A program made the position numbers and the translations under genes. Shown here piece by piece: positions 1 to 64,000 of a stretch of 64,000 nucleotides of DNA. Source of the DNA: Pengzhenrongella sicca (GTDB taxonomy: Bacteria; Actinomycetota; Actinomycetes; Actinomycetales; Cellulomonadaceae); contig NZ_CP071868.1 in assembly GCF_017569225.1 (NCBI RefSeq), positions 1,240,001-1,304,000 of the forward strand, in the 5' to 3' direction. Each line of letters opens with the position of its first letter. Position 1 is the stretch's first letter. The notes under the pieces were generated by a model. That model did no database searches. It was given only the letters and a program-made list of their open reading frames with translations, and was not told where the DNA came from.

Positions 1-1
1 C

Positions 2-460
2 GGCGCGATCGGGGGCTCGGGCGAGCCCGATGCCGACGCCACCGAGGACCCCCGACCCCTGGCGGGCGCGACGGCCGCGCCCGAGAGCCCGGCCGCCGCC
101 GAGCCGTCGACCGACGCGGGCTCGACGTTCGCGCTGCCGAGCGGCAACATCGCGTGCGAGATCACGGCGGACGCCGCGACCTGCACCATCGCGAACACGA
201 CCGCGCCCGCGGCCGAGGCGCCCGACTGCGCCGGGTCGGTCGGCCCCGTGCTCACCGTCACCGCCGAGGGCGCGGACACCCCGTGCGTGGAGGGCGCGCT
301 GCCGGGGGCAGCCGCGCCGGGCACGCCCGTGCTCGAGTACGGCCAGTCGATGACCGTCGGCGAGTTCACGTGCACGAGCTCGTCGACCGGAGTGACGTGC
401 AAGCACGACCCGACCGGCAAGGGCTTCAAGCTCGCGAAGGCCGGCTCCGAGCTGTTCTAG
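2..460 (+). CDS. C-terminal part of a cysteine-containing DUF6636-like protein
   Basis: The frame is open from the window edge to a TAG stop, so the N-terminus is missing (152 residues visible). An Ala/Pro/Asp-rich low-complexity linker of about 40 residues leads into a compact domain beginning FALPSGNIACEI and containing a second half with VGEFTCTSSSTGVTC and a terminal GKGFKLAKAGSELF. This pattern of paired cysteines with an SGNI start and a GFxLxxxxxxLF end resembles small secreted or membrane-anchored actinobacterial DUF6636-type domains. The linker suggests a signal or transmembrane segment upstream of the window. No catalytic residues are evident and the function is unknown. It ends five bases before the convergent peptidase gene. 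Confidence 0.6.
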   Translation, partial: GAIGGSGEPDADATEDPRPLAGATAAPESPAAAEPSTDAGSTFALPSGNIACEITADAATCTIANTTAPAAEAPDCAGSVGPVLTVTAEGADTPCVEGALPGAAAPGTPVLEYGQSMTVGEFTCTSSSTGVTCKHDPTGKGFKLAKAGSELF

Positions 461-464
461 CGGC

Positions 465-2456
465 TCACCAGATCCGGACGCGCTGCTCCGGGGCGAGGTA
501 GAGCGCGTCGCCGGGCACGACGTCGTAGGCCGCGTAGAACTCGTCGATGTTGCTGAGCACGCCGTTGCAGCGGAACTCGTTCGGGGAGTGCGGGTCTGTC
601 GCCAGGCGCCGGATGACCTCTTCGTCGCGGCCCTTCGACTGCCACGCCTGGGCCCACCCGAGCAGCACGCGCTGCAGCCCGGTGAGCCCGTCGATGACGG
701 GCGCGGACTCGAGCGGCCCGCCGAGGGCGAGCCGGTACGCGGTGATCGCGATCGAGAGCCCGCCGAGGTCGCCGATGTTCTCGCCGATCGTCAGCGCCCC
801 GTTGACGTGGTGCGATCCGCCGAGCTGGACGGGGGAGAACGCGCTGTACTGCGCGATGAGCGCCTTGGTCCGGGTCTCGAACTCGGCCCGGTCCTGGGCC
901 GTCCACCAGTCCTCGAGCCGGCCCGCGCCGTCGTACTTCGACCCCTGGTCGTCGAAGCCGTGGCCGATCTCGTGGCCGATGACGGCGCCGATCCCGCCGT
1001 AGTTCACCGCATCGTCGGCCTCGGAGTCGAAGAACGGCGGCTGCAGGATCGCCGCGGGGAAGACGATCTCGTTCATGCCCGGGTTGTAGTACGCGTTGAC
1101 CGTCTGCGGGGTCATGAACCACTCGTCGCGGTCGAGCGGGGTGCCGATCTTCGCGAGCTCGCGGTCCTGCTCAAACGCGCAGGCGCGGCGCACGTTGCCG
1201 ACGAGGTCGTCCGGGGCGACGACCAGGCCCGAGTAGTCGCGCCACTTCACCGGGTAGCCGATCTTCGGGGTGAAGGAGTCGAGCTTGGCGAGCGCCTTGA
1301 TCTTGGTGCCCTCGCCCATCCAGTCGATCGCGGTGATCGACTCGCGGTACGCCTCGATGAGGGTGTCGACCAGGCGGGCCATCCGGTCCTTGTGCGCCGG
1401 GGGGAAGTGCCGCTCGACGTAGACCTTGCCGACCGCCTCGCCGAGCACGCCCTGGACCAGGCCGACGCCGCGCTTCCAGCGGTCGCGCACCTCCTGCGCG
1501 CCGCTGAGGGTGCGGCCGTAGAAGTCGAAGTTGGCCTCGACGAGCGCGGTCGTCAGGTACGGGGCGCGCGCGCTGATCGCGTGGTAGGCGAGCCAGGCCT
1601 TCCAGTCGTCCAGCGACTCGCTCTGCCACAGCGCGGCGAAGCCGCGGGCGTACGACGGCTCCCGCACGACGACGTCGTCCAGGGCGCCGGCGGGTGCCCC
1701 GAGCGCGAGCACCCACGCGTGCCAGTCGAAGCCGGGCGCGTCCGCCGCGAGCGCCGCGAGGGTCGTGGGGTTGTACGTCAGGTCGGCGTCGCGGTCCTGC
1801 ACGACGTCCCAGTGGGCCGCCGCGAGCTTGGTCTCGAGCGCGACCACGCGGGCGGCGCACGCGTCCGCGGCGCTGCCTGCGGCGTAGCCCCCGAGGGTCA
1901 GCATCCGCGCGACGTGCGGCTGGTAGGCCGCGAGGATCGAGGCGTACCGCTCCTCGCGGTAGTACGACTCGTCGGGCAGGCCGAGGCCCGACTGGGCGAG
2001 GTACACGACGTACCGCGTCGGGTCCTTCGCGTCGTTGTCGACCCAGAACCCAAGGGCGCCGGCCGCGCCCGTGCGCTGCAGCGTGCCGAGCGTGCCCGTG
2101 AGCTGCGCGCTGGAGTCGGCGGCGTCGAGCAGCGCGAGGTCGGTCCGCACCGGTGCGGTGCCGAGGGCCTCGACGGTCGTCTCGTCCATGAAGCTCGCGT
2201 ACAGGCTCCCGATCTGCGCCTCGACGCCCGCGGCGGCGCCGGCGTCGGCGTCCACGGCGGTCGTGGCGGCGTCGGTGATGATGTCGCGCACGTGCTCCTC
2301 GGCCTGGTCGTGCAGCGCCCGGAAGGCGCCGTCCATCGCGCGGTCCGCCGGGATCACGTGCGAGGAGTTCCACCGGCCGTTCACGTGCGCGTAGAGGTCG
2401 TCCTGCGGACGAACGGCGGGGTCGAGCGCGGTGATGTCGATGCCGCTTCGGGCCAT
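465..2456 (-). CDS. M13 family metallopeptidase (neprilysin/PepO type)
   Basis: A 663-residue zinc endopeptidase of the neprilysin family, matching the usual 630-700 residues for bacterial members. The zinc motif HEIGH lies near residue 495 and the third ligand region ENIGDLGG near 559; NAYYNPGMNEIVFPAAILQPPFF-type sequence (start NAYYNPGMNEIVFP) is the conserved substrate-binding stretch before it. The protein ends VRIW, close to the family C-terminus. There is no signal peptide or membrane anchor at the N-terminus (MARSGIDITALD), so it is predicted to be cytosolic, as in other actinobacterial copies, where it would degrade short peptides. It is transcribed alone, away from rpiB. Confidence 0.93.
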   Translation of the reverse strand: MARSGIDITALDPAVRPQDDLYAHVNGRWNSSHVIPADRAMDGAFRALHDQAEEHVRDIITDAATTAVDADAGAAAGVEAQIGSLYASFMDETTVEALGTAPVRTDLALLDAADSSAQLTGTLGTLQRTGAAGALGFWVDNDAKDPTRYVVYLAQSGLGLPDESYYREERYASILAAYQPHVARMLTLGGYAAGSAADACAARVVALETKLAAAHWDVVQDRDADLTYNPTTLAALAADAPGFDWHAWVLALGAPAGALDDVVVREPSYARGFAALWQSESLDDWKAWLAYHAISARAPYLTTALVEANFDFYGRTLSGAQEVRDRWKRGVGLVQGVLGEAVGKVYVERHFPPAHKDRMARLVDTLIEAYRESITAIDWMGEGTKIKALAKLDSFTPKIGYPVKWRDYSGLVVAPDDLVGNVRRACAFEQDRELAKIGTPLDRDEWFMTPQTVNAYYNPGMNEIVFPAAILQPPFFDSEADDAVNYGGIGAVIGHEIGHGFDDQGSKYDGAGRLEDWWTAQDRAEFETRTKALIAQYSAFSPVQLGGSHHVNGALTIGENIGDLGGLSIAITAYRLALGGPLESAPVIDGLTGLQRVLLGWAQAWQSKGRDEEVIRRLATDPHSPNEFRCNGVLSNIDEFYAAYDVVPGDALYLAPEQRVRIW

Positions 2457-2590
2457 GAGAGGAGCTTCCTTCGTCCGGGCGGGTGCGTGGCACCCAGGGT
2501 GTTCCGCTTGCGCAAGCCTAGGTGACCTGCTGCGCGCGCGCGCGGGTCCGGGCCGGTCGGTGGGCCCGTGAAGTGCGGCAGGATGGGTCC

Positions 2591-3040
2591 ATGCGCATCC
2601 ACATCGCCGCGGACCATGCCGGGTACGAGCTCAAGGAGCACCTGTCGCAGCATCTGCGCGCCGCCGGTCACGACGTCGTCGACCACGGGGCCCACGGGTT
2701 CGACGCCGACGACGACTACCCGGCGTTCTGCCTGGCGGCCGGTGAGGCCGTGGTCGCCGAGCCGGGCAGCCTCGGCGTCGTGATCGGTGGCTCCGGCAAC
2801 GGCGAGCAGATCGCCGCGAACAAGGTCGCCGGCGTGCGCGCGGCCCTGGCCTGGAGCGAGGAGACCGCACGCCTGGGCCGCATGCACAACGACGCGAACG
2901 TCGTCGCGATCGGTGCCCGGATGCACTCGCCCGACGACGCCCTCGTGCTCGTCGACACGTTCCTGGCCGAGCCGTTCAGCGGGGACGCGCGCCACCAGCG
3001 GCGCATCGCGCAGCTCGCTGCGTACGAGGCCGCGCGCTAG
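2591..3040 (+). CDS. rpiB: Ribose-5-phosphate isomerase B
   Basis: A 149-residue RpiB/LacAB family sugar-phosphate isomerase interconverting ribose 5-phosphate and ribulose 5-phosphate in the pentose phosphate pathway. It starts MRIHIAADHAG with the conserved DHAG phosphate loop. The actinobacterial active-site segment GGSGNGEQIAANK is present: a glutamate occupies the place of the enterobacterial catalytic cysteine, as described for the Mycobacterium enzyme. HNDAN and the GxRMH motif follow. The ATG at 2591 was chosen over longer in-frame starts because homology begins exactly there. It is convergent with the acetyltransferase gene 15 bases downstream. Confidence 0.93.
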   Translation: MRIHIAADHAGYELKEHLSQHLRAAGHDVVDHGAHGFDADDDYPAFCLAAGEAVVAEPGSLGVVIGGSGNGEQIAANKVAGVRAALAWSEETARLGRMHNDANVVAIGARMHSPDDALVLVDTFLAEPFSGDARHQRRIAQLAAYEAAR

Positions 3041-3055
3041 CACGTCCCTCTGCTC

Positions 3056-4345
3056 CTAGAACGTCCAGCTGCACAGCGGCGCGACGGGCCAGCCGAACGC
3101 CGTCGTCGCGCTCGCCAGCGCGCCCGGGCGGTGCTCCGTCACGAGGCCGGCAGCCGCGAACGCCGTGAGCGACCGGCCGCCCAGGTAGGCCGCCCCGAGC
3201 TCGCGCACGTCGACCGTGAGGTCGGCGGGCTCGGTGCTCGGCGTGACTTCCGCAGGGAAGCCGACGACGTCGGTCCCGCCCGTCCCGGTGCGCACCCGCC
3301 AGCGCCCCGCGTTCGCGGGCAGCAGCGCGTCGGTGACCTCGAACACGGCGTCCAGCGGCGCGGCGTACCGGCGCGCGGCGAGCGCGGTGGGCACGTCCAG
3401 CAGGCGGATCCAGACGTTGTCGGCGATCCGCGGCCGCGTGACCCGCACGTTGACGAGCAGGCTGAGCAGCACGTCGTCGGCCGCGAGCTTGGGTGACTCG
3501 ATCGTCGACATGAGGTCGAGGTCGAGCACGAACGACCAGAGCCGGTGGGTCGCGGCGGGGTCCACGGCGACGAGCTCCGCGACCCGGACGACCCCCTGCG
3601 GCGAGAAGTCGACCCAGGCCTCCTTGCGGCGCAGCAGCGCGTACCCGCGCACGTCGTCGCCGGAGCGCACCGTCACGATCTGCTGCTCCTCGGCGCCGTC
3701 GCGGCTCGACGGCGGGTCGGCCAGGAACGCGGCCTGCAGCGGGGCCGTCGTGCGCTCCAGCCAGCCGGGCCGGCCGGCGCCGGCGCGGCCGTGCACCCGG
3801 TGCACGAGCTCGCCGTGCGCGGCGGCGGTCATCCGCTCGAGCCGCAGGGTGAGGTCCGCCGACCCCGGCACGGGCCGCAGGGCCGCCCCGCGCCCGAGCG
3901 TGACGTGCAGGTCGTCGGCCGCCGAGCCGTACCCGAACCGGCCGTAGATCGCCGGCTCGGCGGCGAACAGCGCGGAGACCGCCTCGCCGCGGGCGAGCGA
4001 GCGGTCGAAGTGGGACGCGATCATCGCCGTCAGCAGGCCGCGGCGGCGGTGGTCGGGGCGCACGCCGACCCACGTCAGGCCGGCGCAGGCGGTGACGGCA
4101 CCGGGCACCGGCAGGGAGAACGGGTAGGACGAGTGGATCGCGGCGAGCGTGCCGTCCGCGTGCTCGAGGCCGGTGGTCCGCGTCCAGTCCAGCGGGACGG
4201 GGAACGGCGCCGCGTCGTCGGGGATCGGGCTCGCCGGGAACGCGGAGCGGTCGACGGCCAGGACGTCCGCCCGTCGGGCGGCGGGCAGGTCGACGGGGCG
4301 GTAGCCGGCGGGGGCAGCGGCGGTGGTGTTCGTCATGGTGCCCAT
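3056..4345 (-). CDS. Eis-like GNAT family N-acetyltransferase
   Basis: A protein of 429 residues with the Eis architecture: an N-terminal GNAT domain with the acetyl-CoA loop VRPDHRRRGLLTAM (about residues 90-105), a second degenerate GNAT-like domain, and a C-terminal SCP2-like domain. The chain ends in SWTF; in Eis enzymes the C-terminal carboxylate of a phenylalanine acts as general base, and that feature is retained. Family members acetylate amines, including aminoglycosides and polyamines; the substrate here cannot be deduced. Two candidate ATGs at 4345 and 4336 differ by three residues. It is divergent from the SpoIIE-type phosphatase, with about 125 bases between starts. Confidence 0.88.
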   Translation of the reverse strand: MGTMTNTTAAAPAGYRPVDLPAARRADVLAVDRSAFPASPIPDDAAPFPVPLDWTRTTGLEHADGTLAAIHSSYPFSLPVPGAVTACAGLTWVGVRPDHRRRGLLTAMIASHFDRSLARGEAVSALFAAEPAIYGRFGYGSAADDLHVTLGRGAALRPVPGSADLTLRLERMTAAAHGELVHRVHGRAGAGRPGWLERTTAPLQAAFLADPPSSRDGAEEQQIVTVRSGDDVRGYALLRRKEAWVDFSPQGVVRVAELVAVDPAATHRLWSFVLDLDLMSTIESPKLAADDVLLSLLVNVRVTRPRIADNVWIRLLDVPTALAARRYAAPLDAVFEVTDALLPANAGRWRVRTGTGGTDVVGFPAEVTPSTEPADLTVDVRELGAAYLGGRSLTAFAAAGLVTEHRPGALASATTAFGWPVAPLCSWTF

Positions 4346-4470
4346 CGTTGTGCCCCGCGACCTGCGAAGCGAGCGAATTGCCCGGCCGCCGCCCGCACGC
4401 TCGCGCCCACGGTCGGATCGGCCGGGTGCGCGGGGCACCACCGGCGCGTGTTCCTGGGTACCCTCACGGC

Positions 4471-5568
4471 GTGACGACCCCCGTGTCCCGAGCCCCGCAG
4501 CGCTCGGACCTGACGCGCCGCATCGCGGTGCGCATGCGGGGCGCGGGCATGTCGCTGCACCTCATCGGGACCGTCGCGCTCGTCGCGCTCGTCGTGCTGA
4601 CCGGGCTCGGCATCGAGCAGATCCGCGCGTGGGTCCCGTCGTCGTTCCTGCTGCTCATCCTGCTGGTGGCGGCCTTCCTGCTCGGCCTGGCCGGGACCGC
4701 CGTCGTCTGCCTCGTGATCGTGCTCGAGTTGGCCTACCTGCAGCTCGTCGTGGGCGCCGAGCTCGACCCGGGCGTGCTGATCGTGCACGGGCTCGCGCTC
4801 GTGGCCGTCCTGCTGTTCGTCCGGAGCCGGGAGCGGCTCGGGCTGAGCGGCGCGGCCGGCGGCATCATGCTCGTCGACCTGCGCGACCGCCTCGAGGCGC
4901 ACGGCCGGATCCCCCCGCTGCCGGCCGGCTGGCGGGTCGACAGCGCGCTGCGGTCCGCCTATGCGGAGGCGTTCTCCGGCGACTTCGTGGTGGCGGCGCG
5001 GGCCGACGGCGGGCGCCTGCTCGAGATCGGCCTGGTCGACGTCTCCGGCAAGGGGCAGGCCGCCGGAGTTCGATCGCTCCTGCTCTCCGGCGCGTTCGGC
5101 GGCCTGCTCGGCGCGATGCCGAGCGAGCAGTTCCTTGCCTCCGCCAACGCCTACCTCATCGGGCAGGACTGGGACGAGGGCTTCGCGACCGCGGTGCACG
5201 TCGCGGTGGACCTCAGGAGCGGCGAGTACTGGGTCGCGACGGCGGGCCACCCGCCGGCCGTGCACCTGCACGCCGGGTCGGGGATTTTCGAGGTCGTCGA
5301 CACGGTCGGCGGGCCCGTGCTCGGCGTCGTCGACGACCCGACGTTCACGATGCACAACGGCGTGATGCTCCCGGGCGATGCCCTGATGCTCTACACCGAT
5401 GGGATGGTCGAGACCCCCGGGTCCGACCTCGAGCTCGGGATCGACCGGCTCATCGGCGTCGCCGAGCGGGTTGTTGCCACCCGGCGCGGGGGAGCAGAGG
5501 CTGTCCTTGCGGGCGTGAAGGCGGGCGAGTCCGACGACCGCGCGCTGGTGCTCATCTACCGAGATTGA
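4471..5568 (+). CDS. Membrane-anchored SpoIIE/PP2C-type serine phosphatase
   Basis: A 365-residue protein with several hydrophobic segments in the first 115 residues (such as LIGTVALVALVVLTGLGI and FLLLILLVAAFLLGLAG) followed by a cytoplasmic PPM/SpoIIE phosphatase domain. Characteristic segments are GDFVVAARADGG, LVDVSGKGQAA, TAVHVAVDLRSGEYWVATAGHPPA and LMLYTDGMVETPG, containing the metal-binding GD and DG positions. The GTG at 4471 was chosen because the transmembrane region begins soon after. Such proteins act on phospho-anti-anti-sigma factors or related switches in actinobacteria; no partner gene is adjacent. The next gene starts only two bases after the stop, so they are probably cotranscribed. 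Confidence 0.87.
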   Translation: MTTPVSRAPQRSDLTRRIAVRMRGAGMSLHLIGTVALVALVVLTGLGIEQIRAWVPSSFLLLILLVAAFLLGLAGTAVVCLVIVLELAYLQLVVGAELDPGVLIVHGLALVAVLLFVRSRERLGLSGAAGGIMLVDLRDRLEAHGRIPPLPAGWRVDSALRSAYAEAFSGDFVVAARADGGRLLEIGLVDVSGKGQAAGVRSLLLSGAFGGLLGAMPSEQFLASANAYLIGQDWDEGFATAVHVAVDLRSGEYWVATAGHPPAVHLHAGSGIFEVVDTVGGPVLGVVDDPTFTMHNGVMLPGDALMLYTDGMVETPGSDLELGIDRLIGVAERVVATRRGGAEAVLAGVKAGESDDRALVLIYRD

Positions 5569-5570
5569 GG

Positions 5571-5966
5571 GTGCACGTGGACGAGGACTACCTCGAGGCG
5601 GTGCTGGACCTTGTCCAGACGATCCCGTCGGGTCGGGTGATGACGTACGGCACGGTGGCCGAAGTCGTGGGCGACCGGCTGGTGGCCGACGGGGGCCGCT
5701 GGCGAGGTGGCCCGCGGCAGGTCGGGCAGGTGCTCTCGCGGGCCGGCGGCGGGGTGCCCTGGTGGCGCGTCGTCAACGCCGCCGGCGGCCCGCCCGCCTC
5801 ACAGCTGTCCCTGGCGCTCGCGACGCTCGAGCGCGAGGGCACGCCGCTCGCGGCGCAGGGCATGCGGGTCGACCTCCGCGAGGCGTTGTGGTGGCCGGCC
5901 GACGAGGCATCGCCGAGCCTGGCGACCCTGCCGCCCGACGATCCCCGCCCGGTCGCCGAGGTCTGA
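5571..5966 (+). CDS. Alkyltransferase-like (ATL) DNA-binding protein
   Basis: A small protein (131 residues from GTG 5571, or two fewer from GTG 5577) matching the DNA-binding domain of O6-alkylguanine-DNA alkyltransferase: IPSGRVMTYGTVAEVVG forms the helix-turn-helix entry and RQVGQVLSRAGGGVPWWRVVNAAG the active-site loop. In true MGMT the loop reads PCHRV; here it reads PWWRV, so the acceptor cysteine is absent. ATL proteins bind alkylated guanine and recruit nucleotide excision repair rather than repairing directly; that role is known for the family and inferred here. The gene follows the phosphatase by two bases. Confidence 0.88.
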   Translation: MHVDEDYLEAVLDLVQTIPSGRVMTYGTVAEVVGDRLVADGGRWRGGPRQVGQVLSRAGGGVPWWRVVNAAGGPPASQLSLALATLEREGTPLAAQGMRVDLREALWWPADEASPSLATLPPDDPRPVAEV

Positions 5967-6323
5967 CCCGCCGACACCACCCTCAGGCCCGGGTGAACCG
6001 CGCCGACGCGATCGGGGCGGGAGTGACGCGTGTGACTCAGGTGGCATCCCAGGAGTCCCACCGGCACCACCCGTCACTCGCGCGTCGGGCAGGTTCGCCT
6101 GCGCGCCCGGGCGTGCAGGCGCGGACGTGTCGAGGCCAGATTCAGGCCGGTGCTCGCGCCGTGCGCGCGGAGCACGTGACGGGTGGTGCGGGTGGGGTTG
6201 CTGGGACGTCCCACCGGACGATCGAGCCACTCGGGTCACATGCTCCGCGCGGAGAGTGGCGAATCGCCGCGCGGACGGTGGCGAATCGACGCGGAGGGTG
6301 GCGAATCGGCGTTGTCGAGCCCG
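5967..6323. repeat. Intergenic region with long imperfect inverted repeat and short tandem repeats
   Basis: No gene is supported in this 357-base gap between convergent genes. Two arms, 6032-6077 and 6176-6239, form an imperfect inverted repeat: both begin GTGACYC-like, and the left arm ends CACCACCCGTCAC while the right arm starts with its complement GTGACGGGTGGTG. Between 6256 and 6308 the 11-mer GTGGCGAATCG occurs three times at 20-22 base intervals, each preceded by GCGG-rich sequence. The position between convergent genes would fit bidirectional termination or a degenerate small mobile repeat. Confidence 0.7.
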
Positions 6324-7376
6324 CTAGCGCGGGGCGTTCAGCGCCGCGGCGACCACCGCGAGCGAGCTCGCCTCGCCCTGCACGATCAGGGTCGTGACGG
6401 CCGTCGTCCGCCAGGCCGCGAGATCGGCCGCGATCTTCGCCGGCGACCCCACGAGCGCGACGTCCTCGACCAGCTCGAGCGGAACGGCCGCACTCGCCTC
6501 GGCCCGCCGGCCCGCGAGGTAGTGGGCCTGGATCTCGTCGCAGGCCGCGCCGTAGCCGAGCCGCACGAGCACGTCCCGGTGAAAGTTCGCCCCCTTCGCC
6601 CCCATGCCGCCGGCGTACAGCGCGATGAACGGCCGGACCACGTCGGCGGCGCGTTCGACGTCGTCGTGCACCACCACCGGGACCGTCGCGCTGACCTCGA
6701 ACTCCTCTACCGGGCGTTGGTTGCGCACGGGCGGCGCGGCGGCGCGGCGGGCGAAGCCCTCGGCGAGCAGCTCGCGGTAGGTCTCGTCCACGCGCGGCGA
6801 GTAGAACAGGGGGAGCCAGCCGTCCCCGATCTCCGCCGACAGCGCGATGTTCTTGGGCCCCTCGGCGGCGAGGTGGATCGGCAGGTCGGCGCGCAGCGGG
6901 TGGACGGTCGAGCGCAGGGCCTTGCCCAGGCCCGAGCCACTGCGCAGGGGCAGCGAGTAGAACGCGCCGTCGTAGGTGACGGGGGCCTCGCGCGCGAGCA
7001 CCTCGCGCACGATCGCGACGTACTCGCGGGTCCGGGCCAGCGGGCGCGGGTAGGGCTGGCCGTACCAGCCCTCGACCACCTGCGGGCCGGACGCGCCGAG
7101 CCCGAGCGTGAACCGACCGCCCGAGAGGTGGTCGAGCGTGAGGGCGGCCATCGCGGCGGCGGTCGGCGTGCGCGCGGACAGCTGGGCGATCGCGGTGCCG
7201 AGCCGGACCGTCCGGGTCTGCGCGCCCCACCAGGCCAGCGGCGTGAGCGCGTCGGACCCGTAGGCCTCGGCGGTCCAGACCGAGTCGAAGCCGAGCCGCT
7301 CGGCCTCGAGCACCGCGTCGAGGGCCCCGGGTGGCGGGCCGGCCGACCAGTAGCCGGTGTGGTATCCGAGGCGCAT
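6324..7376 (-). CDS. LLM class (luciferase-like) oxidoreductase, probably F420-dependent
   Basis: A 350-residue bacterial luciferase-fold protein starting MRLGYHTGYWSAGPPPG. Family signatures are FDSVWTAEAYGSDALTPLAW near residue 32, LSARTPTAAAMAALTLDHLSGGRF and the phosphate-binding LGLGASGPQVVEGWYG, then PIHLAAEGPKNIALSAEIGDGWLP. This arrangement is typical of actinobacterial F420-dependent LLM oxidoreductases (the TIGR03559/03564-type groups). Cofactor assignment is by family; F420 biosynthesis genes elsewhere in the window support it. The substrate is unknown. It is a monocistronic gene with a 130-base gap to cysE upstream. Confidence 0.86.
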   Translation of the reverse strand: MRLGYHTGYWSAGPPPGALDAVLEAERLGFDSVWTAEAYGSDALTPLAWWGAQTRTVRLGTAIAQLSARTPTAAAMAALTLDHLSGGRFTLGLGASGPQVVEGWYGQPYPRPLARTREYVAIVREVLAREAPVTYDGAFYSLPLRSGSGLGKALRSTVHPLRADLPIHLAAEGPKNIALSAEIGDGWLPLFYSPRVDETYRELLAEGFARRAAAPPVRNQRPVEEFEVSATVPVVVHDDVERAADVVRPFIALYAGGMGAKGANFHRDVLVRLGYGAACDEIQAHYLAGRRAEASAAVPLELVEDVALVGSPAKIAADLAAWRTTAVTTLIVQGEASSLAVVAAALNAPR

Positions 7377-7444
7377 CGGGGCTCCTTCATCGCAGTCATC
7401 TCGACGTCGAGATACCCCATGGTGCCCCACGCGGCGCCCTGCCG

Positions 7445-7507
7445 CTGCGAGATCGGCCCGGCCGCCGCGGGATGGGCCCGGCACCGCGAGATCGGCCCGG
7501 CCGCCGC
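7445..7507. repeat. Three short GC-rich direct repeats downstream of cysE
   Basis: Between the LLM gene start and the cysE stop the sequence repeats a unit of about 20-21 bases of the form GCGAGATCGGCCCGGCCGCC, the middle copy being diverged (GCGGGATGGGCCCGGCACC). The last copy abuts the cysE stop codon. No function is evident; replication slippage is the simplest origin. Confidence 0.6.
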
Positions 7508-8091
7508 TAGATGTAGATCGCCGGGTCGTCGATGTAGATCTCCGCGACCTGAGACGACGGCCGGTGCCGGATGCGGGCCGGCACGCCGACGGCGATCGCC
7601 CCCGCCGGGACGTCCGTGATGACGACGGCGTTCGCGCCGATCTGCGCCCCGGACCCGATCCAGACCGGGCCGAGGATCTTCGCGCCCGCGCCGACCACGA
7701 CCCCGTCGCCCAGGGTCGGGTGCCGCTTGCCGTGGTGCATCGCCTTGCCGCCGAGCGTCGCGCCGTGGAACAGGGTCACGTCGTCGCCCACCTCGGCCGT
7801 CTCGCCGATCACGACGCCCATGCCGTGGTCGATGAACAGCCGCCGACCGATGCGCGCCGCCGGGTGGATCTCGACCCCGGTCGCCGCCCGGGCTGCCTGG
7901 GAGAGCAGCCGGGCGGCCAACCGCAGGCCGGGCTCGCGCCACATCCGGTGCGAGAGCCGATGGATCCAGATCGCGTGCACGCCGGGGTAGCCCAGGGCCA
8001 CCTCGATCACCGTCCGCGCTGCGGGGTCACGCCGCCGGGCCACCTCGAGGTCCTCGCGCAGCACGGTGAGAAACCGCCGCAGGTCGGGCAT
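7507..8091 (-). CDS. cysE: Serine O-acetyltransferase
   Basis: A short-form (EpsC-like) 194-residue serine acetyltransferase making O-acetylserine from serine and acetyl-CoA for cysteine synthesis. An N-terminal helical part is followed by left-handed beta-helix hexapeptide repeats: [28 protein letters not shown] with the catalytic Asp-His pair, LFHGATLGG and [21 protein letters not shown]. The C-terminus ends in isoleucine (DPAIYI), as needed in many members for docking into CysK. Its ATG shares one base with the TGA of cysK (TGATG), so the two are translationally coupled in a cysK-cysE operon. Confidence 0.95.
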
Positions 8092-9026
8092 CAGTCGAGC
8101 AGATCCGCGTACAGCACCGAGGTGAGGTAGCGCTCGCCGAACGACGGGATGATCACGACGATGAGCTTGCCCGCGTTCTCCGGGCGCTTCGCCAGCAGGA
8201 TCGCGGCGTGGATCGCGGCGCCGGACGAGATCCCGACGAGCAGGCCCTCGCGCTTGGCGGCGTCGCGCGCCACGGCGACGGCGGTCTCGGCGTCGACGTC
8301 GATGATCTCGTCGTAGATCGTGCGGTCGAGGATCTCGGGCACGAAGTTCGCGCCGATGCCCTGGATCTTGTGCGGGCCGGGCGCGCCGCCGTTGAGGATC
8401 GGCGACTCGGCCGGCTCGACCCCGACGATCTGCACGCCGGGCTTGCGCTCCTTGAGCACCTGTCCCACGCCCGTGATCGTCCCGCCGGTCCCGATGCCAG
8501 CGACGACGATGTCGACCGCGCCGTCGGTGTCGTCCCAGATCTCGACGGCCGTCGTGCGCCGGTGGATGTCGACGTTCGCCTGGTTGGCGAACTGCCGCGC
8601 GAGGATCGCACCCGGGCGCTCGGCGACGATCTCGTTGGACTTGTCCACCGCGCCCTTCATGCCGCCCGAGCCGGGCGTGAGGATGAGCTCCGCGCCGAAC
8701 GCGCGCAGCAGAGCGCGCCGCTCGCGCGACATCGTCTCGGGCATCGTCAGCACGACGTCGTAGCCGCGGGCCGCGCCGACCATCGCGAGCGCGATGCCGG
8801 TGTTGCCGCTCGTGGCCTCGACGATCGTGCCGCCGGGCTTGAGCTCGCCGGACGCCTCGGCGGCGTCGACGATCGCGACGCCGATGCGGTCCTTCACCGA
8901 GCTGGCGGGGTTGTAGAACTCGAGCTTGCCGACGACGGTCGCGTCGATCCCCTCGGTGAGCTTGTTGAGCCGGACCAGGGGAGTGTTGCCGACCAGCTTG
9001 GTGACATCGTCATAGATGCGAGACAT
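8091..9026 (-). CDS. cysK: Cysteine synthase A (O-acetylserine sulfhydrylase)
   Basis: A 311-residue PLP enzyme of the beta family that converts O-acetylserine and sulfide to cysteine. The PLP lysine is in [11 protein letters not shown] (Lys45); the substrate loop [10 protein letters not shown] lies near residue 74 and the phosphate-binding [10 protein letters not shown] near 175. Length and start ([20 protein letters not shown]) match the family. It is the first full-size gene of the cysK-cysE operon. A short Cys-rich reading frame with a good ribosome site lies 190 bases upstream on the same strand and may regulate it. Confidence 0.96.
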
Positions 9027-9148
9027 GGATCCTCATGGGGACGGGCCGCGGTGCGGCCGGGGTGGATGCAGACTGAACCGAACGAGTGCCGTGGGTGTTC
9101 CGCGGGCCGGGTGGGCCGGGATCGACGACGGGGGTGCCAGACGGGCCG

Positions 9149-9215
9149 AGCGCTGGGGGGCCGTCCGGATCTCACCCGTTCGGGTGGTCACGCAGGACGG
9201 GACGAGGCCAGCGCT
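9149..9215 (-). promoter_or_regulatory. Candidate attenuator structure between Cys-rich leader and cysK
   Basis: Immediately after the leader stop codon the minus strand reads AGCGCTGG (9215-9208), whose exact complement CCAGCGCT lies at 9156-9149. Between them sits a perfect 6-bp hairpin CACCCG-TT-CGGGTG (9173-9186). These two nested stems could be made dependent on ribosome position at the leader stop. The remaining 120 bases to cysK are GC rich without an obvious U-tract, so whether control would be by termination or by access to the cysK start is open. Confidence 0.45.
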
Positions 9216-9281
9216 CTACAGACAGCGGCAGGCGGGCGCGAGGCGAGCGCACGAGCAGGACGTGCCATGGAGCTGAGCCAT
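9216..9281 (-). CDS. Candidate 21-residue Cys-rich leader peptide of the cysK-cysE operon
   Basis: An ATG at 9281 preceded at suitable spacing by GAGGAGGG opens a 21-codon frame that begins MAQLHGTSCSCARL and ends ACRCL before a TAG stop. Four of 21 residues are cysteine, three of them in two C-x-C pairs or near the C-terminus. The arrangement (short frame, strong ribosome site, rare amino acid concentrated in it, cognate biosynthetic operon downstream on the same strand) is that of translational/transcriptional attenuation leaders; Cys-rich leaders upstream of sulfur genes are known in actinobacteria. Translation of this frame is inferred. Confidence 0.6.
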   Translation of the reverse strand: MAQLHGTSCSCARLAPACRCL

Positions 9282-9442
9282 CGCGCGTCCCTCCTCAGGT
9301 TGCCTCGGCGTCGGTACCGCGACGGTAGCGCCTGCGCCCGGACCTGGCAACGCGGGTCCGCGGGTCGACGGCTCCCAGCCTCCTCCCAGGAGAGACTGAA
9401 CTACTTGCGTGTTCACCTATTCCTCGACGATCGGACCTGTCC

Positions 9443-10165
9443 GTGCGCAAGAAGCTGCTCATCGCCCTGATCGCTGTCGCCGTCGTTCTCGTCGCCGTCG
9501 TCGGCGGTACCGCGCTGTACGCGAGATACGAGAACGGCAAGGCGCCCGAGGCGCTCGGGCTCTCGACCGCGACCTCCACCCCGAGACCGACGGCCGACGG
9601 CGCGGGCGACGCCGACGGCGCCGACGGCGCCGACGGCGCCGGGACGGCAGCCGGCGACCTGTCGGGCGCGTGGACGGTCGGCGACGGCTCGCAGGCCGGC
9701 TACCGGGTCGACGAGGTGCTGAACAACCAGGACGTCACCGTGGTGGGACGCACTGACGACGTCGACGGAACCGTCACGATCGCGGGCACCGACCTGACGG
9801 CGGCCGCGGTCACCGTCTCGATGACGACTGTCGCGACGGACAACTCGGGCCGGGACGGGCAGTTCCTCGACATCCTGCACACCGCCGACTTCCCGACCTC
9901 GACCTTCACGCTCACCTCGCCGGTCGACATCGGCGCCATCACCGCCGGGGTCGCCTCGGTCCAGGCCACCGGCGACCTCACGATCGCCGGCGTCACCGCG
10001 GCCGTCACCGTCGACCTCGAGGCGCAGACGACGGCGACGGGCGTCGAGGTGTCCGGGTCGATCCCCGTGTCCTTCTCCGACTACGGCATCGAAGCCCCGG
10101 ACCTCGGCTTCGTGAAGGTCGAGGACGCGGGAACGGTCGAGATGCTGCTCCAGCTCACCAAATAG
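9443..10165 (+). CDS. Membrane-anchored YceI-like domain protein
   Basis: A 240-residue protein starting with GTG. Residues 4-23 (KLLIALIAVAVVLVAVVGGT) form an uncleaved signal anchor; a low-complexity linker with repeated ADG/GAD units (about residues 50-70) precedes a YceI domain from about residue 74: GAWTVGDGSQAGYRVDEVL, then TVSMTTVATDNSGRDGQF, FPTSTFTLTSPV, GDLTIAGVTAAVTVDL and FSDYGIEAPD. YceI proteins are lipocalin-like barrels that bind isoprenoid-type ligands; the ligand here is unknown. The domain faces the cell exterior. Confidence 0.88.
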   Translation: MRKKLLIALIAVAVVLVAVVGGTALYARYENGKAPEALGLSTATSTPRPTADGAGDADGADGADGAGTAAGDLSGAWTVGDGSQAGYRVDEVLNNQDVTVVGRTDDVDGTVTIAGTDLTAAAVTVSMTTVATDNSGRDGQFLDILHTADFPTSTFTLTSPVDIGAITAGVASVQATGDLTIAGVTAAVTVDLEAQTTATGVEVSGSIPVSFSDYGIEAPDLGFVKVEDAGTVEMLLQLTK

Positions 10166-10192
10166 GGCCCACTGCGGACGTAGGGTCAGCGC

Positions 10193-10891
10193 GTGAGCAC
10201 TCGGCGCAGGTGGCATCGCCCGGCGACGCCGCGGCGTGCCTGGCTCCGGGCCTGCGGGGCCGCGCTCGCCGTCGTCGCCATCGGCCTGGCCGTCGTGGCC
10301 AGCCGCACGGGGCTCGAGCCCTCGGGTGCGGTCGCCGCCGGGGCCGACGACGCCGGCGCGACGGTCGTGCGGTTCGCGGCGGTCGGCGACTCGATCACGA
10401 ACGCGAACAGCGCTGACTTCGCCGGGCTGCGCGTGGGCGATGACTCGTGGGTGAACTTCGCGACCGGGCCGGAGGTGGCGTTCGTCGGGGGCTGGGCCCG
10501 CGGCGGCGCGCAGACGGCTGACATGGTCGAGCACGCCCGGGCCGTCGAGGCGGATGTGCTGGTGATCATCGCTGGGACGAACGACCTCGCGCACGGCGTG
10601 TCTTTCGAGGCGACGACGGCCAACCTCGTGACCATCGCGCGGGCCGTGGGCGCGCCGCGGGTCGTCGTGTCCGCCATCCCGCCGCGCGACGACCGACCGG
10701 CGTCCGCGCGCGGGTTCAACCGCGAGCTCGAGCCGTTCGTGCGCGCGCAGGGCTGGACCTTCGTGGACGCGATGGTCGGGCTGCGTTCGGACGACCGGTA
10801 CGGGCCCGGCATGACGACCGACGGGCTGCACCCGTCGCACCGGGCCGCCGAGATCCTCGGCGTCGCCCTCGCCGGCGCCATCGTCGGGTGA
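10193..10891 (+). CDS. Exported SGNH/GDSL hydrolase
   Basis: A 232-residue protein with an Arg-rich N-terminus followed by a hydrophobic signal (ACGAALAVVAIGLAVVA). The SGNH blocks are visible: block I VGDSITNAN with the nucleophilic serine (about residue 67), block III in IIAGTNDLAHG, and block V DGLHPSHRAAE supplying Asp and His. The family contains secreted esterases and lipases; the acyl substrate is not predictable. The GTG start at 10193 lies 27 bases after the YceI stop, and its own TGA overlaps the GTG of the next gene by four bases, suggesting an operon. Confidence 0.85.
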   Translation: MSTRRRWHRPATPRRAWLRACGAALAVVAIGLAVVASRTGLEPSGAVAAGADDAGATVVRFAAVGDSITNANSADFAGLRVGDDSWVNFATGPEVAFVGGWARGGAQTADMVEHARAVEADVLVIIAGTNDLAHGVSFEATTANLVTIARAVGAPRVVVSAIPPRDDRPASARGFNRELEPFVRAQGWTFVDAMVGLRSDDRYGPGMTTDGLHPSHRAAEILGVALAGAIVG

Positions 10892-12003
10892 CCTCCGGCG
10901 GCGGCGGGCCCGGCGCGTCGACGGGTGGGCACGTGATGACGGCTGACGACCTCGTGGGCGCCGTGCGGGGTCGACGCCTGTGCTACGAGCTTGCGCTGCG
11001 AGGCTCGAACGGCGACGACGTCCGAAGCGCCATGGGTGCCGAGGCGAGCCGGGTGCACGCGGCACGGGGGGACGGCGGCCGCACCGTCCTCTACCTCGTC
11101 GCGGCGACGACCGACGAGCTCGCTCCGGAGCCGCGGCCCGCACGCGCACTCAGCGAGGTGCTGGCCGACGCCGCTCCCGGCGCGACCGTCGGCCCGCGCG
11201 AGCTGCTCGCGGCGCTGGCCGACACGGTGACGTCCGCCATGGGCTGGCAACCGCCGGACGCCGAGGACGTCGTGCTCACCCACCCCGCGGTCCGGGCCGG
11301 GCTGGGCCGGATCGCCGACGCCGTCCTGGCCGATCCGCACGCGGCGTGGTGGTCCGAGCCGGTGGCCCGCGAGGCTCAGGTCCGCATCCGCTTTGAGCCG
11401 GCGACCGTCGCCCGCGCCCCGCGCGGCACCGCCGCCGAGCGGTTGCACCGGTGGCGGGACGGCGTGCTCGAGGAGGAGCGCGCCGCCGTCGGCGGGACGT
11501 GGTGGGTCACGCCGGCGCTTGCCGGGCTGGACCTGACGACGCGCGCGCTGGGCGACGCGGGGTCCGCGTCGCTGTGGTTGACGGAGGACGAGCAGGGCTG
11601 GGAGTCCGCGGAGCTGGTGCCGTGCGCCGTCGACGTCGATGCCCGCGTCCTGGAGATCGACGGGCCCCAGGCCTGGGCGTCGCTGGTGGCGACGTATCCG
11701 TTGACCGTGACCTCTTCGCGCGGGCCCGACTGGTTCGGCACGGTCCCGGCGCGCGCCGGCGACTGGACGATCCCCGACTGGTCGGCCGTGTCGGCGGACT
11801 ACGACGGGGTGCACGTCAGCGTGCTCGCCTGGCTGACGACCTCGGGGCAGGCCGTGCCCGTGGGGCGCGGCGCGACGACGACGTTGGCCGGGTGGGACCC
11901 GGACGCCACCTGGTGGCTCGGCGATCGCCTGCGGCCCGCCGAGACGCATCGCGAGTGGGTGCGCCGGGACCGAGCCTGGCTCCCCACCGATTCGGCGCGC
12001 TGA
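10888..12003 (+). CDS. Conserved hypothetical protein
   Basis: A 371-residue frame (GTG 10888, overlapping the previous stop; an ATG at 10936 beginning MTADDLVGAVRGRRLCYELA is an attractive alternative start). Codon usage is typical of the genome. The protein is mostly acidic and soluble, with Trp-rich segments (AAWWSEPVAREAQVRIRF, GGTWWVTPALAGL, DATWWLG) but no signal, membrane segment or catalytic motif that I recognise. Actinobacterial proteins with this kind of layout are annotated as uncharacterised. It converges on the alpha/beta hydrolase gene with a 10-base gap. Confidence 0.7.
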   Translation: MTSGGGGPGASTGGHVMTADDLVGAVRGRRLCYELALRGSNGDDVRSAMGAEASRVHAARGDGGRTVLYLVAATTDELAPEPRPARALSEVLADAAPGATVGPRELLAALADTVTSAMGWQPPDAEDVVLTHPAVRAGLGRIADAVLADPHAAWWSEPVAREAQVRIRFEPATVARAPRGTAAERLHRWRDGVLEEERAAVGGTWWVTPALAGLDLTTRALGDAGSASLWLTEDEQGWESAELVPCAVDVDARVLEIDGPQAWASLVATYPLTVTSSRGPDWFGTVPARAGDWTIPDWSAVSADYDGVHVSVLAWLTTSGQAVPVGRGATTTLAGWDPDATWWLGDRLRPAETHREWVRRDRAWLPTDSAR

Positions 12004-12013
12004 TCGACCCCGC

Positions 12014-12898
12014 TCAGCGCGAGTCGATGCTGCGGAAGAAGTCGACCAGGGTCGCTGCGAGCACGTTCGGAGCCTCCATGGCAACGTAGTGACCGACGCC
12101 GTCGAGCGTCACCGACCGAAGGTCGCCGGCGACGACGTGAGCGAGGGTGTCGGCGGTGAAGCCGCCCCCGCCCGCGCCGACGGCGAGCACCGGCATGGTC
12201 AGCGGGTGCGCGGCGGCGAGGGCCGTGATGTCCGCGCCCTCGCGAAGCATGGAACGGTAGAGGCCGCTGGCGCCGCGGAAGCCGCCCGGTCGCGAGTACG
12301 TCCTGACGAACTCGTCGAGGTCGGCGTCGGTGATCGCCCCGGGGGTCGCGCTCATGGCGGGGAAGGCGAACTGGCCCAGGAACTCGCGCTCCCGGCCCGA
12401 CAGGAGCAGCTCCGCGATGCCGGGAGCGGCCAGGACGCCGATGTGCCAGGCCCCACCGTGGGTGACGTCTGCCAGCGCCTCGAGGCCGAAGCCCGGCAGT
12501 CCCATCTCGATCGCGGTGAGGCTGCGCGCGTCGAGAGGGTGAGTGGTCGCGAGCCGGAACACCGTCGCCCCGCTGATGTCCTGCCCGGTCACGTGCATCG
12601 GGCCCACGTCGAGCCGCTCGATGAGCTGGTGGAGGTCCTCGGCCGAGGTCGCGGAGTCGTGCTCGCCGGGACCGGTGTCGGAGTCACCGAAGCCCCGCAG
12701 GTCGACAGCGAACACGCGGTGGTTCGCCGCCAGCAACGGGATGACCTTGTGGAACGTCCACCAGGTCTCCGGGAATCCATGCACCAGCAGGACAGGGGAG
12801 CCGTCGGTCCCGGCCGCCACGTAGTGCAGGTGAGTCCCGTTGACGTCCACGCGGTGGTGCGTGGCGCCCGGCAGCAAGGCCGTCGTTGCGGTGGTCAT
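12014..12898 (-). CDS. Alpha/beta hydrolase (epoxide hydrolase/dehalogenase-like)
   Basis: A 294-residue alpha/beta hydrolase with the oxyanion motif HGFPETWWTF near residue 41, a nucleophile elbow GQDISGATV where an aspartate replaces serine as in epoxide hydrolases and haloalkane dehalogenases, and a C-terminal catalytic histidine in GVGHYVAMEAP. Substrate unknown. The gene is divergent from a MarR regulator, and the 87-base gap carries several GACAAC/GTTGTC half-sites, so ligand-responsive repression by that regulator is likely. Confidence 0.88.
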   Translation of the reverse strand: MTTATTALLPGATHHRVDVNGTHLHYVAAGTDGSPVLLVHGFPETWWTFHKVIPLLAANHRVFAVDLRGFGDSDTGPGEHDSATSAEDLHQLIERLDVGPMHVTGQDISGATVFRLATTHPLDARSLTAIEMGLPGFGLEALADVTHGGAWHIGVLAAPGIAELLLSGREREFLGQFAFPAMSATPGAITDADLDEFVRTYSRPGGFRGASGLYRSMLREGADITALAAAHPLTMPVLAVGAGGGGFTADTLAHVVAGDLRSVTLDGVGHYVAMEAPNVLAATLVDFFRSIDSR

Positions 12899-12915
12899 GA
12901 TGCTCTCCCTTGTTG

Positions 12916-12961
12916 GACAACTAGGTTGTCGATAATAATAGACAACCTGGCTGTCGTTGTC
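12916..12961. promoter_or_regulatory. Probable MarR operator with repeated GACAAC/GTTGTC palindromes
   Basis: GACAAC-TAG-GTTGTC (12916-12930) and AGGTTGTC (12923-12930) facing GACAACCT (12941-12948), with a further GTTGTC at 12956-12961. The AT-rich spacer GATAATAATA lies between. The sites lie between the divergent hydrolase and MarR gene starts. Confidence 0.7.
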
Positions 12962-12985
12962 GAGGGCTCGTCGTACGCTTGCCGC

Positions 12986-13468
12986 ATGTCCCGCTCAGGT
13001 GCCGACCTCGCGTTGCTCCTTCTCGGCGGCTTCCGTTCCCTGGCCGACGCGGCCCAGCTCGAGCTGGCCCGTCGCGGGCACGAGGACGTGCGACCCGTGC
13101 ACGACTTCGCGATCCGCGCGATCGCCTCGGGCGCAAGCAGCGCGTCCGAGCTGGGCCGACGTATGTCGGTGTCGAAGCAGGCTGCGGCGAAGACGATCGC
13201 GGTGCTGCAGGACCGTGGGTACATCGCCCGCGAGGTCGACCCGACGGATGGGCGCCGCATGCGGCTGCACGTGACCGAGCGGGGGTTCGCCATGCTCCAC
13301 GAAGCCGAATCGATCTTCGACGACCTGCGCGATCGTTGGGCCAAGCAGATAGGCGACCACCAGCTCAGGGAGCTCGAAGCCCAGCTCTCGGACCTGGTGG
13401 GCAGCGCACGCGTGCGCCTCGACGCGCCGGGCTGGATCGCTGCCGACGACCCTGCCGAACCCCACTAG
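12986..13468 (+). CDS. MarR family transcriptional regulator
   Basis: A 160-residue winged-helix regulator. The recognition region SSASELGRRMSVSKQAAAKTIAVLQDRGYIAREVDPTDGRRMRLHVTERG spans the HTH (about residues 50-80) and the DxRxxxxxLT-type wing. The ATG at 12986 was chosen because homology starts there; the frame is open far upstream but that part is antisense to the hydrolase gene. It is expected to repress itself and the divergent hydrolase through the palindromes between them. The inducing ligand is unknown. Confidence 0.9.
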   Translation: MSRSGADLALLLLGGFRSLADAAQLELARRGHEDVRPVHDFAIRAIASGASSASELGRRMSVSKQAAAKTIAVLQDRGYIAREVDPTDGRRMRLHVTERGFAMLHEAESIFDDLRDRWAKQIGDHQLRELEAQLSDLVGSARVRLDAPGWIAADDPAEPH

Positions 13469-13511
13469 AGGATTGTCGACAGCGACGAAGAGCGGCCGTG
13501 CACAATGGGGG

Positions 13512-13880
13512 ATGGACTCGCACGGCCCGACCGCCCACGATGACGCCAGCGACGACGGCGACGCCGACGCAGGCCCCGACGCCGTCGTCGGCGAGCCGCA
13601 TCGGCCGCTGCCGTTGCCGGAGCGAGTCCGGTCCGCGCTCGACTTCCTGCCGCGCCCGGTCCGGTGGGCCGTTGTCGGGCTCGTGGGGAGCACCTTGGTC
13701 ATCGCAGGGATCGCGATGCTCGTGCTGCCCGGCCCGGGCCTGCTCACCGTCTTCGCGGGCGTCGCGATCCTGGCCGCGGAGTTCACGTGGGCCGAGATCT
13801 TGCTCCGCCGGATGAAGGCGGCGGGAGTGGCCACCTGGTCGCTGGTCCGTCGCAAGCCGCGCCCCGGGCCCACTCCTTAG
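13512..13880 (+). CDS. PGPGW/TIGR02611-type small membrane protein
   Basis: A 122-residue protein with an acidic N-terminal tail, then the conserved core ALDFLPRPVRWAVVGLVGSTLVIAGIAMLVLPGPGLLTVFAGVAILAAEFTWAEILLRRMK in which two hydrophobic helices flank the LPGPG motif typical of this actinobacterial family (start ALDFLPRPVRWAVV, centre LVLPGPGLLTV). A basic tail follows. Function is unknown. Starts at 13473 or 13512 are both possible; 13512 (MDSHGP) is preferred because the upstream residues lack similarity. Confidence 0.75.
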   Translation: MDSHGPTAHDDASDDGDADAGPDAVVGEPHRPLPLPERVRSALDFLPRPVRWAVVGLVGSTLVIAGIAMLVLPGPGLLTVFAGVAILAAEFTWAEILLRRMKAAGVATWSLVRRKPRPGPTP

Positions 13881-14253
13881 CCGGGTCTTGGCGACCTCGG
13901 CGTGATTCTCGGGGGAGCCGCGTCGCGGCCCGAGCTCTCGCTGCGGGCCCGGCGCCGAGCGCGCGGTCGGGCGGCTCCTGTCGAAGGAACTCCCGACGAG
14001 TGCTCTCCTCGTGCGGGGTCCAGATGCCCGCCCAATCACGGTGCCAGTGCTCGAGCCCTCAGAGGATTAGGAACGCGCCTCGAACTAGGAAGTCCCCGGT
14101 CGGTGGACGACGCGTAGGTGCCCGGCCATCAAGCGGCGGAGACAAATGCGGCTATGAGTGTCAGGGTGTGAGTTCCGTGCATCATGTTCCTCAGTGGGCG
14201 ACATCCGCCTGCTCAGCCTCACAATTCGGCTGAACGATGAGGAGTGCCGCACG
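13881..14253. other. Gap without a recognisable gene
   Basis: This 373-base stretch is GC rich at the start and less so after 14050. I see no gene, RNA or strong hairpin. It marks the transition from the core chromosome to the accessory region. A ribosome-site-like GAGGAG occurs at its end before the ATG at 14254. Confidence 0.5.
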
Positions 14254-14739
14254 ATGGTCGCTATGCACATTCCGGAACCCGGGCCTCTACCTCTGGACAA
14301 GATCACGGCCGACCTGCGTCGCCTCGCCGGCGATCTCGCCGACCGGTTCACCGGCGTCGCAACGGTCGCCCAGGATAGCGACACCGGCGTTGTGGAGGGA
14401 GCCGATGTAGTCCCTACAGCGCAGGGGGCGGTTCGTGTGTGGTGGATGCACTCGGCGGAAGACATCATCGTTGGGGTCGGCGACGCACCGGGGTGGGAAC
14501 TGCCGCGGACGGCGGCAAGCGTCGAGGTCGTGCGAGCGATTCTGGATGCGGCGGCAGCTGGCCTCGTCGAGGTGGGTAAGGGTCGGGGAATTACAACCTA
14601 CCGGGTGCGAACACCGGACGGTGAGGCGCGTGAGGACACCCATGAAGGGTTCCTCGGCGTATTGTTGACGATGCCCTGGAAGGCGCGTTTGCGTTGGGAG
14701 AACGCGACACCTTTCGCAGCAGGGCTTACTCATAATTGA
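14254..14739 (+). CDS. Hypothetical protein
   Basis: A 161-residue frame starting at an ATG with GAGGAG about eight bases upstream. It begins MVAMHIPEPGPLPLDKI. Sequence segments include TADLRRLAGDLADRF, VWWMHSAEDIIVGVGDAPGW and DTHEGFLGVLLTMPWKARL. Composition is slightly less GC biased than the core genes. No membrane segment or known motif was recognised. It is the first gene of the accessory region and stands alone. Confidence 0.55.
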   Translation: MVAMHIPEPGPLPLDKITADLRRLAGDLADRFTGVATVAQDSDTGVVEGADVVPTAQGAVRVWWMHSAEDIIVGVGDAPGWELPRTAASVEVVRAILDAAAAGLVEVGKGRGITTYRVRTPDGEAREDTHEGFLGVLLTMPWKARLRWENATPFAAGLTHN

Positions 14740-14861
14740 TAGCGGGCGCCGCTGCCTAGGCTGCCGCAGGTACTCTCTTGTTGATGCTGGCTTCTAACTG
14801 TCGCCCAGCGCCGAGTGCGTGCTGTCGCTCTGTGGCGAGCGATCGCCAGCGTGTCCTTTGA

Positions 14862-15120
14862 AGTGAGTGGATCACCGGGAACCCTTCCGCTGACACCGCC
14901 GAGCGCTTCGTCAGAGCGGCCCTCGACCACATCGACGCCGATCTTGGTCTTCCCGCTCGCGGGTCGAGGTCGCGACGAAGCCTGAGCCGGAATGCGGACC
15001 ACCACGGTCAAGAAGCGGACGCTCATCGCCTACGACGTCGACGAGTCAGGCGACGAGCTCGTGGTCGTCCTCGGTGTCTTCCCTGGTGGCCACAACTGGG
15101 AGGCAGTCTTGCGGGTCGAA
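14862..15120 (+). pseudogene. Broken RelE/ParE-family toxin gene
   Basis: One frame reads WITGNPSADTAERFVRAALDHID followed by PARG, typical of the N-terminal half of a ParE toxin (begin at 14862 just after an in-frame stop). The similarity then jumps by a frameshift near 14970 to GRDEA, a TGA at 14983-14985 where a tryptophan is usual, and then RTTTVKKRTLIAYDVDE and ELVVVLGVFPGGHNWEAVL, the C-terminal half. Both a frameshift and a stop therefore disrupt it, and no start codon or antitoxin is next to it. The remaining 350 bases to the epoxide hydrolase gene contain no recognisable gene. Confidence 0.7.
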
Positions 15121-15468
15121 CCCATGACCACGCTCGGGCCGCCCTGCGAGATCCCGACAGACTCGCCCACGACGACAGCACCCGACTACTGCGCCGTGAC
15201 GCCGTCGTGCTCCAACGCGCCATCGAAAGGCGAGCTGGGGCCGCCAGTACACCACCGACGGCCTCGCTCGGCGATGGCCCGCAATGATCCGTCGCCCATT
15301 CCTACAACGCGCAGAACGAGCCTCGTTGAACGTCAGCTTCTCCGCTAAAGGAAGGCAAGACCGCAACGCAATTGTCGGTGAGCAGTGTGCGCAGAGATCT
15401 GCCACGCCGCCCCCGCGAGCGAACACCCACAACGTGCGAAAGATCCGGGTGAGCGTCCTGAGTTCCCG

Positions 15469-16632
15469 TTAGACGCGAAGGCTCCGCAAGCCCGCACGGA
15501 TCTCGCTGACCATGATCTCGGGCTGCTCGAACGCTGCGAAGTGTCCGCCCTTGTCGGCCTCCCCGTAGTGGATCAGGTTGGTGTAGGTGTCGTCGATCCA
15601 GCTTCGGGGCAGGAGCGGGATGTCGCGGGGGAACACGGTGACCGCGACCGGCAGCGTCAGCTTGGGGCCAGCCATGCTGCCTGCCTTGTTCTCCCAGTAG
15701 ATGCGGGCCGACGACGCGGCGCTGTTCGTGAACCAGTAGAGCGATATCGCGTCCAGGATCTCGTCGGTGGTCAGGGCGTCCTCGGCGAGCCCGTGATTGT
15801 CGGTCTTGGACTGGAACTTGTCGTAGATCCAGGCTGCCTGGCCGGCCGGGGAGTCGGCCAGGGCGATTCCGATCGTCTCTGGCTTCGTGCCTTGCAGGTG
15901 GTTCGCTCCACCCATGTCCCCGGTGTACAGGGCGAGGGTGTCCACGGCGTTCTGCTCTTCGGGCGAGAGCGCCTCGGGGATCTGTGCGGGGAACGCGTAC
16001 GGACTGTTCAGGTGGATGCCGAGCAGACCCTCGGGCTGCATGGCCCCGAGGACGGTGGTGACGGCGGAACCCCAGTCGCCGCCTTGAGCGGCCCAGTTCT
16101 CGTAGCCAAGACGCTTCATGAGCTCCGCCCACGCGGCCGCGATACGCGTGACGTTCCACCCCGTCTCGGTCGGCTTCGCGGAGAACCCGAACCCGGGCAG
16201 CGAGGGCACGACGACGTCAAACGAATCTTCGACGTCTCCGCCGAACGCCACCGGATCAGTCAGCGGGCCGATCAGTTTCAGGAACTCGACGATCGAGCCC
16301 GGCCATCCGTGCGTCAGGATGAGCGGCATCGCTTTCGGATTCTTGGACTTGACATGGATGAAGTGAATATCCAGCCCGTCGATCTCGGTCAGGAATTGTG
16401 GGAAACGATTGAGCTCCGCTTCGAACCGGCGCCAGTCGTACTCTCGCTCCCAGTACTGGATGAGCGATCTCGTATTGTCCAGGCGGACGCCCTGCGACCA
16501 GTCGGGGACAGTCTCCGGATCCGGCCAGCGAGTTCTAGCCAGCCTCAGCTTCAGATCCTCGATCTCGGAGTCCGGGATCGCGACGGTGAACGGGCGTACG
16601 GGCGGTGAGGTTGCGGGCGTCGATGCGGTCAT
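15469..16632 (-). CDS. Epoxide hydrolase (EHN-domain family)
   Basis: A 387-residue enzyme with the N-terminal EHN domain (PFTVAIPDSEIEDLKLRLARTRWPD) followed by an alpha/beta hydrolase core: oxyanion motif THGWPGSIVEFLKL, nucleophile GGDWGSAVTT with the catalytic aspartate, and a C-terminal catalytic histidine in ADKGGHFAAFEQPE. The domain order is that of microsomal-type epoxide hydrolases, which open epoxides to diols. It is divergent from a TetR regulator whose probable operators lie in the shared promoter, so induction by a xenobiotic epoxide or related ligand is plausible. Confidence 0.92.
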   Translation of the reverse strand: MTASTPATSPPVRPFTVAIPDSEIEDLKLRLARTRWPDPETVPDWSQGVRLDNTRSLIQYWEREYDWRRFEAELNRFPQFLTEIDGLDIHFIHVKSKNPKAMPLILTHGWPGSIVEFLKLIGPLTDPVAFGGDVEDSFDVVVPSLPGFGFSAKPTETGWNVTRIAAAWAELMKRLGYENWAAQGGDWGSAVTTVLGAMQPEGLLGIHLNSPYAFPAQIPEALSPEEQNAVDTLALYTGDMGGANHLQGTKPETIGIALADSPAGQAAWIYDKFQSKTDNHGLAEDALTTDEILDAISLYWFTNSAASSARIYWENKAGSMAGPKLTLPVAVTVFPRDIPLLPRSWIDDTYTNLIHYGEADKGGHFAAFEQPEIMVSEIRAGLRSLRV

Positions 16633-16691
16633 GTCCTGGTCTCCTGAGCGTCTGCCTCGCGGTGCAGCGATCTGCTACACGGCCGCGTGCG

Positions 16692-16736
16692 TTGCACACT
16701 GCTGTGCAATCTAACCCACTACACACTGGTGTGCAA
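16692..16736. promoter_or_regulatory. Two probable TetR operators
   Basis: A perfect inverted repeat TTGCACA-N4-TGTGCAA lies at 16692-16709. A second, less perfect copy with ACACAC-TG-GTGTGCAA lies at 16721-16736, its TGTGCAA placed exactly 27 bases after the first. Both are between the epoxide hydrolase and TetR starts. Confidence 0.75.
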
Positions 16737-16746
16737 TGATCAGATC

Positions 16747-17346
16747 ATGCAGATCGAATCCGCCCGGGCACGCTCCATGAACGACACCCGGAACCGCATC
16801 CTCGACGTCGCACTGGAGGTATTGGGGCACAACCCAGACGCCGCCATGGGCGACATCGCCTCCGCTGCCGGCGTGGTCCGTCGCACCGTCTACGGCCACT
16901 TCCCCACGCGCGCCGACCTCGTGCGTAACCTCACGCAACGGGCGGTGAACGAGATGACGGCCGTGCTCGCCGAGGTCAAAGCCTCCGACGAAGCTGCCGA
17001 CGCGGCGTGGGCCGACTTCATCGCCCGCTTGTGGCCGCTGGTGCGCCGTTACCGAGTGCTGTTGGCACTGCGTCGCGGCGAGTACGGGGAGGAGATCCAC
17101 GCGCTGCTCGGCCCATTCGACACGGCTCTTGCCGACCTGGTGCAGCGAGGCCAGGACAGCCAAGCCTTCGGCCGACACTTGCCGGCTGGGATCCTCAGCC
17201 AGATCGCCTACGCCGCCGTGTTCTCCATCGCGGACAACGATCTATCCAGTGAGAACTTCGGCGCCCGCGCCGCGACCGTCACGAGCCTTCTCGTCCTGGG
17301 AGTTCCCGAGGCGGCGGCCAGTGCTCTCGTGGGCGACCGGGCGTGA
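16747..17346 (+). CDS. TetR family regulator
   Basis: A 199-residue regulator starting MQIESARARSMNDTRNRILD. The HTH is MGDIASAAGVVRRTVYGHFPTRADL (about residues 35-60). The C-terminal ligand domain is all-helical with no specific family recognised. It is divergent from the epoxide hydrolase, with operators in between, which supports local autoregulated control. ATG 16747 was chosen over an upstream ATG at 16687 because the latter would place the operator inside the coding region. Confidence 0.9.
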   Translation: MQIESARARSMNDTRNRILDVALEVLGHNPDAAMGDIASAAGVVRRTVYGHFPTRADLVRNLTQRAVNEMTAVLAEVKASDEAADAAWADFIARLWPLVRRYRVLLALRRGEYGEEIHALLGPFDTALADLVQRGQDSQAFGRHLPAGILSQIAYAAVFSIADNDLSSENFGARAATVTSLLVLGVPEAAASALVGDRA

Positions 17347-17828
17347 GCAGAGCGCGCTCGACAGGTCGCCACACGGCTGGCCCCAGCAGCGGACTCGGAA
17401 GCAGACATACAAGGGCGGGCACAGCTCCGGAGCGTAGTTCGCGACACTCCCCGCCCCACATGCCACGCGCCGCCTCAATCGTCGCTTGAATGGCATCAGG
17501 TGGTGCTGGGTGGGGAAGCGCAGCCGCCCGATCACGCGGCCGCCCGAGAATTGGGCAGACAGAGGCACACCAACGGCCCTACCTTGTGTCCGCGTCGTTC
17601 TTGGCACGTCCGGAACCTGTGGCTCTGGCGTTTCCTGTTGTCGGCGCTCTAGGTAAAGGAGAGGTCTTCTCGTTCGATCGAGGGGCCTGCGGTGCGACCC
17701 CGCAGCCCGGCCGTCGAGCCGTCGCACTCTGGCTCGTCGGCTTTGTGGCTCACGCCCCGCCGGCGGACCTGTGTCGGCTCGGCGGCCGGTCACCGTCAAT
17801 CCGTCGTGCTCAGAGCAAGGAACAAGAC
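17347..17828. other. Gap without a recognisable gene
   Basis: A 482-base stretch of the accessory region. Open frames exist on both strands but none has a ribosome site, sensible composition and recognisable similarity together. It ends with AAGGAAC, the ribosome site for the SPFH gene. Confidence 0.45.
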
Positions 17829-18515
17829 ATGGCACGCGTCGACCTGCAGGAGTTCCAGCGTGCCGTGCTGCACAGCTCGGGCCTGCCCGTGCGGGTTCTC
17901 GGTCCGGGGCGCCACCGGTTCCGCCGCCGCCGCAGCGTGCTCGCCGTCGTCGACCTGCGCCCAGCACTGCTGAAGGTGGCTGGTCAGGAAGTACTCACGG
18001 CCGACGGGCTTGGCGTGCGTGCTTCCGTGGTCGTGCGCTACTCGGTCACCGACCCCCTGCGCTGGGTGCTCGCGGGCGACAGCGAGACCTCAGCAGTGCA
18101 ATGGTTGTACCTCGCCGCGCAACTCGCGGTGCGCGACTTCATCGGGGGCGTGTCCGCTGAGGACCTGCTCGCGACTCGGTCGTCCGCCGCTGAGGTGGTG
18201 ACCCCGCGCGTGCGCGATGCCGCCGAGCGGATCGGTGCCGTCGTCGAGGCGGTGGACCTGCGGGACGTGTCGTTCCCGGGCGATCTGCGCCGGACCTTCG
18301 CGCTCGTCGTGGTCGCCCGCCAGGAAGCGCTCGCTTCGCTGGAGCGTGCCAGGGGAGAGGTAGCGACCTTGCGGTCCCTTGCCAACGCGGCCCGCGCGCT
18401 TGAGGGCAACCCCGCGCTACGCGAGCTGCGCTCGGTGTTGGCCGTCGAGCGCACCAGCGGCACCGTCGTGCTGAACGTTGCCACGCCCGAAGGCACGTCC
18501 GCACCCTCCGCGTGA
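17829..18515 (+). CDS. SPFH/Band 7 (slipin-like) domain protein
   Basis: A 228-residue protein with a good ribosome site (AAGGA). It contains an SPFH/Band 7 core: GPGRHRFRRRRSVLAVVDLRP, TADGLGVRASVVVRYSVTDP and VVEAVDLRDVSFPGDLRRTFALVVVARQEA, ending in a short coiled-coil-like ARGEVATLRSLANAARALEGNPALRELR. The usual N-terminal membrane hairpin of slipins is missing, so membrane association would need a partner. SPFH proteins scaffold membrane microdomains and protease complexes; the role here is unknown. Flanked by non-coding stretches. Confidence 0.8.
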   Translation: MARVDLQEFQRAVLHSSGLPVRVLGPGRHRFRRRRSVLAVVDLRPALLKVAGQEVLTADGLGVRASVVVRYSVTDPLRWVLAGDSETSAVQWLYLAAQLAVRDFIGGVSAEDLLATRSSAAEVVTPRVRDAAERIGAVVEAVDLRDVSFPGDLRRTFALVVVARQEALASLERARGEVATLRSLANAARALEGNPALRELRSVLAVERTSGTVVLNVATPEGTSAPSA

Positions 18516-19063
18516 GGGCCGGACAGGCGATCGGTCGGGGTCTGTGCCTGCCGACGACGCAGACCCCGATCCCTTCCCACCGTCGTGCAACTTCGACGTA
18601 GTCGGCGGGTACGACGGGCCTTGTGCTGGAAACCACAAGATCGGCGACCTCGCCAAGTACCTCTTGGGGCAGGCTTGGTCCGGAACGGAGGTGCGGTGTG
18701 ATCGCGCTTCTTGGCTGCGACTTTGGCGAGCCAGGGTGCTGGCCACTGCAGGCCAGGGTCACAGTCGCTCGAGGTCGCGTCGTCGGGGACCAGTTCGAGC
18801 GCTGAGCACGCTCGTGAGAAGACGCAGGTCTGTGGTGATCTCGTCCAGCGGAAGCGGACGATCCTCCGGCCTCTTCATCACGCACATCGTGATGCACACC
18901 TGCGCGAACCCACGGCCCTCTGTCGATCGGCGTCGAGGTCTCGGTGTCGACGATCAAGCGGGGATCCTGCGCGGCACGCCCTGCGGCGTTACCGTCACGG
19001 CGAGGCGAAAGGAGCCCCGATGACAGAAGTACGTCCGACGGCATCGACCCGAAGCCGGGTCCG
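18516..19063. other. Gap without a recognisable gene
   Basis: About 550 bases without a supported gene. A ribosome-site-like AAAGGAG precedes an ATG at 19020, but that frame soon becomes Cys/Ser-rich nonsense (CFTASGCCSAS), whereas the neighbouring frame carries a sensible hydrophobic protein end. A small indel near 19020-19060 could have separated start and body. Confidence 0.45.
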
Positions 19064-19183
19064 GTGTCCAATCGGGTGCTTCACGGCCTCTGGTTGCTGT
19101 TCGGCGTCTCCCACGTCCTCATGGGCAACCGGTGGCTGGGGATCATCACGATCATCGGGTTCCTCGGCATCGCTGTGAATTGA
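19064..19183 (+). CDS. Possible small membrane protein (39 residues)
   Basis: From a GTG at 19064 the frame reads VSNRVLHGLWLLFGVSHVLMGNRWLG followed by IITIIGFLGIAVN and a TGA. It is hydrophobic, with one probable membrane hairpin. The ribosome site for this GTG is poor; a much better start region (AAAGGAG plus ATG 19020) lies in another frame, so the gene may be frameshifted at its 5' end. The TGA stop falls within a strong hairpin. Confidence 0.35.
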   Translation: MSNRVLHGLWLLFGVSHVLMGNRWLGIITIIGFLGIAVN

Positions 19184-19208
19184 ATCGCCTGCACTTACAG
19201 GCGATTCA
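19181..19208. terminator. Perfect 11-bp hairpin upstream of the Doc toxin-antitoxin operon
   Basis: TGAATCGCCTG and CAGGCGATTCA are perfect complements separated by CACTTA. There is no T-tract after it, so it could be a factor-assisted terminator for the upstream frame or an operator for the toxin-antitoxin operon starting 58 bases later. Confidence 0.5.
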
Positions 19209-19265
19209 GCACGCAGCCCAGACCCCCTCGCCTGCGAGTGGTATCGCCTTGGTATCATCGCGTTC

Positions 19266-19466
19266 ATGGCCATGACGCTCCGCCTCACCGATGCCCAGCA
19301 AGAAGCTCTCCGAGTGACAGCCGAACGCGAGCAGCGTTCGATGCAGGCCGTCGCGGCCGACGCGATCGAGCGCTACACCTCGGAGCGGAACAGTCGCCGC
19401 AACGAGATCTTCGCAAAGATCATGGACCGTGACTCCGACCTCCTGGACCGTCTGGCGCAGGGGTGA
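19266..19466 (+). CDS. Ribbon-helix-helix antitoxin
   Basis: A 66-residue protein starting MAMTLRLTDAQQEALRVTAE, a classic RHH/CopG N-terminal beta strand and helix, then QAVAADAIERYTSERNSRR and a C-terminal tail FAKIMDRDSDLLDRLAQG that would neutralise the toxin. The stop overlaps the GTG of the Doc gene by four bases (GTGA), the usual toxin-antitoxin arrangement. Direct repeats GGTATC (around 19241-19256) just before the start may be part of the autoregulatory operator. Confidence 0.85.
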   Translation: MAMTLRLTDAQQEALRVTAEREQRSMQAVAADAIERYTSERNSRRNEIFAKIMDRDSDLLDRLAQG

Positions 19467-19843
19467 ATATTGATTACCTTGAGCTCGAAGACCTCCTCAT
19501 CGCCGCTGAACTGTTCCTGGGCCACGCACCTGCGGTCCGGGACTACGGGCTGCTGGAGTCGGCGCTCGCTCGCCCCCGCGCGGTGGTGTTCGAGCAGGAC
19601 GCCTATCCAACGCTGGACGACAAGGCCTCTGCGCTGCTGCTCTCCCTCGTCCTGAACCACGCACTGGTCGACGGAAACAAGCGCCTCGGCTGGCTCGGCG
19701 TCGTCACGTTCTACGAGCTGAACGGTCGAACCGTTCGCATCATCGACGACTCCCCATTCGAGACGATCATGGCCATCGCCCGCGGCGAGCTCATCGACGT
19801 CCCGGCCGTCGCTCACATCCTGCACAGATGGACGACGCCCTAG
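19463..19843 (+). CDS. Fic/Doc-family toxin
   Basis: A 126-residue Doc-type protein. The Fic motif appears as HALVDGNKRLGW (about residues 66-77), close to the Doc consensus HxFxxANKR with the catalytic His and the anion-binding GNKR. The upstream segment GLLESALARPRAVVF is also characteristic. Doc proteins phosphorylate EF-Tu; Fic relatives AMP-ylate targets; the Doc-sized length and RHH partner favour the former by family. It is translationally coupled to the antitoxin. Confidence 0.9.
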   Translation: MNIDYLELEDLLIAAELFLGHAPAVRDYGLLESALARPRAVVFEQDAYPTLDDKASALLLSLVLNHALVDGNKRLGWLGVVTFYELNGRTVRIIDDSPFETIMAIARGELIDVPAVAHILHRWTTP

Positions 19844-20072
19844 CGTTGCCACCGCGCACACGTCGGATCTCCGACGCGCACCTTGACTGTCGTTCAGCAA
19901 CGGTTTGCCGGCCTCTTCGACACCACCGTCACGGCAAACGGCAGCTGAGGTCTTCTGCCCTGGCCCCTCTTTGTCGAAGTCACCCACCGCGTAGTTGTCG
20001 CCCAGCGACGGTTGTGTAGTGCGTCAAACGGGCGTTCGGCCCGGTTCGTGTGGCCCCCACATGACACCTGGT

Positions 20073-20978
20073 TTAATGAGTGGTTGACTCGTGGGCGGCC
20101 ATCTCTTCGACCAATTCGATGCACCGCAGGCGTGCTGGTGACCAGTCGTAGGGCATCTTTTGAATAGCTTCGACGGCAGTCATGGACTTTTGCCCCCTGC
20201 CAGGGTCTTGGCCGGCTTCGTCCTGGAGTACATCAACGGTGGCGGGATGTAAAGCCTCCCAGGAATCTAAGAGTGCTTCGTCGCCCTGCGCCAGGCCAGA
20301 ATCCTCGATTACGGAATTCAGCGCCAATTCGAAGGCGTGTCGTTCGGCAGCCACCTGGGCCACGCGAGGGTCGTCGACGGTGATCGTGTCGTCGAGTGCC
20401 TCCTCGGCGGCATCGACCCGGTCGGAGTCCTCCCGCAGACCCGGGTGGGTGGCCAGGGCGATGTAACGGGTGGCGTTGACGGCCGCAACAAGCGGGCCGA
20501 GCATCCGCTCGATGACCAACAGGTTGTCCAGGTCCGCCTGGCGCAGGGAGCCCTCGGGCAGGCTCTCGAGGCGGCTTGCGACAGCGTCGGTGAGCAGACC
20601 TATCCTGCTGCCTCGGGTGCGCATGCGCTGCACCGCAGTCCGCTGCCGCTGCAGCTCTGCTTCCTGGGCGACGAGGGTCCTCTCCAGCCGTTCGAGAATG
20701 CCCGCGACGCCGAGGTCGCCGTCGGCACCAGCAGGTGCCGGGTCAGCAAAGGCTTCGCGGATGTCATCCAAGGCGATCCCGGCGTCGGCCATCTTTCGGA
20801 TCCACAGCAGCCGGATCATTTCTTCGTAGCCGTAGCGGCGGCGGTCGTCACTGCCCCGCTCGGGCTCGGGAAGCAGCCCGATCTCGTGATAGTGACGGAT
20901 TGCCCGCGGTGTGATGCCGACGAACGATGCCGCGTCACCGATCTTGACCTGGCGTGGCGGCACAAGGGACGAAAACAT
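20073..20978 (-). CDS. MerR family regulator
   Basis: A 301-residue regulator starting MFSSLVPPRQVKIGDAASFVG. The winged HTH reads FVGITPRAIRHYHEIGLLPEPERGSDDRRRYGYEEMIRLLWIRKMADAGIALDDIREAF (key parts ITPRAIRHYHEIGLLPEP and RRYGYEEMIRLLWI). A coiled-coil dimerisation helix follows (LERLERTLVAQEAELQRQR), then a long C-terminal alpha-helical effector domain. There are no cysteine clusters, so it is not a metal sensor. The target is unknown; no gene is divergent from it except mobile-DNA debris. Confidence 0.85.
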   Translation of the reverse strand: MFSSLVPPRQVKIGDAASFVGITPRAIRHYHEIGLLPEPERGSDDRRRYGYEEMIRLLWIRKMADAGIALDDIREAFADPAPAGADGDLGVAGILERLERTLVAQEAELQRQRTAVQRMRTRGSRIGLLTDAVASRLESLPEGSLRQADLDNLLVIERMLGPLVAAVNATRYIALATHPGLREDSDRVDAAEEALDDTITVDDPRVAQVAAERHAFELALNSVIEDSGLAQGDEALLDSWEALHPATVDVLQDEAGQDPGRGQKSMTAVEAIQKMPYDWSPARLRCIELVEEMAAHESTTH

Positions 20979-21030
20979 GAGCAGGGCCTTCCTCAAGCGG
21001 GCGGGACGTGAACCACCCGACCACATAACG

Positions 21031-21397
21031 CTACGGAAGGTGCAAGTCCAAGCACACGGTCACCCGCCGCGTCGACTCAGCCGTCACCGCGTGATTCCAC
21101 TCCCGCACCACGGCGGGCGTCACCGATGCCAGCGTCCGGATCCCCAGATGGACCGTTCTGGGCCGCCCAGCGGCCGCGGCGGCCTCGGGGGACAGGCGCG
21201 TCGATCCAGGTGTCCAGCACCTGCTCGTACAACGCCCGAGTCGACTCGGCAATGTCGGTGCGGGTCGCGATCCAGCCACGGAGCCACTCGCCGAGCGGCT
21301 GCTCTCCAAGGCGTGGGTCGCGCCACCCACCACGGGCCATCGTGGATACCTCGTGGGCGAGCGCCTGGTCGGCCTCAGGCTTAGCGGGGGCTGACAT
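21031..21397 (-). pseudogene. N-terminal remnant of a phage/ICE-type tyrosine recombinase
   Basis: From ATG 21397 the frame reads WRDPRLGEQPLGEWLRGWIATR and AESTRALYEQVLDTWIDAP, the arm-binding and SAM-like N-terminal region of actinobacterial integrases. Similarity then passes to another frame (VHLGIRTLASVTPAVVREWN, HAVTAESTRR), showing a frameshift near 21220, and stops without any catalytic domain (no R..HxxR..Y). It is therefore a dead fragment of an integrase and evidence that this region once held an integrative element. Confidence 0.75.
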
Positions 21398-21586
21398 GGA
21401 CGCCGCAAGCCTCTGACCTGCGACGGAGTCTCAATCGACATCGACGTATCGCGCACTCGTGCACTATGCGTGCACTTCAGGGCCCGGTGGCAGTGCCGCC
21501 CGCTGCGTGCATGTAGAACGCGGGGTCCTGTTAGTGCCCCGGAAACAGGGCGCGCGGGCGGTGCTCGAACAAGGGCCTCCGTCTGC

Positions 21587-22126
21587 AAGCAGGTCGCCGA
21601 CGTGGCCACCGCTGCAGTCCAGGCGGCACTGACGCCGGAGCTGCTTAACACGCTCCGGACTCAGGCCGCGGCCGCGGCCGCGGCGGTGGTGACCGAGTAG
21701 GTCCAGGCCAACGCCGCACAAAAAGTCGCTGCAGACCCTGGCGACGATCCGATCGAGCCCGGGCTGTACTACGGCAGCTTCGACGAATTTGTGCGCGAGT
21801 ACCTACGCAACGTCTACCGCCGGCGCATCGACGGCCGGCACCGGTACTGGGCAGGCGAATGGTGGCGCTACGACGAGGCCGTGATCCGCCTCGAAGCCCT
21901 GTGGCGAGATTGGGAGCACCTACGCCAGGACCCCGCCACCGGCATGAGCGTCTGGTGGCGCGACCACGCCGACCACCACATGGCCGCCCTGATGGACCCC
22001 GACGGGCCATTCGCGCTCGCTGGGGAAGGGGAGGCCAACACATCCTGGAAGGGCGATCCGCCGCCCTACACCGCCCCGCCCGAGGGAATGTTCCCCGACG
22101 TCCGTCAGGAACCGGCCCTTGGCTGA
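21587..22126 (+). pseudogene. DUF4913 gene interrupted by an in-frame stop
   Basis: The segment QVADVATAAVQAALTPELL and TLRTQAAAAAAAVVTE leads straight to a TAG at 21698-21700, after which the same frame continues VQANAAQKVAADPGDDP, YYGSFDEFVREYLRNVYRRR, WWRYDEAVIRLEALWRDWEH and GMSVWWRDHADHHM. The second part is the DUF4913 domain, common on actinobacterial plasmids and integrative elements, and it could start at GTG 21791. The N-terminal coiled part and the stop codon suggest a nonsense mutation in an originally longer protein. Function of DUF4913 is unknown. Confidence 0.7.
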
Positions 22127-22477
22127 CGACGGCTTCCTACCCAACGACACCCCTCAAAGATGAAAAGGCAGAACCCTCACACTCAAATCAGAGTCAACGA
22201 AGTTGCGTCGAACACGTCGAGACCTGCACGCGCGCGGACGCGATTGCAACCACCGGGTCAAAGTTGGGGGCATCGTTCACGAAGTTCGACGTAAAACGCG
22301 TGGGCCCCCGACCTTTTGGTCGGGGACCCACGCGTCACGGTGCGACACAGAAGAGTTCATGCTGTGGAATTGCGGTGTTCGAGACCCTCGCGGCCTTCGA
22401 AACCCTCATGTCTGCACATGCTCCAGTACCCAACTCCAATGCGTGCTCGACCGGCGATCAAGCGGCCGTGTTGTCGC
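22127..22477. other. Lower-GC gap with a strong hairpin
   Basis: A 351-base stretch without a supported gene. Base composition becomes clearly less GC rich than the rest of the window. Its main feature is the long hairpin at 22296-22335. Confidence 0.5.
22296..22335. terminator. Near-perfect 40-base hairpin
   Basis: Arms ACGCGTGGG/CCCACGCGT and CCCCGACC/GGTCGGGG are stacked with a single C-A mismatch around a TTTT loop, giving a 17-bp stem. It lies 140-180 bases beyond the end of the minus-strand membrane-protein gene and 170 bases after the DUF4913 stop, so it may terminate transcripts from both sides. No T-tract follows on either strand. Confidence 0.55.
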
Positions 22478-22705
22478 CTATGTATGCTCCGTATCTGATG
22501 GTGCCTCGCCCCCGCGCCCAATATTTCTACTGCTGCTGCGCCGGGACTTCAACCATGACCTCAATGCGTACCCAACGATGAACACAGCAAGCAGAATCCA
22601 AAAGCGAGACCACTGCGTAGAAATCACGACCAACTCGGAAATTGCCGTCAGGCCGAGAGCAAACACAAGCTCGAATATCAGGCTTGGTCCTGGGCTCCGT
22701 TTCAT
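22478..22705 (-). CDS. Small membrane protein downstream of the secreted protein
   Basis: A 75-residue protein, start MKRSPGPSLIFELVFALG, with two adjacent hydrophobic stretches (LIFELVFALGLTAISELVVI and FWILLAVFIVGYAL) and a basic then hydrophilic C-terminus. A good ribosome site (GGAAGGGG) precedes the ATG. It starts 40 bases after the stop of the secreted-protein gene, on the same strand and with the same low GC, so the two form an operon. A membrane immunity or anchoring partner for the secreted protein is conceivable, but I recognise no family. Confidence 0.6.
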   Translation of the reverse strand: MKRSPGPSLIFELVFALGLTAISELVVISTQWSRFWILLAVFIVGYALRSWLKSRRSSSRNIGRGGEAPSDTEHT

Positions 22706-22745
22706 CAGGTTTTCCCCTTCCGCTCAGGAATCGAACGCTTTCAGT

Positions 22746-23270
22746 CTAGCCGAATATGAGAGCACGAAGGTAATTCCCTACTCCACCAGCAATCCATACC
22801 ACGACCATGCAGGCGGTCCCATTCGCGTCGCACCACTCCACGAGGTCAGCGGGGTTGGGGCCCGTCTGGCCTGCCACCTTAAGTTGGAGCATGTTGACCT
22901 TAGAAAGTCGAGATCCGTCCAGGTACTCGTAGAACCAGCCGTAGCAGTTGGACGGACTATTGTTCGTCCAGACCATCAGCCCGCTACTCCCTTCCTCGCA
23001 GTACGAGTAGTAGTCACCCGTTCCGTTCGCAACGAGAGGTGACGCTGACGCGGTTGCTGCGGAATCCCGGATTTCAAAGGCTTGGATTGCTTGCTCAATT
23101 TGCGAGCCGGTGGCACCAGCCGGTGCGATCTGCATTGCGGTAATTCCCGCTTCACTCACCACTGTCGAGTCTGGTACGGGCTCCGGCGCCGCGTTTGCCA
23201 CACCTGATAGCGACATGGACAGAATCCCTGCCAATGCGATTGTCGAGATGAACTTGTTGCGAGTGTGCAT
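22746..23270 (-). CDS. Secreted protein with four cysteines, unknown function
   Basis: A 174-residue protein with a textbook signal peptide (MHTRNKFISTIALAGILSMS, cleavage after ANA at residue 27). The mature part carries four cysteines (YYSYCEEG, SPSNCYGW, VEWCDANG, TACMVV), aromatic-rich segments and a hydrophobic glycine-containing C-terminus (VVVWIAGGVGNYLRALIFG). A ribosome site AGGAGA precedes the ATG. GC content is visibly lower than in the core genes, suggesting transfer. I do not recognise the family; size, disulfide potential, hydrophobic tail and the following membrane protein are compatible with a bacteriocin-like or surface-active protein. Confidence 0.7.
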   Translation of the reverse strand: MHTRNKFISTIALAGILSMSLSGVANAAPEPVPDSTVVSEAGITAMQIAPAGATGSQIEQAIQAFEIRDSAATASASPLVANGTGDYYSYCEEGSSGLMVWTNNSPSNCYGWFYEYLDGSRLSKVNMLQLKVAGQTGPNPADLVEWCDANGTACMVVVWIAGGVGNYLRALIFG

Positions 23271-23517
23271 TGCTGTTCTCCTATCGAGATCGGAATCTCG
23301 TACGCCGCACAGACGAGCGGTATTTCAGGTGGGGCCTGCTTTCGCAGTTGTTTTGCCAAATCGCGCGCGACGTTGCGGCCTGCGATACATGCTGGCGTTC
23401 GATGCGATCTTTACAGTAGTAAGTCGCAGCAGTAAGCCCATTCGGAATTAGGGGCCAGATGATGAAGTAATAATGACTCTATCACGCGGTCACAAAAGTC
23501 ATTACCAGGTCGCCTCG

Positions 23518-24222
23518 ATGAGCGAGCAGCCGGGAACCGCCGCAACTGTCATGGAGCCCCCGGCGACGCTCGACCCTGATGCGCAGGCGGTACTCGAGCG
23601 GCTCAACGCCGGCCAAGGGCATGAGGCGGCGCGCGCGAGGTCCCCGGTACCGAACAGCATCGACGCGAGTCGCGTCCGACAGACGCCACAGCCGGGCACA
23701 GAGCGCGGCCCGGAGCGATAGGGGAGGTGCCCAGCCTCGCCGAGGAGACGGACGGGATCGAGGGAGCCGTCGAGCGTCAACTGCGGGTGTTGGTGACCGC
23801 TGCCGGCCAGATCGGGAAGCGGATCGCGTGGGCGGCGAGGAAGCGCGACGCCGCTCGCAGGCAGTGAGCGAGCAGGAGGCCCGTGAGCTGACGTCGCGCC
23901 TGGCCGCCGAGCAGCGCGCCGCACGAACCGAGCTGGCTGGGGTGTACCGCTCGGACTGGTGGGACCGGGCGATCGCCGCAGAGATCGCGAACACCTGGCA
24001 GTTGGCACGGGAGTGGTCGGGGGAGGACCCCGAGGCGGTGCGCGCCGAGGCGCGGATGCGGGATGAGCTGCGCGCCCGCTACGGCGTCGACGTCGACGTC
24101 GACGCTGCGAACACCGACCCAGCCGCCGTCCGAGTCGCACGCCGGGCGCGGCACCGGTGGGGGAGTCGGAGCAGGCGAAGGCGTGGTTCGCCGAGAGCGA
24201 TCTCGAGCGGCTCGCCCGCTAG
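23518..24222 (+). pseudogene. Fragmented plasmid mobilization protein gene
   Basis: Pieces of one protein are spread over several frames: MSEQPGTAATVMEPPATLDP and AVLERLNAGQGHEAARA from 23518; LRVLVTAAGQIGKRIAWAAR about 23790; then EQEARELTSRLAAEQRAART, VYRSDWWDRAIAAEIANTWQ and RDELRARYGVDV; finally VGESEQAKAWFAESDLERLAR with a TAG at about 24222 in yet another frame. The order and sequence resemble the C-terminal helical part of relaxase/mobilization proteins of actinobacterial plasmids. At least two frameshifts are needed, and no relaxase catalytic domain is present. Confidence 0.6.
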
Positions 24223-24537
24223 CTGACCACGAACTCGGGCCCGCGTTTTCTGCATTGATTCGCGTGCTGCCGCGTGTGCGGCGTAGGTAGCTTCCCGCGC
24301 GGTGGTCATGTCGACCTCGCCTCGGGCCCACTGGCGTGCCGTCGCGATCGCCCACGCTGGGCGCTCGTCGCCGGGCCGGGACGCGGCGAAGATATGGATG
24401 ACGTGGTCCGCGCAGTCCGCAGCCGACATTGCGAGCGCGCGGTGGGTCGGGTCGTCGAGCGACCCTCCGCGACGCATGGTGACGAAACGTGGGTCGCGGT
24501 TGCCGGCGTAAGGCTGCGGCGACCTGGTGGTAGTCAC
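24079..24537 (-). CDS. Truncated Imm5-like putative immunity protein
   Basis: Residues 15-95 (PRFVTMRRGGSLDDPTHRAL, AMSAADCADHVIHIFAASRP, AWAIATARQWARGE, AREATYAAHAAARES) match the start of the Imm5-like putative immunity family, in which the conserved features are the AADCA motif and the repeated ARxWARGE helix. After ARES, where homologues continue with a second helical repeat, the frame enters sequence antisense to the mobilization debris, so the 3' half has been replaced. The ATG overlaps the DUF6194 stop by four bases, so it is coupled to that gene. Function doubtful because of truncation. Confidence 0.55.
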   Translation of the reverse strand: MTTTRSPQPYAGNRDPRFVTMRRGGSLDDPTHRALAMSAADCADHVIHIFAASRPGDERPAWAIATARQWARGEVDMTTAREATYAAHAAARESMQKTRARVRGQLAGEPLEIALGEPRLRLLRLPHRCRARRATRTAAGSVFAASTSTSTP

Positions 24538-25028
24538 GTGCTGGCCGGGTCGATGCGGTGGTCGTGGCGGGCGCGGGCAGCTCGATATGCGGACGCGAGC
24601 AGCTCGAGGACCCTGTCCGTGGTTCGTTCGGCGGGGTTGACCACGGCGACCCAGGCGAGGTGCCCGTACACCGGATGCGCGAGGAGGAGATCCGGCGTGC
24701 TCGGGTCGACGTCGCGTGTTGGCTGCATCCGAGGGTTGTGGCCGGTGACCGCGGCGAACTCGGTTGCTCCGGCGTGGATGTTCACGCGGAAGGTGCCCGG
24801 GGTATCGAGTCGGGACCTGGTGTCGTCGGGGTAGTCCTTAGTGACGATCGTTGCGAACGGCTGCCCATTCGGGACCACCCCGTCCGGGGCGTAGTAGAAG
24901 AAGGCATCGCCCCAGGCGATATTGGGGGTGCCGTCGCCGGGTTGCGGTCTGAGTATCAGGACGCCAGGCAGTCTGTCCACGTACTCGATGATGTCCTCGA
25001 TGCTCATGTGTTCTAGCGTGACATTCAT
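24534..25028 (-). CDS. DUF6194 family protein
   Basis: A 164-residue protein beginning MNVTLEHMSIEDIIEYVDRL. The pattern PNIAWGDAFFYYAPDGVV, QPFATIVTKDYPDDTRSRLD, TFRVNIHAGATEF and LAHPVYGHLAWVAVVNPAER is that of the DUF6194 family, a MmcQ/YjbR-like small fold found in actinobacteria. No enzymatic role is established. It is coupled to the truncated immunity-like gene by a four-base overlap, and lies divergent from a MerR-like remnant. Confidence 0.8.
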   Translation of the reverse strand: MNVTLEHMSIEDIIEYVDRLPGVLILRPQPGDGTPNIAWGDAFFYYAPDGVVPNGQPFATIVTKDYPDDTRSRLDTPGTFRVNIHAGATEFAAVTGHNPRMQPTRDVDPSTPDLLLAHPVYGHLAWVAVVNPAERTTDRVLELLASAYRAARARHDHRIDPAST

Positions 25029-25070
25029 GCGCTCGTGGAGACTTGTGAGCAGCCACGCGAGGCGGGAGCA

Positions 25071-25139
25071 ATGAGAAGTCCCCAGGCTGGCTTACGCACT
25101 GTTGATGTCGCTCGACGGGTCGGCTGCTCGGTCCAACAC
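25071..25139 (+). pseudogene. Remnant of a MerR-like HTH gene
   Basis: An ATG at 25071 after GGGAGC begins MRSPQAGLRTVDVARRVGCS, which closely resembles the N-terminal helix-turn-helix of actinobacterial MerR regulators. Similarity is lost after about 25 residues (VQHVQRL), and the frame runs out into sequence next to the tRNA gene. It looks like the beginning of a regulator cut off at the edge of the accessory region. Confidence 0.4.
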
Positions 25140-25190
25140 GTGCAGCGCCTGTCAAGTTGGCTGTTGACCTGCGAATACATGGACTATTGC

Positions 25191-25264
25191 TGGAGCGGGT
25201 GAGGAGAATCGAACTCCCGTAGCCAGTTTGGAAGACTGGTGCTCTACCATTGAGCTACACCCGC
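25191..25264 (-). tRNA. tRNA-Gly (anticodon TCC), CCA encoded
   Basis: Read on the minus strand, acceptor arms GCGGGTG and CACCCGC pair, the D arm has AGCTCAATGGTAGAGC-like sequence, the anticodon loop is CTTCCAA with anticodon TCC, and the T arm contains GGTTCGA-type loop TTCGATT. Discriminator U is followed by an encoded CCA (25193-25191). Its 3' end points to the accessory region on its left, the orientation expected for an integration target. Confidence 0.95.
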
Positions 25265-25404
25265 ACGGCCCGACCATGGTCGGATCAGCGACCCAAGGTT
25301 AGCCGGTTGCGGGACCGGCGTGTGACATGCCGCGACCGGTTCGGACGGCGGCCGCTGGTTGCCGCATCAGCCCACATGGGTCGGCACTAGACTCACGCCC
25401 TGCA

Positions 25405-25478
25405 CGGGATGTAGCGCAGGTTGGTAGCGCGTCCGCTTTGGGAGCGGAAGGTCGTGGGTTCGAATCCCGCCATCCCGA
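25405..25478 (+). tRNA. tRNA-Pro (anticodon TGG)
   Basis: Acceptor arms CGGGATG and CATCCCG pair exactly. The D loop carries GCAGGTTGGTAGCGC, the anticodon loop CTTTGGGA shows TGG, and the T loop is GTTCGAATC. The discriminator is A and no CCA is encoded. It lies divergently from tRNA-Gly, 140 bases away, and marks the return to core chromosome. Confidence 0.95.
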
Positions 25479-25564
25479 CTCCGTATCTCGTCGATCGTCG
25501 GATGCCCCTGGTGACTCGGGCCCGCGACGCCGCGGGCCGCCCCGACGCCTGCGAGGTACCCCGC

Positions 25565-26608
25565 ATGAGCACCATCCTGTTCACCGTGACGCCGATCTCG
25601 GGTCGCGTTCGCCCGGCCCTACCGATCGCGCGTGAGCTCGCCGCCGCCGGGCACCGCGTGCTCTGGTGCGCGTCGCCCGAGTTTGCCGGCGCGGCCTCCT
25701 TCGAGGCGGAAGTCGTTGCCCACGCCCCTGAGGTCGTCGTCGCGGACGCCGACTCGCCCGCCAGCGTGCTCGCCGCCCGCGCGCACGGCGCCGCGACCGT
25801 TGTCGTCACCGCCTCTTCCCCAGGCCTGCCCCGGGCCGTCGGCCGCTTCCTGCGCCACGGCGCCCGCCGCGGGACCGACGGCGTCGTCGCGGACCGGTTC
25901 CTGGTCGCGAGCATTCCCGAGCTCGACGACCCGCGGAGCGACCTGCCGCCCCACGCTGAGCACATCGGCGCGGTGGCACCCGCCGGCGAGGGCCCGTCGC
26001 GCCGGCCCGCGTGGTGGGCCGACGTCGCCTCGGCGCGCGCGGTCGGCCGCCCGGTCGTCCTCGTGGCGCCCGACGACGGCGCCCCGGGCGCCGCCTCGCT
26101 CGTGCGGTCCGCCGTCCAGGCCCTCGCAGACGACGACGTGCTCGTGCTGGCAGCGGCCGCGGGCTTGCCCGCCGAGCGGCCCGCGAACCTCCGGGTTGCC
26201 GCCGAGCTTCCGCTCGAGGAGGTCGTCGCCGACCTCGACGTGCTCGTCACGACCGGCGGCCTCGGCGCGGCGCAGCTCGCGCTCTCGCACGGCGTCCCCG
26301 TCGTCGTCGCGGGCCGGGGCCCGGACGCGGCCGACGTCGGCGCGCAGGTGGCGCGCGCCGGCGTCGGCGTGTGGCTGCGGGCCGGGCGTCCGACGCCCGC
26401 GCAGGTGGCCACCGCGGTGCACGGCGTGCTGGCCGGGCTCGGCATCCGGCGGCGCGCGGAGGCGATGCCCGCCGCCTTCGCGCGCTATGGCGGTGCGCGC
26501 CGGGCGGCGGAGGTGATCGCCGCGCTAGCCGCCGAGCGGGCGGCGGGCGAGGCCACGCGGGACCGCATCGGCGCCGACCGCGGTTTTGGCGGTGCGGGCG
26601 CCCTGTGA
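25565..26608 (+). CDS. Glycosyltransferase (MGT/UGT-like, GT-B fold)
   Basis: A 347-residue protein starting MSTILFTVTPISGRVRPALP. The N-terminal HxR-like loop (GRVRPALPIARELAAAGHRVLWCASPEFAG) is the acceptor-side motif of macrolide/UDP-glycosyltransferases, and the C-terminal donor-binding region contains LVTTGGLGAAQLALSHGVP followed by GRGPDAADVGAQVARAGVGVWLR, a shortened form of the UGT signature. The protein is shorter than the usual 400 residues because the middle linker is reduced. Acceptor and donor are unknown. It stands between tRNA-Pro and tig. Confidence 0.78.
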   Translation: MSTILFTVTPISGRVRPALPIARELAAAGHRVLWCASPEFAGAASFEAEVVAHAPEVVVADADSPASVLAARAHGAATVVVTASSPGLPRAVGRFLRHGARRGTDGVVADRFLVASIPELDDPRSDLPPHAEHIGAVAPAGEGPSRRPAWWADVASARAVGRPVVLVAPDDGAPGAASLVRSAVQALADDDVLVLAAAAGLPAERPANLRVAAELPLEEVVADLDVLVTTGGLGAAQLALSHGVPVVVAGRGPDAADVGAQVARAGVGVWLRAGRPTPAQVATAVHGVLAGLGIRRRAEAMPAAFARYGGARRAAEVIAALAAERAAGEATRDRIGADRGFGGAGAL

Positions 26609-26765
26609 CGTACCATCGATGGGTTGCGCGCGCGGGTCAACCATGCCCGCTCGCGCCGCTGCGGGCCGCGAGCACGGGTGCAACCTCTCGCCGCACGGCC
26701 CGCGTCACGCGACCTCCGGCCGGCATCCCCGGCTGATCCCGCCCGAGCAGTTGGAGATCATCGAA

Positions 26766-28187
26766 GTGAAGAGCGCTGTCGAGACCGTGGACGCCACCAA
26801 GGTCAAGCTGACCGTCGAGGTGCCGTTCGCCGAGCTCAAGCCGAGCATCGATCACGCCTATGCGCACATCGGGGGCGAGATCAGCGTTCCCGGTTTCCGC
26901 AAGGGCAAGGTTCCGCCGCGCATCGTCGACCAGCGCGTCGGCAAGGCTGCCGTGCTCGAGCACGCGATCAACGACGGGCTGTCCGGCTTCTACAGCGAGG
27001 CCGTCCGCGAGAACAAGCTGCGCCCGCTCGGCCAGCCCGAGATCGAGGTCACGCAGGTCCCCGACCTCACGAGCACTGACAGCGAGCTGCACTTCGTCGC
27101 GCAGGTCGAGGTCCGCCCCGAGATCGAGATCCCGGCGCTCGACACGCTGAACGTCGTCGTCGACGACGTCACGGTCACCGACGAGGACGTCGCGGGTCGC
27201 CTGGACGCGCTCCGCGAGCGCTTCGGCACCCTGGTCGGCGTCGACCGCCCCGCGAACGAGGGCGACTTCGTGGTCCTCGACCTCGAGGCGACCGTCGACG
27301 GCGAGCAGGTCGACAACGTCAGCGGCATCAGCTACCAGATCGGCTCGGGCAACATGCTCGAGGGCCTCGACGAGGCGCTGACCGGCCTGTCGGCGGGGGA
27401 GACCACGTCGTTCACCGCGCCGCTCGCCGGTGGCGAGCACGAGGGCGAGGAGGCGCAGGTCACCGTCACGGCGACCACCGTCAAGCAGCGCGACCTGCCC
27501 GCCGCGGACGACGACTTCGCTCAGCTCGCGAGCGAGTTCGACACCCTCGCCGAGCTCGACGCGGACCTGCGCGAGCAGGCCTCGGCCGCCAAGGCGTCCG
27601 GGCGGGCCGTCCAGGCGCGCGACGCGCTCCTGGAGCAGCTCCTCGCGGCCATCGAGATCCCGGTCCCGGCCGGCGCGATCGAGACCGAGGTCGTGCGCCA
27701 CCTGGAGTCGGAGAACCGCCTCGAGGACGCCGAGCACCGCGTCGAGGTCACGGAGCAGGCCACGACGGCCCTGCGCAACCAGATCCTCCTGGATACCCTG
27801 GCCGAGAGCCTCGAGATCAAGGTCAACCAGAACGAGCTGCTCGAGTACCTCGTCAGCGCCTCGCGCCAGTACGGCATGGACCCGAACACGTTCATCAAGA
27901 CGATCGATGAGCAGGGCCAGGTCCCGGCCATGGTCGCCGAGGTCGCCCGCTCCAAGGCGATCGCCGTCGCGCTGCGCCGCGTGAGCATCGCCGACGCGTC
28001 CGGTTCGGCCGTCGACCTGTCCGAGTACATCGGCTCCGACTCCGACGACGCCGCGACGGACGCGATCCAGGCGAGCATCGACGCGGCCACCGCCGAGGGC
28101 GACGACGAGGCCGTCGTCGCTGGTGACGTCGTCGCGGCGGACGACGCCGACATCGTCTTCGACGACGAGACGCCCGCCAAGGCCTGA
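26766..28187 (+). CDS. tig: Trigger factor, ribosome-associated chaperone/PPIase
   Basis: A 473-residue trigger factor starting at GTG 26766 ([20 protein letters not shown]). The ribosome-docking motif is [17 protein letters not shown] (about residues 44-60). The FKBP-type domain spans about 160-245 ([35 protein letters not shown]), followed by the helical C-terminal chaperone arms and an acidic tail. Its order before clpP1-clpP2-clpX is the conserved bacterial arrangement. A strong hairpin after the stop separates it from the clp genes. Confidence 0.96.
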
Positions 28188-28221
28188 CCGGCCGGGGTCA
28201 ACCACCCCTGTCCAGCGTGCT

Positions 28222-28270
28222 GCGCCGTCAGCGAAAACTCCCCCACGGGGGACGTTCTCGCTGACGGCGC
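28222..28270. terminator. Strong hairpin between tig and clpP1 with a ClgR-like box
   Basis: GCGCCGTCAGCGA (28222-28234) and TCGCTGACGGCGC (28258-28270) are perfect 13-bp complements; inside, TCCCCC-AC-GGGGGA forms a second hairpin. It may terminate tig transcripts. The arm TCGCTGACGGCG (28258-28269) also fits the core WCGCYNANRGCG of the ClgR box, the activator of clp genes in actinobacteria, so the element may also serve clpP1 transcription. Confidence 0.6.
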
Positions 28271-28356
28271 GGCGTTATGGTCACTGCACACGCACGGCGG
28301 GCGGACCCCTTCAGGGGACCGGCGGCGGGCACAGTTTTCAGAATGAGGGAGCCTTG

Positions 28357-28980
28357 GTGAACAAGCAGATGCCGATGACTGCGCGGGCCGACGGCGCGGG
28401 CCTGGGACTCAACGACCACATCTTCAACCGGCTCCTCAAGGAGCGCATCATCTGGCTCGGATCCGAGGTTCGCGACGAGAACGCGAACGCGATCTGCGCG
28501 CAGATGCTGCTGCTGGCGGCGGAAGACCCGAACAAGGACATCTTTCTCTACATCAACTCGCCCGGCGGCTCGATCACGGCCGGCATGGCGATCTACGACA
28601 CGATGAAGTTCATCCAGCCCGACGTCGCGACCGTGGCGATGGGCATGGCCGCCTCGATGGGGCAGTTCCTGCTCTCGTCGGGCACCAAGGGCAAGCGTTA
28701 CGCGACCCCGCACGCCCGCGTCATGATGCACCAGCCCTCGGGCGGCATGGGCGGCACGGCCACCGACGTGCGCATCAACGCGCAGCTCATCCTGCACATG
28801 AAGTCGGTCCTCGCCGAGCTGATCGCCGAGCAGACCGGCAAGACCCCGGAGCAGATCGCCGCCGACTCCGACCGCGACCGCTGGTTCACCGCACCCGAGG
28901 CACTCGAGTACGGGTTCGTGGACCACGTCGTCACCCACGCGGGGGCCGTGGCCGGCGGCGGCGGGACGACCGGGTCGTGA
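28357..28980 (+). CDS. clpP1: ATP-dependent Clp protease proteolytic subunit 1
   Basis: A 207-residue ClpP serine protease with catalytic triad Ser100 ([11 protein letters not shown]), His125 ([10 protein letters not shown]) and Asp174 ([13 protein letters not shown]). It degrades unfolded or tagged proteins with ClpX or ClpC in the cytoplasm. Starts with GTG 28357 after GAGGGA. In actinobacteria active particles are ClpP1-ClpP2 hetero-tetradecamers; the second subunit follows 58 bases downstream in the same operon. Confidence 0.96.
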
Positions 28981-29038
28981 CCGACCTGACGGTGCTGCCC
29001 GCCGACGTCGCCGCCATGCAACAGAACGAGGAGAACCC

Positions 29039-29734
29039 GTGAGTATCGAGTCGCAGTACATCTCCAGCGCCACCCGCCTCGCCGGCGGGCACGCGCTGCC
29101 CTACGGGGCCCCGACCGGCCGGTACGTGCTGCCTCAGTTCGAGGAGCGCACCGCGTACGGGTTCAAGCGTCAGGACCCCTACACGAAGCTGTTCGAGGAC
29201 CGCATCATCTTCCTCGGCGTGCAGGTCGACGACGCGTCCGCGGACGACGTCATGGCCCAGCTGCTGGTGCTCGAGAGCACCGACCCGGACCGCGACATCA
29301 TCCTGTACATCAACTCGCCCGGCGGCTCGTTCACGGCCATGACGGCGATCTACGACACGATGCAGTACATCAAGCCGCAGATCCAGACCGTCTGCCTCGG
29401 GCAGGCGGCCTCCGCGGCCGCGGTGCTGCTCGGTGCCGGCAGCCCGGGCAAGCGGCTCGCGCTCCCGAACGCGCGGGTGCTCATCCACCAGCCCGCGATG
29501 GAGGGTGGCGGGTACGCGCAGGCGTCCGACATCGAGATCCACGCGAACGAGCTCATCCGGATGCGGGAGTGGCTCGAGGAGACGCTCGCCAAGCACTCGG
29601 GTCGGTCCGTCGACCAGGTGCGCCAGGACATCGAGCGGGACAAGATCCTCACCGCCGCCGAGGCGATGGAGTACGGCTTGGTCGATCAGGTGCTCGCCAG
29701 CCGCAAGGCGTTGACGGTCGCGCTGCCGAGCTGA
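29039..29734 (+). CDS. clpP2: ATP-dependent Clp protease proteolytic subunit 2
   Basis: A 231-residue ClpP with a longer N-terminus than ClpP1. The triad is Ser125 ([11 protein letters not shown]), His150 ([10 protein letters not shown]) and Asp201 ([16 protein letters not shown]). A ribosome site GAGGAG precedes GTG 29039. It forms the second ring of the mixed ClpP1P2 protease that docks ClpX/ClpC. It is followed by a 199-base gap with a complex inverted repeat before clpX. Confidence 0.96.
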
Positions 29735-29742
29735 TGCACGGT

Positions 29743-29827
29743 CACCACCGGCGCTGACCCGGTCGGCGAGCGCACACTGGCGGGACCGCGCCAGAGTGTT
29801 GCGGCTGACAGGGCGGCGCCGGTGGTG
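29743..29827. terminator. Long inverted repeat between clpP2 and clpX
   Basis: CACCACCGGCGC (29743-29754) is perfectly complementary to GCGCCGGTGGTG (29816-29827). Within the 61-base loop, CTGGCG (29777-29782) pairs with CGCCAG (29789-29794). The nested structure could attenuate read-through from clpP2 or protect an mRNA end; there is no T-tract. Confidence 0.5.
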
Positions 29828-29933
29828 TGCAATGGGAAGATCGCGCGCCGCGTCTGTTCGCGGAGGCCGCGGGTAGCAGGCCCATCGCAGATGGGCGCAC
29901 CACCAGGGACGTACCGAGGCAAAGGGGACGGCA

Positions 29934-31217
29934 GTGGCTCGCATCGGAGACGGCGCCGACCTCCTCAAGTGTTCGTTCTGCGGGAAGTCCCAGAAGCAGG
30001 TCAAGAAGCTCATCGCAGGCCCCGGCGTGTACATCTGCGACGAGTGCATCGAGCTGTGCAACGAGATCATCGAGGAAGAGCTCGCCGAGGCCACCGAGGT
30101 CGGCATGGTCGAGCTGCCCAAGCCGAAGGAGATCTTCGACTTCCTCGAGCAGTACGTGATCGGCCAGGAGCCGGCCAAGCGGTCGCTCGCGGTGGCGGTG
30201 TACAACCACTACAAGCGGATCCAGGTGGGCGAGGCGGCGCACGCGCCGGGCGGGACCGACGACGGCGTCGAGATCGCGAAGTCCAACATCCTGCTCATCG
30301 GCCCCACGGGCTGCGGCAAGACGTACCTCGCGCAGACGCTGGCCAAGATGCTGAACGTCCCGTTCGCGATCGCGGACGCGACGGCGCTCACCGAGGCCGG
30401 GTACGTCGGTGAGGACGTCGAGAACATCCTGCTCAAGCTCATCCAGGCCGCTGACTATGACGTCAAGAAGGCCGAGACGGGCATCATCTACATCGACGAG
30501 GTCGACAAGATCGCCCGCAAGAGCGAGAACCCGTCGATCACGCGCGACGTCTCGGGCGAGGGCGTCCAGCAGGCGCTGCTGAAGATCCTCGAGGGGACGA
30601 CGGCGTCGGTCCCGCCGCAGGGCGGCCGCAAGCACCCGCACCAGGAGTTCATCCAGATCGACACGACGAACGTGCTGTTCATCGTCGCCGGCGCGTTCGC
30701 CGGGCTCGACGAGATCATCACCTCCCGCGCCGGCCGGCGCGGCATCGGGTTCGGGGCGTCGCTGCACTCGGCGGACGACCGCGACGTCTTCGGCGAGGTC
30801 ATGCCGGAGGACCTGCTGAAGTTCGGGCTGATCCCCGAGTTCATCGGCCGCGTCCCCGTGATCACGACCGTCTCGCCGCTCGACCGCGAGGCGCTCGTGC
30901 GGATTCTCACCGAGCCGCGCAACGCCCTGATCAAGCAGTACCAGCGCATGTTCCAGATCGACGGTGTCGAGCTTGAGTTCGACGACGCGGCCGTGGCCGC
31001 GATCGCCGACCAGGCGCTGCTGCGCGGCACCGGCGCCCGCGGGCTGCGCGCGATCATGGAGGAAGTGCTCCAGCAGGTCATGTTCGACGTCCCCAGCCGC
31101 GACGACGTCGCGCGCGTGGTCATCTCCCGCGCCGTCGTCCTGGACAACGTTAACCCGACGCTGGTCCCGCGCGAGGCGCCCGTGCCCGCGAAGCGTCCCC
31201 GCGAGAAGAGCGCCTGA
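29934..31217 (+). CDS. clpX: ATP-dependent Clp protease ATP-binding subunit ClpX
   Basis: A 427-residue AAA+ unfoldase. The N-terminal C4 zinc-binding domain reads [10 protein letters not shown] and [10 protein letters not shown]; Walker A is GPTGCGKT, Walker [10 protein letters not shown], and the IGF loop that docks ClpP is RRGIGFGAS. The RIGD-like pore region and sensor sequences are also in place. Starts with GTG 29934 after GGGGACGGCA. It feeds substrates to ClpP1P2. Chorismate mutase starts five bases after its stop, so both share a transcript. Confidence 0.97.
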
Positions 31218-31221
31218 GCCG

Positions 31222-31524
31222 GTGTCCACCGGACGGCCGCTCCCGCCCGAGCTCACGTCGCTGCGCCAGAGCATCGACAACATCGACGCCGCGCTCGTGC
31301 ACCTGCTCGCCGAGCGGTTCAAGGCCACGCAGCGGGTCGGTCACCTCAAGGCGGCCGAAGGCCTGCCCCCGGCCGACCTCGGCCGGGAGGCGCAGCAGAT
31401 CGAGCGCCTGCGCCGGCTCGCGCAGGACGCGGGCCTCGACCCGGTTTTCGCCGAGAAGTTCCTCGGCTTCATCGTGGAAGAGGTCATCCGCCACCACGAA
31501 GAGATCGCCAGCGCGCGGCCCTGA
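31222..31524 (+). CDS. Chorismate mutase (AroQ type)
   Basis: A 100-residue single-domain AroQ chorismate mutase converting chorismate to prephenate for Phe/Tyr synthesis. Helical signature: [23 protein letters not shown] (start [20 protein letters not shown]), then [16 protein letters not shown] and [19 protein letters not shown]. Actinobacterial AroQ-delta enzymes of this length often need a DAHP-synthase partner for full activity, which may apply. The GTG start five bases after clpX is supported by where the first helix begins. Confidence 0.9.
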
Positions 31525-31533
31525 GCCGACCCG

Positions 31534-33351
31534 TCAGCTCCCCGCCGCGGGGCCTGCCGTGCCGTAGATCGCGTCGACCTGCGCCGCGAAGTCGCGGATG
31601 ACGGCCGCCCGCTTGACCTTCAGCGACGGGGTCAGGTAGCCGTTCGCCTCGGTGAAGTCGAGCGTCAGGACCGAGAGCTTGCGGATGGACTCCGCGCGCG
31701 AGACGGCCTTGTTCGCGCGCTCGGAGGCACGGTCCAGCGCCGCGAGCACGGCGGGGTGGGTCGCCGCCGCGGCGACGTCCATCGGGGGCAGCCCGTGGCT
31801 GCCCAGCCAGCCCGGCAGCATCTCGGCGTCGAGGGTGACCAGGGCCGCGATGAACGGACGCTGATCGCCGACGACGACGACCTGGCTCACCAGCGGGTGC
31901 CCGCGCAGGCGGTCCTCGAGCACGGCGGGGGCGACGTTCTTGCCGCCCGCGGTGACGATGATCTCCTTCTTGCGGCCCGTGATCGTCAGGTAGCCGTCGT
32001 CGTCCAGCGCGCCGAGGTCGCCGGTGCGGAACCAGCCGTCGACGTGCGCCTCTGCGGTGGCCTCGGGGTTGTTGTGGTACCGCGGGGAGACGTGGGCGCC
32101 GGCGGCCCAGATCTCGCCGTCCTCCGCGATGCGCAGCGACGCGCCCGGGAACGGCGGGCCGACGGTGCCGATGCGGGTGGCGCCCGGGCGGTTGACCGCC
32201 GTCGCGGACGTCGTCTCCGTCAGGCCGTAGCCCTCGAGGATGTTCAGCCCGATGCCGCGATAGAAGTGCCCGAGGCGCTCGCCGAGCGGCGCCCCGCCGG
32301 AGACGGCGAACTCGGTCCGGCCGCCCAGGGTCGTGCGGAGCTTGCTGTAGACGAGACGGTCGGCGACCGCGTGCTGCGCCCGCAGGGCGGGGGAGGCGCC
32401 GCCGGCCTGCGTCGCGCGGGAGTAGGTGATCGAGACCTTCGCGGCCCACCGGAACAGCCGCAGCTTCGCCCCGGTGCCAGCCTTCTGCTCGGCCGAGTTG
32501 TAGACCTTCTCGAACACGCGCGGCACGGCGAGCAGGAAGGTGGGCCGGAAGGACTGCAGGTCCGGCAGGAGGTTCTTGGTGTCGGGGGTGTGGCCGAGCA
32601 CCGCGCCGGACGGGATGCAGAGCACCTCGATGAACCGCGCGAAGACGTGCGCGAGCGGCATGAACAGCAGCGTGCGGGAGTGCGGCTGCGCGCACACGTC
32701 GCCGAGTCCGGCGACCCCGTTGCACGTCAGCGACACGAAGTTGCCGTGCGTGAGCTCGACGCCCTTCGGCCGGCCCGTCGTGCCCGAGGTGTAGATGATG
32801 GTGGCCAGGTCGTCCATGCCGGCCATCGAGCTGCGGCGCTCGATCTCGGCGTCGGCGACCCCCGCGCCGCCGGCGACGAGCGCGGAGACCGCGCCCGCGT
32901 CGATGACCAGGACGGAGACCAGCCCGGGCAGGTCGGCGCGCACGCTCTCGACCAGCGCGGCGTGGGCCGGCGTCTCGACCACGATGACGCGGACGTCGGC
33001 GTCGGCGAGGATCCACTGCACCTGCTCGGCCGACGACGTCTCGTAGACGGGGACGCCGACCGCGCCGGCGGCCCAGATCGCGAAGTCGAGGAGCGTCCAC
33101 TCGTACCGGGTGTGCGACATCAGGGCGACGCGGGCGCCGGGGGCGACGCCGAGCGCGACGAGGCCCTTCGCGACGGACGCGACCTCGGCGGCGAAGGCCC
33201 GCGCCGTCACCGGCGTCCACTTCCCGCCCAGGCTCGACTTGCGCTCAACGAGCGTGCCCTCCGGGGCCCGGGCGACCCGCTGCGCGAGCATCCCCGGGAT
33301 GCTCGTGCTCTGGTCGACATCGATCAGGCTCGGTGAGCTGAACTCCAACAT
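31534..33351 (-). CDS. Long-chain fatty-acid-CoA ligase (FadD15-like)
   Basis: A 605-residue AMP-forming acyl-CoA synthetase. The P-loop-like motif is IIYTSGTTGRPKGVELTHGN; other signatures are GYGLTETTSATAVN (A5 region), GWFRTGDLGALDDDGYLTITGRKKEIIVTAGGKNVAP (motifs TGDLG and GRKKEIIVTAGGKNVAP) and the C-terminal LTPSLKVKRAAVIRDF with the catalytic lysine position. It activates long-chain fatty acids for lipid synthesis or degradation. It starts at ATG 33351 (MLEFSSPSLIDVDQST) and converges with chorismate mutase. Confidence 0.93.
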   Translation of the reverse strand: MLEFSSPSLIDVDQSTSIPGMLAQRVARAPEGTLVERKSSLGGKWTPVTARAFAAEVASVAKGLVALGVAPGARVALMSHTRYEWTLLDFAIWAAGAVGVPVYETSSAEQVQWILADADVRVIVVETPAHAALVESVRADLPGLVSVLVIDAGAVSALVAGGAGVADAEIERRSSMAGMDDLATIIYTSGTTGRPKGVELTHGNFVSLTCNGVAGLGDVCAQPHSRTLLFMPLAHVFARFIEVLCIPSGAVLGHTPDTKNLLPDLQSFRPTFLLAVPRVFEKVYNSAEQKAGTGAKLRLFRWAAKVSITYSRATQAGGASPALRAQHAVADRLVYSKLRTTLGGRTEFAVSGGAPLGERLGHFYRGIGLNILEGYGLTETTSATAVNRPGATRIGTVGPPFPGASLRIAEDGEIWAAGAHVSPRYHNNPEATAEAHVDGWFRTGDLGALDDDGYLTITGRKKEIIVTAGGKNVAPAVLEDRLRGHPLVSQVVVVGDQRPFIAALVTLDAEMLPGWLGSHGLPPMDVAAAATHPAVLAALDRASERANKAVSRAESIRKLSVLTLDFTEANGYLTPSLKVKRAAVIRDFAAQVDAIYGTAGPAAGS

Positions 33352-33435
33352 GCGTAGCGCTCCAGGTGATGGGGATTTATCTGCGACCTTATCGGGTCGG
33401 GGCGGGGCGCCCCACCGGCGCACGCGCCAGCCGAA

Positions 33436-33492
33436 GCTCGCCCGGACCTCGCCCGGGCTTCGCCCGGACCTCGCCCGGACCTCGCCCCGACA
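33436..33492. repeat. Short tandem repeat CTCGCCCGGAC
   Basis: An imperfect unit of 11-12 bases, CTCGCCCGGAC, occurs about five times in the 257-base promoter gap between the acyl-CoA ligase and the baeRF gene. Probably slippage-generated; no spacer structure. Confidence 0.6.
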
Positions 33493-33608
33493 TCCCAGCC
33501 CGCGGCCCGGGGGTGGCGCCGGGCCCCCGGGAGGCGGAAGGTGGAGGGGTTCACACCCGGCCGCGCGCGCCGTGGACCGGGTCCGTCTCGATTCCTAAGG
33601 CGCTGCGC

Positions 33609-34808
33609 ATGAAGCTCTCGTGGCTCAAGCCCCTGCTCGGTCGTACCGGTCCGTTCACCACCGTCTACCTCGACGCCACGCGGGCGGACTCCGCCGGCGA
33701 GAACGAGGCGGCGGAGCGGTGGAAGGGACTGCGCCGGGATCTCGAGCATGCGGGCGCACCCGGCCCAGTGCTGGACGAGATCGGCGAGCGGGTCGCGCAC
33801 CCGACGCGCGTGCCCGGCCCGCACGGGCGGGTGCTGATCGCGGACACGTCCGGGGTCCGGGTCGACCGGGTGCTGGCCGAGCCGCCTGCCCGATCGGTCG
33901 CCCGGCACGGCGACGTCCCGGACCTGCTGCCGGCGGTCCGGGCCGCGGACCAGTCGGTCGACTACCTGCTGGTCGAGGTCGACCGGCTCGGGGCGGACGT
34001 GTACGCGTGCGACCTCACGGGCCGGCTGGCCGGCGGCGCGCACGACGTCATCGAGGGCGGCCACGACGTCGTGCACAAGGTCCGCGAGGGCGGCATGTCG
34101 GACCGGCGCATGCAGACGCGCGCCGAGGACTCGTGGGAGCGCAACGCGGCCGTCGTCGCGACCGAGCTGGACCGCCGCGTGATGGTCCACGAGCCCGAGC
34201 TCATCCTCGTGACGGGGGACGTGCGCGCCGTCGCGCTCGTGCGCGACGCCCTCGGCCAGCGCGCGCGCGAGCTGGTGGCGGAGGTCCCGGGCGGGTCCCG
34301 GTCGACCGGCGTGAACGCCGGGGCCTTCGCGCTCCGGGTGCAGGCCAGCCTCGAGCAGTTCCGGGTGCGCCGGCGCGAGCAGGTGCTCGACGTCTTCCGG
34401 CAGGAGCAGGGCCGGGACGAGGCGGCGGTGACCGAGCTCGGTGACGTGCTCGAGGTGCTGCGCCGGGGGCAGGTCCGTGATCTCGTGCTCGCGGAGGCCC
34501 CCGCCGGCCAGGACTCGGAGCTCTCGCAGCGCACGGTCTGGGTCGGCCCGGACCCGCTCCAGATCGGGCTCGACCGCGACGACCTCACGGCCATCGGGGT
34601 GCTCGACGGCGCGCGCGAGCTGCCGGCCGAGATCGGCCTGGTCCGGGCGGCGCTCGGGCAGGACGCCGGGGTGACGTTCGCGATCGACGGCTCGGTCGAG
34701 CTGATCGGCGGCGTCGGCGCGGTGCTGCGCTGGTCCGACCCCGGCACCCCGAGCGAGTCCCTGGTTAGCCAGTCGGCCGACCAGTCGCGCCTGCGGACCG
34801 CCTTGTAG
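33609..34808 (+). CDS. baeRF2/Rv2629-type protein of the eRF1-like superfamily
   Basis: A 399-residue protein starting MKLSWLKPLLGRTGPFTTVYLD. The order of segments, FTTVYLDATRADS, ADQSVDYLLVEVDRLGADVY, KVREGGMSDRRMQTRAEDSW, DPLQIGL and ATIGVLDG, is that of the actinobacterial Rv2629 group, which belongs to the bacterial archaeo-eukaryotic release factor (baeRF) families. By family it may act on stalled ribosomes or as a peptidyl-tRNA hydrolase-like factor, possibly under hypoxia or stress in mycobacteria; activity here is not shown. No GGQ motif is visible. It converges directly on valS with stops adjacent. Confidence 0.8.
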   Translation: MKLSWLKPLLGRTGPFTTVYLDATRADSAGENEAAERWKGLRRDLEHAGAPGPVLDEIGERVAHPTRVPGPHGRVLIADTSGVRVDRVLAEPPARSVARHGDVPDLLPAVRAADQSVDYLLVEVDRLGADVYACDLTGRLAGGAHDVIEGGHDVVHKVREGGMSDRRMQTRAEDSWERNAAVVATELDRRVMVHEPELILVTGDVRAVALVRDALGQRARELVAEVPGGSRSTGVNAGAFALRVQASLEQFRVRRREQVLDVFRQEQGRDEAAVTELGDVLEVLRRGQVRDLVLAEAPAGQDSELSQRTVWVGPDPLQIGLDRDDLTAIGVLDGARELPAEIGLVRAALGQDAGVTFAIDGSVELIGGVGAVLRWSDPGTPSESLVSQSADQSRLRTAL

Positions 34809-37520
34809 TCACCCGACCTGCTTGACCTTCGGCTCGGGCGGGAGGAGGTCGGCGAAGCGGACCGTGACGCCGTCGGCGCCGTCGGCGGTGGGCACGAGCA
34901 GCAGTTCGCCCTCGACCCGGCCGGCGGCGCGGACGTCGTCGGCCGCGAGCGCGACGAGGTCGAGCTGGTCGGCGGGCAGGACGAGCTCGGCGCGCGAGAT
35001 CTTGGTGCGCATCGACGCCTTGGCCTCGGACTTGACCTTCCGGAGCGCGGCGAGTGCGGCGCCCGCGGCGCGGAGCGTGGCCGGGTCGGCGGAACCGGCG
35101 GCCGCGCGCAGCGGCGCGGCGACGGGCCACGGCGCGCGGTGGATCGAGCCCTCGTGCCACCACGACCAGACCTCTTCGGTCGCGAACGGCAGGATCGGCG
35201 CGAACAGCCGCAGCAGCGTCTCGAGCGCGAGCCCGAGCGCGGCCCGCGCCGACGCCGTCCCGACCGAGACCTCGGTCGCGCCGGCCCCGTAGGCCCGGTC
35301 CTTGACGAGCTCGAGGTAGTCGTCGCAGAACGTCCAGAAGAACGTCTCCGTGACCTCGAGCGCGCGGGTGTGGTCGTACGCGTCGAGCGCGGCGGTCGCG
35401 CGCTCGGTGACGTCGGCGAGCCCGGCGAGCATCGCGCGGTCGATCGGCTCGGTCACGAGCGCGGGGTCGATCGCGAGCGCGGCGTCGCCGCCGAACGTCA
35501 GCGCGAACTTGCTCGCATTGAGGATCTTGATCGCGAGCCGGCGGCCGATCTTCATCTGGCCGACCTCGAAGGCCGCGTCCGTCCCCAGGCGCGCGGACGC
35601 GGCCCAGTAGCGGACGGCGTCGGACCCGTGCTCCTCGAGCAGGCCGCGGGGCGTGACGACGTTGCCCTTGGACTTCGACATCTTCTTGCGGTCGGGGTCG
35701 AGGATCCAGCCGCTGATCCCGGCGTCCGACCAGGGCAGCACGCCGTGCTCGAGGTGCGAGCGCACGACGGTCGAGAAGAGCCACGTCCGGATGATGTCCT
35801 GTCCCTGCGGGCGCAGGTCCATCGGGAACACGCGCGCGAACAAGTCCGGGTCGCTGCGCCAGCCGCCCGCGATCTGCGGCGTGAGCGAGCTCGTCGCCCA
35901 GGTGTCCATGACGTCGGGGTCGCTCACGAAGCCACCGGGGATGCCGCGCTGGTCGGCGGAGTACCCGGCCGGCACGTCGCTCGACGGGTCGATCGGCAGG
36001 TCGGCCTCCGACGGCGTCAGCGGGGCGTCGTAGCGCACCTCGCCGTCGGCGTCGAGCGCGTACCAGACGGGGATCGGCACGCCGAAGAAGCGCTGGCGCG
36101 AGACGAGCCAGTCGCCGTTCAGGCCGCCGACCCAGTTGTCGTACCGCACGTGCATGAAGTCGGGGTGGAACGCGAGCTCGTCGCCCCGCGCGAGCAGCTC
36201 CTTGCGCAGCTCCTCGTCGCGGCCGCCGTTGCCGATGTACCACTGGCGGGACGTGACGATCTCGAGCGGCTTGTCGCCCTTCTCGAAGAAGTTCGCCTTG
36301 CGCTGGGTCGGCACTGGCTCGCCGTCGAGGTCCCCGCTCGCGCGCAGCGCGTCGACGACGACGGTGCGGGCGGAGAACGTCGTCTTGCCGCCGATCTCGG
36401 CCCACAGCGCGGCTGCCTCGGGTGCGGCGCCGGCGTCGGCCGCGAGCCACGCCGGGGTCTCGCGCAGGATCCGGCCGTCGCGGCCGAGCACCGAGCGGGC
36501 CGGCAGCTGCAGCTCACGCCACCAGACCACGTCGGTCAGGTCGCCGAACGTGCAGCACATCGCGATACCCGAGCCCTTGTCGGGCTCGGCGAGCCGGTGG
36601 GCGAGCACGGGGATCTCGACGCCGAACAGCGGCGAGCGCACCGTCGTGCCGAACAGGTGCTGGTAGCGCGCGTCGTCGGGGTGCGCGATGAGGGCGACGC
36701 ACGCCGGCAGCAGCTCGGGGCGCGTGGTCTCGATGTAGATCGGGTCGACCGCTGCGCCGTCGGCGCCCGCGGGGCGGAACGCGACGCGGTGGAACGCGCC
36801 CGGGTAGTCGCGCGCCTCGAGCTCGGCCTGCGCGACGGCGGTCTGGAAGGTCACGTCCCACATGCCCGGGGCCTCGGCCTGGTAGGCCTCGCCGCGCGCG
36901 AGGTTGCGCAGGAAGGCCTGCTGCGCGACGGCGCGGGACTCGCCCGAGATCGTCTGGTAGTGGTGCTCCCAGTCGACCGAGAGGCCGAGGTAGCGCCACA
37001 GCGACTCGAACTCACGCTCGTCGGCGACGGTCAGCCGCTCGCACAGCTCGATGAAGTTGCGCCGCGCGATCGGCACCTGGTCGCCGGCGCGGGTGCTCTT
37101 GCCCTCGCCGCCGACGTGCGGCGGCGTGAAGTCGGGGTCGTACGGCAGCGAGGTGTCGCACCGGACGCCGAAGTAGTTCTGCACGCGGCGCTCGGTGGGC
37201 AGCCCGTTGTCGTCCCAGCCCATCGGGTAGAACACCTCGCGGCCCGTCATGCGCCGGTACCGCGCGACGACGTCCGTGTGCGTGTAGGAGAAGACGTGGC
37301 CGACGTGCAGCGAGCCCGAGACGGTGGGCGGCGGGGTGTCGATCGAGAACACCTGCGCGCGCGTGGCGGTGCGGTCGAAGGAGTACGTGCGCCCGCGCGA
37401 CCACGCGTCGGCCCAGCGGTCCTCGAGCCCGTCGAGCGAGACCCGGTCGGGGACCTGCGGGCCGGCGCCCGGCGTGCCAGGTGCAGGGACAGGGGCGTCA
37501 TTCGGTCGCAGGTCGGTCAT
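34809..37520 (-). CDS. valS: Valyl-tRNA synthetase
   Basis: A 903-residue class I aminoacyl-tRNA synthetase. HIGH motif HVGH is at 72-75 and KMSKSKGN near residue 610. CP1 editing domain residues and the GWDDNGLPTERRVQNYFGVRC region after HVGH show the eukaryote/actinobacterial-like valyl form. It attaches valine to tRNA-Val in the cytoplasm. The C-terminal coiled-coil is short. ATG 37520 (MTDLRPNDAPVPAPGTPG) is the likely start; 69 bases separate it from the upstream secreted phosphoesterase gene. Confidence 0.96.
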   Translation of the reverse strand: MTDLRPNDAPVPAPGTPGAGPQVPDRVSLDGLEDRWADAWSRGRTYSFDRTATRAQVFSIDTPPPTVSGSLHVGHVFSYTHTDVVARYRRMTGREVFYPMGWDDNGLPTERRVQNYFGVRCDTSLPYDPDFTPPHVGGEGKSTRAGDQVPIARRNFIELCERLTVADEREFESLWRYLGLSVDWEHHYQTISGESRAVAQQAFLRNLARGEAYQAEAPGMWDVTFQTAVAQAELEARDYPGAFHRVAFRPAGADGAAVDPIYIETTRPELLPACVALIAHPDDARYQHLFGTTVRSPLFGVEIPVLAHRLAEPDKGSGIAMCCTFGDLTDVVWWRELQLPARSVLGRDGRILRETPAWLAADAGAAPEAAALWAEIGGKTTFSARTVVVDALRASGDLDGEPVPTQRKANFFEKGDKPLEIVTSRQWYIGNGGRDEELRKELLARGDELAFHPDFMHVRYDNWVGGLNGDWLVSRQRFFGVPIPVWYALDADGEVRYDAPLTPSEADLPIDPSSDVPAGYSADQRGIPGGFVSDPDVMDTWATSSLTPQIAGGWRSDPDLFARVFPMDLRPQGQDIIRTWLFSTVVRSHLEHGVLPWSDAGISGWILDPDRKKMSKSKGNVVTPRGLLEEHGSDAVRYWAASARLGTDAAFEVGQMKIGRRLAIKILNASKFALTFGGDAALAIDPALVTEPIDRAMLAGLADVTERATAALDAYDHTRALEVTETFFWTFCDDYLELVKDRAYGAGATEVSVGTASARAALGLALETLLRLFAPILPFATEEVWSWWHEGSIHRAPWPVAAPLRAAAGSADPATLRAAGAALAALRKVKSEAKASMRTKISRAELVLPADQLDLVALAADDVRAAGRVEGELLLVPTADGADGVTVRFADLLPPEPKVKQVG

Positions 37521-37589
37521 GGTCAGCCATTCTCCCAGATCCGGCGGCGGGTCGAGGTCCGCCCGCGGCCCGGTGACGAGCGTCCGGGG

Positions 37590-39302
37590 TCAGGGGGTGC
37601 GGGCCACGACGTCGTCGATCAGGAGGCGGACGGGCGCGTTCCTCGCCGCGCTGGACAGGTAGGCGTTCACGCCAGGCGTCCCCGACACCTGCAGCGCCGC
37701 GGTCGCGTCGATCACGGAGGCGGTCCAGGTGGTGGGCTCCGGCTCGCTCGCGCGCCAGACCCGGGCCCGCAGGGTCGTCGGGGCCCGCCCGACGGCCTGC
37801 ACCCGGACCCGCAGCAGGGTTCCCGCGGCGTAGGTCAGTCCCGGCACCGCGGCCGTGGCCCGCAGCACCGTCTCGGTCGTCTTGCCGGTCACCCGGGCGA
37901 GCCCGAGCGCGACCGTTCCCGTGGCGGTCAGCTGCACCTTCGCCCGGTACTCCCCGACGCCGGCGACGCGCCGGGCGCCCACCGCGACGTGCAGCCCGCT
38001 GCCCGTCGCGACCCGGTCGGCCGCGACCGTGAGGGCCAGGTCGGTGCTCGCCGACGCGACCGCGAGCGCGACGTCCCGGCCCGCGCCGGGAGCGGGCAGC
38101 CGGATGCGGCCGGCCCCGGCGGACACCGAGAAGTCGGCGGCCGCGCCGGTCGTGCGCCACGCGCCGCCCGTCTCGGCGGCCCCGAACCCAATCGCCGTCG
38201 TCCGGCTGAACGTGTCGGCCGCGAACGGGGGAGTACCCGGCGCGGTCGGGCCGATCGAGAAGGCGTCCGCGAACGTCCCGCCGCTGGCGCGCTCGAACCT
38301 CGCCGCGAGGGTCGTGGCGGTGGCCCGGAGGTCCAGGACGCCCCAGGTGGCCGTGGCGAGCCCCGACGCGGCCGCGAAGTACGGCGCCTCCGGATCGGTC
38401 GTGCTGACCGCGCGCTGCGTGATCCCGCCGGTGCCGACGGTCGCGAACACGGTGCCGGCGCCCTTGGTGAGGGTGGACGCGCCGCTCACGACGCAGTCCG
38501 CGTCGAACGTCGCGGGGGTCACGGCGGCGCAGCCGGGCGCGAGCGCGAGCTGCTTGGTGCGCTGGTAGAGGTGCTCATGGCCGGACAGGACGAGGTCGAC
38601 CCGCTTGGACAGCAGCAGCTGCTGCAGGTCGGCCCCGGACTCGCATGCGTACTGCCCGACCGACAGGCAGGGCTTGTGCATCCCCACGACCACCCACGGG
38701 ATCCCGGCCGCGCGGGCGCCGTCGATGGCGGCGGCGGTCCACGCGTACCGCGGGCTGCCGGCGGTGTACACGTAGTCGCCGTCGGGGAAGGTCAGCCCGG
38801 GCGAGATCAGCACGAGCCGCATCAGCGGGGCCTGCGCCGGCACGTCCACGTACCACTGGCGTCCGTAGGTCCCCACGAGCCCCGGCAGCCGGTTCGGCAG
38901 GCAAGCCGCGAACGCGTCGATGTTGCCGTTCACCCCGTTCGACTCGTGGTTGCCCGCGAGCAGCTCGAACGGGAAGGTCGCCCCGACGTGTTGGGTGACG
39001 AGGTCGCACCAGGACTGCTCGGCGCCCGCGACCCCGTACGAGAGGTCGCCGAGCGCGACGTGCAGGTCGGGCCCCAGCCGTGCGACGGTGCTCAGCACGG
39101 CCCGGACGTTGGCGCCGGTGCTGTAGTCGCCCGCGGTCGTGACGTGGACCGTCCCGTCGGCGGCGAGCGCGGCCGCAGCGCGGACGGCGTCGTTCGCGGC
39201 GGGCGGCGTCGCCGTCGACGACGCGGCCGACGGAAGCCCGGCGAGCCCGATCGCGAACGCGGCGCCGAGCGCGACCGCAAGGCTGGACAGGCGCCGACTC
39301 AT
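37590..39302 (-). CDS. Secreted metallophosphoesterase (purple acid phosphatase-like fold)
   Basis: A 570-residue protein with a signal peptide (MSRRLSSLAVALGAAFAIGL, about residues 1-27). The catalytic domain retains the metallophosphoesterase motifs: GDY (Asp59), GDLSY (Asp86), GNHE (Asn118, His119), VVGMH (His209) and GHEHLY (His242, His244). From about residue 350 a C-terminal beta-sandwich-like domain follows (DTFSRTTAIGFGAAETGGAW onwards) of the type found in exported actinobacterial hydrolases. It is expected to hydrolyse phosphate esters outside the cell. It has a paralogue in this window (61183-63132) that lacks several of these ligands. Confidence 0.88.
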   Translation of the reverse strand: MSRRLSSLAVALGAAFAIGLAGLPSAASSTATPPAANDAVRAAAALAADGTVHVTTAGDYSTGANVRAVLSTVARLGPDLHVALGDLSYGVAGAEQSWCDLVTQHVGATFPFELLAGNHESNGVNGNIDAFAACLPNRLPGLVGTYGRQWYVDVPAQAPLMRLVLISPGLTFPDGDYVYTAGSPRYAWTAAAIDGARAAGIPWVVVGMHKPCLSVGQYACESGADLQQLLLSKRVDLVLSGHEHLYQRTKQLALAPGCAAVTPATFDADCVVSGASTLTKGAGTVFATVGTGGITQRAVSTTDPEAPYFAAASGLATATWGVLDLRATATTLAARFERASGGTFADAFSIGPTAPGTPPFAADTFSRTTAIGFGAAETGGAWRTTGAAADFSVSAGAGRIRLPAPGAGRDVALAVASASTDLALTVAADRVATGSGLHVAVGARRVAGVGEYRAKVQLTATGTVALGLARVTGKTTETVLRATAAVPGLTYAAGTLLRVRVQAVGRAPTTLRARVWRASEPEPTTWTASVIDATAALQVSGTPGVNAYLSSAARNAPVRLLIDDVVARTP

Positions 39303-39448
39303 GCTGACCTCCACCGGGCGGCGACGCGGCGCCGCATCGCCGCATTCATTGGTACCGCACCTGGCCTCGCAGCGGAAGCAGGCCGCGTCAGGGCGCTCGC
39401 AGTTAGGCTCCTCCGGGTGGGTTCAACGCGAGCGAGGGAGACACACCG

Positions 39449-40453
39449 GTGACGCAGGGTCTGACGGTCGGGTACGCGGCGATGCTCGAGCAGTTCCATC
39501 CGACGGAGGTCGTCGAGCTGTCGGCCTACGCCGAGTCGCAGGGATTCTCGGGCGTCATGGCGGCGGACCACTTCCAGCCGTGGGTGCCCGCGCAGGGCCA
39601 GTCCGCGTTCGTCTGGAACGTGCTCTCCGCGCTGGGCGAGCGGACCACGGGTGACCTCGGCCCCGGCGTGACCGCGCCGACGTTCCGGTGGCACCCCGCG
39701 ATGGTCGCGCAGGCGTCCGCGACGCTCGCGGCGATGTACCCCGGCCGGCACTGGCTCGGGCTCGGCTCGGGCGAGGCGCTCAACGAGCACATCGTGGCCG
39801 GGTACTGGCCCGAGGCCCCGGAGCGGATCAATCGCATGTTCGAGGCGATCGAGATCATCAACAAGCTGTTCACGGCGTCGCTTGCCGGCAAGGACGTCAA
39901 ACACTCCGGGCCGTTCTACAAGCTCGAGTCGACGCGCCTGTGGACCATGCCGGAGGTCGCGCCCGAGATCCTCGTCGCGACCGCCGGCCCCGTCACCGCC
40001 AAGCGGGCCGGCCGGCTCGCCGACGGGCTCATCACGGTCGGCGCCCCGCTCGAGAAGATCTCCGGGCTGTTCGGCAAGTTCGAGGACGGCGCACGCGAGG
40101 CCGGCAAGGACCCGTCGACGATGCCGCGCGTGCTCCAGCTGCACCTGTCGTGGGCCGATACCGACGAGCTCGCGCTCGTCAACGCGATGACCGAGTGGCC
40201 CAACGGGGGCATGAAGTTCCCGAAGGCCGACATCCGGTCGCCGTTCGACTTCGAGCAGATGGCCAAGCTCGTGCGCCCGGAGGACTTCGAGGGCCGCATG
40301 ATCATCTCGGCCGACACCGACCGGCACCGCGCCGAGATCCAGAAGTACGTCGACCTCGGCTTCGACCGCATCTACCTGCACAACGTCGGCCGCAACCAGC
40401 GCGAGTGGATCGACGCGTTCGCGCGCGACGTGCTGCCCAACCTGGTGCGATGA
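39449..40453 (+). CDS. F420-dependent LLM oxidoreductase, glucose-6-phosphate dehydrogenase-like
   Basis: A 334-residue luciferase-fold enzyme (TIGR03557-type group). Signatures: [40 protein letters not shown], the F420-binding [20 protein letters not shown] and [18 protein letters not shown]-like stretch [20 protein letters not shown]. Known relatives include F420-dependent glucose-6-phosphate and related sugar or alcohol dehydrogenases; the exact substrate is uncertain. It starts with GTG 39449 and its TGA overlaps the cofE ATG by four bases, tying an F420 user to an F420 maker. Confidence 0.87.
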
Positions 40454-41265
40454 CGGTCGCCTTCGCGGTCGCCGCGCCGGACGGCATCCCCGAGGTCGCC
40501 GCGGGCGACGACCTCGTCGCGCTCGTGTGCGCCGCCCTGCGGGCCGTGGACTTCGGCGCGGGGCCGTCGCCGCTCGAGGACGGCGACGTCGTCGTCCTCA
40601 CCAGCAAGGTCGTGTCCAAGGCCGAGGGGCGCTCGGTCGCGGCCGGCGACCGCGAGCAGGCGATCACCGACGAGACGGTGCGGGTCGTCGCGAGCCGCGA
40701 GCACCCCGGCGGGGTGACCCGGATCGTCGAGAACCGGCTCGGTCTCGTGATGGCGGCCGCGGGGGTCGACGCGAGCAACACCCCTGACGGGACCGTGCTC
40801 CTGCTCCCCGTGGACCCCGACGCCTCCGCGCGGCGGCTGCGCGCCGGGCTCGCGGCGACGCTCGGGGTACAGGTCGGGGTCATCATCTCGGACACGGCCG
40901 GTCGGCCGTGGCGCAACGGGCTGACGGACATCGCGATCGGGGCCGCCGGCGTGGAGGTGCTCGACGACCTGCGCGGCCAGCTCGACTCGTACGGCCGGCG
41001 GCTCGACTCGACGGTCGCCGCGGTCGCGGACGAGATCGCGGCGGCGGCGGAGCTCGTCAAAGGCAAGTCGTCGGGGCGGCCGCTCGCGGTCGTGCGCGGG
41101 CTGGGTCGGTACGTCACCGCGCACGACGGGCCGGGCGCCCGCGTCCTGGTCCGCACCAGCGCCGAGGACATGTTCCGCCAGGGCAGCGCCGAGGCGTACG
41201 CCCAGGGCTGGAAGGACGCGGCCGACGGCGCCGCACCGTCCGGCCCGCCCGTTCCGCAGGCCTGA
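40450..41265 (+). CDS. cofE: Coenzyme F420-0:L-glutamate ligase
   Basis: A 271-residue CofE/FbiB N-terminal-type enzyme that adds gamma-linked glutamates to F420-0. Motifs: [87 protein letters not shown]. The mycobacterial FbiB C-terminal reductase domain is absent, so this is the single-domain CofE form; the step from dehydro-F420 to F420 would need another reductase. It overlaps the F420-dependent oxidoreductase gene by four bases. Confidence 0.93.
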
Positions 41266-41281
41266 GGTACGTGCGGCCGCC

Positions 41282-41989
41282 ATGGATCCTGCAACCGACA
41301 TGGTCGCGATCGCGCCCGGGCGGGTGACGCTGTCCGACCGGCGGACGCAGAGCACCTGGTCGATCGAGCTCGGGCCGTACGAGCTCGCGAGCGTGCCCGT
41401 GACCCAGGCGCTGTACGCGGCGATCACCGGCGCGCGCCCGAGCTCCGCGCCGGGAGACCTCCGGCCCGTGGAGGGCGTCTCGTGGCTGGACGCGGTGCGG
41501 TTCTGCAACGCGGCCTCCGCCGGTGCCGGGCTCGCACCCGCGTATCGCGTCGCGCCACGCGCGGGCGGCGCCGCGGGCGCCGACGCCGACGCCGACGGTG
41601 CCGCCGGCGTCGAGCTCGACCCGGCCGCCGGGGGATACCGGCTGCCGACCGAGGCCGAGTGGGAGCACGCCTGCCGGGCCGGCACGACGGGCCCGCGGTA
41701 CGGCGAGCTCGACGAGATCGGGTGGTATCGCGGCAACTCGGGCGAGCGCAGCCACGACGTGGGCGGCAAGCAGCCGAATGCCTGGGGTCTGTACGACCTG
41801 CTCGGCAACGTGTGGGAGTGGTGCTGGGACGTGTACGACGCCGAGGTGTATGGCGAGTACCGCGTGCTGCGCGGCGGCGGCTGGTTCGACGAGCGCTGGA
41901 GCTGCCGGGCGTCGGTGCGCCGGCGTAGCCACCCGACCTTCCGGATCGACGACGTCGGGTTCCGGCTCGCACGTTCCCTCGCCCCGTAG
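41282..41989 (+). CDS. SUMF1/formylglycine-generating enzyme-like domain protein
   Basis: A 235-residue protein of the SUMF1/FGE-sulfatase fold, as in PF03781: VSWLDAVRFCNAAS, YRLPTEAEWEHACRAGT, NAWGLYDLLGNVWEWCWDVYD and RVLRGGGWFDERWSCRASVRR followed by GFRLAR. The C-terminal pair of active-site cysteines of true formylglycine-generating enzymes is not present as C-x4-C; only one Cys (WSCRAS) is there, so it is probably a binding or other oxidoreductase-type member. No sulfatase is in the window. It lies 16 bases after cofE and may be cotranscribed. Confidence 0.8.
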   Translation: MDPATDMVAIAPGRVTLSDRRTQSTWSIELGPYELASVPVTQALYAAITGARPSSAPGDLRPVEGVSWLDAVRFCNAASAGAGLAPAYRVAPRAGGAAGADADADGAAGVELDPAAGGYRLPTEAEWEHACRAGTTGPRYGELDEIGWYRGNSGERSHDVGGKQPNAWGLYDLLGNVWEWCWDVYDAEVYGEYRVLRGGGWFDERWSCRASVRRRSHPTFRIDDVGFRLARSLAP

Positions 41990-42006
41990 CTCGGGGTGAG
42001 CTCAGC

Positions 42007-42672
42007 TCACGCCAGCAGGGCCGTCACGGCGGCCGGCAGGGCGGCCATGTCGGTGATCACGACGTCGGCCTCCCGGAGCTGGGCGGCGGGCGTGATCCCC
42101 CCCGCGAACCCGACGCACCGCATCCCGGCCGCGCGCGCGCCGGCGACGCCGTACTGGCTGTCCTCGACCACGACGCACCGGCCCGCCGGGACCCCTGACC
42201 GGCTCGCCGCGTGCAGAAACAGGTCCGGCGCGGGTTTGCCGCGGTCCACCTCGCTCGCGCTGAAGATCCGTCCCTCGAAGTGGTCCCACAGCCCGACGCG
42301 GCCGAGCGTGCGCCGCATCTTCTCGAGCGATCCGCTCGACGCCACGCAGGTGCGCAGGCCGGCGGCCGTGAGGGCGGCGATCGCGGCGGCCACGCCGGGC
42401 ACCGCCTCGAGCCGTTCGTCGAAGGTGCGGGCGTACTCGCCGGCCCACCGCCGCTCCCAGTCAGCAGGAACCGGGTGGCCGAGGTGGTGCTCGATCGCGG
42501 CGAGGACGTCGGCGTCGGACCTGCCGAGAAAGCGCTCGACGACCTCGGCCTCGGTGATCGCCCACCCGAGGGCGCCGATCGCGCGCGCGTCGATCTCGAC
42601 CGCCAGGCGCTCGCTGTCCACGAGCACGCCGTCGCAGTCGAAGATCGCCAGGCGGGGCCCGGGCCGGCTCAC
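42007..42672 (-). CDS. HAD superfamily phosphatase (beta-phosphoglucomutase-like)
   Basis: A 221-residue HAD hydrolase: motif I FDCDGVLVDSE (Asp nucleophile), cap domain, motif II CVASSGS, motif III DRGKPAPDLF and motif IV VVVEDSQYGVAGARAAGM. The subclass resembles phosphoglycolate phosphatase/beta-phosphoglucomutase and sugar-phosphate phosphatases; substrate unknown. Its ATG overlaps the preceding monooxygenase gene by four bases in the same direction. Confidence 0.9.
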   Translation of the reverse strand: MSRPGPRLAIFDCDGVLVDSERLAVEIDARAIGALGWAITEAEVVERFLGRSDADVLAAIEHHLGHPVPADWERRWAGEYARTFDERLEAVPGVAAAIAALTAAGLRTCVASSGSLEKMRRTLGRVGLWDHFEGRIFSASEVDRGKPAPDLFLHAASRSGVPAGRCVVVEDSQYGVAGARAAGMRCVGFAGGITPAAQLREADVVITDMAALPAAVTALLA

Positions 42673-42989
42673 GCCAGCGCCGCCACCGCCGCCTCGGACG
42701 CGGCGTCCGGGACGAAGCGCTCCACCCGGGTCGAGGTGACCAGGCTCGAGACCGCGCGCAGGAACGACGCGACCTCGGGGCGAGCCTCGTGGGCGGCGTG
42801 CGCCGCGCGGTCACGGTAGATCTCGTAGAAGGCCCGGGCCAGCGGGGCGCCGTCGACGGCGTGGACCAGGTACAGCAGCGTGCCGGGCTCCAGGGTGCGG
42901 ATGCCGGGCACCACCGCGGCGGCGAGGCGGTCGAACTCCGCCGCTGTGGCGTCGTCGGGAAGGTCGAACCGCACCGTGATCGCGAACAT
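42669..42989 (-). CDS. Antibiotic biosynthesis monooxygenase-like (ABM) domain protein
   Basis: A 106-residue protein with the dimeric ferredoxin-like ABM fold: FAITVRFDLPDDATAAEFDRL, EPGTLLYLVHAVDGAPLARAFYEIYRD and AAHEARPEVASFLRAVSS. Members include quinol monooxygenases and small stress proteins such as YgiN; the substrate is unpredictable. It is the first gene of a two-gene unit with the HAD phosphatase. Confidence 0.8.
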   Translation of the reverse strand: MFAITVRFDLPDDATAAEFDRLAAAVVPGIRTLEPGTLLYLVHAVDGAPLARAFYEIYRDRAAHAAHEARPEVASFLRAVSSLVTSTRVERFVPDAASEAAVAALA

Positions 42990-43118
42990 GCTGCTCCAGT
43001 CTGACGATGGGCCGCGCGACGACGGCGCGTGCGGGACGCGGATGCCCCGCGCGGCGGGAACGGGTCCGAGCGTAGGCGCGCTGGCCGCCGGTCGGCGGTC
43101 GGCCCGCGGGCGGCCGCC

Positions 43119-43688
43119 TCACGCGGTGCGCATGACGATCCGTGGCAGCTTGCTCGCGACGGCGTCGGTCGTTCCGACGGCGGTGAAGCCGGCCCGCTCG
43201 AACATCGCACGCGTGCCGACGAACGCCATCGTTGTGTCCATCCGCCCCGGCGGGTCGACCGGGTACGCCTCTACCGCGGGCGCCCCGCAGGACCTGGCGT
43301 ACGCCACCGCCCCGTGGATCAGGGGGGTCGTGACGCCCTGCTTGCGGTGCCCGCCGCGGACGACGACGCACACGATGCTCCACACCGGCACGTCGTCGAC
43401 GGGCCGGATCAGGCGCGAGTGCACGAGCCGCGGGATCTCGGCTCGCGGCCCGATGTTGCACCACCCGACGGGCGTGCCGTCAAGGTAGGCGACGACGCCG
43501 GGGGGATGCGCGCGCTCGCACAGCCGGCGCATCGCGGGCTCCCGCGCGCCGCCGCCGAGCTCCTGGATCTCGCGCGCCCGGAGCCGGTGGGACAGGCACC
43601 AGCAGTGGTCGGCGCGCCGGTTGGGGTTGATGACGTCCGCGAAGTCCTCGAACCTGTCGGGGGTGACGGGATGCACGGTCCAGGTCAT
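43119..43688 (-). CDS. GNAT family acetyltransferase
   Basis: A 189-residue GNAT protein starting MTWTVHPVTPDRFEDFADVI. It carries an N-terminal cysteine-rich segment (ADHCWCLSHRLRAREI), VAYLDGTPVGWCNIGPRAE and the acetyl-CoA loop VVRGGHRKQGVTTPLIHGAVAYARSCGA. The C-terminus GFTAVGTTDA is typical. The pattern with CWC and GWCN is that of small-molecule N-acetyltransferases in actinobacteria; substrate unknown. The ATG at 43688 was chosen since the long upstream extension is antisense to the next gene. Confidence 0.85.
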   Translation of the reverse strand: MTWTVHPVTPDRFEDFADVINPNRRADHCWCLSHRLRAREIQELGGGAREPAMRRLCERAHPPGVVAYLDGTPVGWCNIGPRAEIPRLVHSRLIRPVDDVPVWSIVCVVVRGGHRKQGVTTPLIHGAVAYARSCGAPAVEAYPVDPPGRMDTTMAFVGTRAMFERAGFTAVGTTDAVASKLPRIVMRTA

Positions 43689-43697
43689 CCCCCGATC

Positions 43698-43748
43698 CAA
43701 GCACCAAGCACCAGGCACCGACATTCGCCGCCGACATTCCCGACATTC
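43698..43748. repeat. Short direct repeats in a divergent promoter
   Basis: AAGCACC/AGGCACC units and three GACATTC copies (about 43730-43748) occur in the gap between the GNAT gene and the cyclase-like gene. They could be regulator half-sites or slippage products. Confidence 0.5.
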
Positions 43749-43790
43749 TCCGCCGGGTGCGGGAGCCCGTCCGCGGCTAACCTGGCGCTC

Positions 43791-44765
43791 ATGGGGCTCG
43801 ACCCGGAGCTGCTCGACTGGCTGCTCGACAGCGACCCGGCGCTGCGCTGGGAGGTCGAGCGCGACCTCGCCGGCGCGCCGCCCGGGGTCTGGCGTGCCAC
43901 GCGCGCCCGGGTCGCCACCGAGGGGTTCGGTGCGCGCCTGCTCGCGCTGCAAGACCCCGACGGGCAGTGGGCGGGCGGCGCGTTCTTCCCAGGTGGTTTC
44001 GACTTCGCGGCGTTCGAGGCCGCCGGGGCGGCGGGGCAGCCCTGGACCGCGACGACGTGGACGCTCACCACCCTGCGTGAATGGGGCCTGGACGCCGCGG
44101 CGCTGGCCGGCACGGCCGACAAGCTCGCCGCGAACAGCCGCTGGGAGTACGACGACCTGCCGTACTGGGGCGGCGAGGTCGACTGTTGCATCAATGCGTA
44201 CACGCTCGCCAACGGCGCCTGGCTCGGGGCGGACGTCGCCGGGATCGCGCAGTGGTTCCTCGACCACCGCTTGGCCGACGGCGGCTGGAACTGCGCATGG
44301 GTCGACGGCTCGACCCGCTCGTCGTTCCACTCGACGCTCAACTCCGTGAAGGGGCTGCTGGCCTACGAGGCCATGACGGGGGAGGGTGGGCCGCTACGCG
44401 CGGCCCGCCTGGCCGGCGAGGAGTACCTGCTCGAGCGCGGGCTGCTCCGCCGGCTGTCGACCGGCGAGCCCGTCGCGACGTGGGCGACCCGGTTCGCCTA
44501 CCCGTTCCGCGGGGTCTACAGCGCGCTCAACGCGGCCGAGCACTTCCGGGCCGCGGCGCAGCACAACAACGTCGCGCCCGACCCCCGGCTCGCGGACGCG
44601 ATCGGCCTCATCCGCTCCCGCCGGACCGCGGACGGACGCTGGTTGCAGGAGCATCGCCACCCCGGGTCGGTCTGGTTCGAGGTCGACGTGCCGCCCGGCG
44701 AGCCGTCCCGGTGGCTCACGCTCTTCGGCACGCGCGTCCTCGCGTGGTGGTACACCGCTGCCTAG
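43791..44765 (+). CDS. Squalene-cyclase/prenyltransferase-fold (alpha6-alpha6 barrel) protein
   Basis: A 324-residue protein starting MGLDPELLDWLLDSDPALRW. Repeated segments LLALQDPDGQWAGGAFFPGG, TTWTLTTLREWGLD, LADGGWNCAWVDG and RTADGRWLQEHRH match QW-like repeats of the squalene-cyclase superfamily fold. The DxDD or DxxD catalytic motifs of terpene cyclases are not evident, and the N-terminal helices are short, so this is more likely a non-cyclase member. Function unknown. Its stop overlaps the convergent glyoxalase stop by a few bases. Confidence 0.72.
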   Translation: MGLDPELLDWLLDSDPALRWEVERDLAGAPPGVWRATRARVATEGFGARLLALQDPDGQWAGGAFFPGGFDFAAFEAAGAAGQPWTATTWTLTTLREWGLDAAALAGTADKLAANSRWEYDDLPYWGGEVDCCINAYTLANGAWLGADVAGIAQWFLDHRLADGGWNCAWVDGSTRSSFHSTLNSVKGLLAYEAMTGEGGPLRAARLAGEEYLLERGLLRRLSTGEPVATWATRFAYPFRGVYSALNAAEHFRAAAQHNNVAPDPRLADAIGLIRSRRTADGRWLQEHRHPGSVWFEVDVPPGEPSRWLTLFGTRVLAWWYTAA

Positions 44766-45127
44766 GCGCGGTCGTGCAGGGTGAGCTGGTAGCCGTCCGG
44801 GTCGACGAACGTGAACGTCCGTCCGAAGGGACCGTCGACCGGCGGCGAGACGATCGGCACTCCGGCCGTGACGAGCGCGTCGTGGATGCCCTGGGTGTCC
44901 GACGCGTGCAGCCACAGCGCGATCCCCAGGCCTGGCTGCGGCGTCGAGTCCAGGTCCACCCCGGGCACGAGGGCGCGGACGGCGAACGCCACCGGCTTCG
45001 TGTCGAACACGACGGCGTGCGGGGGGCCCTGGATGCGCGCGAGCCCGAGGTGCCGCTCGTAGAAGGCGGCGGATCGCTCGAGATCGCGCACCTGCAGGGA
45101 GATGAAGTCGGGTCCGGTCGCGGTCAT
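44762..45127 (-). CDS. VOC family (glyoxalase-like) protein
   Basis: A 121-residue vicinal-oxygen-chelate fold protein (MTATGPDFISLQVRDLERSA), with metal-site positions in FISLQVRDL, GIALWLHASD and FGRTFTFVDPDGYQLTLHD. It may detoxify or bind a small electrophile or antibiotic. Divergent from a MarR regulator with two 16-base palindromes between them, so it is almost certainly that regulator's target. An ATG at 45160 would add 11 residues, but it would lie inside the first operator. Confidence 0.86.
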   Translation of the reverse strand: MTATGPDFISLQVRDLERSAAFYERHLGLARIQGPPHAVVFDTKPVAFAVRALVPGVDLDSTPQPGLGIALWLHASDTQGIHDALVTAGVPIVSPPVDGPFGRTFTFVDPDGYQLTLHDRA

Positions 45128-45154
45128 GGGTGTGCTCCTCGGGGCTTTTGGGGA

Positions 45155-45199
45155 TGTCAATACGTTGACACGACGAGAGGCTATGTCAGACTGTTGACA
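45155..45199. promoter_or_regulatory. Two 16-base MarR operator palindromes
   Basis: TGTCAATACGTTGACA (45155-45170) and TGTCAGACTGTTGACA (45184-45199) share a TGTCA-N6-TGACA frame and lie 29 bases apart between divergent starts. The second overlaps the MarR ATG. Confidence 0.75.
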
Positions 45200-45669
45200 T
45201 GAGTCAAGAGGAGCCCCGGGTCATCCTGGAGACGTCGGTCGGATACGTGCTCAAGGAGGCCGCGAGCGCGTTGCGGTCGTCGATGGAAGCCGTGCTTCGC
45301 CCCCTCGGGATGACGATCACGCACTACTCCTGCCTGGAGCTGCTCGCGCAGCGGCCCGGCCTGTCGAACTCCGCCCTCGCCCGCGGCGCCTTCGTGTCGC
45401 GCCAGGCGATGAACGTGCTGCTGCAGTCCTTGGAGCGGGACGGATTCGTCTCGCGGCCGGCCGCCGCGCCGGTGGGGCGCGCGCTGCCAGCCCAGCTGAC
45501 CGAGCACGGTCGGCGCCGGCTGGATGCGGCCAGCGCCGCCGTCCGGGCGGTCGAGGTACAGATGCTCTCGCGGCTCGCGGACGGCGAGGCGGACCAGCTC
45601 CGGCGGCTGCTCACGCTCTGCGTCAGCGGCCTGGCGACGGCGCCGTCGGGAGGGTCCGGGGGCGCCTGA
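45199..45669 (+). CDS. MarR family regulator
   Basis: A 156-residue winged-helix regulator: MTITHYSCLELLAQRPGLSN, ALARGAFVSRQAMNVLLQSLERDGFVSR and a beta-wing RALPAQLTEHGRRRLDAA. It is divergent from the VOC gene and its own start codon lies in an operator, pointing to autorepression. Ligand unknown. Confidence 0.9.
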   Translation: MSQEEPRVILETSVGYVLKEAASALRSSMEAVLRPLGMTITHYSCLELLAQRPGLSNSALARGAFVSRQAMNVLLQSLERDGFVSRPAAAPVGRALPAQLTEHGRRRLDAASAAVRAVEVQMLSRLADGEADQLRRLLTLCVSGLATAPSGGSGGA

Positions 45670-45694
45670 GGAGGCGACCGGGGCCTCGCGGCCG

Positions 45695-47275
45695 CTATCC
45701 GGTCGACCCGCCCGCGAGCACCGCCATGGCGGCGGACCGGCCGGGGATCCCGCTCACGCCGCCGCCCCGGCGCGCACCCGCGCCGCAGAGCAGGACACGG
45801 TCGTGGCCGGTTCCGACGCCCCACCGCCCCGCGGGAGTGCCGGCGTCGTCGGCCTCGAGCCACGGCCACTGCAGGTCGCGGTGGAAGATGTGGCCGCCGG
45901 GCAACGCGACGTCGGCCTCGAGGTCGACGGGCGAGCGCACCTCGAGGCACGGGCGCCCGTCGCCGTCGAGCGCGAGGCAGTCCTCGATCGGCTCGGCGAG
46001 CACCGCGTCAAGGGAGCGCAGCGTGGCCGCGAGCGCCGCCGCCCGGGCGCCCTCGGGGTCCGCGCGGAAGAGGCCCGCGGGCATGTGCAAGCCGAAGAGC
46101 GTGAGCGTCTGGTGGCCCGTCGCGCGCAGGTCTGCGCCGAGGATCGACGGGTCCGTGAGCGTGTGGCAGTAGAGCTCCGCGGGGGGCAGCGACGGAATCC
46201 GGCCCGCGGCCGCCTCCGCGTGCGCGACGGCCAGCTGCTCGTATGACTCGTTCACGTGGAACGTGCCGGCGAACGCCGTCGCCGGGTCCACGCCCGGGTC
46301 CCGGAGCCGGGGCAGCCGGCGCAGGACCATGTTGACCTTGAGCTGGCTTCCCTGCGGCCCGTCGTCCGCGGGCTCTCGCCCGAGCAGGCCGTCGAGGATG
46401 CGCGGGGCGACACCGGCGAGCACATGGGCCGCCGCCACCGCGTGGTCGCGACCGTCGTCGTCGGTCCAGCTGACGTCGGCACCGCCGGGCCCAGGGACGA
46501 TGGCCCGCACGCGTGCGCGAGTCAGGACCTCGGCGCCACCCGCGCGCGCCGCCCCGGCGAGTGCCGCGACGACGGCGCCCATGCCGCCGACCGGGACGTC
46601 CCAGTCGCCCGTGCCGCCCCCGATCACGTGGTAGAGGAAGCAGCGGTTCTGCGCGAGGGTCGTCTCGTGCGCGGCGGCGAACGTCCCGATGAGCGCGTCG
46701 GTCAGGACCACGCCGCGGACCAGGTCGTGGGTGAACGTGCGCTCGATCAGGCCGCCGAGCGGGGCGTGCAGGTCCGCCCACCACTGCTCGCCGACGAGCG
46801 CCCGCGCCTGGGCCGACGTCGGGACCGGCCCCGTCATGGTCGGGAAGACCGCCTGCGCGAGCGCCCGCATCCGGGCCCCGAAGGCCAGCCAGGCGCCGTC
46901 GTCGGCCGCGGCGCCTACCGCCGCGAACGAGCGCCGCGTGGCGCCCCCATCGCCGGTGTCTACGAGCAGGCCGCGCGTCGGGTCCGCGGGCAGCGGGGTG
47001 TACGACGAGATCCTCCGACGTCGCAGCTCGAGAGTGAGGCCGAGCTCGTCCCGGACCGTCCGCGGCAGGAGCGAAACCAGGTAGGAGTAGCGGGACAGCC
47101 GGGCATCGACGCCCCGGAACACGCGGCGCGAATCGGTGGCGCCGCCAAGGTGGTTCGCGCGCTCGAGGACCAGGACGCTGCGACCGGCCCGCGCGAGGTA
47201 CGCCGCCGCGGTGAGCCCGTTGTGACCGCCGCCGACGACGACGGCGTCGAACCTGCTCCGGTCCACTATGTCCAT
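45695..47275 (-). CDS. FAD-dependent oxidoreductase, PYROXD2/phytoene-desaturase-like
   Basis: A 526-residue flavoprotein starting MDIVDRSRFDAVVVGGGHNG. The dinucleotide-binding GGGHNGLTAAAYLARAGRSVLVLERANHLGG is at the N-terminus, a second motif GGGTGDWDVPVGGMGAVVAAL in the middle, and the C-terminal FAD motif CGAGARRGGGVSGIPGRSAA. This architecture matches carotenoid/phytoene desaturase-type and PYROXD2-like proteins. No other carotenoid genes are nearby, so a non-carotenoid amine or redox role is possible. The upstream part of the open frame overlaps the SsgA promoter, so ATG 47275 is preferred. Confidence 0.86.
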   Translation of the reverse strand: MDIVDRSRFDAVVVGGGHNGLTAAAYLARAGRSVLVLERANHLGGATDSRRVFRGVDARLSRYSYLVSLLPRTVRDELGLTLELRRRRISSYTPLPADPTRGLLVDTGDGGATRRSFAAVGAAADDGAWLAFGARMRALAQAVFPTMTGPVPTSAQARALVGEQWWADLHAPLGGLIERTFTHDLVRGVVLTDALIGTFAAAHETTLAQNRCFLYHVIGGGTGDWDVPVGGMGAVVAALAGAARAGGAEVLTRARVRAIVPGPGGADVSWTDDDGRDHAVAAAHVLAGVAPRILDGLLGREPADDGPQGSQLKVNMVLRRLPRLRDPGVDPATAFAGTFHVNESYEQLAVAHAEAAAGRIPSLPPAELYCHTLTDPSILGADLRATGHQTLTLFGLHMPAGLFRADPEGARAAALAATLRSLDAVLAEPIEDCLALDGDGRPCLEVRSPVDLEADVALPGGHIFHRDLQWPWLEADDAGTPAGRWGVGTGHDRVLLCGAGARRGGGVSGIPGRSAAMAVLAGGSTG

Positions 47276-47289
47276 TGGTCCACTATGTC
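47260..47289. promoter_or_regulatory. Direct repeat GGTCCACTATGTC around the oxidoreductase start
   Basis: GGTCCACTATGTC occurs at 47260-47272 and 47277-47289, 17 bases apart, overlapping and just upstream of the oxidoreductase ATG. A regulator site or a promoter duplication; it could affect its expression. Confidence 0.5.
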
Positions 47290-47404
47290 GGAATAAGGAA
47301 AATTCAATGCCTTGCGCAACGGCTGTACGGGTGAATTCTCCGACGGAATTGGCCACGTGGGACTTTCGTCCCTTAACGTTCTATCACCCGTTAGGAGGGC
47401 CCTC

Positions 47405-47836
47405 ATGTTGCCAGTTCCGTACGACGTGACGACAGCAATCACGACCCACCTTGTGCTGTCCGACTCCCTGACGGAAGACGTCTTCGTCGAGCTTGGCTAT
47501 CACGCGGCCGACCCCTACGCGCTCAACGCGCGGTTCAGCCAGGGCGACGGTCCCCCCTCCACGTGGTTGCTCGCGCGTGATCTTTTCGCGCAGGGGCTCG
47601 TGGCCACGCAGGCGGCGCCGGCCGGCCGGGGCGACGTGCGCATCTGGCGGGACGAGGACCCCGACTACCTCCTGATGACGTTCCGCGGCGTCGCCGGCGA
47701 AGCACTTATCGCCGCGCCCGCGGAGCCGATTGAGCGATTCATGGAGGCGACCCGGGCCATCGTCCCGTTCGGCGCCGAGAGCGAGCGAATCGGCGCCGCG
47801 GTCGACGCGTTCGTGGAGAGCCTGCTGACCGCCTGA
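47405..47836 (+). CDS. SsgA-like (SALP) cell-division/sporulation protein
   Basis: A 143-residue protein preceded by a strong ribosome site (TAGGAGGG) before ATG 47405. It matches the SsgA/SsgB family: YDVTTAITTHLVLSDSLTED, VFVELGYHAADPYALNARFS, STWLLARDLFAQGL and GDVRIWRDEDPDYLLMTFRG. SALPs control septum placement (SsgB recruits FtsZ) and are mostly found in morphologically differentiating actinomycetes, with simpler copies in some non-sporulating genera. It converges with a DivIVA-type gene. Confidence 0.9.
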   Translation: MLPVPYDVTTAITTHLVLSDSLTEDVFVELGYHAADPYALNARFSQGDGPPSTWLLARDLFAQGLVATQAAPAGRGDVRIWRDEDPDYLLMTFRGVAGEALIAAPAEPIERFMEATRAIVPFGAESERIGAAVDAFVESLLTA

Positions 47837-47854
47837 GTTCCGCCTCCTGCCCGG

Positions 47855-48163
47855 TCAGGCCCGCAGGCTCGCGGCGACCTGGTCGAGCAGGTCGTCGACC
47901 ATGTCCTGGTCGTACCCCTCCCGGAACTTCGTCGCTCGGAACCTGACGGCGCGCACGTCGTCGGCGGTCAGCGACGACGGCGCCGCGCGGCGGTGCGCGT
48001 CGACCGCGATGCCGGCCCGCTCGAGGAAGGCGTCGACAGCCGCGATCTCGTAGCCCTCGCGGAAGGTGGTCCGCGTCAGCGCGCTCGCGGCGCCGCGGAC
48101 TCCCGCGCCATCGAGCACGTGCAGCGGTCCGTCGGCAGGCGGGTTCCAGAACCGGATCCTCAT
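47855..48163 (-). CDS. Small protein with two DivIVA-type segments
   Basis: A 102-residue protein starting MRIRFWNPPADGPLHVLDGA. Two segments resemble the DivIVA-domain start FxxGYDxxEVDxFLD: FREGYEIAAVDAFLERAG at about 35 and FREGYDQDMVDDLLDQVA at about 81. Such duplicated short DivIVA-domain proteins are known in actinobacteria, some with polar or division functions; the role here is not shown. It converges with the SsgA-like gene, 18 bases apart. Confidence 0.75.
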   Translation of the reverse strand: MRIRFWNPPADGPLHVLDGAGVRGAASALTRTTFREGYEIAAVDAFLERAGIAVDAHRRAAPSSLTADDVRAVRFRATKFREGYDQDMVDDLLDQVAASLRA

Positions 48164-48240
48164 CGACGTTCCTCTCCTCGCGGGTGCGGCTTTGCTCCCC
48201 CAGGCTAGGGGGCGCGCGGGATATCGACGGCCCCGCTCGA

Positions 48241-48729
48241 TCAGGAGTCGCGCGGGTCGACGCGCGGCTCGAGCACCACGACCGTGGTCTGGTCCGGGCG
48301 CAGTGCCGCCATCGCGTCGAGGTCGTCGCCCCAGCCCTGGACCGCGTCCAGGAGCGTCCAGAGGCGGTCGCGCTCGGCGCCGGTCGCGGCGGTCGCGTGC
48401 ACGCGGCGTGCGCCGTCGCGAAGGTCGACCTCGGCGTCCGGAGCCGCCTGCAGGTTGAGCCACCAGGCGGGGGCGCCCGCTCCCCATCCGTTCATGGCGA
48501 GCGTGACGAGGCGGGCGCCGTCCTCGACGTAGCAGACGATGACGGCGCGCTCGCGGCCGGAGGTGCGCCCCACTGTGCGCAGGCGCAGGAACCCGGCCCT
48601 GGCGGCGGTCGGGCGCGACAGGCCGAGGCGGCCGGCCGTGACGCGGTAGAGCAGGCGATGCGCGCGCCAGATGGTGCGGATGATCCATCGCGGCGGCAGC
48701 GTGGGGGTGGACGAGGTCGTGGCGGACAT
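48241..48729 (-). CDS. F420-dependent (Ddn-like) nitroreductase family oxidoreductase
   Basis: A 162-residue deazaflavin (F420)-dependent nitroreductase-family protein of the flavin/deazaflavin split-barrel. Features: RLRTVGRTSGRERAVIVCYV, VTLAMNGWGAGAPAWWLNLQAAPDAEV and VHATAATGAERDRLW, as in Mycobacterium Ddn-type enzymes. The starting ATG (48729) is close to a TetR operator region. Divergent from a TetR regulator, hence probably inducible; the substrate may be a quinone or an electrophile, known for the family and not shown here. Confidence 0.86.
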   Translation of the reverse strand: MSATTSSTPTLPPRWIIRTIWRAHRLLYRVTAGRLGLSRPTAARAGFLRLRTVGRTSGRERAVIVCYVEDGARLVTLAMNGWGAGAPAWWLNLQAAPDAEVDLRDGARRVHATAATGAERDRLWTLLDAVQGWGDDLDAMAALRPDQTTVVVLEPRVDPRDS

Positions 48730-48738
48730 GTCGGCTCC

Positions 48739-48784
48739 TCTACGGTGTAGGGCTGAGATATCAGCCTGGGCCCTACGCCGTAGA
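48739..48784. promoter_or_regulatory. TetR operators between the Ddn-like gene and its regulator
   Basis: Two palindromic half-sites, CTACGGTGTAG (48740-48750) and CTACGCCGTAG (48773-48783), together form a larger inverted repeat TCTACGGTGTAGGG/CCCTACGCCGTAGA; between them lies GGCTGA-GATA-TCAGCC, also palindromic (48751-48766). Centres of the two CTAC sites are 33 bases apart. Confidence 0.75.
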
Positions 48785-48804
48785 GACGTCAATAGACTGG
48801 GCCC

Positions 48805-49452
48805 ATGCCCGCGCCGCTGAGCCCAGAACGCATCGTCGACGCCGCGATCGCGCTGGCCGACCGGGAGGGGCTCGAGGGTCTGAGCATGCGCAAGCTCGGC
48901 GTCGACCTCGGGGTCGACCCGATGTCGGTGTACCACCACGTGGCTGACAAGAGCGCCCTGCTTGCCCTGATGGTCGACCGGGTGGTCGGCCAGGTCGAGC
49001 CGGTGCGGGTCGGCGGGTGGGCCGAGGCGCTTCGCGGGACGATCCTCGGCGCCCGCGCCACGATGCTGCGCCACCCGTGGGCGGCGAAGGTCCTCGCGGC
49101 GGGAACCGAGGCGACGCCCGCGATCATCGGGTACGTCGACGCGATCCTCGGCATCCTGCGCGGCGGCGGGCTGACGGTCGGGCTCGCGCACCACGCCCTG
49201 CACGTGCTCGGCAGCCGCATCCTCGGGTTCAGCCAGGACCTCTTCGACGACGCCGCCGAACCGCGGCCGGACCTCGCGGCTCGCGCCGCGCTAGCGGCCA
49301 GGTGGGCGCAGACGTTGCCGAACGTCGCAGAGCTGGCGCTGGCGGCCGACCACGACGGCGGACTCGGTGGCTGCGACGACGACGCCGAGTTCGCCTTCGC
49401 GCTCGACCTGATCATCGAGGGCCTGGCGCTCCGCCACGCGCCCGTGCCCTGA
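48805..49452 (+). CDS. TetR family regulator (TetR_C_1-type)
   Basis: A 215-residue regulator starting MPAPLSPERIVDAAIALADR. The HTH is GLSMRKLGVDLGVDPMSVYHHVADKSALLALMVDRVV (about residues 31-65), a form typical of class B/tetracycline-type TetR proteins. Autoregulated control of the divergent Ddn-like enzyme is expected. A palindrome copy lies 10 bases after its stop codon. Confidence 0.9.
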   Translation: MPAPLSPERIVDAAIALADREGLEGLSMRKLGVDLGVDPMSVYHHVADKSALLALMVDRVVGQVEPVRVGGWAEALRGTILGARATMLRHPWAAKVLAAGTEATPAIIGYVDAILGILRGGGLTVGLAHHALHVLGSRILGFSQDLFDDAAEPRPDLAARAALAARWAQTLPNVAELALAADHDGGLGGCDDDAEFAFALDLIIEGLALRHAPVP

Positions 49453-49462
49453 CCGACCCCCG

Positions 49463-49517
49463 CCCGGTTTTCAGGGGTTTCGGTCCGGATTTCGCGCCGC
49501 TTCCCCTGAAAACCGGG
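49463..49517. repeat. Palindrome family, copy A
   Basis: CCCGGTTTTCAGGGG (49463-49477) and CCCCTGAAAACCGGG (49503-49517) are perfect 15-bp complements around a 25-base loop. It follows the TetR stop codon with a C-rich spacer. Two related palindromes follow at 51607 and 55363. Confidence 0.85.
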
Positions 49518-49571
49518 TCTGTCTTGACCTACGCTCGCGACATCGTCGCCCGCCACGTGGGACGAGAGCGG

Positions 49572-49742
49572 ATGGGAGCGAGTGTGTTTGACCTGAAGCC
49601 GGGGGAACTGCTTCTGATCGTGTCGTTCGTTGCGGCGATCGTCCTATTGATTCTGTTGGCACGGCGCATGGCGATCGCCTTCCGCAAGGGACGGCGCGAG
49701 CGTTCGCGCCCGAGTTCCGAGCGCGGTGTTCCCCGCGGCTGA
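49572..49742 (+). CDS. Small single-pass membrane protein
   Basis: A 56-residue frame starting at ATG 49572 (MGASVFDLKPGELLLIVSFV); a GTG nine bases later (VFDLKPGE) is an alternative. One hydrophobic segment (LLLIVSFVAAIVLLILLARR) is followed by a basic tail. A GAGAGCGG ribosome-site-like stretch precedes it. Typical of actinobacterial small membrane proteins without known function. It lies in front of another membrane protein gene. Confidence 0.55.
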   Translation: MGASVFDLKPGELLLIVSFVAAIVLLILLARRMAIAFRKGRRERSRPSSERGVPRG

Positions 49743-49776
49743 GATCCCCCAGCGCGGGCCGGCGCGCGACGCTCGA

Positions 49777-50253
49777 ATGAGCGAGTCGCACGGGTGGCGG
49801 CCCGCGCTGGCGCTGGCGTGGCGCTGGGCGGTGCGAGCCGTGACGGGGTACACGCTGCTGGTCGCCCTGCTCACCCTCGGCGCTGTGCTGCTCGCGCCCA
49901 CCGCCGACTGGAGCCGGGTGGGTGGTCTCGACTCGCTCCTGCTCAGCTATGCGTTCTGGATCGTCGTGCTGGTTCCGGTCCTGGCGTTGGCCGGAGTCGC
50001 GGAGGCGGCCGCGGTCTGGCTAGCGCTCCGGTTGTCGGCAGGCTCGACGAGGGTCGGCGCGATCACGGCGGGCATCGCTGGTGCGCTGATCGTCATGGCC
50101 TTCACGCTGCTGTACTCGGAGCCACGGGCCGTCGATGCCGCGGGGTACGCCGTGGGAAGCGCGGCACTCGGGGTCGTCGCTGCCAGGTTGACTGTCCGTG
50201 ACGTCGCGACGATCCCCCTGCTGGTCAACTGGCTCGATCACCTTCGACGCTGA
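49777..50253 (+). CDS. Hypothetical integral membrane protein
   Basis: A 158-residue protein (ATG 49777, MSESHGWRPALALAWRWAVR) with about four membrane helices (TGYTLLVALLTLGAVLLA, LLLSYAFWIVVLVPVLALAG, AAAVWLALRL, ITAGIAGALIVMAFTLLYS). No family recognised. It starts 34 bases after the small membrane protein and may share its operon. Confidence 0.65.
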   Translation: MSESHGWRPALALAWRWAVRAVTGYTLLVALLTLGAVLLAPTADWSRVGGLDSLLLSYAFWIVVLVPVLALAGVAEAAAVWLALRLSAGSTRVGAITAGIAGALIVMAFTLLYSEPRAVDAAGYAVGSAALGVVAARLTVRDVATIPLLVNWLDHLRR

Positions 50254-50274
50254 CACAGTCGGCGCGAGCCCGGC

Positions 50275-50940
50275 TCAGAGCCCGAGTGCGTGCACAACCC
50301 TTTCGATGAGGTCTTCCTCGGTCATCGTGGTGTCGACCTCCACGACGCGCAGCCCGAGGCCGGTGGCTTCCTCGCGAAGGCGGTCGGTGAACATCCGGTC
50401 ACGCTCGAGCAAGTTCTCCAGTGCCCTGGCCGGATCGCTGGTCTTCCCGGCGATCTCCAACGATGAGCCCCTACTCGAGAAGGCGGCCCGACGAAAGTCC
50501 TGCGTCGGGAGCAGCCACACCGCGTGGTTGATCGAGTCGAGAAGGGGCTTCACCAGGTGCGGCAGCAGGCGGAATCCTTCGGCGATCACCGGCGGCCCTG
50601 CTGGCTTGCGCAGCAGGTCGTCGATGAGCTCCCCGAAACCCTCGCCTCGAAACCAGTGGAACGTTTCAAACATCGTCCGGGGTGATCGATGCAGCCACCG
50701 CTCGTCCATGTCCATCGCGTGGAACGCGCTCAGGAATGGGGCGTCTTCGGGCTTGCTCCGGTCAGCATGCTCAGACATCACGTCATCAGTCACATACAGA
50801 CGCAATTCATAGCGAGCCGCGACGCGACGGGCAACGGTCGACTTGCCGGCACCACTGCCGCCACCGATCCAATAGACGTTGCGCAGCCGTCGACGTAGCG
50901 AGGCAGTGTCGTCGTCGAGGCCGTTCCGTCGGCCTGACAC
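50275..50940 (-). CDS. P-loop NTPase/kinase-like protein
   Basis: A 221-residue P-loop protein starting at GTG 50940 (MSGRRNGLDDDTASL). Walker A is GGSGAGKST at about residues 27-35. A predicted lid and substrate region follows (YVTDDVMSEHADRS, GPPVIAEGFRLLPHLVKPLLD). The layout resembles small nucleoside or sugar kinases and AAA-like kinases, without a diagnostic substrate motif. The gene starts immediately at the stop of the cytidine deaminase-like gene, so the two are coupled. Confidence 0.75.
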   Translation of the reverse strand: MSGRRNGLDDDTASLRRRLRNVYWIGGGSGAGKSTVARRVAARYELRLYVTDDVMSEHADRSKPEDAPFLSAFHAMDMDERWLHRSPRTMFETFHWFRGEGFGELIDDLLRKPAGPPVIAEGFRLLPHLVKPLLDSINHAVWLLPTQDFRRAAFSSRGSSLEIAGKTSDPARALENLLERDRMFTDRLREEATGLGLRVVEVDTTMTEEDLIERVVHALGL

Positions 50941-51411
50941 TCAAACGAGCCCGACTGTGGCACCCGGGTCGGCGGGGGTCACTGTGTCGGCGGAGCGGCG
51001 CGGGGGATCGAGCGCTTCCGGCCACTCATGTTCGGGCAGGAGGTCGCGCAAGGGCGCAGATCGGTGCCGTCCCAGGACGATCTCGGTGTCGAGGTTCGCC
51101 GGGTCGATCTGGCGGATGAACTCACGGCATCGTCCGCAGGGCGGCAGGACGTGAAGGTCACCCGTCTCGCTGCGCCACACCGCGACGATCGTGGTGATCT
51201 GGTACTCCCCGGCGGTCACCATCGCGGCGATCGCGCTGTGCTCGGCGCAGAATCCCGTGCCGGAGCCGGTGTCGATGCAGACCCCGGAGTACTGATTCCC
51301 CGCCGCGCTGACGAGCGTGGCGCCGACATCCGCGAAGAGGCGGTCGCCGACACGGTGCGGACGAATCATCCGCTCGGCCGCGGCGATCACGTTGTCGTGT
51401 CGGTTCGTCAC
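50941..51411 (-). CDS. Cytidine deaminase/blasticidin-S deaminase-like protein
   Basis: A 156-residue zinc deaminase with the catalytic CAEHSAIAAMV (His/Glu) and zinc-binding PCGRCREFI motifs. The rest (FADVGATLVSAAGNQYSGV) is typical of the CDA/blasticidin-S deaminase branch, and the C-terminal extension is longer than in plain Cdd. Probably a nucleoside salvage or detoxifying deaminase. It sits upstream of the kinase-like gene in a tight operon, with a small membrane-protein frame preceding it. Confidence 0.83.
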   Translation of the reverse strand: MTNRHDNVIAAAERMIRPHRVGDRLFADVGATLVSAAGNQYSGVCIDTGSGTGFCAEHSAIAAMVTAGEYQITTIVAVWRSETGDLHVLPPCGRCREFIRQIDPANLDTEIVLGRHRSAPLRDLLPEHEWPEALDPPRRSADTVTPADPGATVGLV

Positions 51412-51431
51412 GGACGCGACGGTACCGGCAG

Positions 51432-51572
51432 CTACCTCGCGGCGCGCTTTCCCACGGGAGTCTCGTCAGCGCCCGATCGTGCGCTGACGACGAAGACGAC
51501 GACGGACGCGAGCATCCCGGCGGTGCCGCCGAACAGACCAGCGCTGGCGCCGACGTCGTAGTTCGTCGTCAC
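51432..51572 (-). CDS. Possible small membrane protein (46 residues)
   Basis: A GTG at 51572 opens a 46-codon frame, MTTNYDVGASAGLFGGTAGM and then LASVVVFVVSARS, with one hydrophobic segment and a basic end. The ribosome site is weak. It lies 20 bases upstream of the deaminase and could be the first gene of that operon. No known family. Confidence 0.4.
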   Translation of the reverse strand: MTTNYDVGASAGLFGGTAGMLASVVVFVVSARSGADETPVGKRAAR

Positions 51573-51606
51573 GACTGTCGCCCCAGAAGCGGTGGAGCAT
51601 CGTTCG

Positions 51607-51665
51607 CGCCCGGTTTTCAGAGAAACTGGTGCGGATTTCGCTCCGATTCCTCTGAAAACCGGGCG
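51607..51665. repeat. Palindrome family, copy B
   Basis: CGCCCGGTTTTCAGAG (51607-51622) and CTCTGAAAACCGGGCG (51650-51665) are perfect complements around a 27-base loop containing GGTGCGGATTTCGCTCCGATTC, shared with copy C and partly with A. It lies 42 bases after the stop of the minus-strand response regulator, with a C-rich tract (G-rich on the plus strand) in between. Confidence 0.85.
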
Positions 51666-51706
51666 GGGGAGGGGGACGGGGTGGGGGTGGGGGCGGAGGG
51701 GGTGGG

Positions 51707-52384
51707 TTAGCGGGTGTCGGCGTTTAGGCCGTGTTCGTGGACCAGGACGACGGCCTGCACCCGGTCGCGAAGGTTCAGCTTGGCCAGGACCCTCGAGACG
51801 TGCGTCTTCACGGTCTCCTCGCCGATGAAGCAGGCTCGGGCGATCTCCGCGTTGGAGAGCCCTTGGCCCATCTGCAGGAGCACCTCGTGCTCACGGGCCG
51901 TGAGGGTCTCGAGCCGGGGCGGCGCGGTGCTGGTCGAACCCCGCCGGTTCGACACGTCGAGGCCCGCGGCGAAGCGGCGCGCCAGGCGGCGGGTGACGGA
52001 CGGATCGATGAGCGCGTCGCCGCGGGCGGCGATCCGGATCGCGCCCAGCACTTCCTCCGCGGGCATCCCCTTCAGGCAGAAGCCGCTCACTCCCGCCTGC
52101 AGCGCCCGGTAGAGGTGCGACTCGTCGTCGTACGTCGTCAGCAGGATGATCCTCGTAGCGGCGCCGTCCGCCAGGAGCGTCTCCGCAGCCTCCAGGCCAT
52201 CCATCAGCGGCATCCTGATGTCGAGGACCGCCACGTCCGGCTGCAACCTCACCACGGCGTCGATCGCCGCTCGACCATCGCCGACGTCGGCCACGCACTC
52301 AAGGTCAGCCTGGGTGTCGACGGCGGCCCGCAAGCCGCTGCGGAAAAGGTCATGGTCGTCGGCCAGGACGACGCGGATGGTCAT
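51707..52384 (-). CDS. NarL/LuxR family response regulator
   Basis: A 225-residue response regulator: receiver domain with DDHDLFRSG and phospho-acceptor in VAVLDIRMP, then linker and a LuxR-type HTH (LTAREHEVLLQMGQGLSNAE, EETVKTHVSRVLAKLNLRDR). The ATG at 52384 overlaps the kinase stop region, so translation is coupled. It most likely activates a small set of genes controlled with the neighbouring kinase, targets unknown. Confidence 0.93.
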   Translation of the reverse strand: MTIRVVLADDHDLFRSGLRAAVDTQADLECVADVGDGRAAIDAVVRLQPDVAVLDIRMPLMDGLEAAETLLADGAATRIILLTTYDDESHLYRALQAGVSGFCLKGMPAEEVLGAIRIAARGDALIDPSVTRRLARRFAAGLDVSNRRGSTSTAPPRLETLTAREHEVLLQMGQGLSNAEIARACFIGEETVKTHVSRVLAKLNLRDRVQAVVLVHEHGLNADTR

Positions 52385-53619
52385 GAGGTCTCCAACGGAA
52401 GCTCGACGTGGGTCTGCCATGTTCGCGCACGGAGGTCGGGCCCGATGGAGCAGTTCCCACCGAACACCTCTGCGCGTCGCCGGATCCCGTCAAGACCGTG
52501 CCCCGATCCCGCCGTGGAGGTGGCGCTGACGGAGATCGCGTTGACGGCGCGGATCGACAGCATCCCGTCCCTGCGCTGGATGGACAGCGCTAGGTCTCCG
52601 TCCCCGTGCCGCAGGGCGTTCGTCAGGATCTCCTGGATGATCCGGTAGGCGGAGAGCTGGAGCGACTGCGGCAGCTCGGACGGGCGCAGGCCCTGAACGT
52701 CGAGTGCCACGTCGAGCCCGGCGCGCCGGCTGCCGTCGACCAAGGCGCCGAGCTCGGCCAGGCCGGGCTGACGCACGCCGTCGGAGCTCTCACCCGCCAG
52801 GAGGTCGAGCATCCGACGTAGGTCGGTCATGGCCGCCTGGCTCGACGTCTCGACCTGGTGCAGGGCCCGGGTCGCGGCCTCTCGCGGTCGGCGGGGACTG
52901 GCGGGCGCCCCGGTATCGACCGCGGGGTCGGGCGCGGCCAGGGCCAGTCGCCCGGCGGCCGCGTGGATGCCGATCGCGCTGACGTGGTGCGAGATCGTGT
53001 CGTGCAGGTCGCGCGCGATTGCGCCGCGCTCGGTCACCAGCGCCTTCATCGTCCGCTCCTCGGTCTCGCGTTGGTGGTCCGCGGCGGCCCGTTCTACCTG
53101 TTCGATGTAGCCCGCGCGGCCGGTGGTGTGCCGGCCGATCAACCACGGGAGCACCGTGTTCGTGACCGTGGTGAAGACCGCCCCGAGGGTGATCTCGCCG
53201 TCCTGGATCAGCTGCGCGCCGGTCATCCCCAGTGCCAGGGCGCTGAGCGCCACCCACGACCGGCGACCGGCGGTCCACGCGCCCGCTCGGTACCCGGCCA
53301 CAGCGAGGCCGGTCGAGTTGCCCGTGCCGATGTCCTGAATCCCGGTCGCCTGCCAGAGCAGGGCGGCGCTGGCGCACCGGACGACGCCATGGAGCACCGC
53401 AACGCCCCCGGCAGTCCGTGCAGGCAGGGCCAGGGCGAGGTCCGCGAGCAGGACCACCCCGACCGCAATCCAGGTCAGGGGGGACGACAGGGCGTCGGTC
53501 GCGTCGCCTGCGGAGAGGGCGAGCCCGAGCAGGATCATGTCGCTGACGGCGCACAGGCCGGCGATCAGCAGGGACTGCCGCCTGAGCTCGCGGTTCTCGT
53601 CCGGGCTCTGCAGCCACAT
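52381..53619 (-). CDS. Sensor histidine kinase (HisKA_3 family)
   Basis: A 412-residue membrane kinase. Several N-terminal hydrophobic segments (ITLGAVFTTVTNTVLPWLIG, WIAVGVVLLADLALALPA) form a multi-pass sensor domain without a large extracytoplasmic loop. The dimerisation motif is AIARDLHDTISHHVSAIGIH with the phospho-His, and the ATPase has NALRHGDGDLAL and GSGHGLDGIRRRAEVFGG. Coupled with the NarL-type regulator by a four-base overlap. The signal is unknown; a related role in membrane or cell-envelope stress is common but unproven. Confidence 0.92.
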   Translation of the reverse strand: MWLQSPDENRELRRQSLLIAGLCAVSDMILLGLALSAGDATDALSSPLTWIAVGVVLLADLALALPARTAGGVAVLHGVVRCASAALLWQATGIQDIGTGNSTGLAVAGYRAGAWTAGRRSWVALSALALGMTGAQLIQDGEITLGAVFTTVTNTVLPWLIGRHTTGRAGYIEQVERAAADHQRETEERTMKALVTERGAIARDLHDTISHHVSAIGIHAAAGRLALAAPDPAVDTGAPASPRRPREAATRALHQVETSSQAAMTDLRRMLDLLAGESSDGVRQPGLAELGALVDGSRRAGLDVALDVQGLRPSELPQSLQLSAYRIIQEILTNALRHGDGDLALSIQRRDGMLSIRAVNAISVSATSTAGSGHGLDGIRRRAEVFGGNCSIGPDLRARTWQTHVELPLETS

Positions 53620-53721
53620 GCGCGCACCTCTTTCTCTCAGCGGGCTACTTGCCTCGATCGCGCTCAGCGTGCCACCCCGGATCCGGGTGACCCGGGTCCG
53701 GGGTGGCGCACAAGCTCTCGG

Positions 53722-55236
53722 TCAGGACTCTCCCTCGGCGATGAACGTCAGGATCTTCTCGCCACCCTCGGCGGTCACGGCTGGGGTGTGCCCGGCTCCG
53801 GGAATCTCGACGAAGGTCGCGTTCGGGAACTGGGCGGCAGCTTCGCGTCCCGAGGCGCTCGGGGTGTTCGCGTCGAGGTCGCCGCTGAGGACGAGCACGG
53901 GAACATCGGGCAGCTGAGCACCCTTGGCGAACGGTGCCTGAGCGGTCGGGTCGTTCGGCCACTCCAGGCAGCCCCCGTTGTCGTAGTCGGCCCGGGTGGT
54001 CCACGCCGAGGCGCTGAATGGTGCAAAGTCGTTGTCATCGAGCTCGGCCTGGGCGACGGCGTGCGCCTGCTTTCGGGCCTCGACGGAATCGGCGTAGTCG
54101 AAGGACCGGGGATAGTCGTGGCAGATCGTCGCCCAGCTCTGGGCGACCGACACGACGTCGGGGCCGGCCGAGGCGATGTCGGCGGTCGCGGTGAGACTGG
54201 CCGCCACGAACGCGCGCAGCGGCTCCAGGTCGCCGCTCTTGGCCGCGGCCGCGGACTCGGCGAGTGCCGTCAGTCCGTCGGGATCAGGAACGTTGGAGAA
54301 GACTCGCCCCGCCACCGAGGCCAGCTGCCACTCGTCCACGACGACGTCGTGAGTGGTCCCGTCATAGGTCACCTGAACCGCGTCAGGGCGCGCACGCAGC
54401 TGCTCGGCCAGGGTGGCGAGGTCTGCCAGCACGGTCTCGCCCGAGCAAGTCCCGGCGCTCGCGCAGGCCAGCGTCACGGCACGTCGGAAGGCGGCCGCAC
54501 CCACCGCACCGGTCGGATCGTCATTGACCGAGTAGGCGCCGGCCATGGTGATCGTCCGCACATGGTCAGGGTGGCGCTCGGCGTAGACCGGCATGAGGTA
54601 GGTGCCGTACGAGATGCCGAGCAGGTCGAGCTTGTCGATTCCGAGCTCGAGACGCACCGACTCGATGTCATCGGCGACCGCCGTCGTCCCGTAGTCGTCG
54701 ACGCGATCGCCAAGCTGGCGCCCGCACTCACCGACGGCGGTGCGCTGGTCCTGCACCGAACCGAAGACCAGCTCCGCACCCTCCACTGCGCCGCACGTGA
54801 GGGCGTCGGACCGACCCACCCCGCGTGGGTCGACGAGCAGCACGTCGCGCCGGTCCATCAGCGGGGCCAGGGCCTCGGCGAACAAGGCGCCGGTCGCGTC
54901 GATGGCGGAGGTTCCAGGGCCGCCGGGGTTGGGCACAATCGTCCCCAGGCCCGGCGTGGACGCGTCGGTGCGCGGGACCAGCGCGAAGGCAACCGTCGTG
55001 GTCGCTGAGTCGGGGTCGTGACGGTCGAGCGGCACCGTTACCGACCCGCACCTGGCTGTGGGCAGCTCAGGTAGGTCGCGGCACGGTTCGAGAGACTCGA
55101 GCGTGTCTCGCGGCGTCGTCATCACCGCCTCGGTCGGGGAGCCGCTGGGCTTTGAGCTCTCGCCCGCGGCGGTGCAGGAGGCGAGCAGGGCGGCCGTCGC
55201 CAGCGTGGCGATCAGTAGCGGGGCGGTCTTCCACAT
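53722..55236 (-). CDS. Lipoprotein TAP-like alpha/beta hydrolase (tripeptidyl aminopeptidase family)
   Basis: A 504-residue S33-type peptidase. A lipobox LLASC ends the 25-residue signal peptide (MWKTAPLLIATLATAALLAS), so it is a lipid-anchored exported protein. Core segments: VPLDRHDPDSATTTVAFALV, NPGGPGTSAIDATG oxyanion loop, GISYGTYLMPVYAERHPD with the nucleophilic Ser, VLVLSGDLDANTPSASG and GAGHTPAVTAEGG with the catalytic His. The family removes tripeptides from N-termini; some relatives handle other substrates. It lies upstream of the two-component kinase, separated by about 100 bases. Confidence 0.9.
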   Translation of the reverse strand: MWKTAPLLIATLATAALLASCTAAGESSKPSGSPTEAVMTTPRDTLESLEPCRDLPELPTARCGSVTVPLDRHDPDSATTTVAFALVPRTDASTPGLGTIVPNPGGPGTSAIDATGALFAEALAPLMDRRDVLLVDPRGVGRSDALTCGAVEGAELVFGSVQDQRTAVGECGRQLGDRVDDYGTTAVADDIESVRLELGIDKLDLLGISYGTYLMPVYAERHPDHVRTITMAGAYSVNDDPTGAVGAAAFRRAVTLACASAGTCSGETVLADLATLAEQLRARPDAVQVTYDGTTHDVVVDEWQLASVAGRVFSNVPDPDGLTALAESAAAAKSGDLEPLRAFVAASLTATADIASAGPDVVSVAQSWATICHDYPRSFDYADSVEARKQAHAVAQAELDDNDFAPFSASAWTTRADYDNGGCLEWPNDPTAQAPFAKGAQLPDVPVLVLSGDLDANTPSASGREAAAQFPNATFVEIPGAGHTPAVTAEGGEKILTFIAEGES

Positions 55237-55362
55237 GGTGCGCCAATCCTTGCGTCGAGGTTTGTGCTGACACCTCGAACCTAGGAACACCGGCCCGCCG
55301 AAACGTCACGCCGACGCGGGACCGCCGGGTCCCCCATCCGGGGGACCCGGCGACCTGACTCG

Positions 55363-55420
55363 CGCCCGATTTTCAGAGGATCTGGTGCGGATTCCGCTCC
55401 GATTCCCCTGAAAACCCGCA
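55363..55420. repeat. Palindrome family, copy C (imperfect)
   Basis: CGCCCGATTTTCAGAGG and CCCCTGAAAACCCGC are diverged arms of the same palindrome; the inner loop GGTGCGGATTCCGCTCCGATT is nearly identical to copy B. It follows the stop of the SnoaL-like gene and is next to a long G-rich tract. Confidence 0.75.
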
Positions 55421-55463
55421 GGCGGGGGGCGGGCGGGCGGGCGGGCGGGCGGGGGCGGGCGGG
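55421..55463. repeat. G-rich (GGGC)n tract
   Basis: Consecutive GGGC units, ending GGGCGGGTTA, abut the stop codon (TTA) of the minus-strand SnoaL-like gene. Four or more G-triplets at single-base spacing make G-quadruplex formation plausible on the plus strand. Confidence 0.7.
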
Positions 55464-55931
55464 TTAGGGGGCGCCTACCTGGAGCTGGGTCATGAGGTCC
55501 AGGGTGTCGCCGTTGAGCCAGTACTCCACGATCTGGGCGTCGGCGACGCGCAGGATGTCGGTGCCGTGGAAGGTGACGGCGGTGCCCGCCGGCGCCCCGG
55601 CACCGGGCATCCCGCCCTCGTAGTGACCGGTCGCCACCCACCGGACCACCACGTAGTCGCCCTCGACGATCGGCCCGACCTCGACCGAGAAGGTCAGGTC
55701 GGACGCCAGGGAGCGCCCCTGGGTGACGAAGCCCACCATGCCGGAGACCCCGCCGACGGCGCTGCCGTCCCCGCCGTCGAGCATCGCCGCATGCACGCGG
55801 TTGTGCTCCGAGATGATCTTCTCCGCGATCGCGTAGTCGCCGTTCCAGAGCGCCATCCATTGCGAGACGAGATTCGTTGCGGCTTCCCGGGCGGGGCTCA
55901 TCGTGCTGGTGCTCGTGCTGGCGTTGTCCAT
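55464..55931 (-). CDS. SnoaL-like polyketide-cyclase/ester-cyclase-like protein
   Basis: A 155-residue SnoaL/NTF2-like fold protein: AATNLVSQWMALWNGDYAIAE, HAAMLDGGDGSAVGGVSGMV, YVVVRWVATGHYEGGMPG and HGTDILRVADAQIVEYWLNG. Members are small-molecule cyclases or hydrolases; a substrate cannot be named. It is 28 bases downstream of the TetR gene on the same strand, in one operon. Confidence 0.83.
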   Translation of the reverse strand: MDNASTSTSTMSPAREAATNLVSQWMALWNGDYAIAEKIISEHNRVHAAMLDGGDGSAVGGVSGMVGFVTQGRSLASDLTFSVEVGPIVEGDYVVVRWVATGHYEGGMPGAGAPAGTAVTFHGTDILRVADAQIVEYWLNGDTLDLMTQLQVGAP

Positions 55932-55959
55932 GGTGCTCTCCTTCGTGGTGGTGGTTGGT

Positions 55960-56550
55960 CTAGCCGGCGGGATGCGGGGTGGCGGTGTCGACCCAGTGGG
56001 CGAGGGCGACGGTGAATCCGTGGACGAGGCGTTCGAAGCTTCGGTTGATGTCGGCGCTCCAGGCGAACGCTCCCGCGGTCTCGTACGAGACGAACCCGTG
56101 CAGGGTGGAGCGGAAGGCGCGGATCGCGTCGACCGCGTCGTCGCCCTCGAGGTGGTAGGCGGTCAGGACGTCGGCGATCACCTGGATCGCCGCGAGCGAG
56201 ACTGCTTCGTCCTCGACGTCGCCGGGTGCGGGCATCAGGTTGGACGCCTCGTACCGGGCCGGGTGCTTCAGCGCCCAGTACCGGTAGGCATCGGACATCG
56301 AGGCGATGGCGTCGGCCCCCGAGCGGCCGACCGAGGCTCGCGCGAGCACCTCGCCCAGGTCTCGCTTCGCGTGCACAGCGATGTCGCGGTGCAGGCCGGC
56401 CATCGAGTCGATGTGCTTGTAGAGCGAGGGCTGCCGCACGCCCAGGCGGCCGGCCAGGGCGACGAGGGTGAGGTTGCCGAGGCCGATCTCGTCGGCCATC
56501 ACGGCGGCCTCCTCCGCTACCCGCTCGCGGGTCAGACCCACCCTAGGCAC
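55960..56550 (-). CDS. TetR family regulator (WHG-type C-terminal domain)
   Basis: A 196-residue regulator starting MPRVGLTRERVAEEAAVMAD. The HTH LTLVALAGRLGVRQPSLYKHIDSMAGLHRDIAV is TetR-like and the C-terminal helical domain has the WHG/TetR_C_33-like pattern (RSTLHGFVSYETAGAF). In front of it, between it and the SRPBCC gene, lie two 17-base GGCTA-N7-TAGCC palindromes, its presumed operators. It probably regulates the SnoaL-like gene and the divergent SRPBCC gene. Confidence 0.88.
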   Translation of the reverse strand: MPRVGLTRERVAEEAAVMADEIGLGNLTLVALAGRLGVRQPSLYKHIDSMAGLHRDIAVHAKRDLGEVLARASVGRSGADAIASMSDAYRYWALKHPARYEASNLMPAPGDVEDEAVSLAAIQVIADVLTAYHLEGDDAVDAIRAFRSTLHGFVSYETAGAFAWSADINRSFERLVHGFTVALAHWVDTATPHPAG

Positions 56551-56628
56551 GGTGCATCACCCCAGTCACGGCACGGACCCGACGACGAAACTCTGCTGAG
56601 TGCATGGGCTAAGGCAACCCCCCTGCTT

Positions 56629-56733
56629 GGCTAGTGTCAATAGCCGTGGGGCTCCCGAGTAAACCGGAGTCCAGCGAGCCCCCGCGGATCTCGGCCGGGG
56701 GCAAGCGTGCACGATCGGCTATTGACTATAGCC
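56629..56733. promoter_or_regulatory. Two 17-base palindromes GGCTA-N7-TAGCC
   Basis: GGCTAGTGTCAATAGCC (56629-56645) and GGCTATTGACTATAGCC (56717-56733). The central parts are related by inversion (GTGTCAA and TTGACTA), so the two sites point towards each other, 88 bases apart centre to centre. They lie between a TetR gene and the divergent SRPBCC gene. Confidence 0.75.
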
Positions 56734-56795
56734 ATTGGGGGATGCAGAGTAGCCATCCAAGGCGGGATCAACGACCACCAACGAGCGGACATGTG

Positions 56796-57236
56796 ATGAG
56801 CATCGTTCTGGCGACCACGATCGACATCGACGCGACCCCCGAGCAGGTCTGGGCGGTCCTCGCCGACTTCTCGTCCTACGGCGAGTGGAGCAACTTCTCC
56901 CGCATCGACGGGATCCCGGAGCTCGGCGACAGGCTGAAGATCCGCATGCCTGGCATGGCGTTCCGGCCAACGATCACCGCCGCGACGCCTGACCGGGAGC
57001 TGCAGTGGTCGGAAAAGTTCGGCTCCGAGCGATTCTTCCTCGGCGAGCACAACTTCACGCTCGTCCGCACCGACGACGGCGGCACCCGCGTGCACAACAC
57101 CGAGACCTTCTCGGGGGTGCTCACCAAGCCGTTCGAGCGATTCTTCGCGAACAACCACAACGACAGCGGGTACGCCGCCTTCAACCGGGCCCTCAAGACC
57201 CGCGTCGAGACGCGCGTGTCACGGCCTCTCAGCTGA
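56796..57236 (+). CDS. SRPBCC/START-fold protein
   Basis: A 146-residue protein starting MSIVLATTIDIDATPEQVWAVL. Hydrophobic-cavity fold with VWAVLADFSSYGEWSNFSRID, WSEKFGSERFFLGEHNFTLV and SGYAAFNRALKTRVETR. Such proteins bind hydrophobic ligands or act as cyclases, hydrolases or dimerisation partners. It is divergent from the TetR/SnoaL unit; the shared operators suggest coregulation. Confidence 0.85.
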   Translation: MSIVLATTIDIDATPEQVWAVLADFSSYGEWSNFSRIDGIPELGDRLKIRMPGMAFRPTITAATPDRELQWSEKFGSERFFLGEHNFTLVRTDDGGTRVHNTETFSGVLTKPFERFFANNHNDSGYAAFNRALKTRVETRVSRPLS

Positions 57237-57267
57237 CCGACGGCCACCTGCCCGACCGTCGACGCCG

Positions 57268-57924
57268 TTACGCGCCGTCCGCGGCCAGGTCGCCGTCGTC
57301 GTCGGTGGGTTCGGGCTCGTCGTTCGCCAGGATCAGGTAGAGCGAGCGGCGCGCGTCGCGGAGCACGGTGCGCGCTGCCTCGAGCTGCCCGGCGGTTCCC
57401 GAGCGAGCGATCTGGCGGGTCGCGCTGATGAGCTCGGCGACGGGCTCGCGCAGGTCGATCCGCGTGCCGGCCTCCGCGTCGAGCGCGGCGAACGGGTCAC
57501 CGAGCTCCTCGGCGCGCTCGAGCACGTAGGCCCGGCCGTCGTCGGTCAGCGTGGCCATCTTGCGGCCCTGGTCGCGGGTGATCTCGACCAGGCCCTCGTC
57601 TTCGAGCTGGGCGAGGACGGGGTAGATGGTGCCGGGGCTCGGCCGCCAGGCGCCCTGGCTTCGCTCGGCGATCTGCTGCATCAGCTGGTAGCCGTGCATC
57701 GGCGCATCCCCGAGCAGCTGCAGCACGGCCGCGCGGACATCTCCCCGTGGGGCGCGCATCCCGCGGCGCCGCCCGCGGCCGCGGCCGTCCAGGTCGGGTC
57801 CGCCGTGGTGGCCGAAGCCGGGACCGAATCCCGGACCGAAGCCGGGGCCGGCTCCGAACGGGGCGTGGTGGTACAGCGGGTGCTGCTCTCCGCAGTCGGT
57901 GCGGGTGTTCGTTGCGTCTCTCAT
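57268..57924 (-). CDS. PadR family regulator with Gly/His-rich N-terminus
   Basis: A 218-residue protein. The first 55 residues are rich in Gly/Pro/His (HHAPFGAGPGFGPGF). A PadR winged helix begins at about 57: RAAVLQLLGDAPMHGYQLMQQ, WRPSPGTIYPVLAQLEDEGL and GRKMATLTDDGRAYV, followed by a helical dimerisation tail. A 32-base palindrome before the start is the likely autoregulatory operator. Target unknown; the VOC gene upstream is oriented the same way and separate. Confidence 0.88.
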   Translation of the reverse strand: MRDATNTRTDCGEQHPLYHHAPFGAGPGFGPGFGPGFGHHGGPDLDGRGRGRRRGMRAPRGDVRAAVLQLLGDAPMHGYQLMQQIAERSQGAWRPSPGTIYPVLAQLEDEGLVEITRDQGRKMATLTDDGRAYVLERAEELGDPFAALDAEAGTRIDLREPVAELISATRQIARSGTAGQLEAARTVLRDARRSLYLILANDEPEPTDDDGDLAADGA

Positions 57925-57938
57925 GACGCTCCTTTCAT

Positions 57939-57970
57939 CGATACGCTCACGATATATCGTTAACGTATCG
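57939..57970. promoter_or_regulatory. 32-base palindrome upstream of the PadR gene
   Basis: CGATACG (57939-57945), ACGATATATCGT (57949-57960) and CGTATCG (57964-57970) make a nested palindrome. It lies 15 bases upstream of the PadR start codon, as expected for a PadR-type ATAC...GTAT operator. Confidence 0.75.
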
Positions 57971-58028
57971 CCCGCAAGAGGTCGTGACCTGCGGCGAGGG
58001 CCCGCAGCGCGTTGCGTGGCGCGCGCCC

Positions 58029-58424
58029 CTACGCCTGGGCGGCCTGCTCGTACGAGCCGGGCGGCGGCAGCTCCTGCAGCGTCCAGGTGTTGCCGTCGGG
58101 GTCGGCGAACGTGGTGAACGACCCCCACGCGAGCTTCTCGACGTCGCTCGCGGCGACGCCTCGCTCGAGCAGCTCGCGGTGCGCCGCGGCCGCGTCGGGG
58201 ATGACCGCCTGGATGCTGTGCTGCGTTCCCGGCGTCATGTCGGTTATGCCCTCGCCGAAGGCGATCGAGCAGGCCGACGTCGGGGGAGTGACCTGGACGA
58301 ACCGCGTGTTCTCGTCCACCCGCGCCTGGATGTCGAGCGTGAACCCGAGCGTGTCGACGTAAAACGCGATCGCCCGGTCGACGTCGGTGACCGGCACGAA
58401 GATGAGCTCGATCCTGCACTGCAT
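58029..58424 (-). CDS. VOC family (glyoxalase/bleomycin-resistance-like) protein
   Basis: A 131-residue single-domain VOC protein starting MQCRIELIFVPVTDVDRAIA. Metal-site and fold segments: FVPVTDVDRAIAFYVDTLGF, TQHSIQAVIPDAAAAHRELL and FTTFADPDGNTWTLQELPP. It may bind or transform a small electrophile; no partner is recognised. ATG 58424 is preferred over longer frames that are antisense to murQ. Confidence 0.85.
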   Translation of the reverse strand: MQCRIELIFVPVTDVDRAIAFYVDTLGFTLDIQARVDENTRFVQVTPPTSACSIAFGEGITDMTPGTQHSIQAVIPDAAAAHRELLERGVAASDVEKLAWGSFTTFADPDGNTWTLQELPPPGSYEQAAQA

Positions 58425-58567
58425 GGTGTCCTCCGCTCGAGCGGCGCCGGACCCGGTGCCCGGCGACATCTCGACCATCGTGGCCCGAGCCACCCACGCG
58501 CGCGCGGGCTGGCGGGCGCGGCGATGCGCCCGCCCACGGGGCGCGACGGCGGTGCGACCTGCAATGA

Positions 58568-58597
58568 AACATACTGACAACATGGCGCGTGTATGTT
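58568..58597. promoter_or_regulatory. Possible operator before murQ
   Basis: AACATAC (58568-58574) and GTATGTT (58591-58597) form a 7-bp inverted repeat spaced by 16 bases, the second arm overlapping the murQ start region. A regulator such as a sugar-phosphate-responsive repressor could bind here. Confidence 0.45.
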
Positions 58598-59534
58598 GAA
58601 ACTTATGAACACTGCTTCGCTCGCGACCGAGACCGCCAACGAGGGGACCCGTGACCTCGACACGATGTCGGTCGCGCAGGTCCTCGCGGTGATGAACGCG
58701 GAGGACCGGACGGTCCCCGTCGCGGTCGCCGCGGCGCTGCCGGCGATCGAACGGGCCGTCGACCTGATCGTGACCGCCCGCACGCGGGGCGGGCGGCTGA
58801 TCTACCTCGGCGCGGGCACCAGCGGCCGGCTCGGCGTCCTCGACGCCGTCGAGTGCCCGCCGACCTTCGGCACCGCTCCGCACGAGGTGATCGGCCTGAT
58901 CGCGGGGGGCGACACCGCCTTCCTGCAGGCCGTCGAGGGCGCGGAGGACGACCCCGCGCTCGCGGTCGCGGACCTGCGCGGGATCGACCTTGAGGATCGC
59001 GACGTCGTCGTGGCCCTCGCCGCGAGCGGGCGGACGCCGTACGTGATCGGCGGGCTCGACTTCGCGCGCTCGATCGGTGCGGCGACGGTCTCGGTCGCGT
59101 GCAACGTGGGCGCGGCGATCAGTGCCCATGCCCAGGTCGCGATCGAGGTCGAGACCGGCCCCGAGGTGCTGACGGGGTCGACCCGCCTCAAGGCCGGCTC
59201 GGCGCAGAAGCTCGTGTGCAACATGCTCTCGACGGCGAGCATGATCCGCACCGGCAAGGTGTTCCAGAATCTCATGGTCGACGTGCGCCCGACCAACGCG
59301 AAGCTCGTCGACCGCGCGCGGCGCATCGTCAGCGCCGCGACCGGGGCCGACGACGCGCTGGCGGCCGCCACGATCGACCTCGCGGGCGGGCATGCCAAGA
59401 CAGCGGTCGTCATGCTGCTCGCGGGCTGCGACGCGCGCGAGGCGGCCATCCGGCTGGACTGGGCCGCCGGGAACGTGCGGACCGCCGTCGGGCCGCGGCC
59501 CGGGCCCGGGGCCACGCTCCAGGTGAACCCGTGA
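58593..59534 (+). CDS. murQ: N-acetylmuramic acid 6-phosphate etherase
   Basis: A 313-residue SIS-domain etherase that splits D-lactate from N-acetylmuramic acid 6-phosphate to give GlcNAc 6-phosphate. Motifs: IYLGAGTSGRLGVLDAVECP, APHEVIGLIAGGDTAF, VEGAEDD, and SISxx-like NVGAAISAHAQVAIEVETGPEVLTGSTRLKAG (key part GPEVLTGSTRLKAG). Two start codons are possible, 58593 or 58605 (MNTASLATET). It is upstream of a PTS permease, so together they recycle or import cell-wall MurNAc. Confidence 0.95.
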   Translation: MLKLMNTASLATETANEGTRDLDTMSVAQVLAVMNAEDRTVPVAVAAALPAIERAVDLIVTARTRGGRLIYLGAGTSGRLGVLDAVECPPTFGTAPHEVIGLIAGGDTAFLQAVEGAEDDPALAVADLRGIDLEDRDVVVALAASGRTPYVIGGLDFARSIGAATVSVACNVGAAISAHAQVAIEVETGPEVLTGSTRLKAGSAQKLVCNMLSTASMIRTGKVFQNLMVDVRPTNAKLVDRARRIVSAATGADDALAAATIDLAGGHAKTAVVMLLAGCDAREAAIRLDWAAGNVRTAVGPRPGPGATLQVNP

Positions 59535-59542
59535 GCCACGAC

Positions 59543-59603
59543 CGATCCACGACCGACGACCCATCCACGACTCACGACCCATCCACGACCGACAGCCATC
59601 CAC
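59543..59603. repeat. 18-base tandem repeat between murQ and the PTS gene
   Basis: About three and a half copies of CCATCCACGACYSACGAC (59543-59560, 59561-59578, 59579-59595, then a partial). The gap contains no gene; the repeat lies after the murQ stop. It might be a slippage product. Confidence 0.7.
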
Positions 59604-59636
59604 CACTGACCCCCACCGTGCGGAAGGATTCCTGAC

Positions 59637-61169
59637 ATGACGGATTCACGCGAGATCGCCGACCGGCTGCTGGCCGGCCTCGGCGGCGCGGGCAACATCA
59701 TCGACGTCGAGAACTGCATGACCCGGCTCCGGGTCGGGGTTCGCGACCAGAGCGCCGTCGACGTCGCCGCGGTGCGGGACACCAACGGTGTGCTGGCGGT
59801 CCTGCCGGGCGACAACTGCCAGATCGTGCTCGGGCCGGGCCTGGTCGATCGGGTGGCGATCGACCTCGCCGCCGCGCTCACACGCAGCGCCGCCGCGCCC
59901 CGCAGCGCCGCGGACGTCCTCGCCGAGACCGGCGAGGCGATCCGGGCGGGCAACCGCCAGCGCAACGGCACCCCGATGAAGAGCGCGCTGCGGCGCATCT
60001 CGAACATCTTCGTCCCGCTCATCCCCGCGCTCATCGCGTGCGGGCTCATCGCCGGCATCAACGGCATCCTGACGAACCTCGTGACCTCAGGCTCGGCGAC
60101 CTGGCTCGCGGGAGTGACCGGCTACCTCGCGGTCATGTCGTCCGGCTTCTTCGCGCTCCTGGCGGTGTTCGTCGGCATGAACGCGGCCAAGGAGTTCGGA
60201 GGAACGCCGATCCTCGGTGGCGTGGTCGGCGCGATGGTCGTCGCCCCCGGCGTCGCGAACATCACGGCGCTCGGCCAGGTGCACGTGCCCGGGCAGGGCG
60301 GGGTGCTCGGCGCGATGGCCGCGGCGATCCTCGGCGCCTACGTCGAGCGCTGGGCGCGCAGCTGGGCCCCGGACGTGCTCGCGCTGCTGATCGTGCCGAC
60401 CATCACGGTGCTCGTCGCCGGGTTCGCGACGCTCTTCTTCCTCATGACGGCGGCGGGCTGGCTCGCCATCCAGATCGGCACCGGCGCGGCCTGGCTGCTC
60501 GGGTCGGCGGGCGGCGTGGCGGGCTTCGTGCTCGGCGGCCTGTTCCTGCCCGTCGTGATGACGGGCATGCACCAGGCCCTCATCCCGATCCACACCACCC
60601 TGATCGAGCAGACCGGCTACACGATCCTGCTGCCCGTCCTCGCGATGGCGGGCGCCGGCCAGATCGGCGCAGCGCTCGCGGTGTACACCCGGCTGCGCCG
60701 CAACACGAGCATCCGCAAGACGATCAAGTCGGCGCTGCCCGCCGGGTTCCTCGGCGTGGGCGAGCCGCTCATCTACGGCGTGACCCTCCCGTTGGGCCGG
60801 CCGTTCATCACGGCGTGCCTGGGCGGCGCGTTCGGCGGCGCCGTGATCGGGCTCTTCGACCAGTTCGGGGCCACCATCGGCGCGGTCGCGATCGGCGCGT
60901 CGGACCTCTCGCTGTTCCCGCTGCTGGACGGCAGCGAGGGCAAGGGCGCCGCCGCCGTCGGGTACGCCACCGGCCTGCTCGTGGCGTACGTCGTGGGCTT
61001 CGTCGCGACGTGGTTCTTCGGGTTCTCGCGCGAGCGCCTGGCGGAGCTCAACACCGCGGACACGGTCGACGGCGGCCTCGTGCCGGCCGCCGAGGTGGCG
61101 CAGCGCCCAGCCCCGGCAGCCCCGGCAGCCCCGGACGCCCCGCCGGTCGTGGCCGGCGCGGCGGTCTAG
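59637..61169 (+). CDS. PTS EIIBC component, probably N-acetylmuramic acid-specific (MurP-like)
   Basis: A 510-residue PTS transporter. The EIIB domain has the phospho-Cys in VENCMTRLRVGV (about residue 29); the EIIC domain has about ten membrane segments with FVPLIPALIACGLIAGI, LPAGFLGVGEPLIYGVTLP and KGAAAVGYATGLLVAYVVG. No EIIA domain is fused; a Crr-type EIIA elsewhere would be needed. Position behind murQ suggests uptake and phosphorylation of MurNAc, as in MurP-MurQ; specificity is inferred from the neighbour. Alanine/proline-rich C-terminus. Confidence 0.85.
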   Translation: MTDSREIADRLLAGLGGAGNIIDVENCMTRLRVGVRDQSAVDVAAVRDTNGVLAVLPGDNCQIVLGPGLVDRVAIDLAAALTRSAAAPRSAADVLAETGEAIRAGNRQRNGTPMKSALRRISNIFVPLIPALIACGLIAGINGILTNLVTSGSATWLAGVTGYLAVMSSGFFALLAVFVGMNAAKEFGGTPILGGVVGAMVVAPGVANITALGQVHVPGQGGVLGAMAAAILGAYVERWARSWAPDVLALLIVPTITVLVAGFATLFFLMTAAGWLAIQIGTGAAWLLGSAGGVAGFVLGGLFLPVVMTGMHQALIPIHTTLIEQTGYTILLPVLAMAGAGQIGAALAVYTRLRRNTSIRKTIKSALPAGFLGVGEPLIYGVTLPLGRPFITACLGGAFGGAVIGLFDQFGATIGAVAIGASDLSLFPLLDGSEGKGAAAVGYATGLLVAYVVGFVATWFFGFSRERLAELNTADTVDGGLVPAAEVAQRPAPAAPAAPDAPPVVAGAAV

Positions 61170-61182
61170 GACTGGTCGGGAG

Positions 61183-63132
61183 CTAGCCGGTCGGCGCGGG
61201 CGCGCCGCCGGGGCCGACGACCGTCAGGTCGTCCAGGGACACGGTGACCGGGACGTTGGTGGTCGCGCCCGACAGGACGGCGGCCACGCCGGGGTGCCCC
61301 GGGACCTGCAGCTCCGGGGTCGCGTCCGCGGTGTCGATCAGCCAGCCCGCGGGCTCCGGCTCGTCGGCGGCCCACACCTTGGCCCGCAGGCCGGTCGGTC
61401 CCGTGCCGGTGACCTCGAACGACGCCGCGATGCGGGTGCCGCCCGTGTAGGCGAGGAGGGGGACCGTCTGCTCCGGCGTCACGGCGGTCTCGGCCCCCGC
61501 GGCATCGGTCCGCACGATCCGGGCCGTGATCTCGCCGTCGGACTTGTGCCCGATCCGCAGCCGGTACTCGCCGCCGGGGGTGATGCGGCCGCGCACGACC
61601 AGCCAGCCGCCCGAGCCGTCCGGGCGCCGGTCCCAGGTCTCGGTGAGTCGGGTGGTTGCCGTCGTGCCGTTCACCGCCGGCAGGCGGGCCCCGACGACGG
61701 CGCCCTTGCTCGTGAGCGTCAGGCGGCCGGCGCCGCCCGTGACGGCCGCCCCCTCGGTCACCGTCCAGTCGCCGCCCGTCACGGCCGACCCGAACCCCGC
61801 CGCGACGTCGCGCTCGAACGAGTCGGCGGCGAGGACCCCGGTGACGGTGGGGGCGACCTCGATGATCCGGAGCGCCGAGCCGGTGCGCACGCTCGAGTCC
61901 GTCACCGTGAGCGTGATCGCGTACGTCCCCGCGGCGGCGTACTCGTGCGTGGTGCTCGCCCCGGCCCCGGTCGAGCCGTCGCCGAAGCTCCAGGCGAAGC
62001 CGTCGATCGTGCCGTCGGGATCGGTCGAGCCGGCGGCATCGACCGTGCAGGTCAGCAGGTCGCAGCTGGAGGTGAACGACGCGACGGGGGGCGAGTTCTG
62101 GTCCGGCCCCGCGGGCCGGATCGCGAACGAGTCCGTGAACGTGCTGCCCGCGGAGCGGACGAAGTCGGCGAACAGCGCGGTCGGCGTCGCCCGGACGTCG
62201 AGCACGCCCCAGGCCGCCGTGTCGCGGCCGCTGGCGGCCGCGAAGTACGGGGCCTCGGTGTCCTCCCGGTCTTGCGGGTTCTGCGCGATGCCGCCCGTGC
62301 CCACCGTGACGAGGACCGTGCCGGCGCCCTTGACGAGGGTCGCGTCGCCGTCGGCGACGCAGTCCGGGTCGGCCGAGCCCGGCACGAGGGCGACGCACCG
62401 GGGCGCGAGGGCGAGCTGCTTCGTGCGCTCGTAGAGGTGCTCGTGCCCGGCGAGCACCAGGTCCACCTGCTTGGTCACCAGGAGGTTCAGCAGGTCGGCG
62501 CCGGCGCCGCACGTGCGGCTCGCCGTCGTCAGGCAGGGCTGGTGCATCCCCACCACGACCCACGGGATCGACGCCGCCCGCGCCCCGTCGATCGCGTTTG
62601 CGGTCCAGGTGTAGCGCGCGTCGCCCAGGGCGTACGCGTCGGTGCCGTCCGGGAACGTCAGCCCGGGAGAGATCAGCACGAAGCGCACGAGCGGGTCACG
62701 GGCCGGCATGTCGACGTACCACTGGCGCCCGTACGTCCCCACGACCCCCGGCAGCTGGTTCGGCAAGCAGGCCGCGAAGTCGGCGATGTGGCCGGCCGTG
62801 CCGTCGGCCTCGCCCGTGCCCGCGACCAGCTCGACCGGGAAGCCGGCCCCCACCTGATCGACGACGCCGTCACACCAGGCCTGCTCGGTGCCCGCGACGT
62901 AGGACAGCCCGCCGAGGGCGAGGTGCAGGTCGGGCTCTAGGGACGCGATCGTGGCGAGCACCGACTGCGTCTGCGGGCCGGAGGCGTAGTCGCCCGCGGC
63001 CGTGAAGTGCACCGTGCGCTCGGCGGCCGCGGCCTGCGCCCGGATCTGCGAGCGGGAGGAATCCGCGGCCGGCAGCCCCGCGAGCGCGACGAGTGCCGCG
63101 GCGGCGACAAGAAAGCCCAGGTCCCGACGCAT
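61183..63132 (-). CDS. Secreted metallophosphoesterase-like protein with PKD domain, metal ligands degenerate
   Basis: A 649-residue protein, signal peptide (MRRDLGFLVAAAALVALAGL), clearly paralogous to 37590-39302 through much of its length (GTYGRQWYVD, LISPGLTFPDG and GHEHLYERTK shared). Compared with that protein, GDLSY is GGLSY (Gly75 instead of Asp) and GNHE is GTGE (Thr106, Gly107 instead of Asn and His), while GDY (Asp48), VVGMH (His196) and GHEH (His230, His232) remain. At least three metal/active-site positions are thus lost, so phosphatase activity is doubtful. A PKD domain (about residues 345-430; AAGTYAITLTVTDSS) and a C-terminal beta-rich domain follow. Confidence 0.85.
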   Translation of the reverse strand: MRRDLGFLVAAAALVALAGLPAADSSRSQIRAQAAAAERTVHFTAAGDYASGPQTQSVLATIASLEPDLHLALGGLSYVAGTEQAWCDGVVDQVGAGFPVELVAGTGEADGTAGHIADFAACLPNQLPGVVGTYGRQWYVDMPARDPLVRFVLISPGLTFPDGTDAYALGDARYTWTANAIDGARAASIPWVVVGMHQPCLTTASRTCGAGADLLNLLVTKQVDLVLAGHEHLYERTKQLALAPRCVALVPGSADPDCVADGDATLVKGAGTVLVTVGTGGIAQNPQDREDTEAPYFAAASGRDTAAWGVLDVRATPTALFADFVRSAGSTFTDSFAIRPAGPDQNSPPVASFTSSCDLLTCTVDAAGSTDPDGTIDGFAWSFGDGSTGAGASTTHEYAAAGTYAITLTVTDSSVRTGSALRIIEVAPTVTGVLAADSFERDVAAGFGSAVTGGDWTVTEGAAVTGGAGRLTLTSKGAVVGARLPAVNGTTATTRLTETWDRRPDGSGGWLVVRGRITPGGEYRLRIGHKSDGEITARIVRTDAAGAETAVTPEQTVPLLAYTGGTRIAASFEVTGTGPTGLRAKVWAADEPEPAGWLIDTADATPELQVPGHPGVAAVLSGATTNVPVTVSLDDLTVVGPGGAPAPTG

Positions 63133-63236
63133 CTCGTCCTTTCGGGGCGCGCCGACGCGCCGCCAGTGCGGGCTACCGCAGATCCGGCCTGCATCCTACG
63201 CAGCGACCCCCGACCCGGCGCCCGGAACTGGTAGAG

Positions 63237-63914
63237 ATGTCCACCGTGACCATGGCCGCACCGACGAGCGCGCCGCCCTGGGCCCTCGTCGTCCCGCTCA
63301 AGCTCGCGACGGACGCGAAGTCGCGGCTCGCGGGCCACCTCTCGCCCGGCCGCCGGCTCGAGCTCGCGCTCGCGATGCTGGGGGACACCATCGAGGCCGC
63401 CGCGGCCGCGACCGGCGTCGACCACCTCGTCGTCGTGACCGCGGACGCCGCGATGGCCGCGGCCGCGACGGCCGCCGCCGGGGGTCTGGCCACGGACCTC
63501 GTCGACGAGCCCGATCCGCCGGGCCTGAACGCGGCGGTCCGGGCCGGGATCCGCGCGGCCCGCGCCGGCCGGCCCGCGCACGCGGTCGGGGTGCTGCTCG
63601 GGGACCTGCCCGCGCTGCGGCCGGCCGAGCTCTCGGCCGCGCTCGCGCTCGCGGCCCGGCACCGGCTCGCTCTGGTGCCGGACGCGGGTGGCACCGGCAC
63701 GACGCTCCTGACCGCGCTGGCCGGGGTGGCGGTCGCGCCGGCGTTCGGCCCGGGCTCGGCGCGGCGGCACGCGGCGGGCGGCCACGTCGTCGTCGCGGTG
63801 CCCGCCCGCTCGGGCCTCGTGCGCGACGTCGACGTCCCGGCCGACATCGCGGCGGTGCTCGCGCTCGGGGTCGGCCACCGCACCGCCCGAGTGCTGCGCG
63901 GCTACACCGGCTAG
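63237..63914 (+). CDS. cofC: CofC/FbiD-type guanylyltransferase of F420 biosynthesis
   Basis: A 225-residue nucleotidyltransferase-fold protein: WALVVPLKLATDAKSRLAGH at the N-terminus, DHLVVVTADAAMAA, LNAAVRAGIRAAR, GVLLGDLPALRPAEL with the metal-binding Asp and VPDAGGTGTTLLTAL. It forms LPPG or EPPG (GTP with 2-phospho-L-lactate or phosphoenolpyruvate) for F420 biosynthesis. Start ATG 63237 after TAGAG. The end of a probable cofD lies convergent, five bases downstream. Confidence 0.9.
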   Translation: MSTVTMAAPTSAPPWALVVPLKLATDAKSRLAGHLSPGRRLELALAMLGDTIEAAAAATGVDHLVVVTADAAMAAAATAAAGGLATDLVDEPDPPGLNAAVRAGIRAARAGRPAHAVGVLLGDLPALRPAELSAALALAARHRLALVPDAGGTGTTLLTALAGVAVAPAFGPGSARRHAAGGHVVVAVPARSGLVRDVDVPADIAAVLALGVGHRTARVLRGYTG

Positions 63915-63918
63915 CGAC

Positions 63919-64000
63919 TCAGATGCCGACGAGGCGCAGCGCCCGGTCGGCGATCCGCGCGGTGGCGGCCACATCCGTCATGAGGGTCGGGGCCGCCTCG
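63919..64000 (-). CDS. cofD: Probable C-terminal end of CofD/FbiA (2-phospho-L-lactate transferase)
   Basis: Only the last 26 codons are visible before a TGA: EAAPTLMTDVAATARIADRA and LRLVGI. The APTLMTD followed by an alanine-rich helix is characteristic of the end of actinobacterial CofD/FbiA proteins, which transfer the phospholactyl (or PEP) group to the deazaflavin Fo. Position next to cofC supports this. Confidence is limited by the short visible part. Confidence 0.5.
   Translation of the reverse strand, partial: EAAPTLMTDVAATARIADRALRLVGI

Follow-up and report, generated by a model that had tools for sequence, protein, structure and literature searches.

In attenuators of the trp and his type, a hairpin adjoins codons for the amino acid that the pathway makes. 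Cysteine-rich leaderless upstream open reading frames (uORFs) of mycobacteria are reportedly the subject of Canestrari et al. 2020. Further papers place such Cys-rich leaderless uORFs upstream of the cysteine-biosynthesis genes of mycobacteria (PMC9031893, PMC9094748, PMC13236596), and leaderless polycysteine frames reportedly act in M. smegmatis. Candidate cysteine leader peptides were listed for Mycobacterium, Propionibacterium acnes and Bifidobacterium longum by Seliverstov et al. (2005, PMC1262725), who found no conserved terminator, proposed Rho and left open whether the output step is a terminator, Rho or translation; the Cellulomonadaceae lie outside their set. In E. coli, the access of Rho in tnaC and topAI/toiL, which have a high C:G leader, depends on how a short upstream frame is being translated; tnaC senses free tryptophan and toiL senses antibiotics, both by nascent-chain stalling (PMC12121999).

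We analysed a window of 64,000 nucleotides from the genome of Pengzhenrongella sicca (a single contig of 4.4 Mb; GTDB family Cellulomonadaceae). The nearest named genome is that of Pengzhenrongella frigida (CysK identity 93%). The leader element upstream of cysK-cysE is real and strongly conserved. Its features, in window positions, are as follows.

7507 to 8091, minus strand: cysE, serine O-acetyltransferase (NF041874 and TIGR01172 over cut-off), overlapping the end of cysK
8091 to 9026, minus strand: cysK, cysteine synthase A (442.8 bits with TIGR01139, whose cut-off is 350.95)
9034 to 9030, minus strand: Shine-Dalgarno sequence of cysK, GAGGA
9033 to 9170, minus strand: C-rich, G-poor untranslated leader, a candidate Rho-loading stretch
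9148 to 9156, minus strand: 3' arm of hairpin P1, CCAGCGCUC
9173 to 9186, minus strand: inner hairpin CACCCG-AA-CGGGTG within the P1 loop, confined to this genome
9208 to 9216, minus strand: 5' arm of P1, GAGCGCUGG, its first base being the G of the UAG stop
9212 to 9224, minus strand: near-invariant motif UGU-CNN-UAG-AGCG (69/82 family regions, 0/56 controls; single copy in its own genome)
9216 to 9281, minus strand: leader frame MAQLHGTSCSCARLAPACRCL with its stop, 21 codons
9257-9255, 9251-9249, 9230-9228 and 9224-9222, minus strand: Cys codons of the leader frame
9289 to 9296, minus strand: Shine-Dalgarno sequence of the leader frame, GAGGAGGG
9322 to 9350, minus strand: predicted sigma-70-type promoter, TTGCCA (9350-9345), 17 nt, TACCGT (9327-9322), expected start near 9315

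Like the mycobacterial uORFs, this leader has a short frame with Cys codons clustered near the stop and stands before cysteine-biosynthesis genes; both would share cysteine-dependent elongation as the signal, which for the P1-type leader is suggested by analogy. Unlike the leaderless mycobacterial uORFs, the P. sicca frame is led by a Shine-Dalgarno sequence (GAGGAGGG), as is mostly the case in the family. It also differs in having its UAG inside a covarying hairpin, an invariant UGU-CNN-UAG-AGCG and a Micrococcales cysK-cysE operon downstream. With the leaders listed in 2005, the P1-type leader shares Cys codon runs close to the stop and the lack of a conserved terminator, but no conserved hairpins were reported for the mycobacterial ones (PMC1262725), whereas the hairpin here carries compensatory changes. 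The high C:G leader recalls tnaC and toiL, as would the translation-controlled Rho access that we propose; in contrast to these systems, the signal here would be a shortage of Cys-tRNA, and the hairpin opens at the stop codon. Codons for the pathway amino acid next to a hairpin are found as in trp/his-type attenuators, but the P1-type leader lacks an intrinsic terminator and a competing hairpin.

The leader frame and its conservation

The first-pass annotation had placed a strong ribosome site and a 21-codon frame with four cysteines upstream of the operon, and both were confirmed there on the minus strand. The cysteines had been described as lying mainly in C-x-C pairs at the end. Residues 9, 11, 18 and 20 do form two C-x-C pairs, but only one of them is terminal. 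The predicted peptide and nine related peptides gave no matches to the NCBIfam leader peptide models, which is weak evidence because short peptides score poorly. Back to back with the cys operon stands a divergent gene (window 9443-10165, plus strand), whose YceI-like product has a membrane segment at its N terminus.

We sampled cysK upstream regions from 80 named genome-contig records and 90 genomes of the family. The frame scan looked for short frames with a Cys tail; UGU, the codon starting with C, UAG and AGCG were not selection criteria. A Cys-tailed frame was present before cysK in 90/90 family regions (88 by the scan and two more with the motif as anchor). No equivalent frame was found in 56 cysK regions that served as controls and came almost entirely from other Micrococcales (mostly Arthrobacter and Microbacteriaceae). 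A strict test, requiring a 5-nt Shine-Dalgarno match and a Cys tail, was passed by 60 of the 82 non-redundant family regions, a count that is not fully blind, the 82 having been pre-chosen for a candidate frame. Shuffled regions passed the same test 0.05 times in 82 on average, and neither the reverse strand (0/82) nor the control cysK regions (0/56) yielded a pass. Because of the way in which the 82 were chosen, the denominators that matter are 90/90 and 0/56. Conservation of the frame and its Cys codons had been fixed beforehand as a refutation test, and both are kept in close and distant relatives.

The family leader peptides have nearly nothing in common but their ends (CRCL, CCRCL, CCCR, CRCR and similar). 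Across the 82 regions, the frames contain two to nine Cys codons, the last of which lies exactly two codons ahead of the stop in 81. This last codon is UGU in 79/82 regions and the codon after it begins with C in 81/82; the stop is UAG in 74/82, with AGCG next in 69/82. TGTCNNTAGAGCG was found in 69/82 family regions vs 0/56 controls. In the genes of the window, UGC is used 74 times vs 3 times for UGU, and the stops are mostly UGA.

The -10 box of the predicted promoter sits 40 nt ahead of the start codon of the leader frame. Most of the 31 relatives examined have the pattern TTGNNN-17/18-TANNNT ahead of the frame, as a rule 28-46 nt before its start codon. A conserved promoter at this place points to a transcription start upstream of the frame, counter to a start downstream of 9216. 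No promoter was reported by a strict E. coli-consensus scan of the window leader, as expected because the host is a high-GC actinobacterium. In three relatives (L012, L074 and L119), the end of the -10 box lies only 7-8 nt ahead of the leader start codon, suggesting leaderless translation. Leaderless cysK leader frames probably occur within the family too (Myceligenerans L074).

The same genome has a second Cys frame, VTSRLSAPRAAAASTFGCPACCCR with its stop, 188 nt upstream of the sulfite reductase-cysH-cysD operon.

L223 (G000:C1:584000-589500), reverse complement 1459-1533: second Cys frame, VTSRLSAPRAAAASTFGCPACCCR

The GTG of this frame lies 6 nt after a TAGCCT box, indicating that it is probably leaderless. 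Leaderless Cys-tailed frames were found before the sulfite reductase gene in 15 of 30 family loci; these sulfite-reductase leader frames end in UGA, and the UAG-P1 motif is absent from them. To judge from these sequences, the same organism seems to combine a mycobacterial-type leader for sulfate reduction with the P1 type for cysK-cysE. P. sicca has two sulfite reductase-like genes, 89% identical (G000:C1:586079-587779 and 2230892-2232571), and the Cys leader is present only before the first.

Hairpin P1 and its distribution

Right after the leader frame, AGCGCTGG (9215-9208) is followed, 51 nt further, by CCAGCGCT (9156-9149). The outer stem is one pair longer than first noted, as the stop-codon G9216 pairs with C9148. 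P1 is 9-10 bp long, with its arms at 9216-9208/9156-9148. The arms vary among relatives (GAGCGUUGA/UCAACGCUC, GAGCAUUGA/UCAAUGCUC, GAGCGUCGG/CCGACGCUC and others). P1 exceeded shuffles at p<=0.05 in 60 of the 82 regions, a set not selected for the stem. The covariation alignment comprised 59 sequences, partly chosen for a good stem; 95.9% of its cells were paired, and 6/10 pairs were changed on both sides. Cells changed on both sides numbered 32 vs 5.0 in shuffles, and the covariation score was 0.216 vs 0.103 in shuffles and at most 0.068 in the slid alignment. Furthermore, unguided RNAalifold yielded the same P1 stem, and so did the consensus fold of the Xylanimonas/Promicromonospora-like group, which is outside the 59. 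The P1 region had a stability z of -1.93; the whole leader, with a z of -0.21, is not unusually stable.

Attenuator-like stems had been proposed for this leader. The outer one proved to be conserved with compensatory changes, but the inner CACCCG/CGGGTG hairpin did not prove to be conserved. The latter had been read as CACCCG-TT-CGGGTG; the hairpin is present, but on the RNA strand its apical loop reads AA, not TT. We ruled it out as a conserved part, given that the loops of relatives vary in length and sequence. The P1 loop is about 15 to 60 nt long across relatives, and the apical stem pairs covary. A second downstream hairpin (GGAAC...GUUCC), seen by eye in some relatives, was also rejected, as the genus-plus-Cellulomonas consensus fold contained P1 only. 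The Oerskovia-like members L020, L096, L097 and L100 have a compact P1 hairpin, which may gain an outer CCUGUCG/CGACAGG stem spanning the last Cys codon.

The P1 covariance model R1 found one significant copy in the P. sicca genome and matched 43 of 248 genomes of the order. In eight extra loci from other families of the order, the motif lay before cysK in all eight, and cysE came next wherever the contig was long enough. A phylum sample searched with the covariance model gave, besides the own copy, only two weak matches. The weak matches outside the order are L219 and L220 (E 0.004 and 0.009). Rfam 15 returned nothing at the gathering cut-off and nothing with E<=5 on 8990-9480, and no description of a P1-type cysK leader element was found in open-licence papers.

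Cellulosimicrobium-like members keep the Cys frame, but its stop is UGA and P1 is absent, indicating that P1 is not always needed. A switch to a different output is possible in these members, judging by their leaders. They (L018, L101, L104, L105, L113 and L114) have a strongly conserved CGAGCCGUCGACAGAAGAGGA directly before cysK, for which partial pairing with the Cys codons is possible.

Output step and rival explanations

A predicted translated leader frame rich in end-product codons, with a probable transcription start upstream of it, places the element among amino-acid attenuators in the broad sense. The earlier proposal of a cysteine attenuator for this leader holds in its sensing idea but not in its classical layout, as neither a terminator nor a conserved alternative pairing was found. 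The output step must therefore be something else, most likely Rho as far as the leader sequences indicate. A classical trp-type attenuator built from a terminator and an antiterminator hairpin, the reading of the first-pass annotation, is highly improbable. The positions of the frame, stop codon and hairpin fit such a device, but the leaders contain no terminator-like site and no U-tract (longest T run <=2 in 77/81 leaders). No alternative partner of either P1 arm is conserved: in 74 leaders, partners above shuffles (p<=0.05) were found for the 5' arm with the frame in 2/74 and for the 3' arm with downstream sequence in 0/74, whereas P1 itself, the positive control, was recovered in 58/74. The trp-type layout is thus largely refuted. 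We consider it unlikely that the leader works by translational attenuation, in which a stalled ribosome refolds the RNA and opens the cysK ribosome site while transcription is unchanged. PMC13236596 and PMC9031893 describe the best studied actinobacterial cysteine leaders as translation attenuators, a 10-nt stretch of the P1 loop of P. frigida (L005) can base-pair with the ribosome site of cysK, and the Cys codons of the Cellulosimicrobium group may find a partner directly upstream of that site. However, the predicted accessibility of the cysK ribosome site and start codon hardly shifts between stalled and stop-codon states (0.563, 0.550 and 0.548; Wilcoxon p 0.076; 74 leaders). At p<=0.05, the ribosome site found a partner in the leader or in the P1 loop in 3/74 and 3/70, not above shuffles. 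Nor did the Cys codons or the frame pair with the leader, or with the region around the cysK start, beyond shuffled or dealt controls. The stop-to-cysK distance, which ranges from 89 to 284 nt among relatives, is also too variable to favour translational attenuation. Since the leader is C-rich, has no intrinsic terminator and does not mask the ribosome site in any conserved way, Rho-dependent termination is left as the best candidate for the output. C exceeds G in 81/81 family leaders (0.485 vs 0.273), compared with 0.320 vs 0.272 in control cysK upstream regions. In P. sicca, the stretch from 9170 or 9120 ranks, by C minus G, at up to the 99.7th percentile among the 78-nt stretches on both strands of the window, and the genome encodes rho. 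Rho sites are known for a high C:G ratio (PMC12121999), and the C-rich composition is a weak sign of Rho.

It is very unlikely that P1 with UGUC-NN-UAGAGC is recognised by an RNA-binding protein or serves as a DNA operator, with the Cys frame as a secondary input. The invariance of UGUC, UAG and GAGC/GCUC does exceed the needs of peptide or pairing; nevertheless, the Cys codons are always at the frame end and there is no candidate protein, and a DNA operator would be unlike P1, whose loop varies (about 15 to 60 nt) and whose apical pairs covary. A chance frame with a chance hairpin has a vanishingly small probability. Stems are plentiful in high-GC DNA and the whole-leader fold is unremarkable (z -0.21), but the comparative conservation and the controls for frame and P1 refute this explanation.

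Proposed mechanism and its meaning

We infer that cysteine is sensed through the leader frame, which is well supported by analogy: with Cys codons by the stop of a leader before cysteine-synthesis genes, stalling-based sensing is the natural reading, as in mycobacteria. Most likely, Cys-starved ribosomes stall at the leader frame and so keep cysK-cysE on. The full proposal, to which we give an even chance, is a cysteine-responsive, ribosome-mediated attenuator of cysK-cysE with P1 as the switch and Rho-dependent termination as the output. Transcription would start near 9315, and the leader frame would be translated via its own Shine-Dalgarno sequence. When Cys-tRNA is ample, the ribosome would reach the UAG and block P1 while it sits there; the C-rich untranslated RNA would then be open to Rho, leading to termination ahead of cysK. 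When cysteine is short, the ribosome would wait at the Cys codons (A site 9230 or earlier) and leave both P1 arms free. P1 would form beside the stalled ribosome and hinder the loading or advance of Rho, and the polymerase would reach cysK-cysE.

The ribosome footprint extends about 12 nt beyond the A site. The first base of P1 is the G of the stop codon, so a ribosome at the UAG is incompatible with P1. In contrast, a ribosome at 9230-9228 or earlier leaves the P1 arms free, and P1 is therefore expected to be a sign of starvation. As a lack of cysteine should increase cysK-cysE expression, P1 is expected to act in favour of it. The C-rich tract is in large part downstream of P1, which counts against the step in which P1 hinders Rho.

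The Rho/P1 model does not account for the nucleotide-level invariance of UGUC and the base of P1. This invariance would be accounted for, together with that of the whole UGUC-NN-UAG-GAGC, if P1 were an active RNA element (invariant GAGC/GCUC base), exposed by the stalled ribosome and acting directly on RNA polymerase or Rho like the put or EAR antitermination RNAs, which we regard as distinctly unlikely. In that case, P1 would be an antiterminator that is gated by the ribosome and tied to the stop codon.

For the proposed attenuator with Rho as its output, the stop codon lies inside the covarying hairpin and the arrival of the ribosome would exclude P1, so the output step is testable by a few point changes. 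The finding would carry cysteine-codon attenuation beyond mycobacteria, to a further order of actinobacteria and a further operon, cysK-cysE. The Micrococcales would gain a defined switch for cysteine, recognisable by an RNA signature that can be searched for and is not in Rfam 15.
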